A stretch of 64,000 nucleotides of DNA, taken from positions 496,501 to 560,500 of the forward strand of contig RKSN01000001.1 in NCBI GenBank assembly GCA_005518185.1, given 5' to 3'. Numbering within the stretch: the first letter of the stretch is position 1; each line of letters opens with the position of its first letter. The notes beneath the pieces were generated by a model. That model was given only the letters and a program-made list of their open reading frames with translations. It did not search any database and was not told the origin of the DNA. Position numbers and translations under genes: made by a program. The DNA comes from Chakrabartia godavariana. GTDB taxonomy: Bacteria > Pseudomonadota > Alphaproteobacteria > Sphingomonadales > Sphingomonadaceae. Positions 1-64,000 of this stretch are shown piece after piece.

Positions 1-664
1 GCAGCTCGGGATCGAATCGACCTTTGTCGGCGGTCTGCGCGTCACCGACAAGGAAACCGCCTATGTCGCGGAAATGGTCCTGTCAGGCGCGATCAACAAG
101 GAAATCGTCGGCTGGATCATGCAGGCAGGTGGCCAGGCCGTTGGCCTATCGGGCAAGGATGCGGGGCTTGTCACCGCCCGCAAGATCGAGGGGCGCGAGG
201 CCGACCCCAATCGCGGGATCGAACGCAATGTCGACATCGGCTTTGTGGGTGAGCCCGTGGCCGTCAACTCGACCATTCTCGATACGCTGACACACAATGG
301 CGTCATTCCGGTCGTCGCGCCGATCGCGCCTGATGAAAATGGCGCGACGTTCAACATCAATGCCGACACCATGGCCGGCGCGATTGCGGCGCATATCGGC
401 GCCGCACGCCTATTCCTGCTGACTGACGTGGCTGGGGTTCTCGACAAGGAGGGCAACCTCCTCACCGATCTCGACCCTGCCCGGATTGCCGAGCTGCAGG
501 CCGACGGCACGGTTTCAGGCGGCATGATCCCCAAGCTCGAGACCTGCATCACTGCCGTCGAAGGCGGCGTCGATGCGGCGGTCATCCTCGATGGTCGCGT
601 GCCACACGTGACCTTGCTCGAAATCTTCACGCGCGGCGGCGCGGGGACGCTCGTCCACAAATAG
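1..664 (+). CDS. argB: Acetylglutamate kinase, C-terminal part (5' end outside window)
   Basis: The open frame runs in from the left edge (codons begin at base 2), so the N-terminal ATP-binding part is missing. The visible part matches the amino-acid kinase fold of ArgB, which phosphorylates N-acetylglutamate in arginine synthesis. It shows the segment around GLSGKDAGL, then VNSTILDTL, IPVVAPIAPDENG, NINADTMAGAIA and LTDVAGVLD, and near the end VSGGMIPKLETC, which are conserved ArgB blocks for substrate and nucleotide binding. It ends at TAG just before the convergent ung gene. Nothing is odd apart from the truncation by the window. Confidence 0.95.
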   Translation, partial: QLGIESTFVGGLRVTDKETAYVAEMVLSGAINKEIVGWIMQAGGQAVGLSGKDAGLVTARKIEGREADPNRGIERNVDIGFVGEPVAVNSTILDTLTHNGVIPVVAPIAPDENGATFNINADTMAGAIAAHIGAARLFLLTDVAGVLDKEGNLLTDLDPARIAELQADGTVSGGMIPKLETCITAVEGGVDAAVILDGRVPHVTLLEIFTRGGAGTLVHK

Positions 665-666
665 GG

Positions 667-1356
667 TCAGGCCGGGTCCGGTAGCGTCCAGTCAATCGGA
701 GTCTGCCCGTTGGCTTCCAGAAACGCGTTCGCCTTTGAAAAATGGCGGCACCCGAGAAAGCCGTTGTGCGCGGACAGCGGGGAAGGGTGCGCCGCCTTCA
801 GCACGAGATGGCGGTCGGCATCGACAAAGGCGGCCTTTTTCTGCGCGTACGCTCCCCAAAGGAGGAAGACCACCGGTTCCGTCTTGGCGTTGACGATGCG
901 GATGATCTCATCCGTGAACGGCTCCCACCCCTTGCCCTGATGTGCCGCCGCTTGCCCCATCTCGACCGTCAGGACGCTGTTGAGGAGGAGGACACCCTGC
1001 TTCGCCCAGCTTTCCAGAAAGCCATGACGCGGCCGTGGAATGCCAAGATCGCTTTCCAGCTCCTTGTAGATGTTGACGAGCGATGGGGGCGGACGGACAC
1101 CCGGCTGGACGCTGAAGCACAGTCCATGGGCCTGTCCCTCTCCATGATAGGGGTCTTGCCCCAGAATGACGACGCGCACCTGGTCGAGCGGGGTCAAGTC
1201 CAGCGCGCGGAACCATTCGCTGCCTTTGGGGAAGATCCGCTTTCCAGCCGCCTTTTCAGCGAGAAGGAAGGCACGAAGCGCCTGCATGCGCGGGCTGGCC
1301 AGATCGTCCGCCAGATGGGCCTTCCAGCTGTCATGGAGTTTGATGGTGTTGGTCAT
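667..1356 (-). CDS. ung: Uracil-DNA glycosylase
   Basis: This 229-aa family 1 uracil-DNA glycosylase removes uracil from DNA as the first step of base excision repair. The water-activating motif GQDPYHG, the uracil-binding stretch LLLNSVLTV and the DNA-intercalation motif [11 protein letters not shown] are all present. The start at [11 protein letters not shown] is chosen over an in-frame codon 39 bases upstream because the extra 13 residues ([13 protein letters not shown]) are unlike the family. It converges with argB, with almost no space between the stop codons. Confidence 0.96.
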
Positions 1357-1463
1357 CGTGCGGCCAGACCTGCGGTCGCGGGCGGGCGGAGTCAATCATA
1401 TCTGTCAGGTTGCACCCCGCAGGCGAACCGGCCATGTTTCGCGGGAAAGCTTGAGAGGATGAC

Positions 1464-2372
1464 ATGGCCAATTACAACACGATCAAGGTCGATATCTCCG
1501 AAGGTATCCTGACCCTCACGATGCACCGCCCGGACAAGATGAACGCGTTCACGGGCGAGATGATGCAGGAAATGATCTCCGCCTTTGATCTGGCCGATGC
1601 TGATGACAGCGTCCGCGCCGTCATCGTGACGGGTGCCGGAGACCGCGCCTTCTGTGCCGGGGCGGACCTGTCCTCGGGTGCGAAGACCTTTGACTATGCC
1701 AAGCGCGGCGACCGCGACGTCAACGCCGGGGCAGTCAATGCAGACGGCACGGTCAATCTAAGTCACGAGGACGCACGAGATGGCGGCGGGCGTCTGACGC
1801 TGCGTATCTTCAACTGCAAGAAGCCGGTGATCAGCGCCGTCAATGGCGCGGCTGTCGGCATCGGTGCCACGATGCAGCTGGCGATGGATTTCCGTATGGC
1901 GAGCAGCACGGCCCGCTTCGGCTTCGTCTTTGCCCGGCGCGGTATTGTGCCTGAGGCGGCGTCGAGCTGGTTCCTGCCGCGTCTCGTCGGCATCAGCCAG
2001 GCGCTGGAATGGTGCTATTCGGGCCGCGTCTTCGGTGCGGAAGAGGCGCTGAAGGGCGGACTGGTCCGCTCAATCCATGCGCCCGAGGATCTGATGGCGG
2101 CGGCGCGGGCCTTTGCCCACGAGCTGACTGCCGAAAGCGCGCCGGTTTCGGTGGCGCTCACGCGTCAGATGATGTGGCGGATGCTGGGCGCGGCGCACCC
2201 CATGGAAGCGCACAAGCTGGACAGCCGGGCCATCTGGTCACGCGGTGCCGCAGGCGATGCCAAGGAAGGCGTGACGTCCTTCCTCGAAAAGCGGCCTGCC
2301 GCATATCCCGATAAGGTCAGTGAACACTTCCCGCACTTCTCACCCTGGATGGACGAACCCAGCTACGGCTGA
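1464..2372 (+). CDS. Enoyl-CoA hydratase/isomerase (crotonase) family protein
   Basis: The 302-aa crotonase-fold protein has the N-terminal pattern LTMHRPDKMNAF, the oxyanion-hole segment AFCAGADLSSG and the second block NGAAVGIGATMQLAMDFRMAS. A glutamate in GIVPEAASSWFLPR sits where this family places a catalytic acid. It probably hydrates or isomerises enoyl-CoA thioesters in fatty-acid or aromatic-acid breakdown, but the substrate cannot be read from sequence. The ATG follows GAGAGGATGAC, an acceptable ribosome binding site. It reads away from ung and stands alone. Confidence 0.9.
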   Translation: MANYNTIKVDISEGILTLTMHRPDKMNAFTGEMMQEMISAFDLADADDSVRAVIVTGAGDRAFCAGADLSSGAKTFDYAKRGDRDVNAGAVNADGTVNLSHEDARDGGGRLTLRIFNCKKPVISAVNGAAVGIGATMQLAMDFRMASSTARFGFVFARRGIVPEAASSWFLPRLVGISQALEWCYSGRVFGAEEALKGGLVRSIHAPEDLMAAARAFAHELTAESAPVSVALTRQMMWRMLGAAHPMEAHKLDSRAIWSRGAAGDAKEGVTSFLEKRPAAYPDKVSEHFPHFSPWMDEPSYG

Positions 2373-2400
2373 GTCCGTCCCTCCTGCCAGGGAGCGGGAG

Positions 2401-2697
2401 TTAGCGGCAGCGGCGCTTGCGGTCGAGTTCACGACCGACGAGCGCGCCTGCTGCGGCGCCGAGAATGGTTCCTGTGGCGCGGCTGCCATGAGTGTCCACG
2501 GCGCGCCCGAGAAGGGCACCGCCTGCCGCACCGACGACGAGGCCGACCGTGCCGTCCGACTTGCGGCAATAAACGCGGCCATCGTCGCCGCGCCATTCGC
2601 GATAGCGATAGCCGTCGCGCGCTTCGGCCGGGGCTGAGACCGCCAGTGCCGGCAGCGTCATGACCGCCGCCGAAAGGGTGAGGATTGTCTTACGCAT
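2401..2697 (-). CDS. Glycine-zipper 2TM domain envelope protein
   Basis: This 98-aa exported protein has a signal peptide ending near VSAPAEA. A basic Tyr/Arg-rich stretch follows, then two glycine-zipper segments (GLVVGAAGGALLG and GTILGAAAGALVG) typical of the 2TM/SlyB/OsmB-like outer-membrane family. It is probably a small envelope protein of unknown function. The ATG at 2697 is preferred over the adjacent GTG at 2700 because AAAGGAG lies at good spacing to it. It converges on the enoyl-CoA hydratase gene. Confidence 0.8.
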   Translation of the reverse strand: MRKTILTLSAAVMTLPALAVSAPAEARDGYRYREWRGDDGRVYCRKSDGTVGLVVGAAGGALLGRAVDTHGSRATGTILGAAAGALVGRELDRKRRCR

Positions 2698-2790
2698 CAC
2701 ATGGGCTCCTTTGTCTTAATCTCAAGGACTGGAGCCATCATGGCGCAGCTATTCTGAACCTTCGGCAACGAACCGTTTGATTCGTCGCGT

Positions 2791-3591
2791 TTATGGCGCG
2801 CTGCGCGGCGGCCATGGGAAGAAGGCGGATGTCCGGCGGAGATAGGCCTCATAGCCGGGCCGGTTCTTCTTCAGCCGGTGTTCCAGCATCGGTACGCCGG
2901 AGACGCGGGTCAGCAAGATGGTCAGAATGACAGGGCCGATCACCGCGTAGAGACCAGTCGTCGTTTCTGCCGCCACCAGCCAGATGCCCCACCAGGTGCA
3001 CACGTCGCCGAAATAGTTCGGATGGCGGGTATAGCGCCATAGCCCGGTGTCGAGCACCTTGCCCCTGTTCGCCGGGTTGTTGCGGAAGGCGGTCAGCTGC
3101 GCATCGCCCACGCTTTCAAAAAGGATGCCGGTTACGGCCATGGCAATGCCGACCCAGCCGATCATGCCAATGGTTGCGGGCGTGGTTGCCAGTTGCCCCA
3201 GCTGGGCGGGCAGGCAGACAAGGATCAGCAGCACGCACTGCATGGCGAACACCTGGATGAAGGAGGCCTTGGCGAAGCTCCAGCCCTTGCGGTCCATCAG
3301 GCGGCCGAGGATGGCGGCATAGCGCGGATCGATGCCATGCGCGCGCCAGCGGCGGAACAGATGGACCGAAAGCCGCAGCCCCCAGACGGCGGTCAGGCCC
3401 GTCAGCACGAGGCTGCGCATTGGGGCACCATCGGTCATCAGGGCGGTCGTCCCGGCGAGGATGACCATGCCAAGCGGCCAGAACGCGTCGATGACCGAAA
3501 CATCGCGGATGCGGACGCAATAAAGCCACAGGGCCGTCATGATCGCCGCGAGGATCGCGAAGTTGATTGTGAGCAGGTTCAGGGCACTCAT
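2791..3591 (-). CDS. DUF1295 family membrane protein (steroid 5-alpha-reductase-like)
   Basis: This 266-aa integral membrane protein has about seven hydrophobic segments and the C-terminal signature LWRYTRHPNYFGDVCTWWGIW. That is the NADPH-binding motif of the DUF1295 / 3-oxo-5-alpha-steroid 4-dehydrogenase-like group. The physiological substrate is unknown. The frame stays open far upstream, but the start at MSALNLL is chosen because GGAGGAG sits six bases before it. A second ATG two codons earlier touches this Shine-Dalgarno and is unlikely. It is probably monocistronic. Confidence 0.85.
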   Translation of the reverse strand: MSALNLLTINFAILAAIMTALWLYCVRIRDVSVIDAFWPLGMVILAGTTALMTDGAPMRSLVLTGLTAVWGLRLSVHLFRRWRAHGIDPRYAAILGRLMDRKGWSFAKASFIQVFAMQCVLLILVCLPAQLGQLATTPATIGMIGWVGIAMAVTGILFESVGDAQLTAFRNNPANRGKVLDTGLWRYTRHPNYFGDVCTWWGIWLVAAETTTGLYAVIGPVILTILLTRVSGVPMLEHRLKKNRPGYEAYLRRTSAFFPWPPRSAP

Positions 3592-4114
3592 CGTCATCTC
3601 CTCCGGCGCCGTGTCTTGTTGTTTGGGATGGCGCTCCGTTTCATCCACGATATCCCCGTTTTCCACAGGCGCAACCATGCCGTTTTGGTTTGACCGACTC
3701 AGCGCGCCATGAGAGCCTTCACTCATCGCCGGAACAAAAAGTTCAAGAGAAATCAAGAACTTGGAGTGAAGGCTTCGTCCAAGCGGACAGGTGGCTGAGC
3801 GCAAGCGATGCAAACCGGATGCAAGGACAGGGTGTTCAAGACGAGCCGCGCAACTCTGGTGCAAGCCATGCAGGAGCGGGATTTCAGACGGAACCCCGGG
3901 CAGGCAGGAGGCCGCAAGGCGAATGTCTGCAAGCACGCGAAGGCGGTGCGGCAGGACGCAGACCGGTCGAAAGGCCCAGACGCAGGAAGCCAAACCAAAT
4001 CGCGTAGTGAGGGCCGGCAGCAATGCTGGCCCTCATTTGATTCTGGCCGGCGCCGCGCCAATGTGGCGCGACCCCCGTGTTTCCCCCGTCATCCGGCAAA
4101 CGGTGCGTTAACCA
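3592..4114. other. Gene-poor interval with a large stem-loop and a GNRA-capped hairpin; possible structured RNA
   Basis: No convincing protein is encoded here: the open frames have no recognisable domain or good start. A two-tier inverted repeat pairs 3714-3724 (AGCCTTCACTC) with 3764-3774 (GAGTGAAGGCT), with an inner pair AAGTTC/GAACTT at 3739-3744 and 3757-3762. At 4008-4035 a 12-bp stem (TGAGGGCCGGCA with TGCTGGCCCTCA, one G-U) is capped by GCAA and followed by TTTGATTCT, which could act as a weak intrinsic terminator. Between them lie repeated GATGCAA and GACGCAG words. A plus-strand transcript of about 320 nt is an inference. I could not match it to tmRNA, RNase P RNA, SRP RNA, 6S RNA or a GEMM riboswitch. 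Confidence 0.4.
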
Positions 4115-5596
4115 ATGTTGGTTACCTATCGCCGGGTGATGGATCAGCTTCTCCTTTCCGCCGCGTCGCCCAGCGCCATGGTCATCGGTCTTTTGAGTGC
4201 TGGCGTGGGCCTGCTTGGCGTCCGTCTGCGCCGGGCCAGCCGCGCGCTGTCGGCGGAAACTGCCGCGCGGGATTTTCTGGCCCATCATGATCTGCTCACC
4301 GGCCTGCCCAACCGCGGCAAGCTGGAGGCGGCGCTGTTCGACCAGGCCCGCTGCGGCTTTGACGCCGCGCACCGCCTGTCGGTGGCAGTCATCAACCTCG
4401 ACCAGTTCAAGGATTTCAACGCCACGCTTGGGCATCAGGCGGGGAATGACATCCTGCGCACTGTCGCCGACCGGTTGCGTGCGACGCTGCCTGAAACCGA
4501 TTTCATCGCCCATCTGGGCGCCGATGAGTTCGCCATCCTGCGCACCTGCGCGGCATTGGGCGATACGGAGAACCTCGCCTTTCAGATCATGGCTGCCTTT
4601 GCGGCCCCCGTCGAAATCGGCGGGCATCTGTTCGACGTGGCGGCCTCCGTCGGCATTGCCACCGCGTCAGTTGATCGCGCACTTGAGGACCTCCTGCGCG
4701 AGGCGGACATCGCGATGAGCGAAGCCAAGCTGCGCAATCGCGGCGGCATCGTGCGCTTTGCACCCGCCATGGCCAAGCAGATCGAGTGTCGCCGGGCGAT
4801 GGAGCAGGATCTGCGTCATGCAATCGCGCGCGGCGAACTCATGCTCCATTATCAGCCAATCGTGGACGCGGAGACGGGGCTCATCTCCTCGGTCGAGGCG
4901 CTCTTGCGCTGGTCATCGCCGACGCATGGCGATGTGCCCCCCGATGTGTTCGTTCCCCTGGCCGAAGCCAGCGGACTGATGGCAGACATCGGCCGCTTTG
5001 TGATCGATCAGGCGGTGCAGGACAGCAGGCGCTGGCCCAACATTTCGACCGCGATCAACATCTCGGTCATCCAGCTGCGGTCGGCCTCGGTCCTGCAGGA
5101 TCTTCTGGAACCAACGCGCGTGCATGGCGTGTCGCCCGCCACCATCACGCTGGAAATCACCGAATCGATCCTGATGACCAATGACCCGCGGACGCTGCGA
5201 ACGCTCGATATTCTCAAGAGTCACGGCTTCCGCCTGTCACTCGACGATTTCGGCACCGGCTATGCCAGCCTCGCTTATGTCCGCGACTTTCCGTTCGACA
5301 CACTCAAGATCGACCGCAGCTATGTGGCCGCCATCGACGGTAATGAACGCGGCGCGGAGATGATCCGCGCGATCGTCGGCTTTGGCCGCATTCTCGGGCG
5401 TGAGATCATTGCCGAGGGCGTGGAAACGCAGGCCGAACTCGATGTCATGCAGGATGTGGGTGTGTCCCACCTGCAGGGCTATCTGTTTGCGCGGCCGATG
5501 GCAGCCGCCCATGTGGAAGCCTTGGTCACCGCAAGCCACCGCATGGAACAGCTCCGCTCCGCAGCAACGCGCCCGTTACTGCGGAGCGTTTCGTAA
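4115..5596 (+). CDS. Membrane-anchored GGDEF-EAL protein, probable c-di-GMP phosphodiesterase
   Basis: The 493-aa protein has one transmembrane segment (residues about 12-36), a GGDEF domain (about 55-215) and an EAL domain (about 230-480). The cyclase signature reads GADEF (135-139) and there is no RxxD inhibitory site before it, so cyclase activity is doubtful. The EAL domain is intact: EALLR (261-265), LEITES, DDFGTGY, KIDRSY and the late EGVET block are all present. The likely net activity is hydrolysis of cyclic di-GMP, with the GGDEF domain possibly a GTP sensor. The start is uncertain: ATG 4115 or ATG 4139, and neither has a strong Shine-Dalgarno. Confidence 0.9.
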   Translation: MLVTYRRVMDQLLLSAASPSAMVIGLLSAGVGLLGVRLRRASRALSAETAARDFLAHHDLLTGLPNRGKLEAALFDQARCGFDAAHRLSVAVINLDQFKDFNATLGHQAGNDILRTVADRLRATLPETDFIAHLGADEFAILRTCAALGDTENLAFQIMAAFAAPVEIGGHLFDVAASVGIATASVDRALEDLLREADIAMSEAKLRNRGGIVRFAPAMAKQIECRRAMEQDLRHAIARGELMLHYQPIVDAETGLISSVEALLRWSSPTHGDVPPDVFVPLAEASGLMADIGRFVIDQAVQDSRRWPNISTAINISVIQLRSASVLQDLLEPTRVHGVSPATITLEITESILMTNDPRTLRTLDILKSHGFRLSLDDFGTGYASLAYVRDFPFDTLKIDRSYVAAIDGNERGAEMIRAIVGFGRILGREIIAEGVETQAELDVMQDVGVSHLQGYLFARPMAAAHVEALVTASHRMEQLRSAATRPLLRSVS

Positions 5597-5630
5597 TGCC
5601 CTGACCGTCCAATTCAACCGTTTGCACTGC

Positions 5631-5708
5631 GCTTGTCGAAGGGTTGTTCTTCTCTTTTGCGCATCGGTGCCCAGAAGGACGGGGCTTCGACAAGCTCAGC
5701 CCAAACGG
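5631..5708. repeat. Dispersed palindromic repeat, family 1, copy a
   Basis: The left arm GCTTGTCGAAGGG and the right arm GGGGCTTCGACAAGCTCAG flank a variable centre. The word CTTCGACA(A/G)GCTCAGC and its complement recur at 11809-11894, 14914-15000 and 48426-48510. The left arm here lacks the usual CCTGA before GCTTGTCG, so this copy is eroded. It lies between the EAL gene and the convergent aldehyde dehydrogenase gene. Confidence 0.85.
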
Positions 5709-5736
5709 GTTTGTGTGGCTGGAGGGCTCCTATGCC

Positions 5737-7167
5737 CTAGGCCTTGAATTCCCGCGCAATGGTGGACTTGGTGGTCTTGCCATAAGGCGGCATCAGGCCC
5801 GCGAGTTTCGACACGTTGATCTTCGGCTGATGATAGACGCTCTTGGCGTGGCTGAAGGTCTTGAACCCGTCATGCCCGTGATAGGATCCCATGCCAGACG
5901 GGCCGATGCCGCCAAAGGGCAGGTCTTCCATCGAGACGTGGAAGATCACGTCATTGACGGTCGCACCGCCCGAGATCGTCTTGTCGAGCACGGTGCGCGT
6001 CTCGCCCTCATCCTCGCCGAAATAATAGAGGCCCAGCGGCCGGTCATGTGTGTTGACGTAGCTGATCGCTTCTTCGACGCGCTCATAGGTCTTGATCGGC
6101 AGGACAGGGCCGAAGATTTCCTCCTGCATCACCTTCATGTCGTCGGTCGGGTTGCGCACGAGGTAGAGCGGCATCTTGTTGCCGTTGGAGGCGGAGAAGT
6201 CCTCATTGGCGGGATTGACCTCGACAATCTCCGCACCCTTTTCGCGCGCATCGTCGAGATAGCCCTTCAGGCGGTCACGGTGGCGCGCATTGATGACCGA
6301 GGTGTAGTCCGGGTTGTCGAGCAGCGTCGGGTACATGACCGAAACGCCCTTTTGCAGGCCCGCGACGACTTCGCCTTCCTTCTCCTTGGGCACCATCAGA
6401 TAATCGGGCGCGAGGCAGATCTGTCCGGCATTGAGCATCTTGCCGAGCGCGATGCGCTGGGTCGCGCTTTCGATATTGGCGGACCGGCCAAGGATGGTGG
6501 GGGACTTGCCGCCGAGTTCGAGCGTCACCGGCGTCAGATTGTCCGCGGCGGCATGGAGGATGTGCTTGCCGATGCCTGTCGCACCCGTGAAGATCACATG
6601 GTCGAACGGCAGGCCGGCAAAGTCCTGCCCGACCTGCGGACCGCCCGAGAAGAAGGCGGCTTCCTCTTCGGAGAAATATTGCGGGCCGACTTTTTCAAAC
6701 AGTTCGGCAACCGTCGGCGTGAATTCCGACGATTTGACCATGATGCGATTGCCCGCGGCGAAGGCTCCCGTCAGCGGGCCCATCGTTAGCTGCACCGGGA
6801 AGTTCCAGGGTGAGATGATGCCGACGACACCCTTGGGCTGATATTCGACCTTGGCCTTTGCCCCAAGCAGGCCTAGCGGAAATTCCACCTTGCGGCGCTC
6901 CGGCTTCATCCATTGGTCGATTTGCTTGATCGTTGCCTTGATGACGCGGATCGAGGCGGTGATGTCCGTCATCATCGACTGTTCATGGCTGCGATGGCCG
7001 AAATCATCCGACATGGCCTTGCAGAAGGCCTCGCCGTGATCGACCAGCATCGCGATGGCACGCTTCAGCCGATCCTTGCGGACGGCGGCGGACACAGGCA
7101 GCTCTGCGGTAAAGGCAGCGCGCTGCGCATTGAGCACGGCAAGCATCTGGTCTCGAGTAACGGCCAT
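5737..7167 (-). CDS. Coniferyl-aldehyde dehydrogenase-type aldehyde dehydrogenase
   Basis: This 476-aa NAD(P)-dependent aldehyde dehydrogenase has the cofactor segment ISPWNFPVQL, the glycine motif FTGATGIGKH, the catalytic glutamate in TLELGGKSP and the nucleophile cysteine in GQICLAPDY. The GQICLAPDY form is characteristic of the coniferyl-aldehyde/fatty-aldehyde branch. It oxidises aldehydes to acids; the exact substrate is not decided by sequence. The start at MAVTRDQ (7167) has GAGGGG about eight bases upstream, whereas the 31 in-frame residues before it look non-coding. It is probably monocistronic. Confidence 0.92.
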   Translation of the reverse strand: MAVTRDQMLAVLNAQRAAFTAELPVSAAVRKDRLKRAIAMLVDHGEAFCKAMSDDFGHRSHEQSMMTDITASIRVIKATIKQIDQWMKPERRKVEFPLGLLGAKAKVEYQPKGVVGIISPWNFPVQLTMGPLTGAFAAGNRIMVKSSEFTPTVAELFEKVGPQYFSEEEAAFFSGGPQVGQDFAGLPFDHVIFTGATGIGKHILHAAADNLTPVTLELGGKSPTILGRSANIESATQRIALGKMLNAGQICLAPDYLMVPKEKEGEVVAGLQKGVSVMYPTLLDNPDYTSVINARHRDRLKGYLDDAREKGAEIVEVNPANEDFSASNGNKMPLYLVRNPTDDMKVMQEEIFGPVLPIKTYERVEEAISYVNTHDRPLGLYYFGEDEGETRTVLDKTISGGATVNDVIFHVSMEDLPFGGIGPSGMGSYHGHDGFKTFSHAKSVYHQPKINVSKLAGLMPPYGKTTKSTIAREFKA

Positions 7168-7448
7168 ATCAAATCCCCTCAGTCTGTTTTGCGGCCATGA
7201 TGGCGTGGCGGTGTAACAGGCGCAACAGTTCAGTTGCGACTTGGAACGTGCTTTTGGCATCCCATTGTGGCGGCTGGGCTATCGCGTAAAATGAGGGGAA
7301 GCCAAAAGCGATTTCCTGCTGTATAGGCGCCGCAGAACCGGTGCTTGCTAGAGGCGGCACTGGATGGATTTCCTGGCTGGGGGGTGTGGTCCGGTGTCAG
7401 TCTGCTGACAGCCGCGCCGACGCCAGGCCACACTGAACTGCGAGACAC

Positions 7449-9263
7449 ATGCCTTTTTCCACTCTTCCGCCCGCGCTCGCCGAAGCGCTGAGCGCGCATG
7501 GCTATTCCGCCCTGACGCCTGTCCAGTCCGCCGTGATTGAGGACGAAGCGCAGGGGCGGGACCTCATCGTTTCCGCCCAGACGGGGTCGGGCAAGACGGT
7601 CGCCTTTGGCCTCGCGCTCGCGCCGGACCTGCTGGCGGGCGCGCCGACCCTGCCGTTTGCCGTGTCGCCGCTGGCCCTCGTCATCGCGCCGACGCGTGAA
7701 CTCGCGCTGCAGGTCAGTCGCGAACTGGCCTGGCTTTATGCCAAGGCCGGCGCGCGCATTGCGACCTGCGTTGGCGGCATGGATGCGTCGAAGGAACGTC
7801 GCGCGCTCCAGCATGGCGTGCATATCGTCGTTGGCACGCCGGGCCGTCTGCGCGACCATCTGGAACGCGGTGCGCTCGACCTGTCGGCGCTGCGCGGCGT
7901 CGTCCTTGATGAGGCCGATGAAATGCTCGACATGGGCTTCCGCGATGATCTCGAGGAGATCCTCGACGCAAGCCCTGCGGAGCGGCGCACGCTGCTGTTC
8001 TCGGCAACGATGCCCAAGCCGATTGTTTCCCTGGCCAAGCGCTATCAGCGCGATGCGCTGCGTATCTCGACCGTGGGCGAAGACCGTGGCCACGGCGATA
8101 TCAGCTATCAGGTCGCAACCGTCGCGCCTGCGGAGATCGAGCAGGCGGTGGTCAACCTCCTGCGCTTCCATGAGGCGGAGACGGCCATCCTTTTCTGCGC
8201 CACGCGCGACAATGTCCGCCGGCTGCACGCGACCCTGCTGGAGCGCGGCTTTGCGGCCGTTGCCCTGTCGGGCGAGCACAGCCAGAGCGAGCGCAACAAT
8301 GCGCTGCAGGCGCTGCGTGACCGCCGGGCGCGGGTCTGCGTTGCGACCGACGTGGCCGCGCGCGGCATTGATCTACCGACGCTGAGCCTTGTGATCCACG
8401 TCGAAATCCCCCGCGACGCCGAAGCGTTGCAGCACCGGTCCGGCCGCACGGGCCGCGCGGGCAAGAAAGGGACGGCCGTTCTGATCGTGCCCTATCCGCG
8501 CCGTCGCCGCGTTGAATCGATGCTGCGTGGCGCACGGATCAATGCAGAGTGGATCGACACGCCGACGCCCGACGACATTCGCCTGAAGGACCGCGAGCGG
8601 CTCTTGACGGCGCTGCTGGCGCCGGTGGAGGTCGACGAGGAAGACCGGACGCTCGCCGCGCAGCTTCTCGGCCAACGCAGTGCCGAAGATATCGCGGCGG
8701 CCTTTGTCCAGATGCACCGCGCCGCCATGCCGCAGGCCGAAGAGCTGATTGCGGGCGGATCCAGCCCGCGTGCCGATGGCAAGCCCGACCATCATCGCGA
8801 TGGCTTTGAGGACATTGTCTGGTTCCGCATGGATATCGGCCGCCGCCAGAATGCAGACCCGCGCTGGATCCTACCGGTTCTGTGCCGTCGTGGTCACATC
8901 ACCAAAAATGAGATAGGGGCGATCCGCATCGCCGCCAATGAAACGCATTTCCAGGTGCCGCGCCGCATTGCCGACAAGTTCATGAGCGCGCTTGCCCGTA
9001 CGGCCAATATCGACGGCGAGGACGAAAGCGGCATCCGCATCGAGCCCGCCGAAGGCACGCCGCGCGAAGCGGCGCGCGAGCACAAGAAGCGCAGCGACGG
9101 ACCGCGTGGTCCGCGCCACGATGGGGATCGCGGTCCCCGGCCGGACCGTGGCCCCCGTCCCGAGGGGGATCGTGGTCCCCGCGCGGATCGTGGTCCGCGT
9201 CCGGCCACGGCGCAGGCGCGCCCGTTCCGTAAGGGGCCTCCCAAGAAGCATCGCGGACAATAG
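7449..9263 (+). CDS. DEAD-box ATP-dependent RNA helicase with DbpA-type RNA-binding domain
   Basis: The 604-aa protein has the full helicase core: SAQTGSGKT (motif I), PTRELALQ, VVGTPGRL, the DEAD box in VLDEADEML, SATMP, and the second-domain motifs VATDVAARGIDLP and HRSGRTGRAG. A DbpA/CsdA-like RNA-binding domain follows at about residues 445-525. The tail (about 540-604) is a low-complexity Arg-Gly-Pro-Arg/Asp repeat ending in a lysine-rich stretch, likely a disordered RNA-binding tail. It probably acts in ribosome assembly or cold-adapted mRNA remodelling, as DeaD does. The repetitive DNA of the tail (about 9100-9205) may vary in length between strains. Confidence 0.93.
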   Translation: MPFSTLPPALAEALSAHGYSALTPVQSAVIEDEAQGRDLIVSAQTGSGKTVAFGLALAPDLLAGAPTLPFAVSPLALVIAPTRELALQVSRELAWLYAKAGARIATCVGGMDASKERRALQHGVHIVVGTPGRLRDHLERGALDLSALRGVVLDEADEMLDMGFRDDLEEILDASPAERRTLLFSATMPKPIVSLAKRYQRDALRISTVGEDRGHGDISYQVATVAPAEIEQAVVNLLRFHEAETAILFCATRDNVRRLHATLLERGFAAVALSGEHSQSERNNALQALRDRRARVCVATDVAARGIDLPTLSLVIHVEIPRDAEALQHRSGRTGRAGKKGTAVLIVPYPRRRRVESMLRGARINAEWIDTPTPDDIRLKDRERLLTALLAPVEVDEEDRTLAAQLLGQRSAEDIAAAFVQMHRAAMPQAEELIAGGSSPRADGKPDHHRDGFEDIVWFRMDIGRRQNADPRWILPVLCRRGHITKNEIGAIRIAANETHFQVPRRIADKFMSALARTANIDGEDESGIRIEPAEGTPREAAREHKKRSDGPRGPRHDGDRGPRPDRGPRPEGDRGPRADRGPRPATAQARPFRKGPPKKHRGQ

Positions 9264-9394
9264 GCGGAAAACCGTCCTTTCCGGTTTCACTGCGGGCAAT
9301 CGCGTCAATGTGACGCGGTTGGACGCTGCGTGGGGGTGCATCCTGTCCCGAGCTGTGCAATTCGAAGGCGCAGCAGAGATGGAGAGGACGCCCC

Positions 9395-10237
9395 GTGGCC
9401 AAGGACAATATCATCACATTCTACGATCTCGCGCTGTCGACCGGCGCGACGATCAGCCCCTTTGTGTGGGCAACCAAATATGCGCTGAAGCACAAGGTCT
9501 TTGACCTCGACGTCGTGCCGGGCGGCTTCACCGGCATTCTGGAACGCACTGGCGGCAAGACCGAACGGCTGCCTGCGATTGTGGATGATGGCGAATGGGT
9601 GCTCGATAGCTGGGGCATCGTCGAATATCTGGACACCAAATATCCGGATCGGCCCGCGCTCATCCCGCATGAGAGCGTTGCCGCGACGGTGAAGGCGCTC
9701 GACCATTGGTTCTGGGGCGCAGCCGTTGGTCCCTGGATGCGCTGCTTCTGTGCGGATTACCGCGATCTTTCGGTGCCACAGGATCATGAATACATCACCC
9801 ACAGCCGCGAAAAGATGCTGGGACGCAAGCTGGAGGACATTCAGGCCGGCCGCGAGGATCGCCTGCCGGGCATTTCAGCTGCGCTCGAGCCGCTGCGCGC
9901 GGCGCTTGGCCAATATGCGTGGCTCGGTGGGGCGTCGCCCAATTACGCCGACTACCGCATCATGGGCGGTATCCTGTTCACCGCATCGGTCTGCAAGACA
10001 CCGGTGCTGGCGGAGGATGATCCGCTGCGTGACTGGATTGAGCGGTGTCTTGATCTCTACGGCGGGCTTGGGCGCCATCCCGGACTGTTCCCGCTCTTTG
10101 GCCTGACGCAGCGTGCGGGCGACCCCGACCTGTTCAACCGCGCCGCCGGGCAGGGCGGCATCTACAAGCGCAACACCGGGCCGGACTCGACGCGGGCCGA
10201 AACGCAGCGGATCACCGAAGGGATGTCGAAGGCTTAG
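9395..10237 (+). CDS. Glutathione S-transferase family protein
   Basis: The 280-aa protein has an N-terminal thioredoxin-like domain (FYDLALSTGATISPF, then RLPAIVDDGEWVLDSWGIVEYLD with the glutathione-contacting Asp-Ser pair) and an all-helical C-terminal domain. The reaction partner is unknown; a detoxification or ring-opening role is possible. Translation begins at GTG 9395, with GGAGAGG at good spacing. The stop overlaps the stop of the convergent SH3 gene by four bases. The C-terminal tail beyond residue 250 is longer than in minimal GSTs. Confidence 0.88.
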   Translation: MAKDNIITFYDLALSTGATISPFVWATKYALKHKVFDLDVVPGGFTGILERTGGKTERLPAIVDDGEWVLDSWGIVEYLDTKYPDRPALIPHESVAATVKALDHWFWGAAVGPWMRCFCADYRDLSVPQDHEYITHSREKMLGRKLEDIQAGREDRLPGISAALEPLRAALGQYAWLGGASPNYADYRIMGGILFTASVCKTPVLAEDDPLRDWIERCLDLYGGLGRHPGLFPLFGLTQRAGDPDLFNRAAGQGGIYKRNTGPDSTRAETQRITEGMSKA

Positions 10238-10710
10238 TTCGCGCCCCAGATATGGGCCGTTTCGACATAGCCGATCCGGCCCGTCACATCGAACTTGCAC
10301 CAGCCATTGGCGCAATTGGTGATCTTGCCGACGACGCCGGGTTCGGCGCGCCAGACGATGCGGGCGTCGGGCTCTGGCTTCTCGCGCAAGGGCCGCACTT
10401 CGCCGCGCACGATGGCGGTGCGCTTGTCGGACAGGAGGTTGGCCTGCATCCAGCCCTGTGTGCCGTCCGGGTCCTCGATCTTGCGCCAATTGGGATAGAT
10501 GGCGAGGACTTTCACGGGGAGACCGGCACGCTGGTACATCCAGCTGGCCGGGAATTGCTGCCCGGGCCCAGTGCGCATCCGCGCCTTGCCCGCATTGATC
10601 GAGCTCCAATAAGGCACTTTCTTCTGGGCATGGGCGGCCAAGGGGGTCACCAGCAGGGCCAAAACTGTCAAAACGCTACCAAGACGCATCATCTTCAGAC
10701 CATTTCCCAT
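10234..10710 (-). CDS. Exported protein with bacterial SH3-type repeats
   Basis: This 158-aa protein has a signal peptide (MRLGSVLTVLALL, cleavage after AHA). Two SH3b-like units follow: one around KARMRTGPGQQFPASW...VLAIYPNWRKIEDPDG and one around VRPLREKPEPDARIVWRAE...GWCKFDVTGRIGYV. Such periplasmic SH3 domains often bind peptidoglycan or help target envelope enzymes. The start at 10710 (MGNGLK) is chosen because AAAGGA lies eight bases upstream; starts at 10692 or 10689 would also keep the signal peptide. It converges with the GST gene. Confidence 0.85.
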   Translation of the reverse strand: MGNGLKMMRLGSVLTVLALLVTPLAAHAQKKVPYWSSINAGKARMRTGPGQQFPASWMYQRAGLPVKVLAIYPNWRKIEDPDGTQGWMQANLLSDKRTAIVRGEVRPLREKPEPDARIVWRAEPGVVGKITNCANGWCKFDVTGRIGYVETAHIWGAN

Positions 10711-10790
10711 CTGGCGAATCCTTTGCCGCAACTCTGCCCCGGCTTCAACCGCACTTGCGGTGCCGGATTTCGCGGCCTAGCGATAGCCCC

Positions 10791-11786
10791 ATGACTGCGC
10801 CTGATCGTCCCGCCCGTCCCAAGGTCATCGTCACGCGAGAGCTGACCGACGGGGTCATGCACCGCATGGCGGAACTGTTCGACGCGCAGCTCAACCGCGA
10901 AGACCGGCCGCTAACGCGGTCCGAGCTGGAAGCCGCCGTTGCCGACACCGATGTGCTTGTCCCGACGATCACCGACCGTATCGATGCCGATCTGCTCGAC
11001 AAGGCATCCCCGCGCCTCAAGCTGATCGCCAATTTCGGCGTGGGCGTCGATCATATCGACCTCCATGCGGCCCGCGCGCGGAAGATCCTCGTCACCAACA
11101 CGCCGGGCGTGCTGACCGAGGACACTGCCGACATGACGATGGCGCTGATCCTTTCCGTCCCGCGCCGTCTGGGCGAGGGGGAGAAGCTGATCCGCGCCGG
11201 GCAATGGGACGGCTGGAAACCGAGCGGGATGCTCGGCCACCGCGTCAACGGCAAAACGCTAGGCATCATCGGCATGGGCCGCATCGGGCGCGCCATCGCG
11301 CGGCGCGCACACGGATTTGGCATCCGCACACTATATCACAACCGCCACCGCCTGCCCGAGGGCGTCGAGGCGGAACTTGGCGCGCGCTATGCCGATCTCG
11401 ACACGCTATTCAGCCAGTCGGACATCGTCTCGGTCAACTGCCCGCACACGCCGGAGACGCACCATCTGGTCAATGCGCACCGCCTGTCCCAGATGCGGCC
11501 TGACGCCTATTTCGTGAATACGGCGCGCGGCGAGATCGTGGATGAAAATGCGCTGATCGAGGCGCTGGAACAGGGCCGGATCGCGGGGGCCGGGCTCGAT
11601 GTTTATGTGGGCGAACCGCAGGTCGATCCGCGGCTCCTGAAGCTCTCCAACACGGTTCTGCTGCCGCACATGGGCTCAGCGACCTATGAGGGGCGCGCCG
11701 CGATGGGGGAAAAGGTCATCGCGAACATCCGCGCCTGGACCGACGGGCACCGTCCGCCCGATCAGGTGCTTGAAGGGTGGGATTGA
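10791..11786 (+). CDS. D-isomer 2-hydroxyacid dehydrogenase (glyoxylate/hydroxypyruvate reductase-like)
   Basis: This 331-aa NAD(P)H-dependent enzyme has the Rossmann motif GIIGMGRIGRA, the substrate arginine in VNTARGEIVDE, the catalytic glutamate in GLDVYVGEPQVDP and the catalytic histidine in LPHMGSAT. These fit reduction of glyoxylate or hydroxypyruvate to the 2-hydroxyacid, but other D-2-hydroxyacids are possible. The start at MTAPDRP (10791) is favoured over an in-frame codon 36 bases upstream because the extra residues do not match the family. It is a single gene followed by a dispersed repeat. Confidence 0.92.
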   Translation: MTAPDRPARPKVIVTRELTDGVMHRMAELFDAQLNREDRPLTRSELEAAVADTDVLVPTITDRIDADLLDKASPRLKLIANFGVGVDHIDLHAARARKILVTNTPGVLTEDTADMTMALILSVPRRLGEGEKLIRAGQWDGWKPSGMLGHRVNGKTLGIIGMGRIGRAIARRAHGFGIRTLYHNRHRLPEGVEAELGARYADLDTLFSQSDIVSVNCPHTPETHHLVNAHRLSQMRPDAYFVNTARGEIVDENALIEALEQGRIAGAGLDVYVGEPQVDPRLLKLSNTVLLPHMGSATYEGRAAMGEKVIANIRAWTDGHRPPDQVLEGWD

Positions 11787-11808
11787 GGTAGCCGACCTCA
11801 CACCGTCT

Positions 11809-11894
11809 GCCCTGAGCTTGTCGAAGGGCTGTCCTTCTTTTTCAGCACTCAGCCCGGCAACAGGACGGGGCTTCGACAGGCTCAGCCCAAACGG
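11809..11894. repeat. Dispersed palindromic repeat, family 1, copy b
   Basis: The best-formed copy has CCCTGAGCTTGTCGAAGGG at the left and GGGGCTTCGACAGGCTCAG at the right, around a centre of about 40 bases. The arms are complementary, so RNA from either strand can fold. It sits between the convergent hydroxyacid dehydrogenase and purQ genes, where it could act as a bidirectional transcript end. Confidence 0.88.
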
Positions 11895-11907
11895 TTTGTA
11901 AGCTGTT

Positions 11908-12567
11908 TCAAGCGCTCGCGAGCGCGTCAAACAGCCTTTTGCCGTCGAGCCCGCCATGCGCGGCTTCGCTCATGCGTTCGGGGTGGGGCATCATGCCAAG
12001 CACATTGCCACCTTCGTTGAGGACGCCTGCGATGTTGCGCGCCGAGCCATTGACCTCTTCGGCATAGCGGAAGGCCACGCGGCCTTCGCCTTCGATCCGG
12101 TCCAGCGTCTCGGCATCGGCAAAGTAATTGCCATCATGGTGCGCCACGGGGATCAGGATTTCCTCATCCGCCTTGTAGCGGCTGGTAAAGGCCGACTGGC
12201 TGTTTGCCACGGTCAGCTTCACGTCGCGGCAGACGAACGAGATGCCCGCATTGCGCATCAGCGCGCCGGGCAGAAGCCCGGTTTCGGTCAGCACCTGAAA
12301 GCCGTTGCAGATGCCGAGCACATAGGTGCCCTTGGCGGCCGCGTCGGACACGGCGCGCATTACCGGGGATTGCGCCGCCATCGCGCCGGACCGCAGATAG
12401 TCGCCATAGGAAAAGCCGCCCGGTACGCCGATCAGGTCGATGCCGTCGGGCATTTCGGTTTCGCGGTGCCACACCATGTGCGGCTTCTTGCCCGTCGCCT
12501 GTTCAAACGCGACAGCCAGGTCGCGGTCGCAGTTCGAACCGGGGAAGACGATGACGGCAGTGTTCAT
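11908..12567 (-). CDS. purQ: Phosphoribosylformylglycinamidine synthase, glutaminase subunit
   Basis: This 219-aa class I glutamine amidotransferase supplies ammonia to PurL in purine synthesis. It has the nucleophile cysteine in [10 protein letters not shown], the early [12 protein letters not shown] block, and the His/Glu pair in MMPHPERM near the C-terminus. It lies two bases downstream of purS on the same strand, so the two are cotranscribed. purL is not in the window. Confidence 0.97.
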
Positions 12568-12569
12568 GG

Positions 12570-12800
12570 TCAGGCGCGCTCGATCCGGTAGTTTTCGATG
12601 ACGGTGTTAGCGAGGAGCTTCTTGCACATCTCCTCGATCTCCGCGTCGCTGGTCCCGTCGGCGAGATCGAGTTCGATCATCTTACCCGCGCGCACATCGT
12701 TGACGCCGCCAAAGCCAAGGCCCTCAAGCGCGTGATGGATCGCCTTGCCCTGCGGGTCCAGAACACCGTTCTTGAGCGTGATGGTGACGCGGGCTTTCAT
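12570..12800 (-). CDS. purS: Phosphoribosylformylglycinamidine synthase subunit PurS
   Basis: This 76-aa protein joins PurQ to PurL in the multi-subunit FGAM synthase. It has the family pattern of an N-terminal beta strand ([20 protein letters not shown]), then [20 protein letters not shown], and a C-terminal helix ending in [12 protein letters not shown]. The start at MKARV is preferred to one seven codons upstream because PurS proteins begin with this strand. It directly precedes purQ. Confidence 0.95.
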
Positions 12801-12937
12801 CGCAGGCGAGTCCTTCGGCAATGGGGAATGGCCGCGCCTATGCCCGCGACAGAGGATTCAGGCAAGTTCATGTTTTCTTAGCGTGCGGGTGAAATGATGA
12901 TAACCTGTCGCGCAACGCGATTTGCCGGAGACGCACC

Positions 12938-13084
12938 ATGGGTGGCTTGGCTCTTGTGATGTTCATCGCCCTTTACGGGTTCGGGCACCAATTGCTCGGT
13001 TGGCCCCAATCCTCCAACGTGCAGCTCGGGCTGTTCCTCGCCTTCATCCTCGGCATCATCTGTGGATACCGCACCGCCAAGTGA
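12938..13084 (+). CDS. Small membrane protein, 48 aa, unknown function
   Basis: A short gene encodes MGGLALVMFIALYGF... ending in GIICGYRTAK. It has two hydrophobic segments (residues about 3-15 and 29-43) separated by a polar stretch with Trp and Asn, and a basic C-terminus, which suggests a two-pass inner-membrane hairpin. CGGAG lies eight bases before the ATG, and the stop abuts the stop of convergent moeB. It is divergent from purS, with about 137 bases between starts. I recognise no domain. Confidence 0.65.
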   Translation: MGGLALVMFIALYGFGHQLLGWPQSSNVQLGLFLAFILGIICGYRTAK

Positions 13085-13846
13085 TCAGGCGGCTGTCCCG
13101 CAAGTGGGGCAGGCTGGATCCTTTGGCAGGCGGATGGCGCGCATCGTGAGATCAAGCCCGTCGATGATCTGCAATTTTCCGGCCTGATCCTGACCGAAGC
13201 CGGTGACGACGCGAAGCGCCTCCATCGCCGCCATGGACCCCATCATGCCGACCATCGCCCCCAGCACGCCGACATCGGCGCAGCTGTCGCAATCTTCGGC
13301 GTCGTGCGCGTCGCCGACAAAGCAGCGATAGCAGGGCTTGTCGGCCTCCCAGCCGCGAAAGGTGCCAAGCTGCCCGTGAAACTGCCCGATGGCGGCAGAC
13401 ACCAGCGGCACCTGCGCGGCATTGGCCGCATCCGCCACCGCAAGCCGCGTCTTGAAGTTGTCCGATCCGTCGAGCACGACATCCATGCTGCGCAGCAATT
13501 GCGCAGCATTTTCCGAACCGATCCGCGTCCGTTCTGCCGTGACCGAAACATGCGGGTTGAGCGCGCGGACGCGTTCTGCCGCCACTTCGGCCTTGGGGCG
13601 CCCGATGTCGGATGTCGCGAACAGCACCTGCCGCTGCAGGTTGGAAAGCGCGACCATGTCATCGTCCACGATCGTCAGATGCCCGACGCCGGCCGCCGCC
13701 AGATACTGGATCGCAGGCGAACCGATGCCGCCTGCGCCGATGACGAGCACGTGCGCCGCGCGGATCTTCATCTGCCCCGGCCCACCGACGTCGCGCAGGA
13801 CGATGTGACGGGCGTAGCGGTCCAGCTCTGCGTCGGTCAGGCTCAT
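13085..13846 (-). CDS. moeB: ThiF/MoeB/HesA family adenylyltransferase, probable molybdopterin-synthase adenylyltransferase
   Basis: This 253-aa E1-like enzyme adenylates the C-terminal Gly-Gly of a ubiquitin-like sulfur carrier (MoaD or ThiS). It shows [16 protein letters not shown], the ATP loop GAGGIGSPA, the catalytic Asp/Arg block [15 protein letters not shown], and two zinc CxxC pairs (CYRC and CPTC). There is no C-terminal rhodanese domain. The start overlaps the dut stop by four bases (ATGA), the end of a five-gene run from ubiE. MoaD lies 17 kb away in this window. ThiF is the alternative assignment. Confidence 0.88.
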
Positions 13847-14292
13847 AGGCCGGTCGAGCCGAAGCCTCCGGCGCCGCGCGTCGTTTCGTCCAGGCTGTCG
13901 ACCAGCGCGAAGGCGGCCTTCTGCACGGGCGCCGGGACAAGCTGGGCAATGCGGTCGCCGCGCCGGATTGGGAAGGGATCGCTGCCGAGATTGGCAAGGA
14001 TCACCTTCACTTCCCCGCGATAGTCGCTGTCGATCGTGCCGGGCGTATTGAGGCAGGTGATGCCGTGCTTGAGTGCAAGGCCCGAACGCGGGCGGACCTG
14101 CACTTCATATCCTTCGGGGATTGCCATCGCAAAGCCCGTCGCGACGGCATGGCGCGCGCCGGGCGCAAGATTGAGGTCTTCGGCCGCCACCACATCCATG
14201 CCCGCCGCACCTGCCGTGGCATAAGCGGGAACGGGCAGGCCTTCGCCATGCGGCAGGCGTTGGAGCGCAATCGAAATCTCAGGCAAGGGCAT
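13843..14292 (-). CDS. dut: dUTP diphosphatase
   Basis: This 149-aa trimeric-type dUTPase hydrolyses dUTP to dUMP, keeping uracil out of DNA and feeding dTMP synthesis. Motifs are present in order: [19 protein letters not shown], the uracil-binding beta hairpin [19 protein letters not shown], and the C-terminal arm [10 protein letters not shown]. The start at MPLPEIS overlaps the end of coaBC by 14 bases, and the stop overlaps the moeB start. The coaBC-dut order is a frequent conserved pairing. Confidence 0.96.
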
Positions 14293-15544
14293 CGGCAATC
14301 TTTTCGGCAAGTTTGCGGGCAATTTCGGTCTTGTCCATCCGGTCCCAGTTGTCGGTCCCGTCCGCGGTGATGAGGTGGACGCGGTTCTGCTCGCCGCCCA
14401 TCTTGTCGATGGCGACGTCGTTGGCGACGATCCAGTCGCAGCCCTTGCGCAGACGCTTGGCGGTCGCGTGCTCCACGGCCGTCTCGGTTTCGGCCGCAAA
14501 GCCGATCACCAGTTTCGGGCGGTTGGGCGCAGCGCAGAGATTGGCCAGAATGTCGGGGTTCTTCTGCCAGTTGAGGGCCGGAGGGCCAGCCTCCTTCTTG
14601 AGCTTCGATGGCGCTTCATCCACGCGCCAGTCAGCCACGGCGGCGACCATGACGGCCGCATCGGCGGGAAGTGCGGCGGTGACCTGCGCCTCCATTTGCC
14701 GCGCGGTTTCCACGTCGATCCGCGTGACGCCTGCGGGTGTCGGCAGGCTGACCGGACCCGCGACCAACGTGACATGGGCGCCCGCTTCGGCCAGCGCACC
14801 GGCGATCGCAAAGCCCTGTTTGCCAGAGGAGCGATTGGCGATGACGCGCACGGGATCAATCGGCTCATGCGTCGGCCCGGCGGTGACGATGATATGCTTG
14901 CCCTTTAGCAACTCCGTTTGGGCTGAGCCTGTCGAAGCCCCGCTTTTCTGTTCGCCTTCGGTGCCCAGAAAGGACGACCCTTCGACAAGCTCAGGGTGAG
15001 CGGGATTGGAGAGTATTCTGGAAATCGCCGCCGCAATCACCTCTGGCTCGGGCAGTCGGCCCGGGCCAAACTCGCCGCAGGCCATCGGGCCTTCATCGGG
15101 CTCCAGAACGGTGATGCCGTCTTCCCGAAGCGTGGCGACATTCCGCTGGGTGGCCGGATGCTGCCACATCCGCACGTTCATCGCGGGCGCACAAAGGACG
15201 GGCTTGTCGGTCGCGAGCAGCAGCGTGGTGGCCAGATCGTCCGCCATGCCCGCGGCCATCCGCGCCATCAGGTCCGCTGTCGCCGGGGCGACAACGACAA
15301 GGTCGGCCTGCCGCGACAGCTGGATATGGCCCATCTCGGCCTCATCCTTCAGGTCGAACAGATCGGTATAGACCTTGTCCTCGCTCAAGGCGGCGAGCGT
15401 CATCGGCGTCACGAACTTCTGACCCGACGCCGTGACGACACACCGCACCGATGAACCCTGTTTGCGCAGCAGGCGAACAAGCTCGCACGACTTGTACGCG
15501 GCAATGCCGCCGCCGACGATCAGGAGGATGCGCTTGCCGTTCAT
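14279..15544 (-). CDS. coaBC: Bifunctional phosphopantothenoylcysteine decarboxylase / phosphopantothenate-cysteine ligase
   Basis: This 421-aa enzyme carries two steps of coenzyme A synthesis. The CoaC half (residues 1-178) has GGIAAYKS, the active-site histidine in [17 protein letters not shown] and the substrate-recognition flap with Cys in MACGEFGPG. The CoaB half (about 216-421) has [22 protein letters not shown] and KLKKEAG...KNPDIL. Between them, residues about 182-212 are encoded by a family 1 dispersed repeat read in frame, which gives an unusually long linker containing HPELVEGS and TGSAQT. It sits four bases after ubiB and overlaps dut. Confidence 0.95.
14914..15000. repeat. Dispersed palindromic repeat, family 1, copy c (inside coaBC)
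   Basis: The arms CCGTTTGGGCTGAGCCTGTC... and ...CCCTTCGACAAGCTCAGGG match the intergenic copies, yet this one lies entirely within coaBC. It keeps the reading frame open on the minus strand and encodes the linker between the CoaC and CoaB domains. Confidence 0.9.
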
Positions 15545-15548
15545 GGCG

Positions 15549-17093
15549 CTACCCTAATTGGAGCGCGGCCGCTGCACCAGCCACTGCCGCGACGAGCGCC
15601 GTCAGAGCATAGCGCCACCAGACCGTGGTGCGGTCGCGGTCCCAGATCAGCTTGACCTCGGGCAGGGGCGGCGCGGGCGGGGCGCCGCCGGGCTTCGGCA
15701 GCTGGGCGTCGAGCCGCCGCAGGATATCCGGGATGAGCTTCAGCGTATCGGCCTGCTTCCGCAGCCCTTCGGCAAGCATGGCTTCCGGGCCGAGTTCGTC
15801 GCGGATCCAGCTTTGCACATAGGGGCTGGCCACGTCCCACATGTTGATGTTGGGGTCGAGCTGCGTCGCGATGCCTTCGACCATGACCATGGTCTTTTGC
15901 AGGAGCAGCAGGTGCGGCTGCGTTTCCATGTCGAAATCGCGCGTGATGGCGAACAGTCCGTCGAGCATCTGCCCGACCGACAGCTCGCTCACCGGCTTGC
16001 CGCGCATCGGCTCGCCCACGGCGCGAAGCGCGGTCGCGAACTCGTCGACATTATGGTGGGCGGGCACGTATTGCGCCTCGAAATGGATTTCGGCGACGCG
16101 GCGGTAATTGCCGGTCGTCAGCCCGTAGAGGATCTCCGCCAGCCAGACGCGGGCCTGCCGGTTGATCCGGCCCATGATGCCGAAGTCGATGGCGGCAATC
16201 GTCCCATCCGCCTGCACGAAGAGATTCCCTTGGTGCATGTCGGCGTGGAAAAAGCCTTCGGCAATTGCCTGCCGCAGAAAGGTGAGGACCAGATGGCGGG
16301 CCAGGGCCGGCAAATCATGTCCAGCGGCGACGAGCGCGTCGCGGTCCGAAATCTTGATGCCGTCGATCCAGGCCATCGTCATGACCTTGCCGGTCGTGCG
16401 GTCCCAGTCGATCTCAGGCACGCGGTAGCGATCCTCGCCGCGCATCGCCTCTGCCAGCTCGGACGATGATGCCGCCTCACGCCGCAGGTCGAGTTCGCGC
16501 AGCGTCCAGCGCTTGAAGTTCGCGATCACCATGCGCGGGCGCAGCCGCTTGGCTTCGCCGCCCAGTGCCTCAAGGTGGGCCGCCGCCCATTCATAGGTCT
16601 CGATATCGGCGAGGAACTGCTTGTCGATGCCGGGCCGCAGCGCCTTGATGGCGACCTGGCGTCCATCGGTCGTCACGCCGCGATGCACCTGCGCGATCGA
16701 CGCCGAGCCCACAGCCACTTCCTCAACCGACTGGAACAGCGCCTCCAGTGGCTGGCCGAACTGCGCCTCAATGTGCGGGCGAAGCACCGAGAAAGGCAGA
16801 GGCGGCAGCTGGTCCTGCAGGCTCAGCAGGTTGCGCGCCGCTTCCTCGCCGACCAGATCGGGCCGCGTCGCGAGCGTCTGGCCGAGCTTCACCGCGGCCG
16901 GCCCAATCGCCTTGAACGCGGTCGCATAATCTGGCGTCTTCGGCGGGATCGTGCCGAACCGCGCGATGCGGCACAGGCGCCTGACCGGCGCGGGCGTATT
17001 CATGCCCTGCTCGATCAGCCGGAGCGCGCCGTGCTTCGCGAGCGTCCGCCCCCATTTGAGGAGGCGCAGCGTATGACGGGTGGCGGAGGTCAA
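15549..17093 (-). CDS. ubiB: UbiB/ABC1 family atypical kinase, ubiquinone biosynthesis
   Basis: This 514-aa ADCK-like protein supports ubiquinone synthesis at the inner membrane. It has the family KxGQ motif in AVKLGQTLATRPDL, the alanine-rich nucleotide loop in VGSASIAQVHRG, the ion-pair lysine in VAIKALRPG, and the HRD-like and DFG-like segments GFFHADMHQGNLF and AIDFGIMG. The C-terminus carries hydrophobic membrane segments (WRYALTALVAAVAGAAAAL). It overlaps ubiE by four bases and precedes coaBC. Confidence 0.95.
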   Translation of the reverse strand: MTSATRHTLRLLKWGRTLAKHGALRLIEQGMNTPAPVRRLCRIARFGTIPPKTPDYATAFKAIGPAAVKLGQTLATRPDLVGEEAARNLLSLQDQLPPLPFSVLRPHIEAQFGQPLEALFQSVEEVAVGSASIAQVHRGVTTDGRQVAIKALRPGIDKQFLADIETYEWAAAHLEALGGEAKRLRPRMVIANFKRWTLRELDLRREAASSSELAEAMRGEDRYRVPEIDWDRTTGKVMTMAWIDGIKISDRDALVAAGHDLPALARHLVLTFLRQAIAEGFFHADMHQGNLFVQADGTIAAIDFGIMGRINRQARVWLAEILYGLTTGNYRRVAEIHFEAQYVPAHHNVDEFATALRAVGEPMRGKPVSELSVGQMLDGLFAITRDFDMETQPHLLLLQKTMVMVEGIATQLDPNINMWDVASPYVQSWIRDELGPEAMLAEGLRKQADTLKLIPDILRRLDAQLPKPGGAPPAPPLPEVKLIWDRDRTTVWWRYALTALVAAVAGAAAALQLG

Positions 17094-17821
17094 ATCTTCC
17101 AGCCGCTGTGTATGGCCACCAGCCCGCCCAAAATCGGTTCGTGCCGCGTCTGGACGAAGCCCGCATCGCGGATCATCGCCTCGAACGCGGGCATGGTCGG
17201 GAACTTGCGGATCGATTCGATCAGATAGCGATAGCTGTCCTCATCATCGGCGATCATCTTGCCCAGCTTGGGCACCAGCTTGTGCGAGTAGAAGTCATAG
17301 ACGTCTGAAAAGCCCGGCCAGGTCGTTGTCGAGAATTCGAGGCAGAAGAACCGCCCGCCGCGCTTCAGCACGCGGTGCGCTTCGGCCAGCGCCTTGTCGA
17401 TATGCGTCACGTTCCGGATGCCGAAGGCGATGGTGTAGGCATCGAAGCTGTTCGAATCGAACGTCAGCGTCTCGGCATTCTGTTCGGACCAGCTGAGGCC
17501 GCCAATCTCCCGCTCGGCCGCGCGTTCCATGCCCACCGCGAGCATATCGGGGTTGATGTCCGACACGGTCACAAGCGCGCCGAGCGCCTGCATTCGGAAG
17601 GCGATGTCACCCGTGCCGCCCGCCATGTCGAGGATCATTTCCACCGGCTTTGGCTTCACGCGCCGGACGAAGCGGTCCTTCCACAAACGGTGCATCCCGC
17701 CCGACATGGCGTCGTTCATGATGTCATAGCGGCGCGCCACATTTGAAAAGACTTCGCCCACGCGCTGCGTCTTTTCTTCCGGGCTTACATCTTCATATCC
17801 GAAGGAGACAGTTTCCGTCAT
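17090..17821 (-). CDS. ubiE: Demethylmenaquinone/2-methoxy-6-polyprenyl-benzoquinol methyltransferase
   Basis: This 243-aa SAM-dependent C-methyltransferase acts in ubiquinone synthesis. It shows VFSNVARRYDIMNDAMSGG, the SAM loop LDMAGGTGDIAF, the family block IAFGIRNV, and LKRGGRFFCLEFS. The start at MTETVSFGYED fits the family; an ATG three codons upstream is possible, and neither has a clear Shine-Dalgarno. It is the first gene of the ubiE-ubiB-coaBC-dut-moeB run and is divergent from mutM across a repeat-rich gap. Confidence 0.95.
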   Translation of the reverse strand: MTETVSFGYEDVSPEEKTQRVGEVFSNVARRYDIMNDAMSGGMHRLWKDRFVRRVKPKPVEMILDMAGGTGDIAFRMQALGALVTVSDINPDMLAVGMERAAEREIGGLSWSEQNAETLTFDSNSFDAYTIAFGIRNVTHIDKALAEAHRVLKRGGRFFCLEFSTTTWPGFSDVYDFYSHKLVPKLGKMIADDEDSYRYLIESIRKFPTMPAFEAMIRDAGFVQTRHEPILGGLVAIHSGWKI

Positions 17822-17939
17822 GCCGCGCATCTAGCGGGGGAGGGCGGCGCCTGCCAGTGGAAATGCGTGGGGGGTGGATGGCCTTTGGGTCACGCGGAGA
17901 CGGGGCGAGGCGAAATGCTGAAGACTGCGGCGTGCACCC

Positions 17940-17990
17940 GGTTCCCCCTCCGTCAGCCCTGCGGGCTGCCACCTCCCCCGATGGGGGATG
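17940..17990. repeat. Dispersed palindromic repeat, family 2, copy a
   Basis: The sequence contains CCCTCCGTCAGCCCTGCGGG followed by CTGCCACCTCCCCCGATGGG, with two nested palindromes (AGCCCTGCGGGCT and the C-rich/G-rich pair around CGATG). A near-identical copy lies at 49677-49729 downstream of dnaJ. It lies in the ubiE-mutM gap. Confidence 0.88.
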
Positions 17991-18038
17991 ATTTGGAACG
18001 CCGCCGCCGCCGCGGCAGAGGCCATCCTAGCGCCGAAC

Positions 18039-18241
18039 CTGTAGGACATCCCACGTCCCCGCCGACTCCCCGGAAATCTGCCCGTCACCCGCATCGGAAG
18101 GTCTGGAAGTGGAGGAAGTTGAGGGCACGTCTCCCCTCAATTGAGGGGGGTCTGTAGGACAGGCATAACTTCCAGAGAAAAAGCCAGTTTGCGCGCGTCC
18201 TCATGGCTGAAAGTCTGGCACGAATTGGGGGCTGTAGGACA
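18039..18241. repeat. Three copies of CTGTAGGACA and a 16-bp perfect palindrome upstream of mutM
   Basis: The word CTGTAGGACA occurs at 18039-18048, 18152-18161 and 18232-18241, all in the same orientation; the last two extend to CTGTAGGACAGG. Just before the second copy is the palindrome CCCCTCAATTGAGGGG (18133-18148). The last copy ends 55 bases before the mutM start codon. No protein is encoded here. Role unknown: regulatory sites, part of a degraded small mobile element, or a structured leader. Confidence 0.7.
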
Positions 18242-18296
18242 GGGAAAAGTGCCCTCCCACTGGCCATCCGCCCAACCCCTCGCTAACGCCTCACTT

Positions 18297-19109
18297 ATGC
18301 CAGAACTCCCCGAAGTCGAAACCACCGTGCGTGGCCTGCGCGCTGTCCTGGACGGGGAGCGGCTGACGCATGTCGAGGCGCGGCGGGCGGATTTGCGGTG
18401 GCCGTTTCCGGTCGACCTGCGGCAGCGGATGCAGGGGGCGACGGTCATGAGCCTGGGGCGGCGCGCGAAGTACGGGCTGATCCATACGGACCGGGGGGAC
18501 ACCATGGTGTTCCACCTCGGCATGTCGGGCCGCTGGCGGATTGATCCTGATGAGATTGGCAAGCACGGGCATCTGGTGGTCGAGACGGCGGGCGGAACCC
18601 AACTTGTGCTCGATGATCCCCGGCGCTTCGGCTCGGTCGATCTGGTGCGGACGGAGGCGGTCGATCTCTATCGCGGCTTTGTCGGCATGGGGCCGGAACC
18701 ATTGGACGATGCGTTTACGGCGGGCGTTCTTGCCAAAGCGCTGGAGGGGCGGGCGGCGCCGATCAAGGCACTGCTGCTCGATCAGCGGATCGTGGCGGGC
18801 CTCGGCAACATCTATGTGTGCGAGGCGCTCAACATGGCGGGCATCGCACCGGGCCGTGCCGGTGGGCAGATTGCGACCGCGCGGCTGGAGCGGCTGGTGG
18901 CGGCGATCAAGGAGGTGCTGGCGGCAGCCATCGAGGCGGGCGGCTCCACCTTGCGCGACTATGCGCGGCCCGATGGCGAGCTTGGCTATTTCTTCAAGCA
19001 ATGGCGCGTCTATGGGCGGGAAGGGGAGGCGTGCGGCTGTGGCGCGCCCGTGCGGCGGCGCGTGGATAGCGGGCGGTCGACCTTTTACTGTGCGAAATGC
19101 CAGCGCTGA
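18297..19109 (+). CDS. mutM: Bifunctional DNA-formamidopyrimidine glycosylase / AP lyase
   Basis: This 270-aa Fpg enzyme removes 8-oxoguanine and ring-opened purines. The catalytic N-terminus is PELPEVE after the initiator Met, which fixes the start. Also visible are the lysine in GRRAKYGL, HLGMSGRW, the helix-two-turn-helix QRIVAGLGNIYVCEAL, and the C-terminal zinc finger ending RSTFYCAKCQR. The first zinc knuckle reads EACGCGAP, with one residue between the cysteines instead of the usual two. It is divergent from ubiE and followed by rpsT. Confidence 0.95.
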   Translation: MPELPEVETTVRGLRAVLDGERLTHVEARRADLRWPFPVDLRQRMQGATVMSLGRRAKYGLIHTDRGDTMVFHLGMSGRWRIDPDEIGKHGHLVVETAGGTQLVLDDPRRFGSVDLVRTEAVDLYRGFVGMGPEPLDDAFTAGVLAKALEGRAAPIKALLLDQRIVAGLGNIYVCEALNMAGIAPGRAGGQIATARLERLVAAIKEVLAAAIEAGGSTLRDYARPDGELGYFFKQWRVYGREGEACGCGAPVRRRVDSGRSTFYCAKCQR

Positions 19110-19209
19110 TGGTTGACCAAGCCACAAGACAGCGATAAAGGGCCGCCTTCACGCAGGTGCGGGTGATTCCGCGCCGCTTTTGTTTCGGACAGATCAGAGG
19201 TCATACGAT

Positions 19210-19473
19210 ATGGCGAATACGCCGCAAGCCAAGAAGCGCATCCGTCGCAACGCTCGTCGCGCGGTGGTCAACCATAACCGTATCAGCCGCATCCGCACCT
19301 TTGTGAAGAAGGTCGAAGCCGCGATTGAAGCTGGCGACAAGGCCGAAGCGGCAACTGCCCTTCAGGCGGCCCAGCCGGAAATGGCGCGTGGCATTGCAAC
19401 TGGCGTTCTCCACAAGAACACCGTCGCGCGGAAGTTTTCGCGCTTGACGAAGCGGGTTGCCGCTCTGGCGTAA
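19210..19473 (+). CDS. rpsT: 30S ribosomal protein S20
   Basis: This 87-aa basic ribosomal protein binds 16S rRNA. It shows the standard start [14 protein letters not shown], the helix with [16 protein letters not shown], and the C-terminal block [25 protein letters not shown] lies about ten bases before the ATG. A strong intrinsic terminator follows at 19498. The mutM-rpsT-dnaA order is often seen in related genomes. Confidence 0.98.
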
Positions 19474-19497
19474 GCCTGAAAACAATCCCCATTTTGG

Positions 19498-19533
19498 AAG
19501 CCTGTCGGACCCGTTCCGGCAGGCTTTTTCTTT
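19498..19533 (+). terminator. Intrinsic terminator of rpsT
   Basis: AAGCCTGTCGGA pairs with TCCGGCAGGCTT (one G-U) around a short CCCGT loop, and the stem runs into TTTCTTTG. It lies 25 bases after the rpsT stop codon. Confidence 0.9.
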
Positions 19534-19888
19534 GTGCGCCGCATCAAATCCGGAGTCTGGCCTCTAACCACGATTCGTGCGGTACATCTAAAATCTGTGT
19601 CAAAATAAGTCATTGAAAAATAGATACTTAGTCGGAAATTTCGGATTTCCTGCCGCTTGCCGAGTCAACCATATTTATTTCACTTTTTTTACGGCGCGGC
19701 CCCTTGATCGAATCCGGTGGCTGCCACACAACCCGATTTCGGCGGCGGGCGAATCAGCCCGTAGCTGATCAACCGACAGAGGCTCAGTTGGCCGGGATGG
19801 GGCGATTCCGGCGATGGGATTGCTGTGTCGGTGTCGTTGGGGGGTCTTTTGTCATGCGCCGTAGCCGGGCCGGGGAGATAGTTGTCGC
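19534..19888 (+). promoter_or_regulatory. AT-rich leader/promoter region of dnaA
   Basis: About 355 bases carry no gene. The part from 19590 to 19690 is distinctly AT-rich for this genome and includes a TTGAAA at 19613 and poly-T at 19683, so the dnaA promoter is probably here. I found no cluster of DnaA boxes (TTATNCACA) or GATC-dense 13-mers, so there is no support for a replication origin. Confidence 0.5.
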
Positions 19889-21274
19889 GTGTCTTCAAGC
19901 CTGAACATCCAGCCTCGTGGCGTGCCTGAACCGGATCAGTTTCAGGTGGCATGGGCGGCGATCCGCGCCGGCCTGCGCGCCGATGTGGGGGCCAGAACCT
20001 TTGACCATTGGCTGAAGCCGGTGGAGCTTGTCGGCTTCAATGACGCCGAACAGATCGTGCGGCTGTCGCTGCCGTCGGACTTCATGGCGAGCTGGGTCTC
20101 GTCGCATTACACCGATCGTCTGACGCTCGCCTGGCGCGCCATGCTGCCGCAGGTGCGCGGCGTGCGCATCGAAACCTCATCGGGCAAGCCGGTGGAGCGC
20201 TACACGGTTGAAGCGCCTGTCGACGACACGCCGACGCCGCAGGTGTCGCCGCTCTCCAGCCAGTTTGACCGCAAACTGACTTTTGACACCTTTGTGACCG
20301 GCGCGCCGAACATGGTCGCGTACAATGCCGCACAGGCGCTGGCCGCCGGGGACCGGACATCGTTCAGCCCGCTTTATGTCCATTCGCAGACGGGCCTCGG
20401 CAAGACGCACCTGCTGCACGCCATCGGGCATGAGGTGCTGAAGCTCAATCCCGACGCGCGCATTCTCTACATGTCGGCCGAGCGCTTCATGTTCGACTTT
20501 GTGACGGCCATGCGCGCGCGCGACACCTTCTCGTTCAAGGCACGGCTGCGGTCCGCCGACGTGCTGATGATCGACGATGTCCAGTTCATCGCGGGCAAGG
20601 AATCGACGCAGGAGGAATTCCTCCACACCGTTGACGAGCTGATGACCGGCGGTCGCCGTCTGGTGATCAGCGCGGACCGTGCGCCGCACGCCCTTGATGG
20701 CGTGGAAGGCCGCATCCTGTCGCGCCTGACGCAGGGGCTGGTGGCGGACATTGGCGCGCCGGACTTTGCGCTGCGCCGTGCAATCCTCAATGCCAAGGTT
20801 GCAGGCCTCGGCCTGGCCCTGCCGGACGCCGTGGTTGATCTGCTGGCCACCCGCATCGTCAGCAACATCCGCGAGCTGGAAGGCGGGCTGAACCGTCTCG
20901 TCGCCTATGCGCAGCTCCACAGCCGCCCGATCGACGAGGCGTTCGCCGAGGAAGTTCTGGCGGAGATGTTCCGCGCAAGCCGTCGGCGCATCACGATCGA
21001 CGAGATCCAGCGCCGCGTGTCGGAACATTACCGCATCCGTCAGGCCGAAATGGTGTCGGCACGCCGCGCGCGTGAAGTCGCTCGTCCGCGTCAGGTCGCC
21101 ATGTATCTGGCCAAGCAGCTGACGCCGCGGTCCCTGCCGGAAATCGGCCGCAAGTTTGGCGGGCGCGATCATACGACGGTGATCCATGCGATCCGCCAGA
21201 TCGAGCGGCTGCGCGGCATCGATACCGACATCGATTCGGATGTGCGCACGCTGATGCGCGATCTGGAGGGCTGA
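19889..21274 (+). CDS. dnaA: Chromosomal replication initiator protein DnaA
   Basis: This 461-aa AAA+ initiator has the N-terminal DnaB-interaction domain (about 18-90), a short linker, the ATPase domain with Walker A QTGLGKTHLL (168-177) and Walker B VLMIDDVQF, the sensor region GRRLVISAD, and the C-terminal DNA-binding domain with the signature GGRDHTTVIHA. It starts at GTG 19889; the GGGGAG upstream is at long spacing. It is monocistronic and followed by a gap before the Hpt gene. Confidence 0.97.
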   Translation: MSSSLNIQPRGVPEPDQFQVAWAAIRAGLRADVGARTFDHWLKPVELVGFNDAEQIVRLSLPSDFMASWVSSHYTDRLTLAWRAMLPQVRGVRIETSSGKPVERYTVEAPVDDTPTPQVSPLSSQFDRKLTFDTFVTGAPNMVAYNAAQALAAGDRTSFSPLYVHSQTGLGKTHLLHAIGHEVLKLNPDARILYMSAERFMFDFVTAMRARDTFSFKARLRSADVLMIDDVQFIAGKESTQEEFLHTVDELMTGGRRLVISADRAPHALDGVEGRILSRLTQGLVADIGAPDFALRRAILNAKVAGLGLALPDAVVDLLATRIVSNIRELEGGLNRLVAYAQLHSRPIDEAFAEEVLAEMFRASRRRITIDEIQRRVSEHYRIRQAEMVSARRAREVARPRQVAMYLAKQLTPRSLPEIGRKFGGRDHTTVIHAIRQIERLRGIDTDIDSDVRTLMRDLEG

Positions 21275-21371
21275 TCGCCATTCGCCTGCAATTGCGGGCG
21301 GTTGCGTCAACCTTGGCTTTACCCTTTTTCGTTACAGCCGACGCACGTTGGCGATAGGAAAAGGGCGTCTC

Positions 21372-21779
21372 TTGCCGGATACCGTAGCACCCCAGTTGGA
21401 CTGGACTGCCTTTGAACGGGCCCGGCGTGAGCTGGGCGACGGCTTTGTGCGCCTGTTCGGCTATTTCCGGGAAGATGGCGCGAAGGCGGTCTCCGCCATT
21501 GAAAACGCCGTCCGTCAGGGGCAGGCCGCGCCCATCGTGCTGCCCGCACACAAGCTCAAGTCCGAAGCGCGAGAATTCGGGGCCTTTGCGCTGGCCGCGC
21601 TGGCCGAGGAAATCGAGATGAGCGCGCGCGATTGCGTGGAATGGCATCAGAACCCGGCCGACCTTGTTGAACGGGTCGTCGGCCTGCGTCCGCTTTACGA
21701 AGCGACCGTCCAGGCGATTGACGAGGCGACCAACCCGCTCAAGACGCGGCGGCCCGTCTTCGGGACTGCGATCCGCTAG
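21372..21779 (+). CDS. Histidine phosphotransfer (Hpt) domain protein
   Basis: This 135-aa single-domain protein is mostly helical. Its phosphorylatable histidine lies in PAHKLKSEAREFGA, which matches the Hpt pattern AHxLK...GA. Such proteins pass phosphate between hybrid kinases and response regulators. The start is taken as TTG 21372 because AAAGGG lies six bases upstream; a TTG eight codons earlier is the alternative. No cognate kinase is adjacent, so its phosphorelay is unknown. It converges with bfr. Confidence 0.8.
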   Translation: MPDTVAPQLDWTAFERARRELGDGFVRLFGYFREDGAKAVSAIENAVRQGQAAPIVLPAHKLKSEAREFGAFALAALAEEIEMSARDCVEWHQNPADLVERVVGLRPLYEATVQAIDEATNPLKTRRPVFGTAIR

Positions 21780-21785
21780 GCCGGA

Positions 21786-22265
21786 TCAGTCCTCCGTCGG
21801 CTCCGACTGGAGCTGGACGTAATTCTGCAAGCCCATCTGCCGGATCATCTCGAACTGGGTTTCGAGCACGTCGACATGATGTTCCTCATTTTCGAGGATA
21901 TGGGCAAAGAGATCGCGGCTGACATAATCGCGCACGCTCTCGCAATGCTGGATGGCGTCGCGCAGCAGGGGGATCGCCTCTTCCTCCAGCGCGAGATCGG
22001 CCTTCAGCACTTCTTCGACAGATTCGCCGATGCGCAGGCGGCCGAGCGACTGGAAATTGGGCAGGCCATCCAGAAACAGGATGCGCTCGGCCAGCTTGTC
22101 GGCGTGCTTCATCTCGTCGATGGATTCGCCATATTCAAACTTGGCGAGCTTCTTCAGGCCCCAATTGTCGAGCATCCGGTAGTGCAGGAAATACTGGTTG
22201 ATGGCCGTAAGCTCGTTCTTCAGGGCCTCGTTCAGGAACTCGATGACTTTCTTGTCGCCGCGCAC
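21786..22265 (-). CDS. bfr: Bacterioferritin
   Basis: This 159-aa iron-storage ferritin has the complete dinuclear ferroxidase centre (Glu18, Glu51, His54, Glu94, Glu127, His130) and the haem-ligating Met52 in DEMKHADK. It stores ferric iron in a 24-mer haem-containing shell. Translation starts at GTG with GAGGAG upstream. It lies 62 bases after bfd on the same strand, so storage and release genes are probably cotranscribed. Confidence 0.97.
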
Positions 22266-22327
22266 GGGTGCGTCTCCTCGCCAGATCAGGCGTTCAGACT
22301 ATCAAGGACGGGGTGGGGGCGCCAGCC

Positions 22328-22501
22328 TCAGCAGGCGGCCGCGCGTTCAGCGCGGATGATTTCATGGGCAAAGGGAATGCAGGCGCCGCACTTCACCTGG
22401 CAGCCGAGCGATTTGTAGGCGCGCGCGGGGCTTCGGGCGCCGGTCCGGACCGCTTCCCGGACATCCTTTTCCCGCAGGGCGTTGCAAACGCAGACAACCA
22501 T
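22328..22501 (-). CDS. bfd: Bacterioferritin-associated ferredoxin (BFD-like [2Fe-2S] protein)
   Basis: This 57-aa protein reads MVVCVCNALREKDVREAV..., with cysteines in a CVC pair and in CQVKCGACIP. These are the four ligands of the BFD-like [2Fe-2S] fold, and a helix-turn-helix region lies between them. Bfd reduces bacterioferritin to mobilise stored iron. AGGGAG lies eight bases before the ATG. A long palindrome with Fur-like half sites sits directly upstream, and bfr follows. Confidence 0.92.
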   Translation of the reverse strand: MVVCVCNALREKDVREAVRTGARSPARAYKSLGCQVKCGACIPFAHEIIRAERAAAC

Positions 22502-22515
22502 GTCCCACTCCCTTG

Positions 22516-22555
22516 TTGCGACTCATTCTCTACATCAAATGAGAATGCGTCGCAA
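22516..22555 (-). promoter_or_regulatory. Long palindromic operator upstream of bfd (Fur-like)
   Basis: TTGCGACTCATTCTC (22516-22530) and GAGAATGCGTCGCAA (22541-22555) are inverted with 14 of 15 matches around a 10-base spacer. The TGAGAAT and ATTCTC half sites resemble Fur binding sites. It begins just upstream of the bfd Shine-Dalgarno, so it could block transcription, or fold in the leader RNA. Assignment to Fur rather than another iron regulator is an inference. Confidence 0.65.
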
Positions 22556-22573
22556 TAGTGAAGCGGGCTGGGA

Positions 22574-23947
22574 TCAGAAGTAGCGGACGAGGCCGAAGCG
22601 CACCCGGTGGCGGTCGTTCTGGTAGAGCGGAAGCGAGCTGTCTGTGCGGTTGAAGTCATAGGTGACCGACGGGGAGAAGCCCCAGATGCGCACGGACCGC
22701 AGGCCGACCTGCGCGCGCGCATTGAAGCGCCAGTCCTTGCGCGGGTCGCCGCCGAACAGTGCAATGGGCGCGTCATAGGCCGCGCGCGACACACCGGCCG
22801 ACACGCCCGCCGACACGCCAAAGGGCAGGTCGCCTGTCACCCCGGCATTGGTGCCGATTTCATGGCCTGAATAGGATTTGGAGTTGAGGAGCTCGCGCCG
22901 ACCAAAGACGCTGACATAGCCGATCATGGTGCGCGCGATGACGCGTTCATAGACGGCCTGCGCCGACAGGCTCCAGCCGGTATAGGCGTCGGCAAAGCCC
23001 GATTTGGCGTAGCGGGCATCCAGATTGACGCCCAGGCGGTGGCCGCTGTCAAAATCATGCTGGAAGCCGATGCGCCCGCCGCCGCCGGTGCTGGCACTCT
23101 TGCCGCCATACCAGCGCTGTAGCGCGACGGCCTGCAGCGTCAGGCGGTTATTGTCGTTCAGGCGGATTTCCGGGCCTGCTGCCAGCTGCAGCGCGAAATC
23201 GTCGGCGGCCTTGCCGGCATAGTTGAGGAGCTGGCTGTCTGCCTCGAAGAGCAGCTTGGTGCTGTCTGACAGCCGCGTGCGGTAGGACGTGCTGATGTTG
23301 ACGCTCTGGCCGATGCCCGAGCGCTGCCGGGCGGAGGGATTGAGCGTCAGCGGAATCACGAAGCCGCCGAAATTGACATCGACCGTTTCCGCGTTGGTGC
23401 CGTTGGTGATGTTGCTGTCGGGTGCCATGCCGACATCGACGGTCAGGTCAAAGCTGCGGCGGTCGCGCAGCAGGCCGCGCGTCGTGCGGATCGAACGCAG
23501 GACCTCGTCGGGCAGGTCCTTGTCTTCCTGCGCCAGCCGGTAATGATGGTCGGCGCTGCCATATTTGCCCTTCAGCTGGAGCGCACGGGCAAGCTCCAGG
23601 CGGACGCGCGTCTGTTCGGGGTGATCGACCAGCACCGCGCGGAACAGGCCGATGGCGTCGTCCAGACGGCCCTGTTCGACCGCCGCATAGCCCTGGAGAA
23701 AGCGGCGCTCCATCGCGAATTGCGGGGTCGCCTCCAGCGCCTTCAGGAGGGGCGCGGCCTCGTCGAAGAGGTGAAGCGAGACCAGCCGGTCGGCTTCACG
23801 CAGCAGCTGTTCGGCCGTGACCCGGTAATGGCACTGCGTCTGCGCGCAGTCCGCCGGGACCGGATCGACCGCATCGGCCGATGCCGGAAGGGCGAACGCC
23901 GCCGCTGCCAGCCCGACAAGGCCAGCCAGAGTGCGCGTCAGGCGCAT
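22574..23947 (-). CDS. Slam-type surface lipoprotein assembly modifier (TPR plus outer-membrane beta-barrel)
   Basis: This 457-aa exported protein has a signal peptide ending near LPASA, an N-terminal TPR region (about 40-160, with FLQGYAAVEQGRLDDAIGLFRAVL), and a C-terminal beta-barrel (about 165-457). The barrel opens with VDVGMAPDSNITNGT, the DUF560/SlipAM hallmark, and ends in Phe. Slam proteins move lipoproteins to the outer face of the outer membrane (type XI secretion). It lies six bases downstream of a gene for a TbpB-like lipoprotein, its probable cargo, and bfd/bfr follow on the same strand. Confidence 0.85.
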   Translation of the reverse strand: MRLTRTLAGLVGLAAAAFALPASADAVDPVPADCAQTQCHYRVTAEQLLREADRLVSLHLFDEAAPLLKALEATPQFAMERRFLQGYAAVEQGRLDDAIGLFRAVLVDHPEQTRVRLELARALQLKGKYGSADHHYRLAQEDKDLPDEVLRSIRTTRGLLRDRRSFDLTVDVGMAPDSNITNGTNAETVDVNFGGFVIPLTLNPSARQRSGIGQSVNISTSYRTRLSDSTKLLFEADSQLLNYAGKAADDFALQLAAGPEIRLNDNNRLTLQAVALQRWYGGKSASTGGGGRIGFQHDFDSGHRLGVNLDARYAKSGFADAYTGWSLSAQAVYERVIARTMIGYVSVFGRRELLNSKSYSGHEIGTNAGVTGDLPFGVSAGVSAGVSRAAYDAPIALFGGDPRKDWRFNARAQVGLRSVRIWGFSPSVTYDFNRTDSSLPLYQNDRHRVRFGLVRYF

Positions 23948-23952
23948 CGGGG

Positions 23953-25098
23953 TCAGCGCGCGCCGGTGAAGACGCCGAGGATGTCGATCCGCTGGTCGGG
24001 CGTCCCGCCAACGACGCGGAAACCGCCGCCCACTTCCTGAGCGGTCGGGCCGTAAAAGGCCCCGTCAATGCTCGACCCGGCGATGACGAGATCGCTGCGA
24101 ACGCCGGCATTCGTAAAGAAGGCGCTCGTGATCTGGCCTAGGAAGCCGCCGGCATTGACCAGATCGACCCGGCCTGAACCGGCCGCGGTGAAGGTGGCGC
24201 CTGCAGGCATGGCGACGAACTGCGTCGAATGGAGATCGAACTGCGGCGCGCCCACGGTCGCGGCAAGCGCCAGCGTGAACTTGTTGGCGGCAAAGTCGAC
24301 AGTCGTCGTCGAGGTGCCGTCCATCCACTGGAGGAAGGTCGGCGTCGAGGCGTTGACGTCGAGCAGCGGGTTATAGACCATCGAGGCCAGCATCTGGCCG
24401 GTGAAGGTACCGGTGCCCGTCGTCGGCACCGCCGCATTGCCCGAGCGCTCCCCATAGACGAAGACGCCGCGCTTGCGGTCATAGTCGCTCTGCAGGAAGG
24501 AACCGCCCGCGCCATTGTCCTTGTTCACCTGGGAAAGCTTGTTGCGCAGATAGCCCGCATAGGTCACGTACTTGGTCGTCGTGCCGGGCTTCTGGTGGAA
24601 GAAGGTCTGCGTTTCCTCGGTATAGCCGTCGGTGTTGAACGTGCCCGAGCGGCTGCCATTCTCAAAATAGATGACGCCCTTTGACGTGATGTCCGGCGTT
24701 CCGGCCTGCGGGAAGGAGGCGCCGCCAAAGGCGGTGCGGTGCGCGGGATCCTGAAAACGGGTGGTGATGTCGGTCGACGATTTGGTCGCCTTGAGCGCAA
24801 GATCGAAGATGCCGTCGCGCGGATTATAGGTGATCTGATAGCCGGTATCGCGCGCCGTATTGGCGTCGGCGGCATACAGCTGGTTATACTGCTCCGATCC
24901 CGGGGTCGTGGAGAACTGATAGGTCTGCGTCCCGCCCGTCGCCTGATAGGTCTTGGGGTCGGTCGGGTTCACGAAGCTGTGCGTGCTCGCCGTTCCCGTG
25001 CCGCCCGTCGTCACGGCGGTGCCGCCGACCGTGGTCGGGCCGCCGCCACTGCACGCCGCGAGGCTGGTGGTGCCAAGAAGGATCAGGATCTTGCGCAT
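23953..25098 (-). CDS. Slam-dependent surface lipoprotein with TbpB-like beta-barrel domain
   Basis: This 381-aa lipoprotein has the lipobox LAAC (Cys16) and a Gly/Thr-rich linker to about residue 40. A beta-rich body follows, ending in a TbpB/factor-H-binding-protein-type barrel with DGAFYGPTAQEVGGGFRV close to the C-terminus. The FYGPxAxExGG pattern is typical of transferrin-binding-like lipoproteins exported by Slam. GAGGGGAATCC precedes the ATG. A haem or iron-carrier role is inferred from family and the bfd/bfr neighbours; no receptor gene is adjacent. Confidence 0.82.
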   Translation of the reverse strand: MRKILILLGTTSLAACSGGGPTTVGGTAVTTGGTGTASTHSFVNPTDPKTYQATGGTQTYQFSTTPGSEQYNQLYAADANTARDTGYQITYNPRDGIFDLALKATKSSTDITTRFQDPAHRTAFGGASFPQAGTPDITSKGVIYFENGSRSGTFNTDGYTEETQTFFHQKPGTTTKYVTYAGYLRNKLSQVNKDNGAGGSFLQSDYDRKRGVFVYGERSGNAAVPTTGTGTFTGQMLASMVYNPLLDVNASTPTFLQWMDGTSTTTVDFAANKFTLALAATVGAPQFDLHSTQFVAMPAGATFTAAGSGRVDLVNAGGFLGQITSAFFTNAGVRSDLVIAGSSIDGAFYGPTAQEVGGGFRVVGGTPDQRIDILGVFTGAR

Positions 25099-25431
25099 TG
25101 GATTCCCCTCAATTCAGATGCGCATTGGCTATCCAAATTAGGTTAATTTCCTGTGAAGCCGGGTTAATGCGGATCGTTACCGCCCTTGGTCGATCCAGTT
25201 CGGCTGTTTGTCGTGCCGCTTTGGCATTCGTTGATCCGGGCGGTGGTCTTGTCGAGCCGGGCGCGACACGCGCGGCCCATCCGGCCTATTCCAACAGTGC
25301 GCGGCGGACCTGATGGTTCCATCCCGACCAGAGGACGGTCCGCCCGCACTGCCTTCAGACCGGCCCGGCGGGGGATCGGACGGAAAGGGGGCAGGCCTGC
25401 AACCTGATGAAGACCGTAAAGGAGTTCCCCC
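25099..25431. other. Intergenic region between surface lipoprotein gene and urcA, with a nested stem-loop
   Basis: No gene is seen in these 333 bases. The left part (25099-25170) is locally AT-richer and should hold the promoter of the lipoprotein-slam operon. At 25297-25349, GTGCGCGGCGGACC pairs with GGTCCGCCCGCAC (one bulge), and an inner GATGG-TT-CCATC hairpin lies in the loop. It has no T-run, so it is not an ordinary terminator. It lies about 80 bases before urcA and may be in its leader. Confidence 0.5.
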
Positions 25432-25737
25432 ATGTTTTCTGCGACCAAGATGACCACTGCCGCTCTTGCCCTTGCCCTTCTGGCCCCCGTGTCGGCGATG
25501 GCCGAAACCATGTCCGTCCCGGTGCGCTATGGCGACCTCGACCTCTCCACCACGCAGGGGCAGCGCTCGTTCGAACGCCGGATTGCTGCCGCCAGCCGCA
25601 TGATCTGCGGCAGCGTGGACCGCGAACGTGATGTTGCGCGGCGCGGTTCGATCACCAAGTGCCTCGCCGAAGTCCGTCAGTCGGCCGAACCGGCCCGGAT
25701 CGCCGCCATCGCGGTCAAGACCCGCGCGCTTTCATAA
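25432..25737 (+). CDS. UrcA family exported protein
   Basis: This 101-aa protein has a signal peptide (cleavage after VSAMA) and the UrcA pattern: VPVRYGDLDLSTTQGQRSFERRI, then two cysteines (MICGS and KCLAEV) that could form a disulfide, and a helical C-terminus. UrcA proteins are common and multi-copy in sphingomonads, and their role is unknown. AAAGGAG lies before the ATG, and a strong terminator follows. It converges with the response regulator gene. Confidence 0.88.
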   Translation: MFSATKMTTAALALALLAPVSAMAETMSVPVRYGDLDLSTTQGQRSFERRIAAASRMICGSVDRERDVARRGSITKCLAEVRQSAEPARIAAIAVKTRALS

Positions 25738-25761
25738 CAAAACCTCCCCCACAGACCCTCT

Positions 25762-25796
25762 GGCGGCTGCTCCATCCCGGCAGCCGCCTTTTTCTT
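25762..25796 (+). terminator. Intrinsic terminator of urcA
   Basis: GGCGGCTGC pairs perfectly with GCAGCCGCC and is followed by TTTTTCTTG, 25 bases after the urcA stop. Confidence 0.92.
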
Positions 25797-25816
25797 GTGC
25801 AGAAGAAACGTGCCGA

Positions 25817-26572
25817 TCAGCGGCGGAGCATGTCCTTGGCGGCCTGAAGATAGGTGCGTCCGATGCGCACCGTCTCGCCATCGGCCAGTTCGGCGTGCCA
25901 GGCCCCCGCACGGTCATGGCCCAGACTGCGGATGCGATCGCGCCGCACGATGACGGAGCGGTGGAGACGGATGAACATTTCCGGGTCGAGCCGCGTGTCG
26001 AGGCCCGTCATCGTATGGTGGAGGAGATAGTTGCGGCCGCCGCAATGGAGCCTGACGTAATCGCGCTCTGCATCGATCCGTTCGATATCGGAGGCGGCGA
26101 CGCGCACCATCTCGCTGCGGTTCGGGACCCAGAATTCCTTCACATAGTCCGTGCGCGGCTGGGACGGCGCGGCGTAGATCGCGCGCCGCTCACGCACCCG
26201 CTCGATCGCGCGGGCAAGGCGTTCGGTCGAAACCGGCTTCAGCAGATAGTCGACGGCCGACAGGTCAAAGGCTTCCACTGCAAACCCGTCAAAGGCGGTG
26301 ACGAAGATGATCGCAGGCGGCGGGCCCTTCGCCTTGTCCCAGTCCTCGGCGATGCGCCGGGCGACAGAAATGCCGTCGCCATCGGGCATGGCGATGTCGA
26401 GCAGGATGAGATCGGGGCACAAGGCCTGGGCGAGGCGGATGGCCGCGCCGCCGTCGCTCGCTGTGCCGACAAGGACAAGCCCCGGCACTTCCGAACACAG
26501 CAACTGAATGCGCTCCACCGCCAGCGGTTCATCGTCGGCAATCAGCGTGCGCAGGGGCGTAGGCTCAGGCAT
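25817..26572 (-). CDS. LytTR family response regulator
   Basis: This 251-aa regulator has a receiver domain (about 8-130) with acidic residues in IADDEP, phospho-acceptor Asp59 in LILLDIAMPDG and Lys in YLLKPVS. A LytTR DNA-binding domain (about 150-251) follows, with IERIDAERDYVRLH and MFIRLHRSVIVRRDRI. It is the partner of the upstream LytS-type kinase, whose 3' end it overlaps by eight bases. The target genes are unknown; urcA is the nearest. Confidence 0.92.
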   Translation of the reverse strand: MPEPTPLRTLIADDEPLAVERIQLLCSEVPGLVLVGTASDGGAAIRLAQALCPDLILLDIAMPDGDGISVARRIAEDWDKAKGPPPAIIFVTAFDGFAVEAFDLSAVDYLLKPVSTERLARAIERVRERRAIYAAPSQPRTDYVKEFWVPNRSEMVRVAASDIERIDAERDYVRLHCGGRNYLLHHTMTGLDTRLDPEMFIRLHRSVIVRRDRIRSLGHDRAGAWHAELADGETVRIGRTYLQAAKDMLRR

Positions 26573-27677
26573 GGCCGCTCCTCGGGATCAGAAGGCTGAC
26601 ACGGAAATGGTCGGCATCGGGCCGGTCAACGTCCATCGAGGCGGCGTCGCCGAACCGCGCGGCGAGCCGGCTGCGGACGTTGGCAAGGCCGATCCCGGCG
26701 CCATTTGCATCGGGCGTGGTGCCGGTCGCGCGGTCATTGGTCACCGTCAGGCGCAACCGGTCGCCTTCGGCTTCGGCACGGATCGTGACAGTCACAGGGC
26801 CGGTTGAACGGGCAACGCCGTGCTTGATCGCATTTTCAACGATGGGCTGCAGGATCAGGCCCGGCACGGGCCAGCCGCGCAGCGCATTGGGCAGGGTGAT
26901 CTCCACCGCGAGCCTTTTGGGGAAGCGGACGGCCTCGATATCGAGATAGAGGCGCTGCAGCGCGATCTCATCTTCAAGCGGGACGTCCGCTGTCGGATCG
27001 CCTGACAGGCTGCTGCGGAAAAAGGTCGACAGGTTCTGGATCATCGCCTCAGCCTCCTTGGTGCGACCGGTGATGACGAGCGAGCTCAGTGAATTGAGCG
27101 TGTTGAAAAGGAAATGCGGGTTCACCTGATAACGCAGCGCGCGCAGCTCGGCCTGCTGGGCGGCTTGCGCAAATCTAGCGGCGCGCCGCTCGCTGGCGCC
27201 GACATCCTTGGCGAAGGTGAGCGCGAGGTAGAAGGACGACCAGGCGACCAGGAAGAAATAGCGCGAGATCGACAGCTCGGCGATTTCCTTGATGACATGG
27301 AGGCCCGCCGGGTCCTTGGGCATCTTTTCCCCGAGGAGGTCGATGGGGTCATAGACGTTGAAGAAGTAATAGTTGACCGCCGCGATGCCGACGGCGCCGG
27401 GGACGGCCAGCGTCATGGCCGCAGCGACCCGCGTGCCGAGCGGCCGCCGATCCACCAAGCGGACGATCTGCCAGAGGAGGACGGTTACCAGCACCCCGAT
27501 GGCCGAGACAATCAGCCGGCGGGTGAGCAGTTCCCCCTGCATCGGAAAGTCGAGGATCGCGGCCCGCGCCGAGACGATGGCGACGTAGAAGAGCCAGAAG
27601 CCGATGATCGAGCCAAGAACGACGACAGTATCGAGCCTGCGGTCGGCGTCAGGCACGCTTGGCTTGGGTAGGGTCAT
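26565..27677 (-). CDS. LytS/YehU-type sensor histidine kinase
   Basis: This 370-aa kinase has four N-terminal membrane segments (about 15-160) and no periplasmic sensor domain. A His_kinase domain follows, with the phosphorylatable histidine in YQVNPHFLFNTLNSL, and then an ATPase domain with VENAIKHGVA and GIGLANVRSRL. The signal is unknown and may be membrane-derived. It is cotranscribed with the LytTR regulator. Confidence 0.92.
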   Translation of the reverse strand: MTLPKPSVPDADRRLDTVVVLGSIIGFWLFYVAIVSARAAILDFPMQGELLTRRLIVSAIGVLVTVLLWQIVRLVDRRPLGTRVAAAMTLAVPGAVGIAAVNYYFFNVYDPIDLLGEKMPKDPAGLHVIKEIAELSISRYFFLVAWSSFYLALTFAKDVGASERRAARFAQAAQQAELRALRYQVNPHFLFNTLNSLSSLVITGRTKEAEAMIQNLSTFFRSSLSGDPTADVPLEDEIALQRLYLDIEAVRFPKRLAVEITLPNALRGWPVPGLILQPIVENAIKHGVARSTGPVTVTIRAEAEGDRLRLTVTNDRATGTTPDANGAGIGLANVRSRLAARFGDAASMDVDRPDADHFRVSLLIPRSGHA

Positions 27678-27830
27678 CCGGCCAGTCTAGCGGGATGGAC
27701 CTGATTTTCCATGAATTTGGTCGAACCGGACCAAACGCTCGTCGATGCGGATCAATTGGGGGCCTGCGATTAACCTGCTGATAACGGCGTTTCGCCATCT
27801 TCCGGTCAGACACAAAGCGGGATTTGCCAC

Positions 27831-28376
27831 ATGGCTTCAGGCTCACGACACACGGCCGGCGCACGGGCGCTCGACGAAATGAAGGAATTCGCAACCTTCC
27901 CGGCGGCGGCGCAGCGCTACATCCGCCGCTCGCTCGACGTGGCCTTCCACCGCAATGACGCGCTCGACATCTGGTCGCGCGAAGCCGAGGAAGCGGCCGC
28001 CATCCGCAAGCAGGCCGTGTGCTATGACCTGCTGGGCGATGTGCGCGCCAATGTGCCCACAGACCTTGGCCTTGGCGCGAGCCCGGTGTTCTTCGGCGCG
28101 CTTGTCCGCGCCAGCGAATTCGATCTCGCCCAAAGCCGGATCACGTCCTTTGCGGCCTACCGGTTCCTGTATGAGCGGCTGCTGGGCGCAGCGATCCGCC
28201 CCTGGCTTCCACCCGCTTTCTGCGCGGCAGCGGCTTTGCCCAGCCTCCATCCGAGCCTGCGGCGGATGCTTCTCAAGTCGATCAGCGAGGCGGACGCGAC
28301 CTCGGCAGCCTGGCCGACGCGCGAGCCCGGCTTTTATCCCGAATGGGTCGAAAAGGACGAAATGACGGTCGACTGA
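27831..28376 (+). CDS. Hypothetical protein, 181 aa
   Basis: A probably cytoplasmic, mainly helical protein with no signal peptide and no motif I recognise. It includes the stretch EFATFPAAAQRYIRRSLDVAFHRND and several conserved-looking aromatic and Cys residues (KQAVCYDLLGD). The ATG follows AGCGGGA at about nine bases. It stands between the histidine kinase (divergent) and the MFS gene (convergent). Codon usage matches its neighbours, so it is likely a real gene. Confidence 0.65.
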   Translation: MASGSRHTAGARALDEMKEFATFPAAAQRYIRRSLDVAFHRNDALDIWSREAEEAAAIRKQAVCYDLLGDVRANVPTDLGLGASPVFFGALVRASEFDLAQSRITSFAAYRFLYERLLGAAIRPWLPPAFCAAAALPSLHPSLRRMLLKSISEADATSAAWPTREPGFYPEWVEKDEMTVD

Positions 28377-28379
28377 CCG

Positions 28380-29651
28380 TCAGTCGCACAGCTTGTGCAG
28401 CTTCCAGGCGATCCACGCCGAAACGACGCAGGACGCGGCGATCACGATCAGCGTGTCCTCAATCGTCACGCCGAGCGAGGTCATGACACCGAGCATCACG
28501 ACGGACAGGACCATCGCGCCTGAATTGACGATGTTGTTGGCCGCGACGGTTTTTGCCGTTTCCGACTTTTCGACCGTGGTCGTGAGAAAGGCATAGAGCG
28601 GCACCACGAACATCCCGCCGAAGACCGAGATGCCGAGCAGATCGATCATCAGATGGTCGGCGCGGCCGAAGGAGAGGAATTCCTTCCAGTTGTAGAGATG
28701 GTCATGGGGCTGGTTCCAGCCCTTGATCGTCCACCAGAAGTCGAGGACGAACAGGCCCATCACGATGACAGCCGCGGGGGAATAGCGCGCGGAGACATCT
28801 TCCTTCAGCAGGCGGTTGATCGCGACCGAGCCGATGGCGATCCCGATCGAGAAGATGGCCATGAACAGCGTGGCGACCGACTGGTCCGCGCCCAGGGCAT
28901 TTTTGACGAGCGGCGGAAACTGCGCGGCGAGAATGGCGCCAATCCCCCAGAAGAAACTGATCGCGACAATGGCCATGAACAGCCGCGGGATGTGCATCGT
29001 ATCGCGCACCAGCCGCCAGGATGCGCGGAAGACATTATAGTCGAGCCGGACGTCATGGTTGACGGCCTCGGGCGGGGCAGGGGGCACGAACTGCCCGCTG
29101 ATCCGGCCGATCAGCGCGACGCCGACCACGGCGAGTGCGGCCCAGGGCGCGGGCATGATGCCGCCCACGATCGTGCCCATCAGGATGGCGATATAGGTGC
29201 CCGCCTCGACAAGCCCGGTGCCGCCCAGGACATGCTTCATATCCAGATGCTGGGGCAGGATCGCATATTTGATCGGGCCGAAGAAGGTCGAATGAACGCC
29301 CATCGCAAAGAGCGCGACGAGGAGCATCGGGATCGAGTGCGTGACGAGACCGATGCCACCCGCAATCATGATGACAATTTCGGCGGTCTTGATGATGCGG
29401 ATCAGCCGCGCCTTGTCCATCGCGTCGGCCAGCTGGCCGGAAATCGCGGAGAACAGGAAAAAGGGCAGGATGAACACCCCGCTGGCGAGCGCGCTGAAAT
29501 TGGCTTCCTGCGTCGGATCGCTCAGAATGGTGTAGGTGACCAGCACCACCATCGCCATCTTGTACAGATTGTCATTGAACGCGTTCAGGAACTGCGTCAC
29601 GAACAGCGGCAGGAAGCGACGCTGGCCGAGAAGCCTGAAGGAAGTCTGCAT
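28380..29651 (-). CDS. MFS transporter, LplT-like (lysophospholipid transporter family)
   Basis: This 423-aa major-facilitator protein has about twelve membrane segments. The start MQTSFRLLGQRRFLPLFVTQFLNAFNDNLYK is typical of LplT/Aas-type flippases: the QFLNAFNDN block is diagnostic, and GPIKYAILPQHL also fits. It may flip lysophospholipids across the inner membrane. The acyltransferase and acyl-ACP synthetase modules often fused to it are absent. A longer frame exists upstream to 30338, but it is antisense to pgsA. It is divergent from pgsA. Confidence 0.85.
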   Translation of the reverse strand: MQTSFRLLGQRRFLPLFVTQFLNAFNDNLYKMAMVVLVTYTILSDPTQEANFSALASGVFILPFFLFSAISGQLADAMDKARLIRIIKTAEIVIMIAGGIGLVTHSIPMLLVALFAMGVHSTFFGPIKYAILPQHLDMKHVLGGTGLVEAGTYIAILMGTIVGGIMPAPWAALAVVGVALIGRISGQFVPPAPPEAVNHDVRLDYNVFRASWRLVRDTMHIPRLFMAIVAISFFWGIGAILAAQFPPLVKNALGADQSVATLFMAIFSIGIAIGSVAINRLLKEDVSARYSPAAVIVMGLFVLDFWWTIKGWNQPHDHLYNWKEFLSFGRADHLMIDLLGISVFGGMFVVPLYAFLTTTVEKSETAKTVAANNIVNSGAMVLSVVMLGVMTSLGVTIEDTLIVIAASCVVSAWIAWKLHKLCD

Positions 29652-29738
29652 GGGCGATGGGCCAACTCGACAGAGGAAATGTCGGGGCTGCGCATAGACC
29701 AGCTTTTCCCCGCCGCGCAAACGCTTTAAGGGGGGCGT

Positions 29739-30293
29739 GTGTTGACCAGTCTGCCAAACATCCTGACGCTGTCGCGTATTTTCGCTGTGCCCATTCTCGT
29801 TGGGCTGCTGTGGTATCCCGGCTGGGAGTTCGGCTATCTCCTTGCTTTTGCGCTCTATTGCCTGATGGGGATCACCGATTATTTCGATGGCTACCTCGCC
29901 CGCGCGCAGGGAACCGTCTCCAAACTGGGCGTTTTTCTGGATCCGATTGCCGACAAGATCATGATTGCGGCCGTCGTGGTCATGCTTGTTGCGACGCGCG
30001 ACATTGCCGGCTGGCATGTGATCGCCGGGATCATCATCCTGATCCGGGAGATTGCGGTGTCGGGCCTGCGCGAGTTTCTGGCCGACCTTCGTGTGTCGAT
30101 GCCGGTCACGCGTCTGGCCAAGTGGAAGACGACGTTCCAGCTCGTGGCGCTGGGTGCGCTGATCCTTGCCGGAGCTTTCCCCCTGCAGGAATGGATCAAG
30201 CTGACGGGCCTCGTCTCGCTCTGGGCCGCAGCCGCGCTGACGCTGATCACCGGCTGGGATTATCTGCGCGTCGGCGTCAAGCACATGGACTGA
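29739..30293 (+). CDS. pgsA: CDP-diacylglycerol-glycerol-3-phosphate 3-phosphatidyltransferase
   Basis: This 184-aa integral membrane enzyme makes phosphatidylglycerol phosphate. It has the CDP-alcohol phosphotransferase signature, with metal-binding aspartates in DYFDGYLARAQG and LDPIADK. The start is GTG 29739 or TTG 29742, behind AAGGGGGG. moaD begins three bases after its stop, so pgsA-moaD-moaE form one transcript. It lies divergent from a phospholipid-flippase-like gene. Confidence 0.93.
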   Translation: MLTSLPNILTLSRIFAVPILVGLLWYPGWEFGYLLAFALYCLMGITDYFDGYLARAQGTVSKLGVFLDPIADKIMIAAVVVMLVATRDIAGWHVIAGIIILIREIAVSGLREFLADLRVSMPVTRLAKWKTTFQLVALGALILAGAFPLQEWIKLTGLVSLWAAAALTLITGWDYLRVGVKHMD

Positions 30294-30296
30294 GCG

Positions 30297-30554
30297 GTGC
30301 CGCTCGACATCCTCTATTTTGCGTGGGTCCGTGAACATGTCGGCCTGTCGTCCGAACGGGCGGAGCTTCCGGCGGACGCATCGACGCCCCTCAAGGTGGC
30401 GCAGTGGCTCGCCGCGCGGGGCGGCGGCTATGCCACCGCCTTTGCCGCGCCCGAAAAGCTGCGCTGCGCGCTCGACCAGCAGGTCGTCGCCATGACCGAC
30501 CCGATTGGCGAGGCGCGGGAGATCGCCTTCTTTCCCCCGGTCACGGGCGGATGA
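30297..30554 (+). CDS. moaD: Molybdopterin synthase small subunit (sulfur carrier)
   Basis: This 85-aa ubiquitin-like protein ends in VTGG, the Gly-Gly tail that is adenylated and thiocarboxylated. Its beta-grasp pattern (LDILYFAWVREHVG, then VVAMTDPIGEAREIAFFPPVTGG) fits MoaD. It starts at GTG and overlaps moaE by four bases. The activating enzyme is probably the MoeB-like protein at 13.1 kb. Confidence 0.93.
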   Translation: MPLDILYFAWVREHVGLSSERAELPADASTPLKVAQWLAARGGGYATAFAAPEKLRCALDQQVVAMTDPIGEAREIAFFPPVTGG

Positions 30555-30988
30555 GGCGGATTGCCGTCCAGTCCGAGGACTTTGATCCCGGCGCCGAGCT
30601 GGACCTGTTGCAGGGCGCGGACGCGGGCGCCGTTGCCTCGTTCACGGGGATCGTGCGCGGCGATGACGGTGTCGAGGCGCTGACGCTGGAGCATTATCCG
30701 GGGATGACCGAGCGCGCGCTGGCGGACCTTGCCGAGGCGGCGATGACACGCTGGCCGCTCTCCGCGGTGACGATCATCCATCGCATCGGCACGCTGCCCA
30801 AGGGCGCGCGGATCGTCTTTGTCGGCACCGCGAGCGCGCACCGGGCGGCGGCGCTTGAGGCGTGCGCCTTCCTCATCGACCGGTTGAAGACCGATGCCCC
30901 CTTCTGGAAGAAGGAACATGGCCGGGCCGGAGACCGCTGGGTCGAGACGCGCGCGACGGATGCGGCGGCGGCCGATCGCTGGCGCTGA
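30551..30988 (+). CDS. moaE: Molybdopterin synthase catalytic subunit
   Basis: This 145-aa protein converts precursor Z to molybdopterin together with MoaD. It shows GAVASFTGIVRG, LEHYPGMTERAL, HRIGTLPKGARIVFVGTAS, and the active-site block KTDAPFWKKEH. The ATG overlaps the moaD stop (ATGA), which fixes the start. Molybdoenzymes themselves are not in the window. Confidence 0.95.
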   Translation: MRRIAVQSEDFDPGAELDLLQGADAGAVASFTGIVRGDDGVEALTLEHYPGMTERALADLAEAAMTRWPLSAVTIIHRIGTLPKGARIVFVGTASAHRAAALEACAFLIDRLKTDAPFWKKEHGRAGDRWVETRATDAAAADRWR

Positions 30989-31053
30989 AAGGTCGGCCCG
31001 GCGGAGAGACCAGTAACCGCCGGACCGACAGGTGCGACCCAAGGCCCCCTTCA

Positions 31054-31632
31054 TTAGCTCCCCGGTTTGGGGAGCAGCAGGCCATCGACAGCCATCAGCA
31101 TGCCGTTGGCCTGGGTCTGTGCGGGCGCGATGACGCGCGCCGAATTTCCATTCGCGTCCTCAAGGACAATTGTCGTGCCCTGCAATCGGGCGGTCAGCGC
31201 CTGTCCGCTCAGGGTCTCCAGACGTGCAGCGCCGCCCTGCGCGCGGATGCGCCGGGTGAGTTCCCCCGCATCGATCCGACCGGCGATCACGTGATTGCGC
31301 AGGATATAGGCCAGCAGCGTTCGGTTCTCCGGCCGCATCAGCCGCGCCGCCATATCCTGTGGCAGCCGCGCGAAGCCTGCGTTTGTTGGCGCAAACAATG
31401 TGAATGATTCCGCCGCGCCGAGCGCATGATCCAGCCCCGCGGCGGTGAGCGCCGCCGACAGCGTCGAAAATTCCGGGCCGCGCGCCACGTTCTGCGCGAT
31501 CGTGAGATAGGGGGAGACCTGACCGAGGCTCGGGCCAAGGCTCGGATCGTTGGCGGGCGCAATGCTCTGCGCCGCCAAGGGAACGGCCTGCGCCGTGATG
31601 GCCAGCGGTATCAGGAAGGAACGGATCGGCAT
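31054..31632 (-). CDS. Fasciclin (FAS1) domain exported protein
   Basis: This 192-aa protein has a signal peptide (cleavage near PLAAQ) and one FAS1 domain. The H1 block is FTLFAPTNAGFARLP, followed by LLAYILRNHVIAGRI and a final VIAPAQTQANGMLMAVDGLLLP. FAS1 proteins are periplasmic or surface adhesion-type proteins; the specific role is unknown. It is a monocistronic gene between moaE (convergent) and oxyR. Confidence 0.9.
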   Translation of the reverse strand: MPIRSFLIPLAITAQAVPLAAQSIAPANDPSLGPSLGQVSPYLTIAQNVARGPEFSTLSAALTAAGLDHALGAAESFTLFAPTNAGFARLPQDMAARLMRPENRTLLAYILRNHVIAGRIDAGELTRRIRAQGGAARLETLSGQALTARLQGTTIVLEDANGNSARVIAPAQTQANGMLMAVDGLLLPKPGS

Positions 31633-31709
31633 GACAGGTCCTACGCTTCAGAAGGACCCCTGTTCCCACCCTTATCCGCCTGATGCCGCGGCGATGCCAG
31701 CGGTTTTCG

Positions 31710-32624
31710 TCAGGCCGAAGCCTCGGCGCGCTCGTTGGTGCGACGCAGGACATCGGCCAGCATCTGGAACTCCTTGCCGCGCGGGCTCGCCTTGCGCCAG
31801 ACGAGCGCGATCGTCCGCGTCGGATGCGCAGTGTCGAGCGGCCGGGCGACGACGCGCGTGCCGTTGAGGATACCGGCGTCGAGCGCCATCTGCGGGAGAA
31901 TCGTGACGCCCAGACCATTGTCGACCATCTGGACGAGCGTGTGGAGCGACGTGCCGAGCATCCGCGCTTCCGAGCGCAGTTCCGGCCGGTTGCAGGCGGA
32001 CAGGGCGTGGTCCTTCAGGCAGTGGCCATCCTCGAGCATCAGCAGCCGCTCCGCATCGATCTGGTCAGGCCGGATGGCGGCGGGCGGATTTTCGCCCGCC
32101 GGATAGGCGACATGCAGCCGGTCTTCGAACAGGATCTCACTGTCCACATCGCCACAGGCAAAGGGCAGAGCGAGGAGGACACAATCGAGATGCCCCCGGT
32201 TGAGCGAGTCGCACGCTGACGCGCTGGTTTCCTCCCGCAGGAACAGCCGCAGGTCGGGCCAGTCATTGCGCACCGGAGGGAGAAGGCGCGGCAGCAGGAA
32301 CGGGGCGATGGTCGGGATGACGCCGAGGCGCAGTTCCCCCGACAGCGGCTTTCCTTCCGCCTTGATGAGATCGCCCAGCTCTTCGGCTTCGCGCATCACC
32401 TTGCGGGCCTTGTCGACGACACGCAGGCCGAGCGGCGTGAAGCGGACGACGCGCCGCGTGCGCTCCACCAGCGTCACGCCGATCAGCGATTCCAGTTCGC
32501 GCAGGCCGGCGGAGAGCGTGGACTGGGTCACGAAGCAGGCTTCGGCCGCTTTGCCGAAATGGCCATGGTCGTGCAGCGCCACCAGATATTGCAGCTGTTT
32601 CAGGGTCGGGAGGAAAACGCTCAT
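31710..32624 (-). CDS. oxyR: LysR family hydrogen-peroxide sensor OxyR
   Basis: This 304-aa regulator has an N-terminal winged helix (GHFGKAAEACFVTQSTLSAG) and a LysR substrate domain. It carries the OxyR redox pair Cys202 and Cys211 in HCLKDHALSAC, nine residues apart as in E. coli Cys199/Cys208. It activates peroxide-defence genes when oxidised. No catalase or ahpC gene is adjacent. It is divergent from cysE across a region with short repeats. Confidence 0.93.
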   Translation of the reverse strand: MSVFLPTLKQLQYLVALHDHGHFGKAAEACFVTQSTLSAGLRELESLIGVTLVERTRRVVRFTPLGLRVVDKARKVMREAEELGDLIKAEGKPLSGELRLGVIPTIAPFLLPRLLPPVRNDWPDLRLFLREETSASACDSLNRGHLDCVLLALPFACGDVDSEILFEDRLHVAYPAGENPPAAIRPDQIDAERLLMLEDGHCLKDHALSACNRPELRSEARMLGTSLHTLVQMVDNGLGVTILPQMALDAGILNGTRVVARPLDTAHPTRTIALVWRKASPRGKEFQMLADVLRRTNERAEASA

Positions 32625-32790
32625 CTAATCGCCTTGATCAATCAATATTCGAGAAATAAGCGATTTTGGCGATTATTCAAGCGATCTGACCCGTTGCATA
32701 ATGTGCAACCGGCGCGGATTTGGGGTGCAAGGTCTGGAATTGCCGGGCGTCCCGGCCTAAGTTGGCGCAAACAAGAGGAAGGGCGCCCGG
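32625..32790. promoter_or_regulatory. Divergent oxyR-cysE control region
   Basis: These 166 bases hold three GCGAT words within 35 bases (GCGATTTTGGCGAT at 32660-32673 and another GCGAT at about 32681). There is also an inverted repeat GTTGCA-TAATG-TGCAAC (32693-32709). They could be OxyR or LysR-type binding sites; the assignment is an inference. Confidence 0.4.
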
Positions 32791-33477
32791 GTGTTTGACG
32801 GCATCATCTCATATCTGGATTCGATCAAGGCGCGTGACCCCGCGCCGCGCTCGCGCTGGGAAATCCTGACCTATCCGGGTGTCTGGGCGCTTGCGCTGCA
32901 CCGGGCGGCGCATTGGCTTTTCGAGGCGGACCTGTTCTTCCTTGCGCGTCTGGTCAACCACATCTCGCGCTTCCTGACGGCCATCGACATCCATCCCGGC
33001 GCAAAGATCGGCCGCAACTTCTTCATCGATCACGGCTTTGTCGTCATTGGGGAGACAGCCGAGATCGGCGACAATGTCACCATCTATCAGGGCGCGACCC
33101 TGGGCGGCACGAACCCGACCAATGGCGCAGCCGGCAAGCGGCACCCCACGATCGAGGATGACGCGATCATCAGCTTGGGCGCAGCGGTGCTTGGCCCGAT
33201 CACTGTCGGCAAGCGCGCGCGCATCGCGGCCAATGCCGTCGTGACGAAGGACGTGCCCGAAGGCGCGACGATGGTCGGCATTCCCGCGCGGCCGTTGCTG
33301 GTCGATGCCAAGGAATATCAGAAGCCCTTCATGCCCTATGGCACGCCGTGCAGCGAGCGGTTTGACCCAGCGACGCAGCAGCTTGAAATCCTCAAATGCG
33401 AGGTGGAGCAGCTGCAGAAGCGCATTGCCGAGCTGGTCGAGACCAAGCAGGCCAAGTCGCCCCGGAAAACCGCCTGA
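32791..33477 (+). CDS. cysE: Serine O-acetyltransferase
   Basis: This 228-aa left-handed beta-helix enzyme makes O-acetylserine for cysteine synthesis. It shows HPGAKIGRNFFIDHGFVVIGETAEIGD, GVTLGG-like ATLGGTN, KRHPTIEDDAIISLGAAVLG, and the nucleotide/CoA end segment VTKDVPEGATMVGIPAR. It is of the short EpsC/CysE type with a C-terminal coiled coil. It starts at GTG with AGGAAGGG upstream. DUF2794 overlaps its stop by one base. Confidence 0.95.
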   Translation: MFDGIISYLDSIKARDPAPRSRWEILTYPGVWALALHRAAHWLFEADLFFLARLVNHISRFLTAIDIHPGAKIGRNFFIDHGFVVIGETAEIGDNVTIYQGATLGGTNPTNGAAGKRHPTIEDDAIISLGAAVLGPITVGKRARIAANAVVTKDVPEGATMVGIPARPLLVDAKEYQKPFMPYGTPCSERFDPATQQLEILKCEVEQLQKRIAELVETKQAKSPRKTA

Positions 33478-33812
33478 TGGGAATCGTCGCGCCGTTCCCG
33501 ATCAAGGGCGGCCAGGTGGCATTTGAACGGGCGGAACTGACCCGCATCCTCGATCTCTACGGTCGCATGGTCGCTGCTGGCCATTGGAAGGATTATGCGA
33601 TGGACATGGGCCGCGATGCGGCGGTGTTCAGCGCCTTCCGCCGGGCAACCGAGCGCCCCGAATTCCGCATCGAAAAGCGCCCCGCCCTGCGCAACCGGCA
33701 AGGACAATGGGCGCTGATCGGGGAACAGGGGGCCGTCCTCCGGCGCGGTCACGAGCTTGGGCCCGTGCTCGCGCCGGTCGAGCGTCGTCTTATGAAGCTG
33801 GTTGCGGAGTAA
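33477..33812 (+). CDS. DUF2794 family protein
   Basis: This 111-aa cytoplasmic protein has the DUF2794 pattern: F-R-EL-ILDLYGRMVAAGHWKDYAMDMGRDAAVF, followed by EKRPALRNRQGQWALIGEQG and RRGHELGPVLAPVERRLMKLV. The family is alphaproteobacterial and its function is unknown. Its ATG overlaps the cysE stop by one base. Its 3' end overlaps the end of the convergent DUF2157 gene by 23 bases. Confidence 0.88.
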   Translation: MGIVAPFPIKGGQVAFERAELTRILDLYGRMVAAGHWKDYAMDMGRDAAVFSAFRRATERPEFRIEKRPALRNRQGQWALIGEQGAVLRRGHELGPVLAPVERRLMKLVAE

Positions 33813-34836
33813 TCGGCTGGGTCACCGGCAGCCGCGCCTGAAGCCCTTCGGGCAGCATCCCGACCAGCCGGGCGCGGACATCGTGCCAGAAGGCCGACAG
33901 CAGCAGCAGGGCTGACCCGATGACGAGCGCGGTGATCGCGACGCTCAGGCTGACCGCCCCGAACTCCCGGAACAGGGCGCCCATGGCGGCGAGCACATAA
34001 GCAAGTGCGGAGACCATCAGCGCGCGGCGGTCAATGATCAGCGCAATCGAGCCGAGCACGAGATAGATGCCGAGCACCACGCCCGCCACGTCGGCCGAGG
34101 ACTCGCCCTCAGTCAGGCCGAGCATCACGAAGATCGGATGGACGATCATGGGGGCCGCCAGCAGGTGGAGCCAGAAGGCGACATCCGCCCGGCGGGTCGA
34201 CCGGTCCCGGTCGCTCATGTCCCAGCGCATCGCAAAGGCGAACACGCCAAGGCCCGCCATCAGGATGATCGGCATGATGACCTTGTCGACCGCGGGGTAG
34301 GCGACGGCGAGCAACAGCAGGAGCGCGCCCGATGCCGCCGCTGCGCCTGCAGCGATGGTGATCGGGACCATGAAGCGCCGCCAGTGGAGCCACGCCGCGC
34401 CGACCGCAATTGCGGCCGACACAGCGAGCAGCGCCGCGCCGACGCGGTCCCCTTCGCCCACATGCCCTTCGGGCACGAGGAAGGTGCCGAACGCCGCAAA
34501 GACGCCGCCGACAAAGGCCAGCAGGAAGATGATGCTGGGCAGCGCCATGCGGCGTCTCGCGGTGAAATATTCGGCCATCAGCCATGACGAGACCGCGACC
34601 AGCGCCGCGCCAAGCCACGGCGCCACGCTGCCCCCGGCCCAGGCACAGCCGGTCAGGAACAGAATGGCAGCGATGGAGACGAAGATATCGTTGAAGCCGG
34701 TGATGAGCCGGAACTGCTCTTCATCGACGATGGGGGATTGGCGCGCCGCGCTGACATGGGCGCGCAGGGCAGCGGCGGCCTGAGGCGTCAAAGCCCCTGC
34801 GGCCACCGCAGAGTCGAGATCGGTATCGCTGTACAT
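33790..34836 (-). CDS. DUF2157-like multi-pass membrane protein
   Basis: This 348-aa protein starts with a soluble helical region (about 1-45, with an AALRAHV helix). Some nine hydrophobic segments follow, the first around DIFVSIAAILFLTGCAW. It resembles the DUF2157/DUF4401 group, whose role is unknown. AAGGGAGGAC precedes the ATG. Its promoter region carries tandem inverted repeats, which suggests a dedicated regulator. Its end overlaps the DUF2794 gene. Confidence 0.75.
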   Translation of the reverse strand: MYSDTDLDSAVAAGALTPQAAAALRAHVSAARQSPIVDEEQFRLITGFNDIFVSIAAILFLTGCAWAGGSVAPWLGAALVAVSSWLMAEYFTARRRMALPSIIFLLAFVGGVFAAFGTFLVPEGHVGEGDRVGAALLAVSAAIAVGAAWLHWRRFMVPITIAAGAAAASGALLLLLAVAYPAVDKVIMPIILMAGLGVFAFAMRWDMSDRDRSTRRADVAFWLHLLAAPMIVHPIFVMLGLTEGESSADVAGVVLGIYLVLGSIALIIDRRALMVSALAYVLAAMGALFREFGAVSLSVAITALVIGSALLLLSAFWHDVRARLVGMLPEGLQARLPVTQPITPQPAS

Positions 34837-34852
34837 CGGGCAGTCCTCCCTT

Positions 34853-34905
34853 GTGTATTGGGAGGATAATACACCGGCTGTATTAGATTTGCAATACAGC
34901 CGGTG
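34853..34905 (-). promoter_or_regulatory. Promoter with tandem palindromic operators upstream of the DUF2157 gene
   Basis: Two inverted repeats with identical 8-base spacers overlap end to end. GTGTATT (34853-34859) pairs with AATACAC (34868-34874), and CACCGGCTGTATT (34872-34884) pairs with AATACAGCCGGTG (34893-34905), 13 of 13. On the minus strand TTGCAA and TATTAT are 17 bases apart and lie within these repeats. This fits a repressor that covers the promoter; TGTATT-N8-AATACA is not a site I can assign. Confidence 0.7.
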
Positions 34906-34925
34906 AGGATCGCCCGGGCGGGCTT

Positions 34926-35825
34926 TTAGTTGCCTTGCAGCCGCTGGATGGCGGCCATCGACTGTTCGGCGCCCGACTGCGGCACGGTTTCGCCGGTGCG
35001 GTCGGTGATCTCCGCCCAGCGGGCCGCGACGGCTTCCGGCGTCCGTTCGCCGGCGGGAAGGGCGACACCGCGCGTCATGGTGATGTTGGCCGCGTGGACG
35101 AAGCCACCGCCTGCGCCGATGATCGCGTTCGACGGCGCGTCCTCAGAGACGAGGAACAGGGCCGCCGGAACGACATTGACCGGGTCAAACGCCTTGAAGG
35201 CTTCTTCGGGCATGATGTCTTCGGTCATGCGCGTGCCCGCGAGCGGGGCCAGCGTATTCACCTTGATGTTGTTCTTCGCGCCTTCGAGATAGAGCGACTT
35301 GGTGAAGCCGGCGAGGCCCAGCTTGGCGGCGCCATAGTTGGTCTGGCCGAAATTGCCGTAAAGGCCGGTCGAAGAGGCGGTCATCAGGATGCGGCCGTAA
35401 TTCTGCTCACGCATCGTTTCCCACACGGCCTTGGTCGCATAGGCCGAACCAAGCAGGTGGACCTTCACGACGAGGTCGAAGTCCGCCATCTCCATCTTGG
35501 TGAAGCTCTTGTCCCGCAGGATGCCGGCATTGTTGATGAGGATGTGGACGCCGCCCCAGGCTTCCTTCGCCTTGGCGACCATTTCCTGCATCTGGTCAAA
35601 TTCGGTGACGCTGCCGCCGTTCGACATGGCGTCGCCGCCAGCAGCCTTGATTTCCTCGACGACCTTGAGCGCGGCGTCGGAATGACCGGTGCCGTCGCGG
35701 GCGCCGCCCAGATCGTTGACGACAACCTTGGCGCCACGGCGGGCAAGCTCAAGCGCGTATTCGCGGCCGAGGCCACCCCCGGCACCGGTGACGATGGCGA
35801 CTTTGCCGGAAAAATCGATGGTCAT
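34926..35825 (-). CDS. Short-chain dehydrogenase/reductase, HSD17B4 N-terminal-like
   Basis: This 299-aa SDR has the cofactor motif VTGAGGGLGREYAL, NNAGILRD, and the catalytic Ser-Tyr-Lys in TASSTGLYGNFGQTNYGAAK. The VVNDLGG segment and a C-terminal extension after the core resemble the 3-hydroxyacyl-CoA dehydrogenase part of peroxisomal multifunctional enzyme 2, so fatty-acyl-CoA oxidation is plausible. The start at MTIDFSGK is chosen because upstream in-frame residues do not fit. It is a single gene. Confidence 0.88.
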   Translation of the reverse strand: MTIDFSGKVAIVTGAGGGLGREYALELARRGAKVVVNDLGGARDGTGHSDAALKVVEEIKAAGGDAMSNGGSVTEFDQMQEMVAKAKEAWGGVHILINNAGILRDKSFTKMEMADFDLVVKVHLLGSAYATKAVWETMREQNYGRILMTASSTGLYGNFGQTNYGAAKLGLAGFTKSLYLEGAKNNIKVNTLAPLAGTRMTEDIMPEEAFKAFDPVNVVPAALFLVSEDAPSNAIIGAGGGFVHAANITMTRGVALPAGERTPEAVAARWAEITDRTGETVPQSGAEQSMAAIQRLQGN

Positions 35826-36016
35826 TTCCCTGCTCCTTGAATGAAGATGGCGCTGCTTAGCGCGCGGTGCGCCCTTGGCAAGCGCTGGATCACGAACGCT
35901 ACGGCAGGCAAGCGGACGGACGCCGCGAAAGAGCGTTAACACCGCCGCTTTAGGTGGACTTTTACCGATTCGGATCCATAAGCTCACCACAGTGATGCGT
36001 ATATCCAGGTGATCCG

Positions 36017-36412
36017 ATGACCGAGCCGACCAACGATCAAAGCCAGCCAAATCTGTCGCGCCGCCGCGCGCTGCAGCTGGGCGCTGTCGGGGCTGCGACT
36101 GTCGTCTCCATCCGTCCCGCGCTCGCGCAGACGGCCGGCTCCATCCTCAACTGCGAAATCCCGGTGCCCGGTCCTGCCGGTGCGGGCCAGAATATCGCAC
36201 TCGACGGCAGCCTTGTGCCGCCGGGGACGGCCGGGTCATTCACCGGCTCCTATCGCCCGTTCAAGGGGGAAGAGGTGAAGCGGGCGCTGAAGGGCGGGAC
36301 GCTTCCCGGCACCAGCTACGAACAGTCTCAGGCCTATATCAACTATATCCGTCGCCTGCAGCAGGGGCAGAGCGGGTTCACCTGCTACGCCTCGCTCCAG
36401 ATGCCGCGCTAG
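36017..36412 (+). CDS. Small Tat-signal exported protein, first gene of the HprK/PqqD/NTase operon
   Basis: This 131-aa protein carries a twin-arginine signal (SRRRALQLGAVGAATVV, residues 14-30, cleavage after ALA near 37). The mature part is about 94 aa and rich in Gly, Ser and Thr, with two cysteines (46 and 123) and the C-terminus ASLQMPR. I recognise no domain. The PqqD-like gene starts three bases after its stop, so it is coupled to the modification genes and may be their substrate; that link is an inference. Confidence 0.7.
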   Translation: MTEPTNDQSQPNLSRRRALQLGAVGAATVVSIRPALAQTAGSILNCEIPVPGPAGAGQNIALDGSLVPPGTAGSFTGSYRPFKGEEVKRALKGGTLPGTSYEQSQAYINYIRRLQQGQSGFTCYASLQMPR

Positions 36413-36415
36413 GGC

Positions 36416-36682
36416 GTGGGCGCGCTTTTTTCGGCCGATCCGGCTGAAGGCTACCGGACAGTCACGCTCGATGGGCTGGCGGCCCTCTATCACCGCCGGT
36501 CGGGCATGACCCACGTGCTGGCAGAACCGGCGCCGGACATCATCGCCGCACTCGCCGGAACGCAACTGTCCACCCATGGTCTGGCGGCCGCGCTGGGTGT
36601 TGCGTCATCCCCCGACAATCTGGCCGCGCTCGCCGCGCGCCTTGACGAGCTTTGCGAAGCGGGGTTGGTATCGCGCGCATGA
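36416..36682 (+). CDS. PqqD family peptide chaperone, HPr-rel-A system
   Basis: This 88-aa winged-helix protein has the PqqD pattern: a beta strand TVTLDGLAALYHRRSGMTHVLAEPAPDIIAAL, then DNLAALAARLDELCEAGLV. PqqD-type domains bind leader peptides and present them to modifying enzymes. It starts at GTG three bases after the Tat protein gene, and its stop overlaps the kinase start (ATGA). The 'HPr-rel-A' label rests on its position beside an HprK-related kinase. Confidence 0.82.
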   Translation: MGALFSADPAEGYRTVTLDGLAALYHRRSGMTHVLAEPAPDIIAALAGTQLSTHGLAAALGVASSPDNLAALAARLDELCEAGLVSRA

Positions 36683-37542
36683 TGCGCGCCTTTTCGGTTC
36701 AGGTCGGCCCTTTCGGGTTTCGTGTGGGGTCCGCCTGGCCGCAGCCGATCCGCGCGCTCGAACGGCTCTATGCCGATTATCCCAAACCTGCCGACGGCAT
36801 TCCGGATTTCACGGTCCGGCTGGAGCCGGTGCGCGCGGTGCGTCGGTTCATCCGGCCCTCGGTCGCCATTCGCGGCGACTTCATGCTGCCCGACGCGGTG
36901 CCGACTTCGCTTGCGCATGGCCTGCTTGCGGCGGAAATGGCGATGAACCTGCAGGTCGCCATGGGGGAACGGCGCTTTCTCTTGCTCCATGCCGCCAGCG
37001 TGGAGCGCGATGGCAAGGTCCTGCTGATGACGGGCGAGTCCGGCTCCGGCAAGTCGACGCTCTCGGCGCTGCTGGGCGAAAAGGGCTGGCGCTTCATGGG
37101 CGACGAGTTTGCGCTGATTGATCCGGAAACCGGATTGGCCTTTCCGTTTCCACGGCCTGTCAGCCTGAAGAACGCCGCCGTCGCCGAGATGCTGCGGCAC
37201 GTCGCGCCCGAAAGGCTTGGCCCGGAGATGGTCGGCACGCCCAAGGGCGACATCCGGCACCTGAAGCCGCCCGTAGAGGCCATCCGGAGGATGAGCGAGC
37301 CGGGCAAGCCGGCGCTTCTCCTCTTCCCGCGCTATGGCCTGCCGCGTGACATTCGCCCGGTGCCGGCAAGCGAGGCCTTTGTCCGCCTGACGCAGGCGTC
37401 CACCAACTATACGATGCTCGGTGAGCGGGGCTTTGAGGCACTGACCAATCTCGTTCAGGGCATTCCCGGCCGCGCCATCGATTATCCCGACACGGCGACC
37501 GCGCTGGCGCTGGTCGATCAGCTCTGGGCCGATCCCGCATGA
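36679..37542 (+). CDS. HprK-related kinase A
   Basis: This 287-aa protein has a P-loop GESGSGKS (119-126) in a context like HPr kinase/phosphorylase C-terminal domains (LLLHAASVERDGKVLLMTG). Then come WRFMGDEFALID, with the acidic residues placed as in HprK, and PRPVSLKNAAV. The N-terminal HprK domain is absent. No HPr gene is seen, so the substrate is more likely a peptide or protein; HprK homologues in some lasso-peptide clusters phosphorylate precursor peptides. It overlaps both neighbours by four bases. Confidence 0.83.
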   Translation: MMRAFSVQVGPFGFRVGSAWPQPIRALERLYADYPKPADGIPDFTVRLEPVRAVRRFIRPSVAIRGDFMLPDAVPTSLAHGLLAAEMAMNLQVAMGERRFLLLHAASVERDGKVLLMTGESGSGKSTLSALLGEKGWRFMGDEFALIDPETGLAFPFPRPVSLKNAAVAEMLRHVAPERLGPEMVGTPKGDIRHLKPPVEAIRRMSEPGKPALLLFPRYGLPRDIRPVPASEAFVRLTQASTNYTMLGERGFEALTNLVQGIPGRAIDYPDTATALALVDQLWADPA

Positions 37543-38567
37543 AGGACGCGCGCATCCTTGCCTGGGTGCTGGCCGATCCGTCGCGCGCGGCGCAACTGCG
37601 CCCGCACCAATGGACCGCGATGCTCACCATCGCGCAGGCGGAGCGCCTGCTGGGCACGCTTGCCCACCGATTGGCAGGGCTGGAGGTGCCGGAGGCGGCG
37701 GCCCGCGTGCTGCACAGGGCGCGGCGGTCGGCGGAGACCGACCGGCGGCAGGCATTATGGGAAGCCGAAATGGCACGGCGCGCGCTCGCGCCTTTGGGTC
37801 TGCCGGTCCTCCTCCTCAAGGGCACGGCGGTTCTGGCGGCGGGCATGGATGCCGGTGCGGGGCGGCTGGTCGGCGACCTCGATATCCTCGTGCCGCGCGA
37901 CCGCATGGAGGCCGCGGAGGCAGCGCTGCTGTCCGCCGGATGGGAATGGGTGAAGGCGGACGCCTATGACGACGCCTATTACCGGAACCATATGCATGAG
38001 CTGCCGCCGCTGATCCACCGCGCGCGCGACAGGATGATTGACGTGCACCATACGATCCTGCCGCTGACGGCACGTGCCCGGCCGGATGCTTCCGCGCTGA
38101 TCGCGGATGCGGTTGATCTGGGCAATGGGATGAAGGTGCTCTGTCCCGAAGACATGGTCATCCATGCCGTCCTGCACCTGCTGGCCGATGGCGATCTGGC
38201 GGGCGGCCTGCGCAACTTGTGGGACATCGACCGGATGCTGCGCGAATTTGCGGAGGCTGAGGGCTTTTGGGCGCGGCTGCTCGCCCGCTCACGCCACCAC
38301 AAGGTGACGCGCTATGTCTCGCGTGCGCTGCGCCTGTCGCACCACATCTTTGAAACGCCGGTGGATCGCTATCTTGCCTGGCAGGGGCGGCGCGGCGACC
38401 TTTTCTACGCCGGTCGGCTCCTCGCGCGGAACGGCTGGGGGCAGGAGACGGCGACGCTTCTGCGCCTGGCCTTTTATGTCCGCTCGCACTGGATCCGGAT
38501 GCCGCCGCTGATGCTGGCGCGTCACCTCTTCACCAAATGGCGCAAGGGGCATCAGCCGATCCGCTGA
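37539..38567 (+). CDS. Nucleotidyltransferase family protein (NTP_transf_5-like), HprK-associated
   Basis: This 342-aa protein has a nucleotidyltransferase core with PVLLLKGTAVLA and the metal-binding GDLDILVPRD (Gly-Asp-Leu-Asp). A His-rich, helical C-terminal region follows, with CPEDMVIHAVLHLLADGD. Such proteins accompany HprK-like kinases in peptide-tailoring clusters. The ATG overlaps the kinase stop. Its end overlaps the convergent gph gene by 16 bases. Confidence 0.82.
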   Translation: MKDARILAWVLADPSRAAQLRPHQWTAMLTIAQAERLLGTLAHRLAGLEVPEAAARVLHRARRSAETDRRQALWEAEMARRALAPLGLPVLLLKGTAVLAAGMDAGAGRLVGDLDILVPRDRMEAAEAALLSAGWEWVKADAYDDAYYRNHMHELPPLIHRARDRMIDVHHTILPLTARARPDASALIADAVDLGNGMKVLCPEDMVIHAVLHLLADGDLAGGLRNLWDIDRMLREFAEAEGFWARLLARSRHHKVTRYVSRALRLSHHIFETPVDRYLAWQGRRGDLFYAGRLLARNGWGQETATLLRLAFYVRSHWIRMPPLMLARHLFTKWRKGHQPIR

Positions 38568-39232
38568 AGCGCCGGGATCAGCTCGTCATAATGGTCGATG
38601 ATGGCCGTCGCGCCGAGGTCCTCGACCGGCTGGTGGAGAAAGCCGAAGCTGACAGCGATGCTCGGGATATGCGCTGCCGTCGCGGCACTTGTGTCGTGGA
38701 TCGAGTCGCCGATGAAGGCGGCCTTCCCGCCGCCGCAGCGCGAGATCATCTCATGGATCGGATCGGGCTGCGGCTTGCCGCGCCCGGGGCCCATGGTGTC
38801 GCCGCCGATGACGGTGACGAAGCGCTCAAGCATCCCAATATTCTTCAGCAATTTGACCGCCAGATGCTCATATTTGTTCGTCACGACGGCGAGCTTCACG
38901 CCCGCTTGCCGCAGCCTGTCGAGCGCGTTGAGGAGCCCCGGAAAGGGAGGGCAATCGCTTCCCAGATGTTCCTCATAATGGTTGAGAAGAGCGGGCATCA
39001 GCCGCTTCACCTCGTCGCGGTCGACATCTCCATGCGCGGCCAGCGCCATTTCCAGCATGTGGCGCGCGCCCATGCCGACCAGCTGCTTGACCTCGGCTTC
39101 GTCAATCGGAGGCCGCCTGCCAAGCTTCAGCGCGTAGTTGAGCGATGCGGCCAGCTCGATGCTGGAATCAACAAGCGTGCCGTCCAGATCGAAGCCGACG
39201 ATATCGAAAGGAATTTCTGCTGCCATGCCCAT
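38552..39232 (-). CDS. gph: Phosphoglycolate phosphatase-like HAD hydrolase
   Basis: This 226-aa HAD-superfamily phosphatase has the nucleophile motif GFDLDGTLVDS, motif II VVTNK, the lysine in GKPQPDP and motif IV FIGDSIHD, with a C1-type helical cap. It removes phosphate from 2-phosphoglycolate, a product of DNA-end repair and photorespiration-like chemistry; related phosphosugars are possible. The start is at the first ATG or two codons later. It is divergent from glmU. Confidence 0.88.
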   Translation of the reverse strand: MGMAAEIPFDIVGFDLDGTLVDSSIELAASLNYALKLGRRPPIDEAEVKQLVGMGARHMLEMALAAHGDVDRDEVKRLMPALLNHYEEHLGSDCPPFPGLLNALDRLRQAGVKLAVVTNKYEHLAVKLLKNIGMLERFVTVIGGDTMGPGRGKPQPDPIHEMISRCGGGKAAFIGDSIHDTSAATAAHIPSIAVSFGFLHQPVEDLGATAIIDHYDELIPALQRIG

Positions 39233-39285
39233 GTCTTGGCGCGGCCCTATGGAAACGGCAAGGATTTGGTGGCAAGTGCGCCAGC

Positions 39286-40641
39286 ATGACAGACGTAGCC
39301 GCCATCGTCCTCGCCGCGGGCAAGGGCACCCGCATGAAGTCCGACCTGCACAAGGTGCTGCACCCCATTGCCGGGCGGCCGATGCTGATGCACCTGCTCG
39401 CCTCGGTTGATGCGCTGAAGCCGACCAAGAAGGTCGTTGTCGTCGGGTCCGGCAAGGATCAGCTGGAGGCTGCGCTCAAGGGAACGGCGGACCTCGCCGT
39501 GCAGGAGCCGCAACTGGGCACGGGCCATGCCGTGCAGCAGGCCGAAGGTGCGCTCGCCGGTTTTGAGGGCGACGTCCTCATCCTCTATGGCGACGTGCCC
39601 TTCGTGCCGACCGCGACGATGCAGGCGATGATCGAGCGACTCCATGGCGACGATGCACCTGCAGTGGTCGTGCTCGCCTTCGAACCCGAAGACCCGACCG
39701 GCTATGGCCGCGTGATCGTTGAGGGTGCCAAAGGGCAAGAGCGCATTGTCAAAATGGTCGAACAGAAGGACGCGACCGACCTCGAAAAGGCCGTCAAACT
39801 GTCCAACTCGGGCCTGATGGCGGTGAAGGCGGCGGACCTGTTCGCGCTGCTCGCGCGCGTCACCGACGACAATGCGCAGAAGGAATTTTACCTGACCGAC
39901 ATCGTCAACATCGCCAATGCCGATGGCAGGGCGTGCGTTGCGGTGACGACCGATCCGTTTGACGTCGCGGGCATCAACAGCCGCGCGCAACTCGCCGAGA
40001 TGGAAGGTGAATGGCAGAAGCGCCGCCGCCAGCGGGCCATGGACGAGGGCGCGACGCTGATCGCGCCGGAGACGGTCTGGTTCGCCTATGACACCGTCAT
40101 CGGCCGCGATGTGACGATTGAGCCCAACGTCTTCTTCGGCCCCGGCGTGACGATTGCGGACAATGTCGTGATCCACGCCTTTTCGCACATTGAAGGCGCG
40201 ACCATCGCCAGCGGCGCGGAAGTCGGGCCCTATGCCCGTCTGCGCCCGGGTGCAGTGCTCGAGGAAAAGTCGAAGATCGGCAATTTTGTCGAGATGAAGA
40301 AGGCGCGGCTCGGCAAGGGGGCAAAGGCCAACCACCTGACCTACCTTGGCGATGCGGACATCGGTGCGGGCGCAAACATCGGCGCGGGCACGATCACCTG
40401 CAACTATGACGGCTTCTTCAAGTACAAGACCGTGATCGGGGAGGGCGCCTTTATCGGCTCCAACTCTTCCCTCGTCGCCCCGGTGTCGATCGGGGCTGGC
40501 GCGATTGTCGGCGCAGGCAGCACGGTGACGGCTGACGTCTCGGCCGATGCCCTTGCGCTGATCCGGCCCGAGCAGAAGGAAAAGGCCGGCTGGGCAAAGC
40601 GCTTCCGGGAGGCGATGGCGGCGAAGAAGGCGGCGAAGTAA
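39286..40641 (+). CDS. glmU: Bifunctional N-acetylglucosamine-1-phosphate uridyltransferase / glucosamine-1-phosphate acetyltransferase
   Basis: This 451-aa enzyme makes UDP-GlcNAc for cell wall and LPS. The uridyltransferase half has LAAGKGTRMKSDLHKVL, QLGTGHAVQQA and YGDVPF. The C-terminal left-handed beta helix has the acetyltransferase motifs ARLRPGAVLEE, NFVEMKKA, NHLTYLGDADIG and NYDGFFKYKT. The start at MTDVAAIVLAAG is fixed by homology; in-frame codons upstream are antisense to gph. The partner glmS lies downstream beyond a toxin-antitoxin pair. Confidence 0.97.
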   Translation: MTDVAAIVLAAGKGTRMKSDLHKVLHPIAGRPMLMHLLASVDALKPTKKVVVVGSGKDQLEAALKGTADLAVQEPQLGTGHAVQQAEGALAGFEGDVLILYGDVPFVPTATMQAMIERLHGDDAPAVVVLAFEPEDPTGYGRVIVEGAKGQERIVKMVEQKDATDLEKAVKLSNSGLMAVKAADLFALLARVTDDNAQKEFYLTDIVNIANADGRACVAVTTDPFDVAGINSRAQLAEMEGEWQKRRRQRAMDEGATLIAPETVWFAYDTVIGRDVTIEPNVFFGPGVTIADNVVIHAFSHIEGATIASGAEVGPYARLRPGAVLEEKSKIGNFVEMKKARLGKGAKANHLTYLGDADIGAGANIGAGTITCNYDGFFKYKTVIGEGAFIGSNSSLVAPVSIGAGAIVGAGSTVTADVSADALALIRPEQKEKAGWAKRFREAMAAKKAAK

Positions 40642-40650
40642 GCGATGCCC

Positions 40651-40687
40651 TTGACATGATATCATGATATGATATCAGTATATCATT
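40651..40687 (+). promoter_or_regulatory. Promoter/operator of the vapBC pair
   Basis: A consensus TTGACA (40651-40656) is followed by TGATATCA (40657-40664), TGATA and a second TGATATCA (40670-40677), then TATATCAT just before the antitoxin ATG. Repeated palindromes on the promoter are expected for antitoxin autorepression. Confidence 0.75.
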
Positions 40688-40960
40688 ATGGCGCGCTTTC
40701 TCGTTGATATCCCTGAAGAAGATGTATCGCGGCTTGATGCAATGGCGCGGGCCGAGGGGAAATCGCGCGCGGCGGTGCTGCGCGAAGCGGTCGCCAGCTA
40801 TATTGCGGCGGAATCCAAGCAGGGGTTCGAGAAGTATTTTGGCCTTTGGGAACGACACGGCTCGACCGTTGATGGTCTTGACTATGAACGTCAGCTCCGC
40901 GGCGAATGGCCGGAGGTGTCCGACCTGAAGCCACCCAAAAAGAAATCAACCGCTGCGTGA
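40688..40960 (+). CDS. Ribbon-helix-helix antitoxin (VapB/CopG type)
   Basis: This 90-aa protein has an N-terminal ribbon-helix-helix DNA-binding domain (MARFLVDIPEEDVSRLDAMARAEGKSRAAVLREAV) and a C-terminal toxin-binding tail rich in Trp, Glu and Lys. Its stop overlaps the toxin start by four bases (GTGA). It should neutralise the PIN toxin and repress the shared promoter. Confidence 0.9.
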   Translation: MARFLVDIPEEDVSRLDAMARAEGKSRAAVLREAVASYIAAESKQGFEKYFGLWERHGSTVDGLDYERQLRGEWPEVSDLKPPKKKSTAA

Positions 40961-41340
40961 GCGAACGGTTCTTCGATACCAATATCGTCATCGACATGCT
41001 GCACAATCGTCCAGCGGCATGGGCCGAGGTGCGCAATGTCACCCGCGCTTGGATTAGCCGCATGACGTGGATCGAAGTGATGTCAGGCGTCCCCGATGAT
41101 GCGGCCGGCGAAACGGAAGAATTCCTCCGACTTTTCGCAATGTGTGAGATTGATGAGGAAATTGGCCGGCGCGCTGCAGCGCTGCGACACCATCGCAAAT
41201 CCCTGAAATCGCCCGACGCGATCATCCTGGCTTCGGCACAGGTTTCCGGTCGTATTTTGGTGACAAGAAACACAAAGGACTTCCCCGCCGAAATGCCGGG
41301 GATCCGCGTTCCCTATAAAGCTCCGAAGGAAACAAAATAG
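40957..41340 (+). CDS. PIN-domain toxin (VapC-type ribonuclease)
   Basis: This 127-aa PIN nuclease has the acidic metal ligands Asp7 (FFDTNIVID), Glu40 (TWIEVMSG), Asp87 (KSPDAIIL) and Asp108 (TRNTKDFP). VapC toxins cleave tRNA or rRNA. It starts at GTG overlapping the antitoxin stop. The stop TAG is directly followed by the glmS ATG, so the glmS ribosome binding site (AAGGAAA) lies inside this gene. Confidence 0.92.
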   Translation: MSERFFDTNIVIDMLHNRPAAWAEVRNVTRAWISRMTWIEVMSGVPDDAAGETEEFLRLFAMCEIDEEIGRRAAALRHHRKSLKSPDAIILASAQVSGRILVTRNTKDFPAEMPGIRVPYKAPKETK

Positions 41341-43164
41341 ATGTGCGGCATTATCGGCATTGTGGGCAAGGATGAAGTGGCTGATCGTCTGGTCGATGGC
41401 CTGCGCCGGATGGAATATCGCGGCTATGACTCGGCGGGCGTCTGCACGGTGCTGGACGGACAGCTGATCCGCAGGCGGGCCGAGGGCAAGCTCAACAATC
41501 TGGTCAAGGAGCTCGCCGGCAACCCCGCGCCCGGCAAGGTCGGGATCGCGCACACCCGCTGGGCCACGCACGGCGCGCCGACGACCAGTAATGCCCATCC
41601 CCATGCCACGGGCGAAATCGCGCTCGTCCACAACGGGATCATCGAAAACTTCAAGACGCTGCGCGACGGGCTGATCGCGCGTGGCCGCACCTTTGAAAGC
41701 GAAACCGATACCGAGGTCGTGGCACACCTCGTCTCCGAAGAGGTGGAGGGCGGCAAGTCTCCGGTCGACGCCGTCAAGGCCGTTCTGCCGAAGCTGCGCG
41801 GGGCGTTCGCGCTTGCCATCGCGTTCCGCCAGAACCCCGACATACTGATCGGCGCGCGCCTCGGTTCGCCGCTGGTCGTCGGCTATGGCGACGGGGAGAC
41901 CTATCTCGGGTCGGACGCGCTGGCGCTTGCGCCGCTGGCGCAGAAGATCGCCTATCTGGACGAAGGCGATTGGGTGATCGTGACGCGCGACGGCGCCGAG
42001 ATTTTCGACAAGGACAACAAGCCTGTCACCCGCGAAATCACGACGTCGGGCGTAACGGCGGCGGCGGTCGAGAAGGGGCCGTATCGCCACTTCATGCAGA
42101 AGGAGATCTTCGAACAGCCGACCGTCGTTGCGCAGACGCTGCAAAGCTATATCCGTCCCGTGGAGCAGCAGGTCGCGCTGCCGCAGATGGACTTTGACCT
42201 GTCGACCATCAAGCGCATCACCATCGTGGCGTGCGGCACCAGCTATTATGCCGGGATGGTCGCCAAATACTGGTTTGAACAGTTTGCGCGCGTGCCGGTC
42301 GACTTGGATTTCGCATCCGAGTTTCGCTACCGCGATCCGGTCCTGGAAGCGGGCGGCCTTGCGCTCTTCATCTCGCAATCGGGCGAGACGGCGGACACGC
42401 TCGCAGCGCTGCGCCACAGCAAAGCACAGGGGCAGAAGATTGCCGTCGTCGTCAACGTGCCGACCAGCTCCATGGCGCGTGAGGCGGATCTCCTTCTCCC
42501 GACCCATGCCGGGCCGGAGATCGGGGTGGCCTCGACAAAGGCGTTCACCTGCCAGCTGGCGGTGCTCGCCGCACTCGCCGCGCATCTGGCGGTCGTAAAG
42601 GGCCGGATGAGTCGTGCGGAGGAGCAGGACATCGTCCGTCACCTGACCGAGGTGCCCGCCGCGCTTAACGCCGCACTCCGCCATGATGCCGAGATTGCCG
42701 AAATGGCGCCCCTGATCGCCCCGGCGCGCGACGTGCTCTATCTGGGGCGTGGCCCGGACTATCCGCTCGCGCTGGAAGGCGCGCTGAAGCTCAAGGAAAT
42801 CAGCTACATCCACGCCGAAGGCTATGCGAGCGGTGAAATGAAGCACGGCCCGATCGCGCTCATCGATGAGGCGGTGCCCGTCATCGTTCTCGCGCCCTCC
42901 GGTCCGCTCTTTGAAAAGACCGTCAGCAACATGCAGGAAGTCCGCGCGCGCGGGGGCAAGATCATCCTCGTGTCGGACGCCGAAGGTCTGGCCGAGGCAG
43001 GCGAGGGGTGCCTGGCCACCATCGAGATGCCCAAGGTCCACCCGCTGATCGCGCCGCTCGTCTATGCGGTGCCGGTGCAACTGATCGCCTATCATGTGGC
43101 GGTGGCCAAGGGCACGGACGTCGACCAGCCGCGTAACCTTGCGAAGTCGGTCACGGTGGAGTGA
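41341..43164 (+). CDS. glmS: Glutamine-fructose-6-phosphate aminotransferase (isomerising)
   Basis: This 607-aa enzyme makes glucosamine-6-phosphate, the entry to amino-sugar synthesis. The N-terminal nucleophile is Cys2 in MCGIIGIVG, followed by YRGYDSAGV and HTRWATHG of the glutaminase domain. Two SIS domains follow, with CGTSYYAG and SQSGETADTL, and the C-terminal DQPRNLAKSVTVE is conserved. No glmS ribozyme is expected, as the gene abuts vapC with no leader. Its expression may depend on the toxin-antitoxin promoter or on readthrough from glmU. Confidence 0.98.
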   Translation: MCGIIGIVGKDEVADRLVDGLRRMEYRGYDSAGVCTVLDGQLIRRRAEGKLNNLVKELAGNPAPGKVGIAHTRWATHGAPTTSNAHPHATGEIALVHNGIIENFKTLRDGLIARGRTFESETDTEVVAHLVSEEVEGGKSPVDAVKAVLPKLRGAFALAIAFRQNPDILIGARLGSPLVVGYGDGETYLGSDALALAPLAQKIAYLDEGDWVIVTRDGAEIFDKDNKPVTREITTSGVTAAAVEKGPYRHFMQKEIFEQPTVVAQTLQSYIRPVEQQVALPQMDFDLSTIKRITIVACGTSYYAGMVAKYWFEQFARVPVDLDFASEFRYRDPVLEAGGLALFISQSGETADTLAALRHSKAQGQKIAVVVNVPTSSMAREADLLLPTHAGPEIGVASTKAFTCQLAVLAALAAHLAVVKGRMSRAEEQDIVRHLTEVPAALNAALRHDAEIAEMAPLIAPARDVLYLGRGPDYPLALEGALKLKEISYIHAEGYASGEMKHGPIALIDEAVPVIVLAPSGPLFEKTVSNMQEVRARGGKIILVSDAEGLAEAGEGCLATIEMPKVHPLIAPLVYAVPVQLIAYHVAVAKGTDVDQPRNLAKSVTVE

Positions 43165-43170
43165 CGCATC

Positions 43171-43199
43171 TTGATTTTTGATACCCTATACGGTATCAA
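43171..43199 (+). promoter_or_regulatory. Promoter/operator of the hicAB pair
   Basis: TTGATT (43171-43176) and TATCAA (43194-43199) are separated by 17 bases. The perfect palindrome TTGATACC-CTATAC-GGTATCAA (43178-43199) lies across the -10 element. The predicted transcription start falls at about 43206, the GTG start codon itself. Confidence 0.75.
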
Positions 43200-43205
43200 T
43201 TTTGA

Positions 43206-43442
43206 GTGACGAAAGCGGACAAGCTGCTCGAACGTATGCGTCGGAACCCAGCGGGGGATTGGACGATTGCGGACATTCAGGCGGTTTGTGATCGACTGGG
43301 CTGGTCGTGCCTTCCTCCGTCGGGCGGTGGGTCGCACTGGAAAATCGCCGTGCCGGACAGTGAGTTCATCCTGACCATCCCCGCGAAGCGCCCAATCAAG
43401 CCCGTCTACCTCCGCAAGTTGCTGGAACTGATCAAGGACTGA
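43206..43442 (+). CDS. hicA: HicA family toxin (mRNA interferase)
   Basis: This 78-aa protein has a dsRBD-like fold. Its catalytic histidine is His44 in SGGGSHWKI, the usual HicA GSH motif, followed by LTIPAKRPIKPVYLRKLL. HicA cleaves mRNA. It starts at GTG 43206 with no Shine-Dalgarno, possibly leaderless; ATG 43233 would cut the first helix. hicB follows after three bases. Confidence 0.9.
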   Translation: MTKADKLLERMRRNPAGDWTIADIQAVCDRLGWSCLPPSGGGSHWKIAVPDSEFILTIPAKRPIKPVYLRKLLELIKD

Positions 43443-43445
43443 CCC

Positions 43446-43787
43446 ATGGCAAAGAAGGCGAAGGATTACGCAATCATTGTCGAACCGCTGAGCGAGGCGG
43501 ATGGCGGCGGCTGGCTTGCCAGCGTGCCTGCTTTGCCGGGCTGTATGGGTGACGGATCCACACCCGAAGAGGCGTTGGCGGATTGCAAAGCGGCGATGGC
43601 GGAATGGATGGATGCTGCCAGCCAGCTCGGCCGTGACGTACCGGGCCCCGGCGCAACAGGCCAATGGCGGCAGCGGGTGCCCAAGAGCCTCCATGAAAAG
43701 CTCAAGATCGTCGCTGCGCGCGAGGGCGTTTCGCTCAATGCTTATGTGGCTAACGTTCTCGCCGAACAGGCCGGAAAGGCTGCCTGA
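43446..43787 (+). CDS. hicB: HicB family antitoxin
   Basis: This 113-aa protein has a degenerate RNase H-like domain (DYAIIVEPLSEADGGGWLASVPALPGCMGDG, then EEALADCKAAMAEWM). A C-terminal ribbon-helix-helix/HicB DNA-binding tail follows (RVPKSLHEKLKIVAAREGVSLNAYVANVLAE). It binds HicA and the operator. The next gene starts three bases after its stop. Confidence 0.92.
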   Translation: MAKKAKDYAIIVEPLSEADGGGWLASVPALPGCMGDGSTPEEALADCKAAMAEWMDAASQLGRDVPGPGATGQWRQRVPKSLHEKLKIVAAREGVSLNAYVANVLAEQAGKAA

Positions 43788-43789
43788 GC

Positions 43790-44164
43790 GTGGATGCCAC
43801 CGGCAGCTGCCATTGCGGCGCGGTGCGATTCCGCCTCTCGGTGCCCGCGCCTGAAGTGGAGCTGCTCGACTGCAATTGCTCGATCTGCGCGAAGACGGGG
43901 TTCCTGCACCTGATCGTGCCCCACACGGACTTTGATCTGGTGTCAGGTGCGGAAGCGCTCACCTCTTACCGCTTTGGCAGTGGTGCGGCGGAGCATCTCT
44001 TCTGCAAGAATTGTGGCATCAAAAGCTTCTACCAGCCGCGCTCACACCCCGAGGCGTGGAGCGTCAACTTCCGTTGCCTTGAGGAAGGGCACGGGCTGGT
44101 GGCCACGACGCGGGCGTTTGACGGCCGCAATTGGGAAGCGTCCCGCGCGGCGCTGGGGGACTGA
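43790..44164 (+). CDS. GFA (DUF636) family zinc protein
   Basis: This 124-aa protein of the glutathione-dependent formaldehyde-activating/Mss4-like fold has zinc cysteines in GSCHCGAVRF, CNCSICAK and FCKNCGI. Most family members have no proven activity. It starts at GTG three bases after hicB and could be co-transcribed with it, though it is unrelated to toxin-antitoxin function. Confidence 0.88.
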   Translation: MDATGSCHCGAVRFRLSVPAPEVELLDCNCSICAKTGFLHLIVPHTDFDLVSGAEALTSYRFGSGAAEHLFCKNCGIKSFYQPRSHPEAWSVNFRCLEEGHGLVATTRAFDGRNWEASRAALGD

Positions 44165-44167
44165 ACC

Positions 44168-44299
44168 TTGAGCGCCGAACGTATCATCCTCATCGTCGTG
44201 CTGCTCGTGGTGGGCGCGCATCTCATGCTGTTCGGCTGGCTCCGGCGACGGATCGCGCAGGCCAGGCGGGAGCAGGAAGAGCGGGGAGATTCCAATTAG
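44168..44299 (+). CDS. Small single-pass membrane protein, 43 aa
   Basis: A short frame starts at TTG 44168, three bases after the GFA stop, with GGGGGA upstream. It encodes MSAERIILIVVLLVVGAHLM..., one hydrophobic segment followed by a charged tail (RRRIAQARREQEERGDSN). The topology suggests a membrane-anchored helix. No family is recognised. It may be translationally coupled to the GFA gene. Confidence 0.5.
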   Translation: MSAERIILIVVLLVVGAHLMLFGWLRRRIAQARREQEERGDSN

Positions 44300-44301
44300 C
44301 T

Positions 44302-44357
44302 CCGTTCGTGCCGAGCGACGTCGAGGGACGTTTCTGGACTGCGCTCGACACGAACGG
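44302..44357. repeat. Palindromic repeat, family 3
   Basis: CCGTTCGTGCCGAGCG (44302-44317) is inverted as CGCTCGACACGAACGG (44342-44357), 15 of 16 matching, around a 24-base centre beginning ACGTCGAGG. It resembles the TTCGTGTCGAGC type of sphingomonad dispersed repeat. It lies between convergent genes and may end transcripts from both sides. Confidence 0.75.
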
Positions 44358-44376
44358 GGTTGGGGAAGTGCCCAGA

Positions 44377-45393
44377 CTACCCCATCGGGTACATGATTTC
44401 CCGGCTGACCTTGTAGATCGCTTTCATCAGATCATCGGGCAGGACCATGTCGGCCGCGGCGAGGATGGGGGCGACCTGATCTTCGGTCGTCACGCCGACG
44501 ATGGTCGAGGCGACATAGTCATGCTGCTTGGACCAGGCGGTCGCCATCGTGACGATGTCCATGCCCGCTTCCTTGGCGAGCGCGATATAGCGTTCGGTGG
44601 AGGCCAGCGCCTTGTCGTTGACGAAGCGCTTGGCCATGTCGGCCTGACGTCCGCCAAGGCTGAGATAGCGCGAGAAGCGGGCGCCCTCAGGCGTCGCCCC
44701 GCCCTGATATTTGCCTGAGAGCACGCCCCCGGCGAGCGGGGAGTAGGGGATGAGGCTCACGCCTTCCTCGCGGCAGACCTGCGCCAGCTCATCTTCGAAG
44801 CGGCGGTTGTTCATGCTGAAATTGTTCTGGATCGTCTGATAGCGCGCGGCGCCCAGACGCTCCGACGCCTGGATCGACTTCATCAGGCCCCAGCTGGTTT
44901 CATTCGAACAGCCGAGGATGCGGACCTTGCCTGCGCGGACGAGCTCGTCGAGCGTTTCCATCGTCTCTTCATAGGCCGTGCCATGGTCAGGCCAGTGCGT
45001 CTGATAGAGATCGATGTAATCGGTCTGGAGGCGGCGCAGGCTGTCTTCGACGGCCTTCATGATGTTGTGCCGGTCGAGCGCGGTCATCCCGGCGCGCTTG
45101 GGGGATTTGAACCAGGTGTGGCTCGGGCCCGAGACCTTTGTCGCCATGATGATGGCGTCGCGGTCCTTGGTCTTCATCCAGCGGCCGACGATTTCCTCGG
45201 TGCGGCCGACCCATTTGACATCCGGCGGCACCGGATAGCCTTCGGCGGTGTCGAAGAAGTTGATCCCGGCATCGAACGACATGTCGAGGATGCGGTGGGC
45301 GGTTGCCTCATCGGCCTGACTGCCAAAGGTCATCGTGCCCATGCAGATGTCGGATACGTAGATGGCGCTCTTGCCGAGGCGGCGGTGCTGCAT
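44377..45393 (-). CDS. Aldo/keto reductase
   Basis: This 338-aa NADP(H)-dependent TIM-barrel reductase has the Tas/YajO-like start QHRRLGKSAIYVSDICMGTMTFG. The catalytic tetrad appears in FFDTAEGYPVP (Asp, Tyr), MATKVSG (Lys) and DLYQTHWPD (His). It resembles sugar or aromatic aldehyde reductases; the substrate is unknown. It follows the HExxH and PCuAC genes on the same strand with a 20-base gap. Confidence 0.92.
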   Translation of the reverse strand: MQHRRLGKSAIYVSDICMGTMTFGSQADEATAHRILDMSFDAGINFFDTAEGYPVPPDVKWVGRTEEIVGRWMKTKDRDAIIMATKVSGPSHTWFKSPKRAGMTALDRHNIMKAVEDSLRRLQTDYIDLYQTHWPDHGTAYEETMETLDELVRAGKVRILGCSNETSWGLMKSIQASERLGAARYQTIQNNFSMNNRRFEDELAQVCREEGVSLIPYSPLAGGVLSGKYQGGATPEGARFSRYLSLGGRQADMAKRFVNDKALASTERYIALAKEAGMDIVTMATAWSKQHDYVASTIVGVTTEDQVAPILAAADMVLPDDLMKAIYKVSREIMYPMG

Positions 45394-45413
45394 GGGTGTC
45401 TCCTGTGTCTGTT

Positions 45414-45872
45414 TTAGAGTGGTTTGAACGGCAATAGGGAACGGTACTGATCAATCGGTGGCGCGCCCGCAAGCGGGAAACCGGATCTGAGCATGAAATA
45501 ATGGCGCACGATTTCGGCCTGTTGCTCGATGCCGTAGCGGCGGAGCGGCCAGCCGGGTTTCAGCGTATAGTCATAGCGGCAGAAGGGATGACGGCGCAGT
45601 AAGAGGTTGAGGCCCGACTGATGCTGCCAGACATGCGTCATCTCATGGATGAACAGGCCCTGTTCGGTCAGGTCGGCGGCGCAGAAATCGTCGCAATAAT
45701 GCTGGCCATCGGGGTGGAAATGGATGTGCCCGCGCGGCGCCATGACGATGCGGCGCGGCTGGAACCACCACCATTTCCCGCGCACAAGGCGGACAGCGTC
45801 ATAATCGAGCGCGGGGCCGAACACGCCTTCGGCCAGCCGCCGTTCGGCCGGGGTCAGCGCGCGGGCGCTCAA
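45414..45872 (-). CDS. HExxH-containing 'vgr-related' protein, unknown function
   Basis: This 152-aa protein centres on FIHEMTHVWQHQSGL, an HExxH zinc-protease-like motif as in DUF4157-type domains. Around it are GKWWWFQPRRIVMAPRGHIHFHP and a second His/Arg-rich part. The usual third zinc ligand is not obvious, so catalysis is unproven. It starts at TTG overlapping the PCuAC stop by four bases, so it is translationally coupled to a copper chaperone. Confidence 0.75.
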   Translation of the reverse strand: MSARALTPAERRLAEGVFGPALDYDAVRLVRGKWWWFQPRRIVMAPRGHIHFHPDGQHYCDDFCAADLTEQGLFIHEMTHVWQHQSGLNLLLRRHPFCRYDYTLKPGWPLRRYGIEQQAEIVRHYFMLRSGFPLAGAPPIDQYRSLLPFKPL

Positions 45873-46312
45873 TGGCTGTGCTCATCCCCGCCGGGGGCGA
45901 TCGCCTTGGCGGCGGCCGTCTCCTTCGATCCATCGGCAAATGTGAAGGTCAGGGGCACGGTATCCCCGGGCTTCAGGTCGGGCTTCATGTCGAACAGCAT
46001 CACATGCTTGCCTCCGCTCTGAAAGGAGACGGTGGCGCCCTTGGGGAGCGGCACGCCGCCCGTGATCGGAGCCATCATGGCCATGCCGTTTTCGGTCTTC
46101 ATGTCATGCATTTCGGCGGACCCGACGACGGGGCTGGTGATCGTCACCAGCGTCCGGTCGGTGCTGCCGCCATGGAGCGTGAAATAGGCGGCACCGGGAT
46201 TTCCCTTGACCGCAGGCAGTCGGACCGTCGCATCGGTCACGGTGGCCTTCGGCCCGGCATCGCAGCCTGCAACCATCAGAAGAGCGGCGAGAAACGGGGA
46301 AATTTTGCGCAT
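45869..46312 (-). CDS. Periplasmic copper chaperone PCu(A)C family lipoprotein
   Basis: This 147-aa protein has a lipoprotein signal (lipobox VAGC). The copper ligands are His and Met residues in MHDMKTENGMAMM and GKHVMLFDMK, the H(M)x10Mx21HxM pattern. A C-terminal DEHSH tail may also bind metal. PCuAC delivers Cu(I) to cytochrome oxidase assembly. CGGAG lies eight bases before the ATG. It is the first gene of a three-gene minus-strand run. Confidence 0.9.
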   Translation of the reverse strand: MRKISPFLAALLMVAGCDAGPKATVTDATVRLPAVKGNPGAAYFTLHGGSTDRTLVTITSPVVGSAEMHDMKTENGMAMMAPITGGVPLPKGATVSFQSGGKHVMLFDMKPDLKPGDTVPLTFTFADGSKETAAAKAIAPGGDEHSH

Positions 46313-46404
46313 TTCACATCTCCGGCGGCGCGTCGGGCGGGCCGCTTCCACGGGCCTTATGGACGGACAGTTCCGGCCCTTGTCAAGAAGCGCGCGCGCA
46401 GAAC

Positions 46405-46432
46405 CTTGTAGCGTCGAATTCGCTCCCTATAT
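46405..46432 (+). promoter_or_regulatory. Probable RpoH (sigma-32) promoter of dnaK
   Basis: CTTGTAG (46405-46411) and CCCTATAT (46425-46432) are separated by 13 bases. This matches the heat-shock consensus CTTGAAA-N11-15-CCCCATNT with the alphaproteobacterial tendency to CTTG and TAT. It would give a dnaK leader of about 70 bases. Confidence 0.7.
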
Positions 46433-46510
46433 CGCGTCTCGAAGCAATCGGCTGTTCTCGATCTGAGGGGAAAGAGACGGCCTCAATCCATACCGGGGTG
46501 AAGCAGAACT

Positions 46511-48406
<1,896 letters not shown>

Positions 48407-48425
48407 GGCCCACCAAACGAAGCTC

Positions 48426-48510
48426 GTGCTGAGCCTGTCGACGCACTGGCCTTCTCTTTGAAGGCGGATGCAAAGGGGAAAACACCCCTTCGACAGGCTC
48501 AGGGCGGGCG
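48426..48510. repeat. Dispersed palindromic repeat, family 1, copy d (between dnaK and dnaJ)
   Basis: GTGCTGAGCCTGTCGACG at the left and CCCCTTCGACAGGCTCAGGG at the right are inverted around a centre of about 45 bases. Located inside the dnaK-dnaJ transcript, it would form a stem-loop in the mRNA that could stabilise the dnaK part or reduce dnaJ output. Confidence 0.88.
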
Positions 48511-48531
48511 GGGACTTTGGCCGGGGGTGTC

Positions 48532-49647
48532 ATGTCCGACGACTATTACGAACTGCTTGAGGTTGAACGCACCGCAGACGATGGCACGATCAAGTCATCG
48601 TACCGCAAGCTCGCCATGCGGTTTCACCCGGACAAGAATCCGGGCTGCGCCGAATCCGAAGCCCGGTTCAAGGCGATCAATGAGGCCTATGACGTCCTGA
48701 AGGACCCGCAAAAGCGCGCGGCCTATGATCAATATGGCAAGGCCGCCTTCCAGAATGGCGGCGGCGGTGGGCCCCAAGATTTTGGCGGCTTTTCCGACAT
48801 TTTCGAAAACATCTTCGGCGAGTTCATGGGCGGCGGGCGCGGGCGCCAGCGCGGCCCGCAGCGTGGCGCCGATCTGCGCTACGATCTCGAGATCACGCTT
48901 GAGGAAGCCTATCACGGCAAGCAGACCGAGATTTCGATCGAAGTCTCGGCCCTGTGCGATCCCTGTGGCGGATCGGGCGCGAAGCCCGGCACCTCGGCGG
49001 CGGCGTGCGGCACGTGCGGCGGCCATGGTCAGGTGCGGACGCAGCAGGGCTTTTTCGTCGTGGAGCGGACCTGCCCGAAATGCCACGGGTCTGGCCGTGT
49101 CATTTCCGACCCGTGCACCAGCTGTCGCGGGGAAGGTCGTGTCGAAAAGCCGAAGACGCTGTCGGTCAACATACCGGCGGGCGTCGACGATGGCACCCGC
49201 ATCCGTCTTTCAGGCGAGGGCGAGGCCGGTGCGCGCGGTGCCCCCTCGGGCGATCTCTACATCTTCCTCCATCTGAAGCGCCATTCGGTCTTCCAGCGCG
49301 ACGGCTCCACGCTGTTCTGCAAGGCACCGATCAGCTTTACGACCGCCGCACTTGGCGGGTGCATCACCGTGCCCGGCCTCGACCGCGTCGGCCATGAGAT
49401 CCGCATTCCTGCCGGCATCCAGTCCGGCAAGCAGCTGCGCCAGCGCGGCGCCGGGATGCCGGTCCTCAATGGCCGTGGCATGGGCGATCTCGTCGTCCAG
49501 ATCGAAGTCGAAACGCCGACCAAGCTGACCGCCCGTCAGAAGGAATTGCTGGAGCAGTTCCGGGAAACCGAAACCGGCGACGAATGCCCGCAAAGCACCG
49601 GCTTTTTCTCAAAGCTCAAGGATATGTGGGACGATCTGACGGAGTAG
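48532..49647 (+). CDS. dnaJ: Chaperone protein DnaJ (Hsp40)
   Basis: This 371-aa type I Hsp40 has a J domain with the HPD motif ([10 protein letters not shown]), a Gly/Phe-rich linker ([17 protein letters not shown]), four zinc CxxCxGxG repeats ([32 protein letters not shown]) and C-terminal substrate-binding domains. It stimulates DnaK. The start at MSDDYYE is fixed by homology, with GGGGG five bases upstream; in-frame codons before it lie in the repeat. Confidence 0.98.
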
Positions 49648-49676
49648 GTCTGAAGGGCCGCCGCAAAGACGTTCCC

Positions 49677-49729
49677 GGTTCCCCCCTCCGTCAGCCCTGC
49701 GGGCTGCCACCTCCCCCGACGGGGGAGGA
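49677..49729. repeat. Dispersed palindromic repeat, family 2, copy b
   Basis: CCCCTCCGTCAGCCCTGCGG and CTGCCACCTCCCCCGACGGG repeat the element at 17940-17990 with only a few differences. It lies 30 bases after dnaJ and may terminate or stabilise its transcript. Confidence 0.88.
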
Positions 49730-49751
49730 CTTGCGGGAGAGCTTTTCATTC

Positions 49752-49795
49752 GCCCAAAAAGGAAAGGCCCGCCGGGGAGGGTTCCGGCGGGCCTT
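49752..49795 (-). terminator. Intrinsic terminator reading on the minus strand
   Basis: AAGGCCCGCCGG (49764-49775) and CCGGCGGGCCTT (49784-49795) form a perfect 12-bp stem with an 8-base loop. On the minus strand it is followed by TCCTTTTT, so it ends a minus-strand transcript coming from the small gene at 49825-49908. Confidence 0.88.
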
Positions 49796-49824
49796 CCTGT
49801 CTGTGGAAATGTAGCGAGCCCTTA

Positions 49825-49908
49825 TCAGGCGCCGGCGATGATACCGTACATGATGCCTTGGATCATCAAACCAATGGCAACGCTCGCTACGCGTGTTACG
49901 TAGGTCAT
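49825..49908 (-). CDS. Very small hydrophobic protein, 27 aa
   Basis: A 27-codon frame encodes MTYVTRVASVAIGLMIQG followed by IMYGIIAGA. It has one hydrophobic helix with a short basic N-terminus and no charged residue after Arg6. AGGGAAA lies seven bases before the ATG, the AT-rich region upstream carries a palindrome, and a perfect intrinsic terminator follows 29 bases after the stop. The compact unit looks like a real independent small gene or a dual-function small RNA. Resemblance to type I toxins is only in size and hydrophobicity. Confidence 0.6.
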   Translation of the reverse strand: MTYVTRVASVAIGLMIQGIMYGIIAGA

Positions 49909-50006
49909 TGCTGTTTTCCCTGTTGCAGACAGCGCGGAATATCGCCGTCGCGAGCGCTAATTGTGCGCTGCAACAAAGAATCTCAAACGCAAGGTGAACA
50001 ACTGTA

Positions 50007-50023
50007 ATTGCATTAAATGCAAT
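50007..50023. promoter_or_regulatory. Perfect palindrome ATTGCAT-TAA-ATGCAAT upstream of the 27-aa ORF
   Basis: Seven-base arms are exact around TAA, within an AT-rich stretch (49985-50045) between the small gene and the end of purB. It may be an operator for the small transcript, whose start would lie between here and 49920. A regulator cannot be named. Confidence 0.5.
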
Positions 50024-50047
50024 CATAAGTTGCGAATGTATTAATCG

Positions 50048-51364
<1,317 letters not shown>

Positions 51365-51440
51365 GGGCTGTCCTGTGGCTTGAAGTTTCGCCGTGCCGCT
51401 AGCAGGAAGGGACGGGGGCGGCAATCGGAAGGGACATGGC

Positions 51441-52541
51441 GTGCGTATTGGAATTCTGACGGGCGGTGGCGACGTGCCGGGCCTCAATGCCTGCATCCGG
51501 TCGATCACGCTGTCCGCGCTCGATCTCGGCTGGTCGGTCACCGGAATCCGGCGCGGCTGGCAGGGTCTGCTGGACGTTGATCCGGCCAGCGCCATCAGCC
51601 GGGCGGACAACCTGCTCGAACTCGGGCGGGAGACGGTGCGCGGCGTGGACCGCGTTGGCGGCACGATGCTGCACAGCTCGCGGCTTGATCCGCGCACGCG
51701 GCCGGAAGGGGACCGGTCAACCGAGGTGGTGGAAAAGCTTGCTGCGCTGGGCATCGATGCGGTGTGCGCCATGGGCGGGGATGGCACGCTGCGCTTTGCC
51801 GCGCACCTCTCATCCATGGGGGTGCCTGTGATCTCCATTCCCAAGACGATGGACAATGACGTGTTCGGCACGGACTATTGCATTGGTTTTTCGACCGCCG
51901 TCAGCCGGTCGGTCGAGGCGATCAATGCGCTGCGCACGACGGCAGCCAGCCATGAGCGCATCGCCATTGTCGAACTGTTCGGCCGCCGGTCGGGCGAAAC
52001 GGCACTGATGGCAGGCTTTCTGGCGCAGGTGGACCGCACCGTCATTGCCGAGGTGCCCGCCGATGTGGAGGTGCTGATGCCGCTGCTGAAGGCGGACAAG
52101 GCCTCCAATCCGGAAAGCTACGCCATCTGCGTCGTCTCCGAAGGGGCGACGCTCAAGGGGCAGGTCGGATTGGGCGAGGACATCGGCAAATCGGCGAGCG
52201 ACCGGACGCATGAGGGGATCGGGCAGATATTGGCGCGCGAAGTCGTTGCGCGGACCGGCCACGGCACCATCGTGCAGGAACTGGCCTATCTGATGCGGGC
52301 GGGCTCGCCCGATGCGCTTGACCGGATGGTCGGCTTTGCCTTTGGCGCGCTTGCGGTCCAGCTGCTGCACAGCGGGCAGTCGGGCCGGATGCTCTCGCTC
52401 ACCGGCGGCAACTACACGCATGTGCCCATCGACACGCTGCTGCAGCAGCGCAAATCCGTTGATGTTTCCGCGCTTTACGATCCCGCCACGTATCGAGCTT
52501 CGCTCGTGCGGATCGAAGGGATGCCCATGCTCCTCTACTGA
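51441..52541 (+). CDS. 6-phosphofructokinase (group III-like)
   Basis: This 366-aa PFK has the N-terminal loop ILTGGGDVPGLN, the phosphate-donor site MGGDGTLRFA, the catalytic segment IPKTMDNDVFGTDYCIGFST and the substrate arginine region ELFGRRSGETAL. Gly in GGDGT points to ATP as donor, while Lys in PKTMDND is the residue typical of pyrophosphate-type enzymes, so donor use needs testing. It starts at GTG with GGAAGGG upstream. It would give glycolytic capacity that many sphingomonads lack. Confidence 0.87.
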   Translation: MRIGILTGGGDVPGLNACIRSITLSALDLGWSVTGIRRGWQGLLDVDPASAISRADNLLELGRETVRGVDRVGGTMLHSSRLDPRTRPEGDRSTEVVEKLAALGIDAVCAMGGDGTLRFAAHLSSMGVPVISIPKTMDNDVFGTDYCIGFSTAVSRSVEAINALRTTAASHERIAIVELFGRRSGETALMAGFLAQVDRTVIAEVPADVEVLMPLLKADKASNPESYAICVVSEGATLKGQVGLGEDIGKSASDRTHEGIGQILAREVVARTGHGTIVQELAYLMRAGSPDALDRMVGFAFGALAVQLLHSGQSGRMLSLTGGNYTHVPIDTLLQQRKSVDVSALYDPATYRASLVRIEGMPMLLY

Positions 52542-52656
52542 CGGATCAGCCGAGGCGTGGCCGCGTCCGGCTGCGGAACGCGCCTGTCCGCCATTTGTTT
52601 CGATCGGACCTTGCTGCGCAGGAGCGGGCAGGGCGCGTAACAAAGTGGAGATAGTC

Positions 52657-53139
52657 ATGAAGGTTCTCATTTGCTCGGCTGTCGCGTTGGCGATGGCCTC
52701 GCCTGCCGTCGCACAGAAGACGGGCACGGCGAAAAGTCCCGATCATTCGATGTCGATGTACAAGCCGGACGGATCGATGAACGACAATGCGGCGACGCCT
52801 GCCACCCCGGCGACGCCTGCGGACCCGTCCGCCGGCACGGCCGCGACGCCGGCGACCCCCGCCACACCGTCGTCCTCTGCACAGGCAAACGACCCTGAAA
52901 CCATCCTGAAGACCGAATTTCCGGTCTATGACAAGGATACGAGCGGGAGCCTGAGCAAGGAGGAGTTCTCAACCTGGCTGCTCGCGCTCAAAAAGGCGGC
53001 GCCGCAGCAGACGCCGCTCACCGACCAGCAGCAGAGCGAGTGGCTCACCAAGGCCTTTGCCGATGCCGATGCCGACAAGAGCACCTCAGTCTCGCTCGCC
53101 GAGCTGACCACCTATCTGACGCGCGGTTCCAAGAGCTGA
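52657..53139 (+). CDS. Exported EF-hand domain protein with Ala-Thr-Pro repeats
   Basis: This 160-aa protein has a signal peptide (cleavage after AVA), a low-complexity ATPATPATPAD-type linker (about residues 45-75) and two EF-hand loops (YDKDTSGSLSKEEF and DADADKSTSVSLAEL). It probably binds calcium in the periplasm or at the surface. It follows pfk after 115 bases and is closed by a terminator. No partner is evident. Confidence 0.87.
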   Translation: MKVLICSAVALAMASPAVAQKTGTAKSPDHSMSMYKPDGSMNDNAATPATPATPADPSAGTAATPATPATPSSSAQANDPETILKTEFPVYDKDTSGSLSKEEFSTWLLALKKAAPQQTPLTDQQQSEWLTKAFADADADKSTSVSLAELTTYLTRGSKS

Positions 53140-53170
53140 GCGTCCGTTTCCCCCGAGTCCCACACATCCT

Positions 53171-53201
53171 GGCCTCCGCCTTCGGGCGGGGGCCGTTTTC
53201 T
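53171..53201 (+). terminator. Intrinsic terminator after the EF-hand gene
   Basis: GGCCTCCGCC pairs with GGCGGGGGCC (one G-U) across a TTCG tetraloop and is followed by GTTTTCTGT. Confidence 0.88.
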
Positions 53202-53202
53202 G

Positions 53203-53886
53203 TCAGATCAGGCCCGCCGCACGTAGCGAGGTGTGCTTGTCGGAGCCGATGATGATGTGGTCATGCACGACAATGCCGAGCTTGCGGCCTGCCTCGGCAA
53301 TGTCCTTGGTCAGCTGGATATCGGCGCGGCTCGGCGCGGGATCGCCTGAGGGGTGATTGTGGACGAGGATGATCGCCGCCGACCCGAGGTCCAACGCGCG
53401 GCGGATGACCTCCCGCACATAGACGGCCGCCTGATCGATCGACCCTTCGGACATGACCTCGTCACGGATCAGCATGTTGCGCGCATTGAGATGCAGCACG
53501 CGGACGCGCTCAATCGTCAGCGACGCCATGTCGATGCGCAGATAATCGAGCAGGGCCTGCCAGTTGCTGAGGATCGGCTGGTTGCGGATCGGATCGCTCA
53601 ACATGCGCAGCGTTGCGGCCTGCACGATTTTCAGCGCCGCCACCGTCCCTTCGCTCACCCCGCCATTGCGTGCGATTGATTCTCCGTCGGCGGTCAGCAG
53701 GCCGCTGATTCCTCCAAATTCATGGAGCAGCTTTTTCGCCAGCGGCTTGGTGTCGCGGCGGGGGATCGCCAAACCGAGAAGATATTCAATGACTTCGTGG
53801 TCGAGCAGCGCCTCGCCGCCGCCTTCGAACAGCCGCTTGCGCAGCCGGGCGCGATGCCCCGTCCCGTCGGTTGTCTCCCCGTTCAT
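53203..53886 (-). CDS. radC: RadC family JAB-domain protein
   Basis: This 227-aa protein has an N-terminal helix-hairpin-helix-like region (about 10-90, with LLDHEVIEYLLGLAIPRRDTKPLAKKLL) and a C-terminal JAB/MPN metalloprotease-like domain with the JAMM motif HNHPSGDPAPSRAD. Despite the name, a direct DNA-repair role is doubtful in the family. The start at MNGETTDG is chosen because upstream residues do not fit. It is divergent from ydbH. Confidence 0.92.
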   Translation of the reverse strand: MNGETTDGTGHRARLRKRLFEGGGEALLDHEVIEYLLGLAIPRRDTKPLAKKLLHEFGGISGLLTADGESIARNGGVSEGTVAALKIVQAATLRMLSDPIRNQPILSNWQALLDYLRIDMASLTIERVRVLHLNARNMLIRDEVMSEGSIDQAAVYVREVIRRALDLGSAAIILVHNHPSGDPAPSRADIQLTKDIAEAGRKLGIVVHDHIIIGSDKHTSLRAAGLI

Positions 53887-53962
53887 CAAACACAGGCTAT
53901 CCTGCGTCCATGGCTTGCGCAATTGCGCTTGATCGGGAGCAATAAAGCGGCTTGGTAGAGGC

Positions 53963-56900
53963 ATGACGGTCCGTCCCGGCATCAAATATGGCGCGCTTGC
54001 CGTGGCAGGCGTTGGTGCTGCGGCGGTGGTTGCGGTCTGGTCCTATCGTGAGCCGATCGCCCGCGACGCCATTGACGATTATCTCGCCGCGCGCGGCGTG
54101 CCGGCAAGCTATGACATTCGCGCGATCGAGACGCGGCGGCAGCGGCTTGAACATATCCGCATTGGCAATCCGGCCCATCCCGACCTGACCGCTGACTGGG
54201 CCGAAATCGATGTCGGCCCGAGCCTCTCCGGCCTTACCGTCAAGGCGGTGCGTGCGGGCGGCGTGCGCCTGCGCGGGCGGCTTGTTCAGGGTGGCCTTAC
54301 TTTGGGGACGGTCGATCGCTTGCTCCCGGCGCGGTCGGGCGCACCTTTCCGGCTGCCCGATATTGATCTGTCGCTGGAAGATGCGCGGATGCGGCTGGAC
54401 ACGCCCTATGGCCAGATCGGCGCCAAGGTCGACGGGCAGGGCGATCTGCGTGGCGGCTTTGAAGGGAAGCTCGCGCTCGTCGCACCCACGCTGGCGCGCG
54501 ACGTCCGCTGCGCCGCCCAAGGCGTCACAGCCTATGGCGACATCTCGATCATTGCGCGGCGACCGACCTTTCAGGGGCCGGTGCGGCTCGCCAGCCTGAA
54601 TTGCGGGTCATTGCGCGGGACGGAGGGCGCCCTGCTGCTCGATGCGAGCGTTGCGGAAAGCGGGGCGGACTGGCGCGGATCGGGCAATCTGGACCTCCGC
54701 CGGGCGTCCGTGCCCGGTGCGCGCGCGGCCGATGTGAAAGCCCGCGCTGCCTTCCGGGGGGATGACCGCAAGACCGACGCCGACGTTACGCTGCGCCTGG
54801 GCGAACTGATCGCAGGAGATGTGCGGGCAGCGCGCACGCTGATCGCCGGGCAGGCGACCTTGGGCAGGCGCGGCCTCGTCTTCAACGGGCGTCTGGCGGC
54901 CGCGGACGTCGCTGCGCCGCGCCTTGTCTCACGTGCTGCGGGGCGACTGTCAGCGGTGCCGCCGGGGCTCCCCGTCTCGCCCGCCGCGCGGCAGCTGGCG
55001 CAGGCGTTGACCGGCCTCAATCGCGGCATGGCCGGGCGGGCCTCGATCGCGCTCAGCTATGTCGATGCCCAGCCGACCTTCGCGCTGTCCGACCTGAGGG
55101 TCTCCAGCGCCAGTGGCGCAGGCTTCGACCTCTCCGGCAAGGATGTCGTCACCTATGACGAACGCGGCACCCGGCTGTCGGGCCTAGCGCGCTTTGGTGG
55201 CGGTGGCTTTCCGGCTGGCGGGGCCGAACTGAGCGGCGCCGGGGGCATTGCCCGGTTGGCGCCCTTTATATCGAACGGAAGCCGGATCGTCCTTGCGCCC
55301 GTCCGCTTCGCTGCGCTGAAGGACGGTCTGTCGGTCGACACACAAGCCGTGATCGACGGGCCGTTGGGCAGCGGGCGCATCACGGGCCTTGTCGTCCCCC
55401 TGCGGCTTGCGCCGGGGCGTGCCTTCCCTTCGGGATGCCTCCCCGTCGCCTTCCGTCAGCTGCGCGTGGCGGCGCTGCGGATCGGGCCGACCCGGCTGGC
55501 GCCCTGCCTGACAGATCAGGGCATCACGATTGCCGCGCCCAGGCTGCGCGGGGCGATGGGCGCCAGCCCCTTCCGCCTCGATGCCGCTGCCGGGCGGTAC
55601 AGCTATGGCGATGGCGGTTTCCGCCTGACGGGCGTCGATGCAGCCATTGGTGGCGCGGATCGGCTGAGCCGGATCAACGCCGATGTGCTTGATGGACGCA
55701 GCGTTGCGGGCGGATTTTCCGGGACCGTGAATGGCGCGGCGGGGCAGATCGGCGCGGTGCCGCTGCGGCTTTCGGAAGCGGCCGGGCGTTGGTCCTTCCG
55801 GTCAGGCATGCTGCGGATCGACGGCGATGGAACGCTGTCCGACACCGCACCGGACCGCCGCTTCCTCCCGATGCGGGCGGCGGACATGCGCGTGACGCTG
55901 CGTGGCGGGCAGGTGCATGGAACCGTGCGCCTTGCCGAGCCGAAGAGCGGCGCCGAGGTGGCCGATGTCGCGTTCGGGCATGATCTCGCTTCGGGCGTCG
56001 GCAGCGCGGACCTGGACGTCGCGGCCCTCACCTTTGGTCCGCGCCTTCAGCCTGAGGCGATCACCCCCAAGACGCTGGGCGTCGTCGCCAATGTGTTTGG
56101 CACTGTGCGCGGACGCGGGCGGATCGACTGGACGGGCGATGCGGTCCGCAGCACGGGCCAGTTCCGTACCGAGGGACTGAATTTCGCGGCGGCCTTTGGT
56201 CCCGTTGAGGGGATGAAGGGCGAAATTGCCTTTTCCGACCTGCTCGGGCTCGTGACGGCACCCGATCAGAAGGTGACGATTGCCGCGATCAATCCGGGGA
56301 TTGCGGTGACGCAAGGGGTCATCACCTATCGGCTGCTGCCCGGCTATCGCGCGCAGGTCGATGGCGGACGCTGGCCCTTTGCCGGGGGCTTTCTCATTCT
56401 GGAGCCGACCGTCCTCGACATGTCCTCGGCGGCTGCTCGGCGGCTCACCTTCCGGGTCGAGGGGCTGGACGCCGCACGCTTCATCGCGGCGATGGAGTTC
56501 GATAACGTCGCCGCGACCGGCATTTTTGATGGCGAACTGCCGATGGTGTTTGACGATCAGGGTGGGCGGATCGTCGGCGGCAAACTCGTCGCCCGTGGCG
56601 GCGGGACTTTGTCCTATGTGGGGCAGGTGTCCAACGAGAACCTCGGCACCATGGGCCGCTTTGCCTTCGATGCGCTGAAGTCGATGAAATATGACCGTCT
56701 GGCGATCGATCTTGATGGGGCGATTGACGGCGATGTCATCACACGGATCAGCTTTGCCGGGGTGAATCAGGCGCCGATCGATGGCGGGCGGGCGAAGCTG
56801 CCCATCAAAATCTTGGGCGCGACCAATTTGCCGTTCATTTTCAACGTGACGATTACCGCCAAATTCCGCCAGCTTTTTGACATGGCGCGCAGTTTCAACG

Positions 56901-57010
56901 ACCCATCGATCCTCATCAACCGCATGGTTCCGAAGCTGGAGCCCCTGCCAGTCGATGAACGCAAGCCCCCCAAAGCCGTTCAGCCCCCCGAAAGCGGACG
57001 CCAGCCATAA
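53963..57010 (+). CDS. ydbH: YdbH-like AsmA-family intermembrane lipid-transport protein
   Basis: This 1015-aa protein has one N-terminal membrane anchor (about 10-28) and a very long beta-rich periplasmic region. The C-terminal YdbH (dicarboxylate-transport-like) domain ends with GATNLPFIFNVTITAKFRQLFDMARSFNDPS. YdbH is one of the bridge-like AsmA paralogues that move phospholipid between inner and outer membrane. It heads the ydbH-ynbE-ydbL operon; YnbE is thought to dock its outer end. Confidence 0.9.
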   Translation: MTVRPGIKYGALAVAGVGAAAVVAVWSYREPIARDAIDDYLAARGVPASYDIRAIETRRQRLEHIRIGNPAHPDLTADWAEIDVGPSLSGLTVKAVRAGGVRLRGRLVQGGLTLGTVDRLLPARSGAPFRLPDIDLSLEDARMRLDTPYGQIGAKVDGQGDLRGGFEGKLALVAPTLARDVRCAAQGVTAYGDISIIARRPTFQGPVRLASLNCGSLRGTEGALLLDASVAESGADWRGSGNLDLRRASVPGARAADVKARAAFRGDDRKTDADVTLRLGELIAGDVRAARTLIAGQATLGRRGLVFNGRLAAADVAAPRLVSRAAGRLSAVPPGLPVSPAARQLAQALTGLNRGMAGRASIALSYVDAQPTFALSDLRVSSASGAGFDLSGKDVVTYDERGTRLSGLARFGGGGFPAGGAELSGAGGIARLAPFISNGSRIVLAPVRFAALKDGLSVDTQAVIDGPLGSGRITGLVVPLRLAPGRAFPSGCLPVAFRQLRVAALRIGPTRLAPCLTDQGITIAAPRLRGAMGASPFRLDAAAGRYSYGDGGFRLTGVDAAIGGADRLSRINADVLDGRSVAGGFSGTVNGAAGQIGAVPLRLSEAAGRWSFRSGMLRIDGDGTLSDTAPDRRFLPMRAADMRVTLRGGQVHGTVRLAEPKSGAEVADVAFGHDLASGVGSADLDVAALTFGPRLQPEAITPKTLGVVANVFGTVRGRGRIDWTGDAVRSTGQFRTEGLNFAAAFGPVEGMKGEIAFSDLLGLVTAPDQKVTIAAINPGIAVTQGVITYRLLPGYRAQVDGGRWPFAGGFLILEPTVLDMSSAAARRLTFRVEGLDAARFIAAMEFDNVAATGIFDGELPMVFDDQGGRIVGGKLVARGGGTLSYVGQVSNENLGTMGRFAFDALKSMKYDRLAIDLDGAIDGDVITRISFAGVNQAPIDGGRAKLPIKILGATNLPFIFNVTITAKFRQLFDMARSFNDPSILINRMVPKLEPLPVDERKPPKAVQPPESGRQP

Positions 57011-57057
57011 GGAAGACGTTGTTGACGCACAGACGATCAGATGCGAACCCGGTGGCT

Positions 57058-57246
57058 ATGAAGCAGGCCATTCCCTTTTCAGGCTTTGCCGCCGCGGCTC
57101 TCCTTGCCGGGTGCGTGCAAATTCAGGCGCCGGACAAGCCCATCGAGATCAACCTGAACGTCAACATCAAGCAGGAGGTCGTCCTCACCCTCAAAAAGGA
57201 TGCGGAGGATCTGGTGAACAACAATCCGGAGCTGTTTCCGCAATGA
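57058..57246 (+). CDS. ynbE: YnbE family outer-membrane lipoprotein
   Basis: This 62-aa lipoprotein has the lipobox LLAGC and the family body IQAPDKPIEINLNVNIKQEVVLTL followed by VNNNPELFP. YnbE works with YdbH in the envelope lipid bridge. The ATG 57058 gives a normal lipoprotein signal; TTG 57019 behind AAGGAAG is an alternative with a longer N-terminus. Its stop overlaps the ydbL start. Confidence 0.92.
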   Translation: MKQAIPFSGFAAAALLAGCVQIQAPDKPIEINLNVNIKQEVVLTLKKDAEDLVNNNPELFPQ

Positions 57247-57635
57247 CGCTTTCTCGTAGAACGCTCGCTCTCGCCGGTGTGGCCGCCCTTCTGGTCGGCG
57301 CGGCCGGCGTCGCTTATGCCCAGTCCACGGGCGCCGTCACGGCGGCGCTTGGCAGCGGGGCGGTCGGCGAACAGGCCGATGGCTATCTCGGTTTTCGCGG
57401 CACGCCGTCCGAGGCGCTGCGCGATGAGGTGGATGCGATCAACATCAAGCGGCGCGAAGCCTATACCAAGCTGGCGGCGCAGCGCGGCGTGACAGTGAAG
57501 GACGTCGCGGCCACGGTCGGTTGCGAGACGCTGCAAAAGCGGGTCGCAACCGGGCGCTCTTACCTTCTCCCTGATGGCGTCTGGCGCACCAAGGGGGCAG
57601 ACCCCATCGCGCTTCCGGCCTATTGCGGGAGCTAG
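57243..57635 (+). CDS. ydbL: YdbL family periplasmic protein (DUF1318)
   Basis: This 130-aa protein has a signal peptide (cleavage near AYAQS) and the YdbL pattern: GAVGEQADGYLGF, VDAINIKRREAYTKLAAQRGVTVKDVAATVGCETL, then GRSYLLPDGVWRTK. It probably regulates or protects the YdbH-YnbE complex. The ATG overlaps the ynbE stop (ATGA). It ends the operon and converges with the TSUP gene. Confidence 0.92.
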   Translation: MTLSRRTLALAGVAALLVGAAGVAYAQSTGAVTAALGSGAVGEQADGYLGFRGTPSEALRDEVDAINIKRREAYTKLAAQRGVTVKDVAATVGCETLQKRVATGRSYLLPDGVWRTKGADPIALPAYCGS

Positions 57636-57653
57636 GTCCCGGCTTCGGCTGGA

Positions 57654-58427
57654 TCAGGCGAGCGCCTTGTAAAGGCTGAACACGCTCGTCGCCGTCAGGA
57701 TCGTCCCGACCATGTACAGCAGCCGCTTGGCGGGAATACGCTTGGCCAGCACGGCGCCCAGCGGGGCCGCGAGCAGGCCGCCGATCGTCAGGCCGACGGC
57801 AGCGATGGTGAAAGCCTCCAGCCCGATCGTCGCGATGAAGGTCAGCGAGATGACCGAGGTCAGGAAGAATTCCGCCGTGTTGACCGTGCCGATCGTCTGA
57901 CGCGGTTCGGTGCCCTGCACGAGCAGGTTCGACGTCACAACCGGGCCCCAGCCGCCGCCGCCCGCCGCATCGAGGAAGCCGCCGATCAGGCCGAGCGGTT
58001 CAACAACCTTGGGCGCCTTGTGGACGTGGTTGTGGCTCATTTCCCAGGCACGCCAGAGCAGGTAAACACCAATACAGGCGAGATAGCCCATGACGAACGG
58101 GCGTGCGGCCTTCGCATCGATATTGGCGAGCAGGTAGGCGCCGGTAATGCCGCCGATCATGCCCGGGATCACCAACCGGGCGAACAGCTTCCAGTTCACG
58201 TTTTTGTGGATCGTATGGCTGATCGCCGATGCGGCCGTGGTGAAGGTTTCGACCAGATGCACGCTCGCCGACGCGCGCGCCGGCGGGATGCCCATGACGC
58301 TGACCAGCAGCGTGTTGGTGATGACGCCGAACGCCATGCCGAGCGCGCCATCGACGAGCTGCGCGATGAAGCCGACGCCGATAAAGGGGAGGATGGCCTG
58401 CAGATGGTCCAAGGTAAGTTCCGGCAT
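57654..58427 (-). CDS. TSUP (TauE/SafE) family permease
   Basis: This 257-aa inner-membrane protein has about eight hydrophobic segments in two repeats. The TauE/SafE features are GALGMAFGVITNTLLVSVMG and DAAGGGGWGPVVTSNLLVQG, with the conserved GGGxGP. Members export or import sulfite, sulfoacetate or related anions. The yezD and TonB-receptor genes upstream on the same strand hint at sulfur metabolism, as an inference. Confidence 0.9.
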   Translation of the reverse strand: MPELTLDHLQAILPFIGVGFIAQLVDGALGMAFGVITNTLLVSVMGIPPARASASVHLVETFTTAASAISHTIHKNVNWKLFARLVIPGMIGGITGAYLLANIDAKAARPFVMGYLACIGVYLLWRAWEMSHNHVHKAPKVVEPLGLIGGFLDAAGGGGWGPVVTSNLLVQGTEPRQTIGTVNTAEFFLTSVISLTFIATIGLEAFTIAAVGLTIGGLLAAPLGAVLAKRIPAKRLLYMVGTILTATSVFSLYKALA

Positions 58428-58612
58428 TCAGTTTGACCCCCCCTTTGGGTCTCTAACAGAGTTCACATCTATCGGGTTCTGCCGCCGCATCCAAGCGCGC
58501 GGCATAACCCTCTTATATGACAGCCGCCCCCTTCCACCTGTCCGGGCTCTCGGCAACGGAGATAAACTTTGTGCCGTTAAAGCCAGTGCAGAGCGGGGGT
58601 GGCTCAGCATGC

Positions 58613-61033
<2,421 letters not shown>

Positions 61034-61141
61034 GGATGCTTGCCCCTTATCTATCGAGAAAAGGGGTGCGTCCGGTGGTCCGGTCTGCACCCTGCGAGTC
61101 TGGGAGTTGTACCAAGGCAGCCAGAACGCGGCCGCCACCTC

Positions 61142-61315
61142 TCACGATTGGAAGCGCTTGCGTTCAGTGATGTCGACCTGAACAAGCTTGCCTTCGTGAA
61201 CTGTCAGATTGATGGCCCCGAACCGCAACCTTCCAAGCGCCTCGACAATCACGTTGATCGCCTCGTCGCGCACCGGCGCATTGCGTCCGCCTGTCGATGT
61301 CCTGATGTCTGTCAC
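61142..61315 (-). CDS. YezD family (DUF2292) small protein
   Basis: This 57-aa protein contains VRDEAINVIVEALGRLRFGAINLTVHEGKLVQVDITERKRF, which matches DUF2292/YezD. The family is often found beside sulfur-source uptake genes, and its function is unknown. It starts at GTG with AAAGGA about nine bases upstream. It precedes the TonB-dependent receptor gene. Confidence 0.85.
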   Translation of the reverse strand: MTDIRTSTGGRNAPVRDEAINVIVEALGRLRFGAINLTVHEGKLVQVDITERKRFQS

Positions 61316-61426
61316 CTTGCATCATCCTTTGCCAATCAATGAAAATAATACTCCACTAAAACGATAGATTATAGGAACGCAGCTTTTCTTTTCGGGCTGA
61401 AAGCCAAACCATAGGGCGTCCTGGTT

Positions 61427-62077
61427 TCAGGCAGCGGCGCGCAGCTGTTCTGCGTCGTGGGTCATGGTCACGGCCGGCCGGTCGATCCGTGCCTTCCGGC
61501 CAAAGCCAGCCAGCGCGACCAGCCGACCGAGCATGGCAAGCCCGGCGGGCCAGATCCCTAGCCCGGACGCGGCGTTGATATGGCCGAGTTCCCCTGCATC
61601 GACGAAATCCGTCCGCCACGTCCGTGCCAGACACCGCGCATGATCCAGCGTCGCATAATGGTCGTTCCGGCTGGCCGCGAGGATGGCCGGGAAGGGGAGG
61701 CGATTGCGCGCGCTGGGGCCGAATTCGCGCAGGCGGGCATGTGCCCCGTCGTGGTCACAGTCCGGCGGGGCGACGAGAAGCGCCCCGAAAACCTTGTTGC
61801 AGTGCCGCATTGTGCTGTCCGCCGCCCAATGAGCAACGGCATGGCACCCCAGGCTATGGGCCACCAGAATGACCGGTGCCTCGATTGCGCCGATGGTATC
61901 GTCGAGCCGGGACGTCCATGCTTGGCGCGTCGGGCTGGACCAGTTGCCGAGCTCGGCCTTGCTGGAATTGCGAAGAAGGTCGAGCCAGCGGCTCTGCCAA
62001 TGCGTCGGGCCGGAGTCGTTCAACCCCGGGACAATCAGAAAGTGCGGCTCCGTCCGTCCGCCAGCATATAATGTCAT
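61427..62077 (-). CDS. RBBP9/YdeN family serine hydrolase
   Basis: This 216-aa alpha/beta hydrolase has the family start LIVPGLNDSGPTHWQSRWLDLL, the nucleophile serine in AHSLGCHAVAHW and the catalytic histidine in GELGHINAASG. The substrate is unknown. The start is taken as ATG 62077, with GGAG eight bases upstream; GTG 62083 is possible. It lies upstream of yezD on the same strand, with about 110 bases between. Confidence 0.9.
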   Translation of the reverse strand: MTLYAGGRTEPHFLIVPGLNDSGPTHWQSRWLDLLRNSSKAELGNWSSPTRQAWTSRLDDTIGAIEAPVILVAHSLGCHAVAHWAADSTMRHCNKVFGALLVAPPDCDHDGAHARLREFGPSARNRLPFPAILAASRNDHYATLDHARCLARTWRTDFVDAGELGHINAASGLGIWPAGLAMLGRLVALAGFGRKARIDRPAVTMTHDAEQLRAAA

Positions 62078-62363
62078 GACCACATCTCCATCATTGATTG
62101 AGTCGGGTCGCGTTGACGCGTGAGAGGAAGGCTGCGCGTCGTTCCGCCGCCCCGCAATGCCTATGCGACGAGTCGAGTTTCGGCTGCGACTAAATCCTAC
62201 TTGATCGATAGGAATAAGATAAATTGCCGCTTGCCAAGCGGGAGGGACGGCGGCATTTGAATGTCATCGGGGCAAAGCAACCTCCCGGTCAGGCCGTCGC
62301 GTACCGTGCATCGGCCCAAGCGTTGCCTTCACGGCCCGTCACGCGCGGGCAAGGGAGGTTTGC

Positions 62364-63650
62364 ATGACCGAGACCTATCATCCGTCTTTTCGTGAACTCG
62401 TACGCGTCTTTGCGCGGATCGGCTGCCTCAGCTTTGGCGGCCCGGCCGGACAGATCGCGCTGATGCACCGCGAACTGGTCGATGAGCGCCGCTGGGTAGC
62501 GGAGCAGGATTATCTCCATGCGCTGAACTTCTGCCATCTCTTGCCGGGGCCGGAGGCGCAGCAGCTGGCGACCTATATCGGGTGGAAGCTCCACGGCCTG
62601 CGCGGTGGGCTGGTGTCGGGCCTGTTGTTCGTCATCCCGGGCGCGCTCGTCATCCTTGGGCTTTCGGCGCTCTATATGGCGGCGGCCAATGTCGGCTGGT
62701 TTGCGGCGATCTTCACGGGCGTGAAGGCGGCTGTGCTCGCCATCATCATACAGGCGGTCCTGCGCATTGGCGGCCGGGCCCTGCAAACGCCGGTCAAGAA
62801 GGCACTGGCGGTTCTGTCGTTCGTCGCACTCTTCGTCTTCCAAGCGCCGTTCCCCGTCCTCATCGGCGTCGCGGGACTGATCGGGTTCGCGATTGCCGCC
62901 CGTCGTCCGGACTGGATGGCGATCAAGCCGGGTGAGGGCGCCCCCTTGCCGCCGCGTCCGTCCGTCTGGCCGACATGTGCGTCCATCCTCGCGTGGCTGA
63001 CCATCTGGGCCGCACCGCTGATCCTCGTCTTTTTGGCGCTCGGCGACCAGCATGTGCTCTGGAAGATCGGCATCTTCTTCTCGCAGCTGGCGGTGGTGAC
63101 CTTTGGTGGCGCCTATGCGGTACTGGCCTACATGGCGCAGCAGGCGGTGGACGGTTTTGGCTGGCTTTCAGCTGGGGAAATGGCCGACGGCCTTGGACTT
63201 GCCGAAGCCACGCCGGGGCCGCTCATCATGGTCACGCAGTTTGTGGGCTATATTGCCGCCTATCGCGATCCGGCCCCCTTCACGCCCATCGTTGCGGCGC
63301 TGCTCGGTGCCGGGCTGACCACTTGGGTGACATTTGCACCGTGCTTCCTCTGGATATTTGTGTTCGCGCCATGGATTGACCGGCTGCGCCATGCGCGCCG
63401 GCTGCAGGGTGCATTGGCGGCGATCACGGCGGCGGTCGTGGGGGTGATCGCCAATCTCGGCCTGTGGTTTGCGATCCATGTCCTCTTCCGACGCGTCCAT
63501 GGCAGCGGCTGGCCGGACTGGGCGTCGGTCGACGCAGGCGCGGCGAACATTTCCGTGCTTGCGGCGCTCCTGCTGTTCGGCCTCAAGCGCTCGATCATCG
63601 AGGTGCTGGCCGCCGCGGCGCTTGCCGGGCTGATCCTCAACAGTTTGTAA
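62364..63650 (+). CDS. chrA: Chromate transporter ChrA (two-domain)
   Basis: This 428-aa CHR-family protein has two homologous halves. Each has an FGG signature: RIGCLSFGGPAGQIALMHRELV with LLPGPEAQQLATYIG in the first, and VVTFGGAYAVLAYM with ATPGPLIMVTQFVGY in the second. About ten membrane segments are present. It exports chromate in resistant strains; a sulfate-related anion is possible. GGGAGG lies seven bases before the ATG. No regulator (chrB) is adjacent. Confidence 0.93.
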   Translation: MTETYHPSFRELVRVFARIGCLSFGGPAGQIALMHRELVDERRWVAEQDYLHALNFCHLLPGPEAQQLATYIGWKLHGLRGGLVSGLLFVIPGALVILGLSALYMAAANVGWFAAIFTGVKAAVLAIIIQAVLRIGGRALQTPVKKALAVLSFVALFVFQAPFPVLIGVAGLIGFAIAARRPDWMAIKPGEGAPLPPRPSVWPTCASILAWLTIWAAPLILVFLALGDQHVLWKIGIFFSQLAVVTFGGAYAVLAYMAQQAVDGFGWLSAGEMADGLGLAEATPGPLIMVTQFVGYIAAYRDPAPFTPIVAALLGAGLTTWVTFAPCFLWIFVFAPWIDRLRHARRLQGALAAITAAVVGVIANLGLWFAIHVLFRRVHGSGWPDWASVDAGAANISVLAALLLFGLKRSIIEVLAAAALAGLILNSL

Positions 63651-63765
63651 GGTGGGGGACAAGGGCGGTTGACTTGTCAGAGAGCGCTTCCTAAGGGGAG
63701 CGCGCCTTGGCGGGGTTGCCCGTGTTCATGGCGGTTTTCCCTTCCTTCTGAAAGGACGACTCGAC

Positions 63766-64000
63766 ATGGCTCCGGAAGATCCCGCGCAGGACGGTAAAAG
63801 CCCGTCAGACCCTCGGCTCGATTCGTTAGACATGCAGCTGAAGTTGGTCAGACAGGCGGAAAAGGTCCGTTCGGGAAACAAGGATCAGGGGCCTGCCAAA
63901 GGAATGCGGCAGGGCAACCGGGTCCTCACCGAATTGATCGCCGGCCCTGCGGGTGGTGCGTTGCTCGGCTGGTTCATGGACCGGCTGTTCGGCACAGCCC
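63766..64000 (+). CDS. AtpZ/AtpI family protein, N-terminal part (cut by window end)
   Basis: The frame starts at ATG 63766 with AAAGGA nine bases upstream and runs off the right edge. The first 50 residues are polar and charged. Then NRVLTELIAGPAGGALLGWFMDRLFGT matches the first membrane segment of AtpZ/AtpI proteins, which help assemble the F-type ATP synthase c-ring. The F0 genes would be expected just beyond the window. Confidence 0.85.
   Translation, partial: MAPEDPAQDGKSPSDPRLDSLDMQLKLVRQAEKVRSGNKDQGPAKGMRQGNRVLTELIAGPAGGALLGWFMDRLFGTA

Follow-up and report, generated by a model that had tools for sequence, protein, structure and literature searches.

A Tat-signal protein as partner and proposed substrate of an HPr-rel-A kinase cassette in Chakrabartia godavariana and other proteobacteria

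Among the described systems closest to the operon reported here are the HPr-rel-A system of NCBIfam, whose models name no substrate, and the tailoring of two lasso peptides. In paeninodin, the kinase PadeK phosphorylates the C-terminal serine of the precursor; in pseudomycoidin, PsmK also phosphorylates the C-terminal serine, and PsmN, annotated as a nucleotidyltransferase, is needed for a hexose to be placed on the phosphate (a role for a host glycosyltransferase is not excluded; PMC9266682). The window analysed here, a stretch of 64,000 nucleotides of C. godavariana DNA, contains a four-gene operon that can be compared with both. Its kinase and its PqqD-like protein score above the curated cut-offs of TIGR04352 (HprK-related kinase A; 229.5 bits, cut-off 200) and TIGR04353 (HPr-rel-A system PqqD family peptide chaperone; 41.4 bits, cut-off 35), so that the cassette is a member of the HPr-rel-A system. 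Like the paeninodin and pseudomycoidin pathways (PMC9266682), it combines an HprK-like kinase, a nucleotidyltransferase-type protein and a serine near the C-terminus of the precursor; it differs from them in that its leader is of Tat type and is followed not by a short threaded peptide but by a mature protein of ~94 residues. The original prediction had drawn attention to the likeness to lasso-peptide kinases with an adjoining nucleotidyltransferase, a comparison made apt by the PsmK/PsmN parallel (PMC9266682).

A lasso-peptide cluster as such is disfavoured, as the lasso leader protease family PF13471 has no match in the whole genome. The operon contains neither a lasso cyclase (asparagine-synthetase-like) nor an HPr gene. 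A true HprK/HPr pair was also rejected, since gene 3 scores 17.5 bits against TIGR00679 (HPr kinase/phosphorylase), for a cut-off of 240. Its profile aligns over the P-loop core with the HPr kinase structure 1jb1 (E 1.7e-4), but an Asp-Glu pair stands where HPr kinase/phosphorylase has Asp-Asp, and the operon lacks HPr. Gene 2 shares with PqqD-type RiPP recognition proteins the TIGR04353 match and a conserved SGxTH (kept across 148 rows), but falls below detection by Pfam PF05402, and leader binding is putative here; given that this model fails on the PqqD protein of the window itself, the lack of a PF05402 match elsewhere is hardly informative. Full-text literature, with subscription papers largely outside the scope and absence therefore unproven, yielded no paper on an HprK-related kinase, with or without PqqD, or on HPr-rel-A. 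Papers joining HPr kinase and PqqD dealt with lasso peptides, the one joining PqqD, twin-arginine and RiPP dealt, by title, with Streptomyces as an expression host, and those joining exosortase, HprK and nucleotidyltransferase were, by title, apparently unrelated. The view that the locus is of an uncharacterised type stands for the substrate set, which is undescribed in the searched libraries, as is the export route, but not for the kinase and PqqD protein, which already form a named NCBIfam system; the kinase and chaperone families and the type of tailoring are known.

The four genes lie on the same strand within 36017-38567, as confirmed by ORF analysis of the window (Table 1). Their coordinates agree with the coupling originally described, with a 3-base gap between the gene 1 stop and the gene 2 start, and ATGA overlaps between genes 2 and 3 and between genes 3 and 4 (the ORF list also offers a longer TTG form of gene 3, from 36652). 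Since the neighbours, an SDR gene ending the divergent side at 35825 and a HAD hydrolase gene (38552-39232), are on the opposite strand, the operon consists of these four genes, and its recurrence across families argues against a chance assembly. Elsewhere in the window, between glmU and glmS, a ribbon-helix-helix gene (PF01402) overlaps a PIN-domain gene (PF01850) in a VapBC-like toxin-antitoxin arrangement (40688-41340, + strand).

Table 1. Window positions of the operon genes and of the residues discussed
Feature	Positions	Strand	Description
Gene 1	36017..36412	+	131 aa, ATG start; Tat-signal precursor, proposed substrate (family I)
Leader	36017..36127	+	Gene 1 residues 1-37 (SRRRALQLGAVGAATVVSIRPALA); predicted twin-arginine signal
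Codon of invariant C46	36152..36154	+	Shortly behind leader; 46/46 rows of alignment A1
TCYAS, residues 122-126	36380..36394	+	C-terminal signature [ST]CxxS; C123 and S126 46/46, T122 42/46
Gene 2	36416..36682	+	PqqD-like protein, GTG start; TIGR04353 match
Gene 3	36679..37542	+	HprK-related kinase A, ATG at 36679; TIGR04352 match
P-loop GESGSGKST	37033..37059	+	Kinase residues 119-127; Gly-Lys-Ser-Thr invariant in 26 rows
Asp-Glu pair D142-E143	37102..37107	+	Place of HprK's Asp-Asp (1jb1 alignment); invariant in 26 rows
Gene 4	37539..38567	+	PF14907 nucleotidyltransferase-fold protein
D113-x-D115 of gene 4	37875..37883	+	Frequency 1.00 in 179 aligned rows (some repeats of one genome)
Third Asp, D168, of gene 4	38040-38042	+	Frequency 1.00 in 179 aligned rows (some repeats of one genome)

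The reading we favour, with a probability of roughly 0.6, is that the operon serves the synthesis and modification of a single exported precursor, with PqqD-guided phosphorylation, probably followed by glycosylation or nucleotidylation, of a conserved serine, and Tat export. Gene 1 would be translated with its Tat-type leader, and the PqqD-like protein would probably bind the leader region and present the precursor. The HprK-type kinase would then phosphorylate a conserved hydroxyl residue next to a cysteine, for which we propose, from the pattern of conservation, S126 (or T122) in TCYAS, and the PF14907 protein would probably extend the phosphate, with a hexose by analogy with PsmN or else with a nucleotide. 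Finally, the modified protein would leave the cell via Tat rather than Sec and signal peptidase would remove the leader, so that neither a leader protease nor an exporter would be needed in the operon. The lack of PF13471 in the genome and the published PadeK and PsmK/PsmN parallels (PMC9266682) both argue for this scheme.

So does the invariance of the active-site residues of the kinase and of gene 4. Besides the residues of Table 1, the kinase keeps the His preceding the P-loop (26 rows); the Glu replacing the second Asp of the HprK pair counts against the proposed modification. Gene 4 matches PF14907 at 176.9 bits (cut-off 31.2), is the sole match to this family in its genome, and also keeps K94-G95 in the 179 rows, which include some repeats of one genome. 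Judging from nucleotidyltransferase folds, we take D113-x-D115 to be its likely metal-binding pair.

In hmmscan, gene 1 stays under every Pfam and NCBIfam cut-off, the Tat-signal models giving sub-threshold matches only. Against TIGR01409 (cut-off 16.7), it obtains 11.7 bits in hmmscan; when the genome is scanned by frames, it scores 16.3 bits by itself and just passes, at 16.8, once its neighbours in the frame are added. That gene 1 lies at or below this cut-off counts against the scheme. R16, P34 and A37 of the leader are invariant (46/46) in the family I alignment, and cleavage would fall after A37; behind the leader, the invariant residues are S42, C46, G64, A106, G120, C123, and S126 (46/46). 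The two cysteines seen in the original prediction are C46 and C123, whereas the Ser/Thr-rich body that it described was not recovered: with 8 Ser and 6 Thr among 94 residues, the mature part is not notably rich in either. Database records for Sphingomonas parapaucimobilis and Vibrio alfacsensis list the counterparts of gene 1 as hypothetical proteins.

Our sample of the taxonomic family contains 199 genomes, 61 of which carry the kinase above its cut-off and 58 a gene 1 relative (E <= 1e-3). This relative is present in 57 of the 61 kinase-positive genomes and in one of the 138 kinase-negative genomes (Fisher p 8e-44, genomes not being independent). The lone kinase-negative match (G188, E 9.5e-4) is probably due to chance, and the four kinase-positive genomes with no match at this threshold (G005, G099, G161, and G150) each carry a divergent Tat-signal ORF at the corresponding position. 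Moreover, the Tat gene and the kinase are jointly present or absent within six genera (g1, g22, g36, g44, g53, and g68). Conservation of gene 1 with the other three genes, originally suggested as a check, was thus strongly borne out: gene 1 is the cassette's partner, and both patterns argue for the proposed modification of its product.

The Tat gene is located directly upstream of the kinase operon in 57 of the 61 genomes (53 by match coordinates and 4 by ORF reading), the end of the Tat match and the start of the kinase match being 283-747 bases apart in the 53 genomes. Other arrangements are found in a few genomes. A group 1 glycosyltransferase gene lies between the Tat and PqqD genes in G196 (locus L122, 4725-5900), the only such insertion met, and in G040 the Tat-PqqD pair is on one contig and the kinase and nucleotidyltransferase genes on another. 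It counts against precursor modification that G042 and G122 keep PqqD with the kinase while their Tat gene occupies another chromosomal site. A gph gene like that of the window is present in 25 of 33 loci (L092-L124; loci sharing a genus are not independent), so that the chromosomal position of the cassette is often preserved; in S. parapaucimobilis, the same gph-glmU-glmS order occurs on a large plasmid.

Outside the family, a scan of named genomes gave 414 confirmed loci, the best 80 of which (mostly from beta- and gammaproteobacteria) were studied. A Tat-signal protein belongs to the cassette in 79 of these best 80. In 75 of them, a count that depends on our ORF choice and on single-linkage clusters, the neighbourhood includes a protein of one cluster (family III type, see below), whose leader resembles SRRRFT..GVLLTLASRPVLG and whose mature part starts with CxSPSGxxSGNxS; four further loci (L138, L178, L166, and L191) have similar or divergent Tat-signal ORFs. 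No Tat gene was found at L160, which counts against the proposed modification. At another locus (L207), the family III Tat gene comes after the nucleotidyltransferase gene and not before PqqD (about 10017-10697, + strand). A V. alfacsensis plasmid shows the same gene order with a 270-aa Tat-signal protein, and in the PqqD place an unannotated 84-aa ORF that has no match in NCBIfam or Pfam.

In a phylum-wide sample, 61 of 398 genomes are kinase-positive, 50 of them outside the family, or 49 when G366 (kinase at a contig edge) is excluded. According to our reading of ORFs, a Tat-signal ORF lies upstream in 43 of the 49 (G007, whose Tat ORF seems interrupted, was kept in the counts), and this frequency, together with that in the named loci, supports modification of the Tat protein. 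In five of the six remaining genomes, a family II Tat gene is located at another site or on the opposite side. It is directly beside the PqqD gene in G220, G266, G321, and G331 (in the last, the pair is divergent and adjoins the kinase); G278 also has a family II Tat gene, its PqqD adjacency not being among those counted. No Tat match was found in G382 (57% complete), which is a point against the scheme. Together with G040, this makes five genomes whose Tat gene adjoins PqqD despite not being directly upstream of the kinase, as would be expected under the proposed modification. Tat-motif screens retrieved 131/205, 148/207, and, at their loosest, 182/207 loci, many of them repeats of one genome. 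As the loosest screen also matches 55/576 other genes (68/75 for family III), final tallies rest on our reading of upstream ORFs. Upstream of the kinase, L215 (G298) and L129 (G322) carry Tat-signal proteins whose mature parts are unlike those of families I-III, and which perhaps represent further families.

Judged from their sequences, the Tat partners form at least three families (I, II, and III, alignments A1, A5, and A4, respectively) that are alike only in the signal region. Hhalign probabilities are 96.4% for I-II, 86.5% for I-III, and 96.0% for II-III, with every alignment ending at the signal peptide or shortly beyond it; no homology was found among the mature parts. A similar leader before variable mature parts is a feature of RiPP precursors, and the confinement of the likeness to the leader argues for the proposed modification. 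Searched against the 16,352 ORFs of the loci (E <= 0.01), leader profiles gave 67 (I), 39 (II), and 93 (III) matches, in a database with few generic Tat signals, where the excess over an ordinary Tat signal is only partly gauged. The matches first labelled 'other' all read as cassette substrates, three of those with the family I profile being substrates inside longer open frames. Reach across families is modest: in aligned rows, profile I retrieves 3 family II proteins, profile II 4 ORFs of family I, and profile III 3 of I and 3 of II. That each profile retrieves only 3-4 aligned members of another family counts against the scheme.

Behind the leader, C69, C178, and S181 are invariant in family II (22/22), as are S63 and S67 in family III, where C59 is kept at 90% or more (48 rows). 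The motif [ST]CxxS[LIFV] is present in the last 30 residues of all 46 family I and all 22 family II proteins, and in none of 778 other genes (0/778). The search for a conserved motif in the first protein, another suggested check, was thus successful, and its result supports modification; six Tat proteins that we read individually also carry the C-terminal motif. In family III it is found in 0/48, which counts against the proposal. There, a Cys/Ser motif sits at the opposite end, at the start of the mature part, with the invariant Ser just behind the Cys; a looser Cys-Ser motif near the start is found in 44/48, but also in 57/778 control genes.

A natural 82-residue family II precursor (L088, 2688-2933, - strand; G374, 76% complete) lies three bases before an intact PqqD frame and consists of the leader and about 20 residues ending SCLDSFNGL. 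The fact that leader and motif are both kept argues for modification of the precursor, and its size suggests that some 20 residues may suffice for a mature product. Predicted models have a mean pLDDT of 70.6 for family I and 79.2 for family III, the latter placing the conserved Cys/Ser stretch, at low pLDDT, ahead of a confidently predicted domain. The substrate models have no PDB match at E <= 0.001 and none with Z >= 2 among 44 chains, the best PDB match of the family III sequence has an E of 0.12, and the two substrate families tested have no NCBIfam or Pfam match over cut-off.

The substrate of the kinase and gene 4 might instead be a sugar, lipid or nucleotide in surface-polysaccharide synthesis, the Tat protein being an unmodified periplasmic partner of that product. 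In 44 of the 80 named loci (best 80 of 414), XrtA/PEP-CTERM polysaccharide-type genes, assigned through matches of their cluster representatives to XrtA/PEP-CTERM models, occur no more than 8 kb away, and 59/61 kinase-positive versus 107/138 kinase-negative genomes of the family contain an exosortase (Fisher p 3.7e-4, genomes not being independent). These two results make a role in surface polysaccharide plausible, though weakly supported, and the glycosyltransferase gene of G196 points in the same direction. However, the exosortase co-occurrence is weak, as most genomes of the family (166/199) hold one anyway, and this account does not explain the PqqD protein, nor why unrelated mature parts follow similar leaders, nor why the Tat gene adjoins PqqD in the five split arrangements; we consider it rather unlikely. 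In genome G000, two exosortase-type genes exceed the TIGR02602 cut-off (C1:1151783-1152478 and C3:405622-406332), far from the cassette.

True HPr kinases both phosphorylate and dephosphorylate. The kinase could accordingly be a reversible switch on folding or export of the Tat precursor, with gene 4 adding or removing a regulatory nucleotide and no permanent tag; the PqqD protein could hold the signal peptide as a Tat chaperone does, and the genomic evidence is the same as for lasting modification. Such a switch nevertheless seems improbable to us, since in families I and II the best-conserved mature residues are distant from the leader, and since the modification made by published relatives of the kinase/PF14907 pair is a lasting one (PMC9266682). 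A cassette modifying a peptide encoded elsewhere, next to an unrelated but long-standing Tat gene, appears highly improbable. Its position beside gph-glmU in many family loci makes long-lived neighbours possible, but Tat gene and cassette come and go together within the six genera, the Tat gene persists where loci have split, and non-homologous Tat proteins fill the same slot elsewhere. Co-occurrence and the recurrence of such proteins in that slot also disfavour a chance neighbour.

Under the favoured reading, modification of an exported precursor, the cassette of many proteobacteria apparently serves to tag, within the cell, a protein destined for export. The HPr-rel-A kinase is annotated in many genomes beside a 'peptide' chaperone, and the searched family libraries name no such peptide; a substrate, a leader and a residue-level target are now proposed for it, so that the reactions of the kinase and of the uncharacterised nucleotidyltransferase family PF14907 can be tested directly. 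If right, this reading would join Tat export to precursor modification guided by a recognition protein. More tentatively, as a possibility that we rate below even odds, these proteins may form a widespread exported class whose Tat leader would also serve as a RiPP-like leader recognised by PqqD, and in which a Ser by a Cys would receive a phosphodiester-linked sugar or nucleotide before export. If this were true, exosortase-bearing bacteria could gain a protein-borne anchor or primer for surface polysaccharide.
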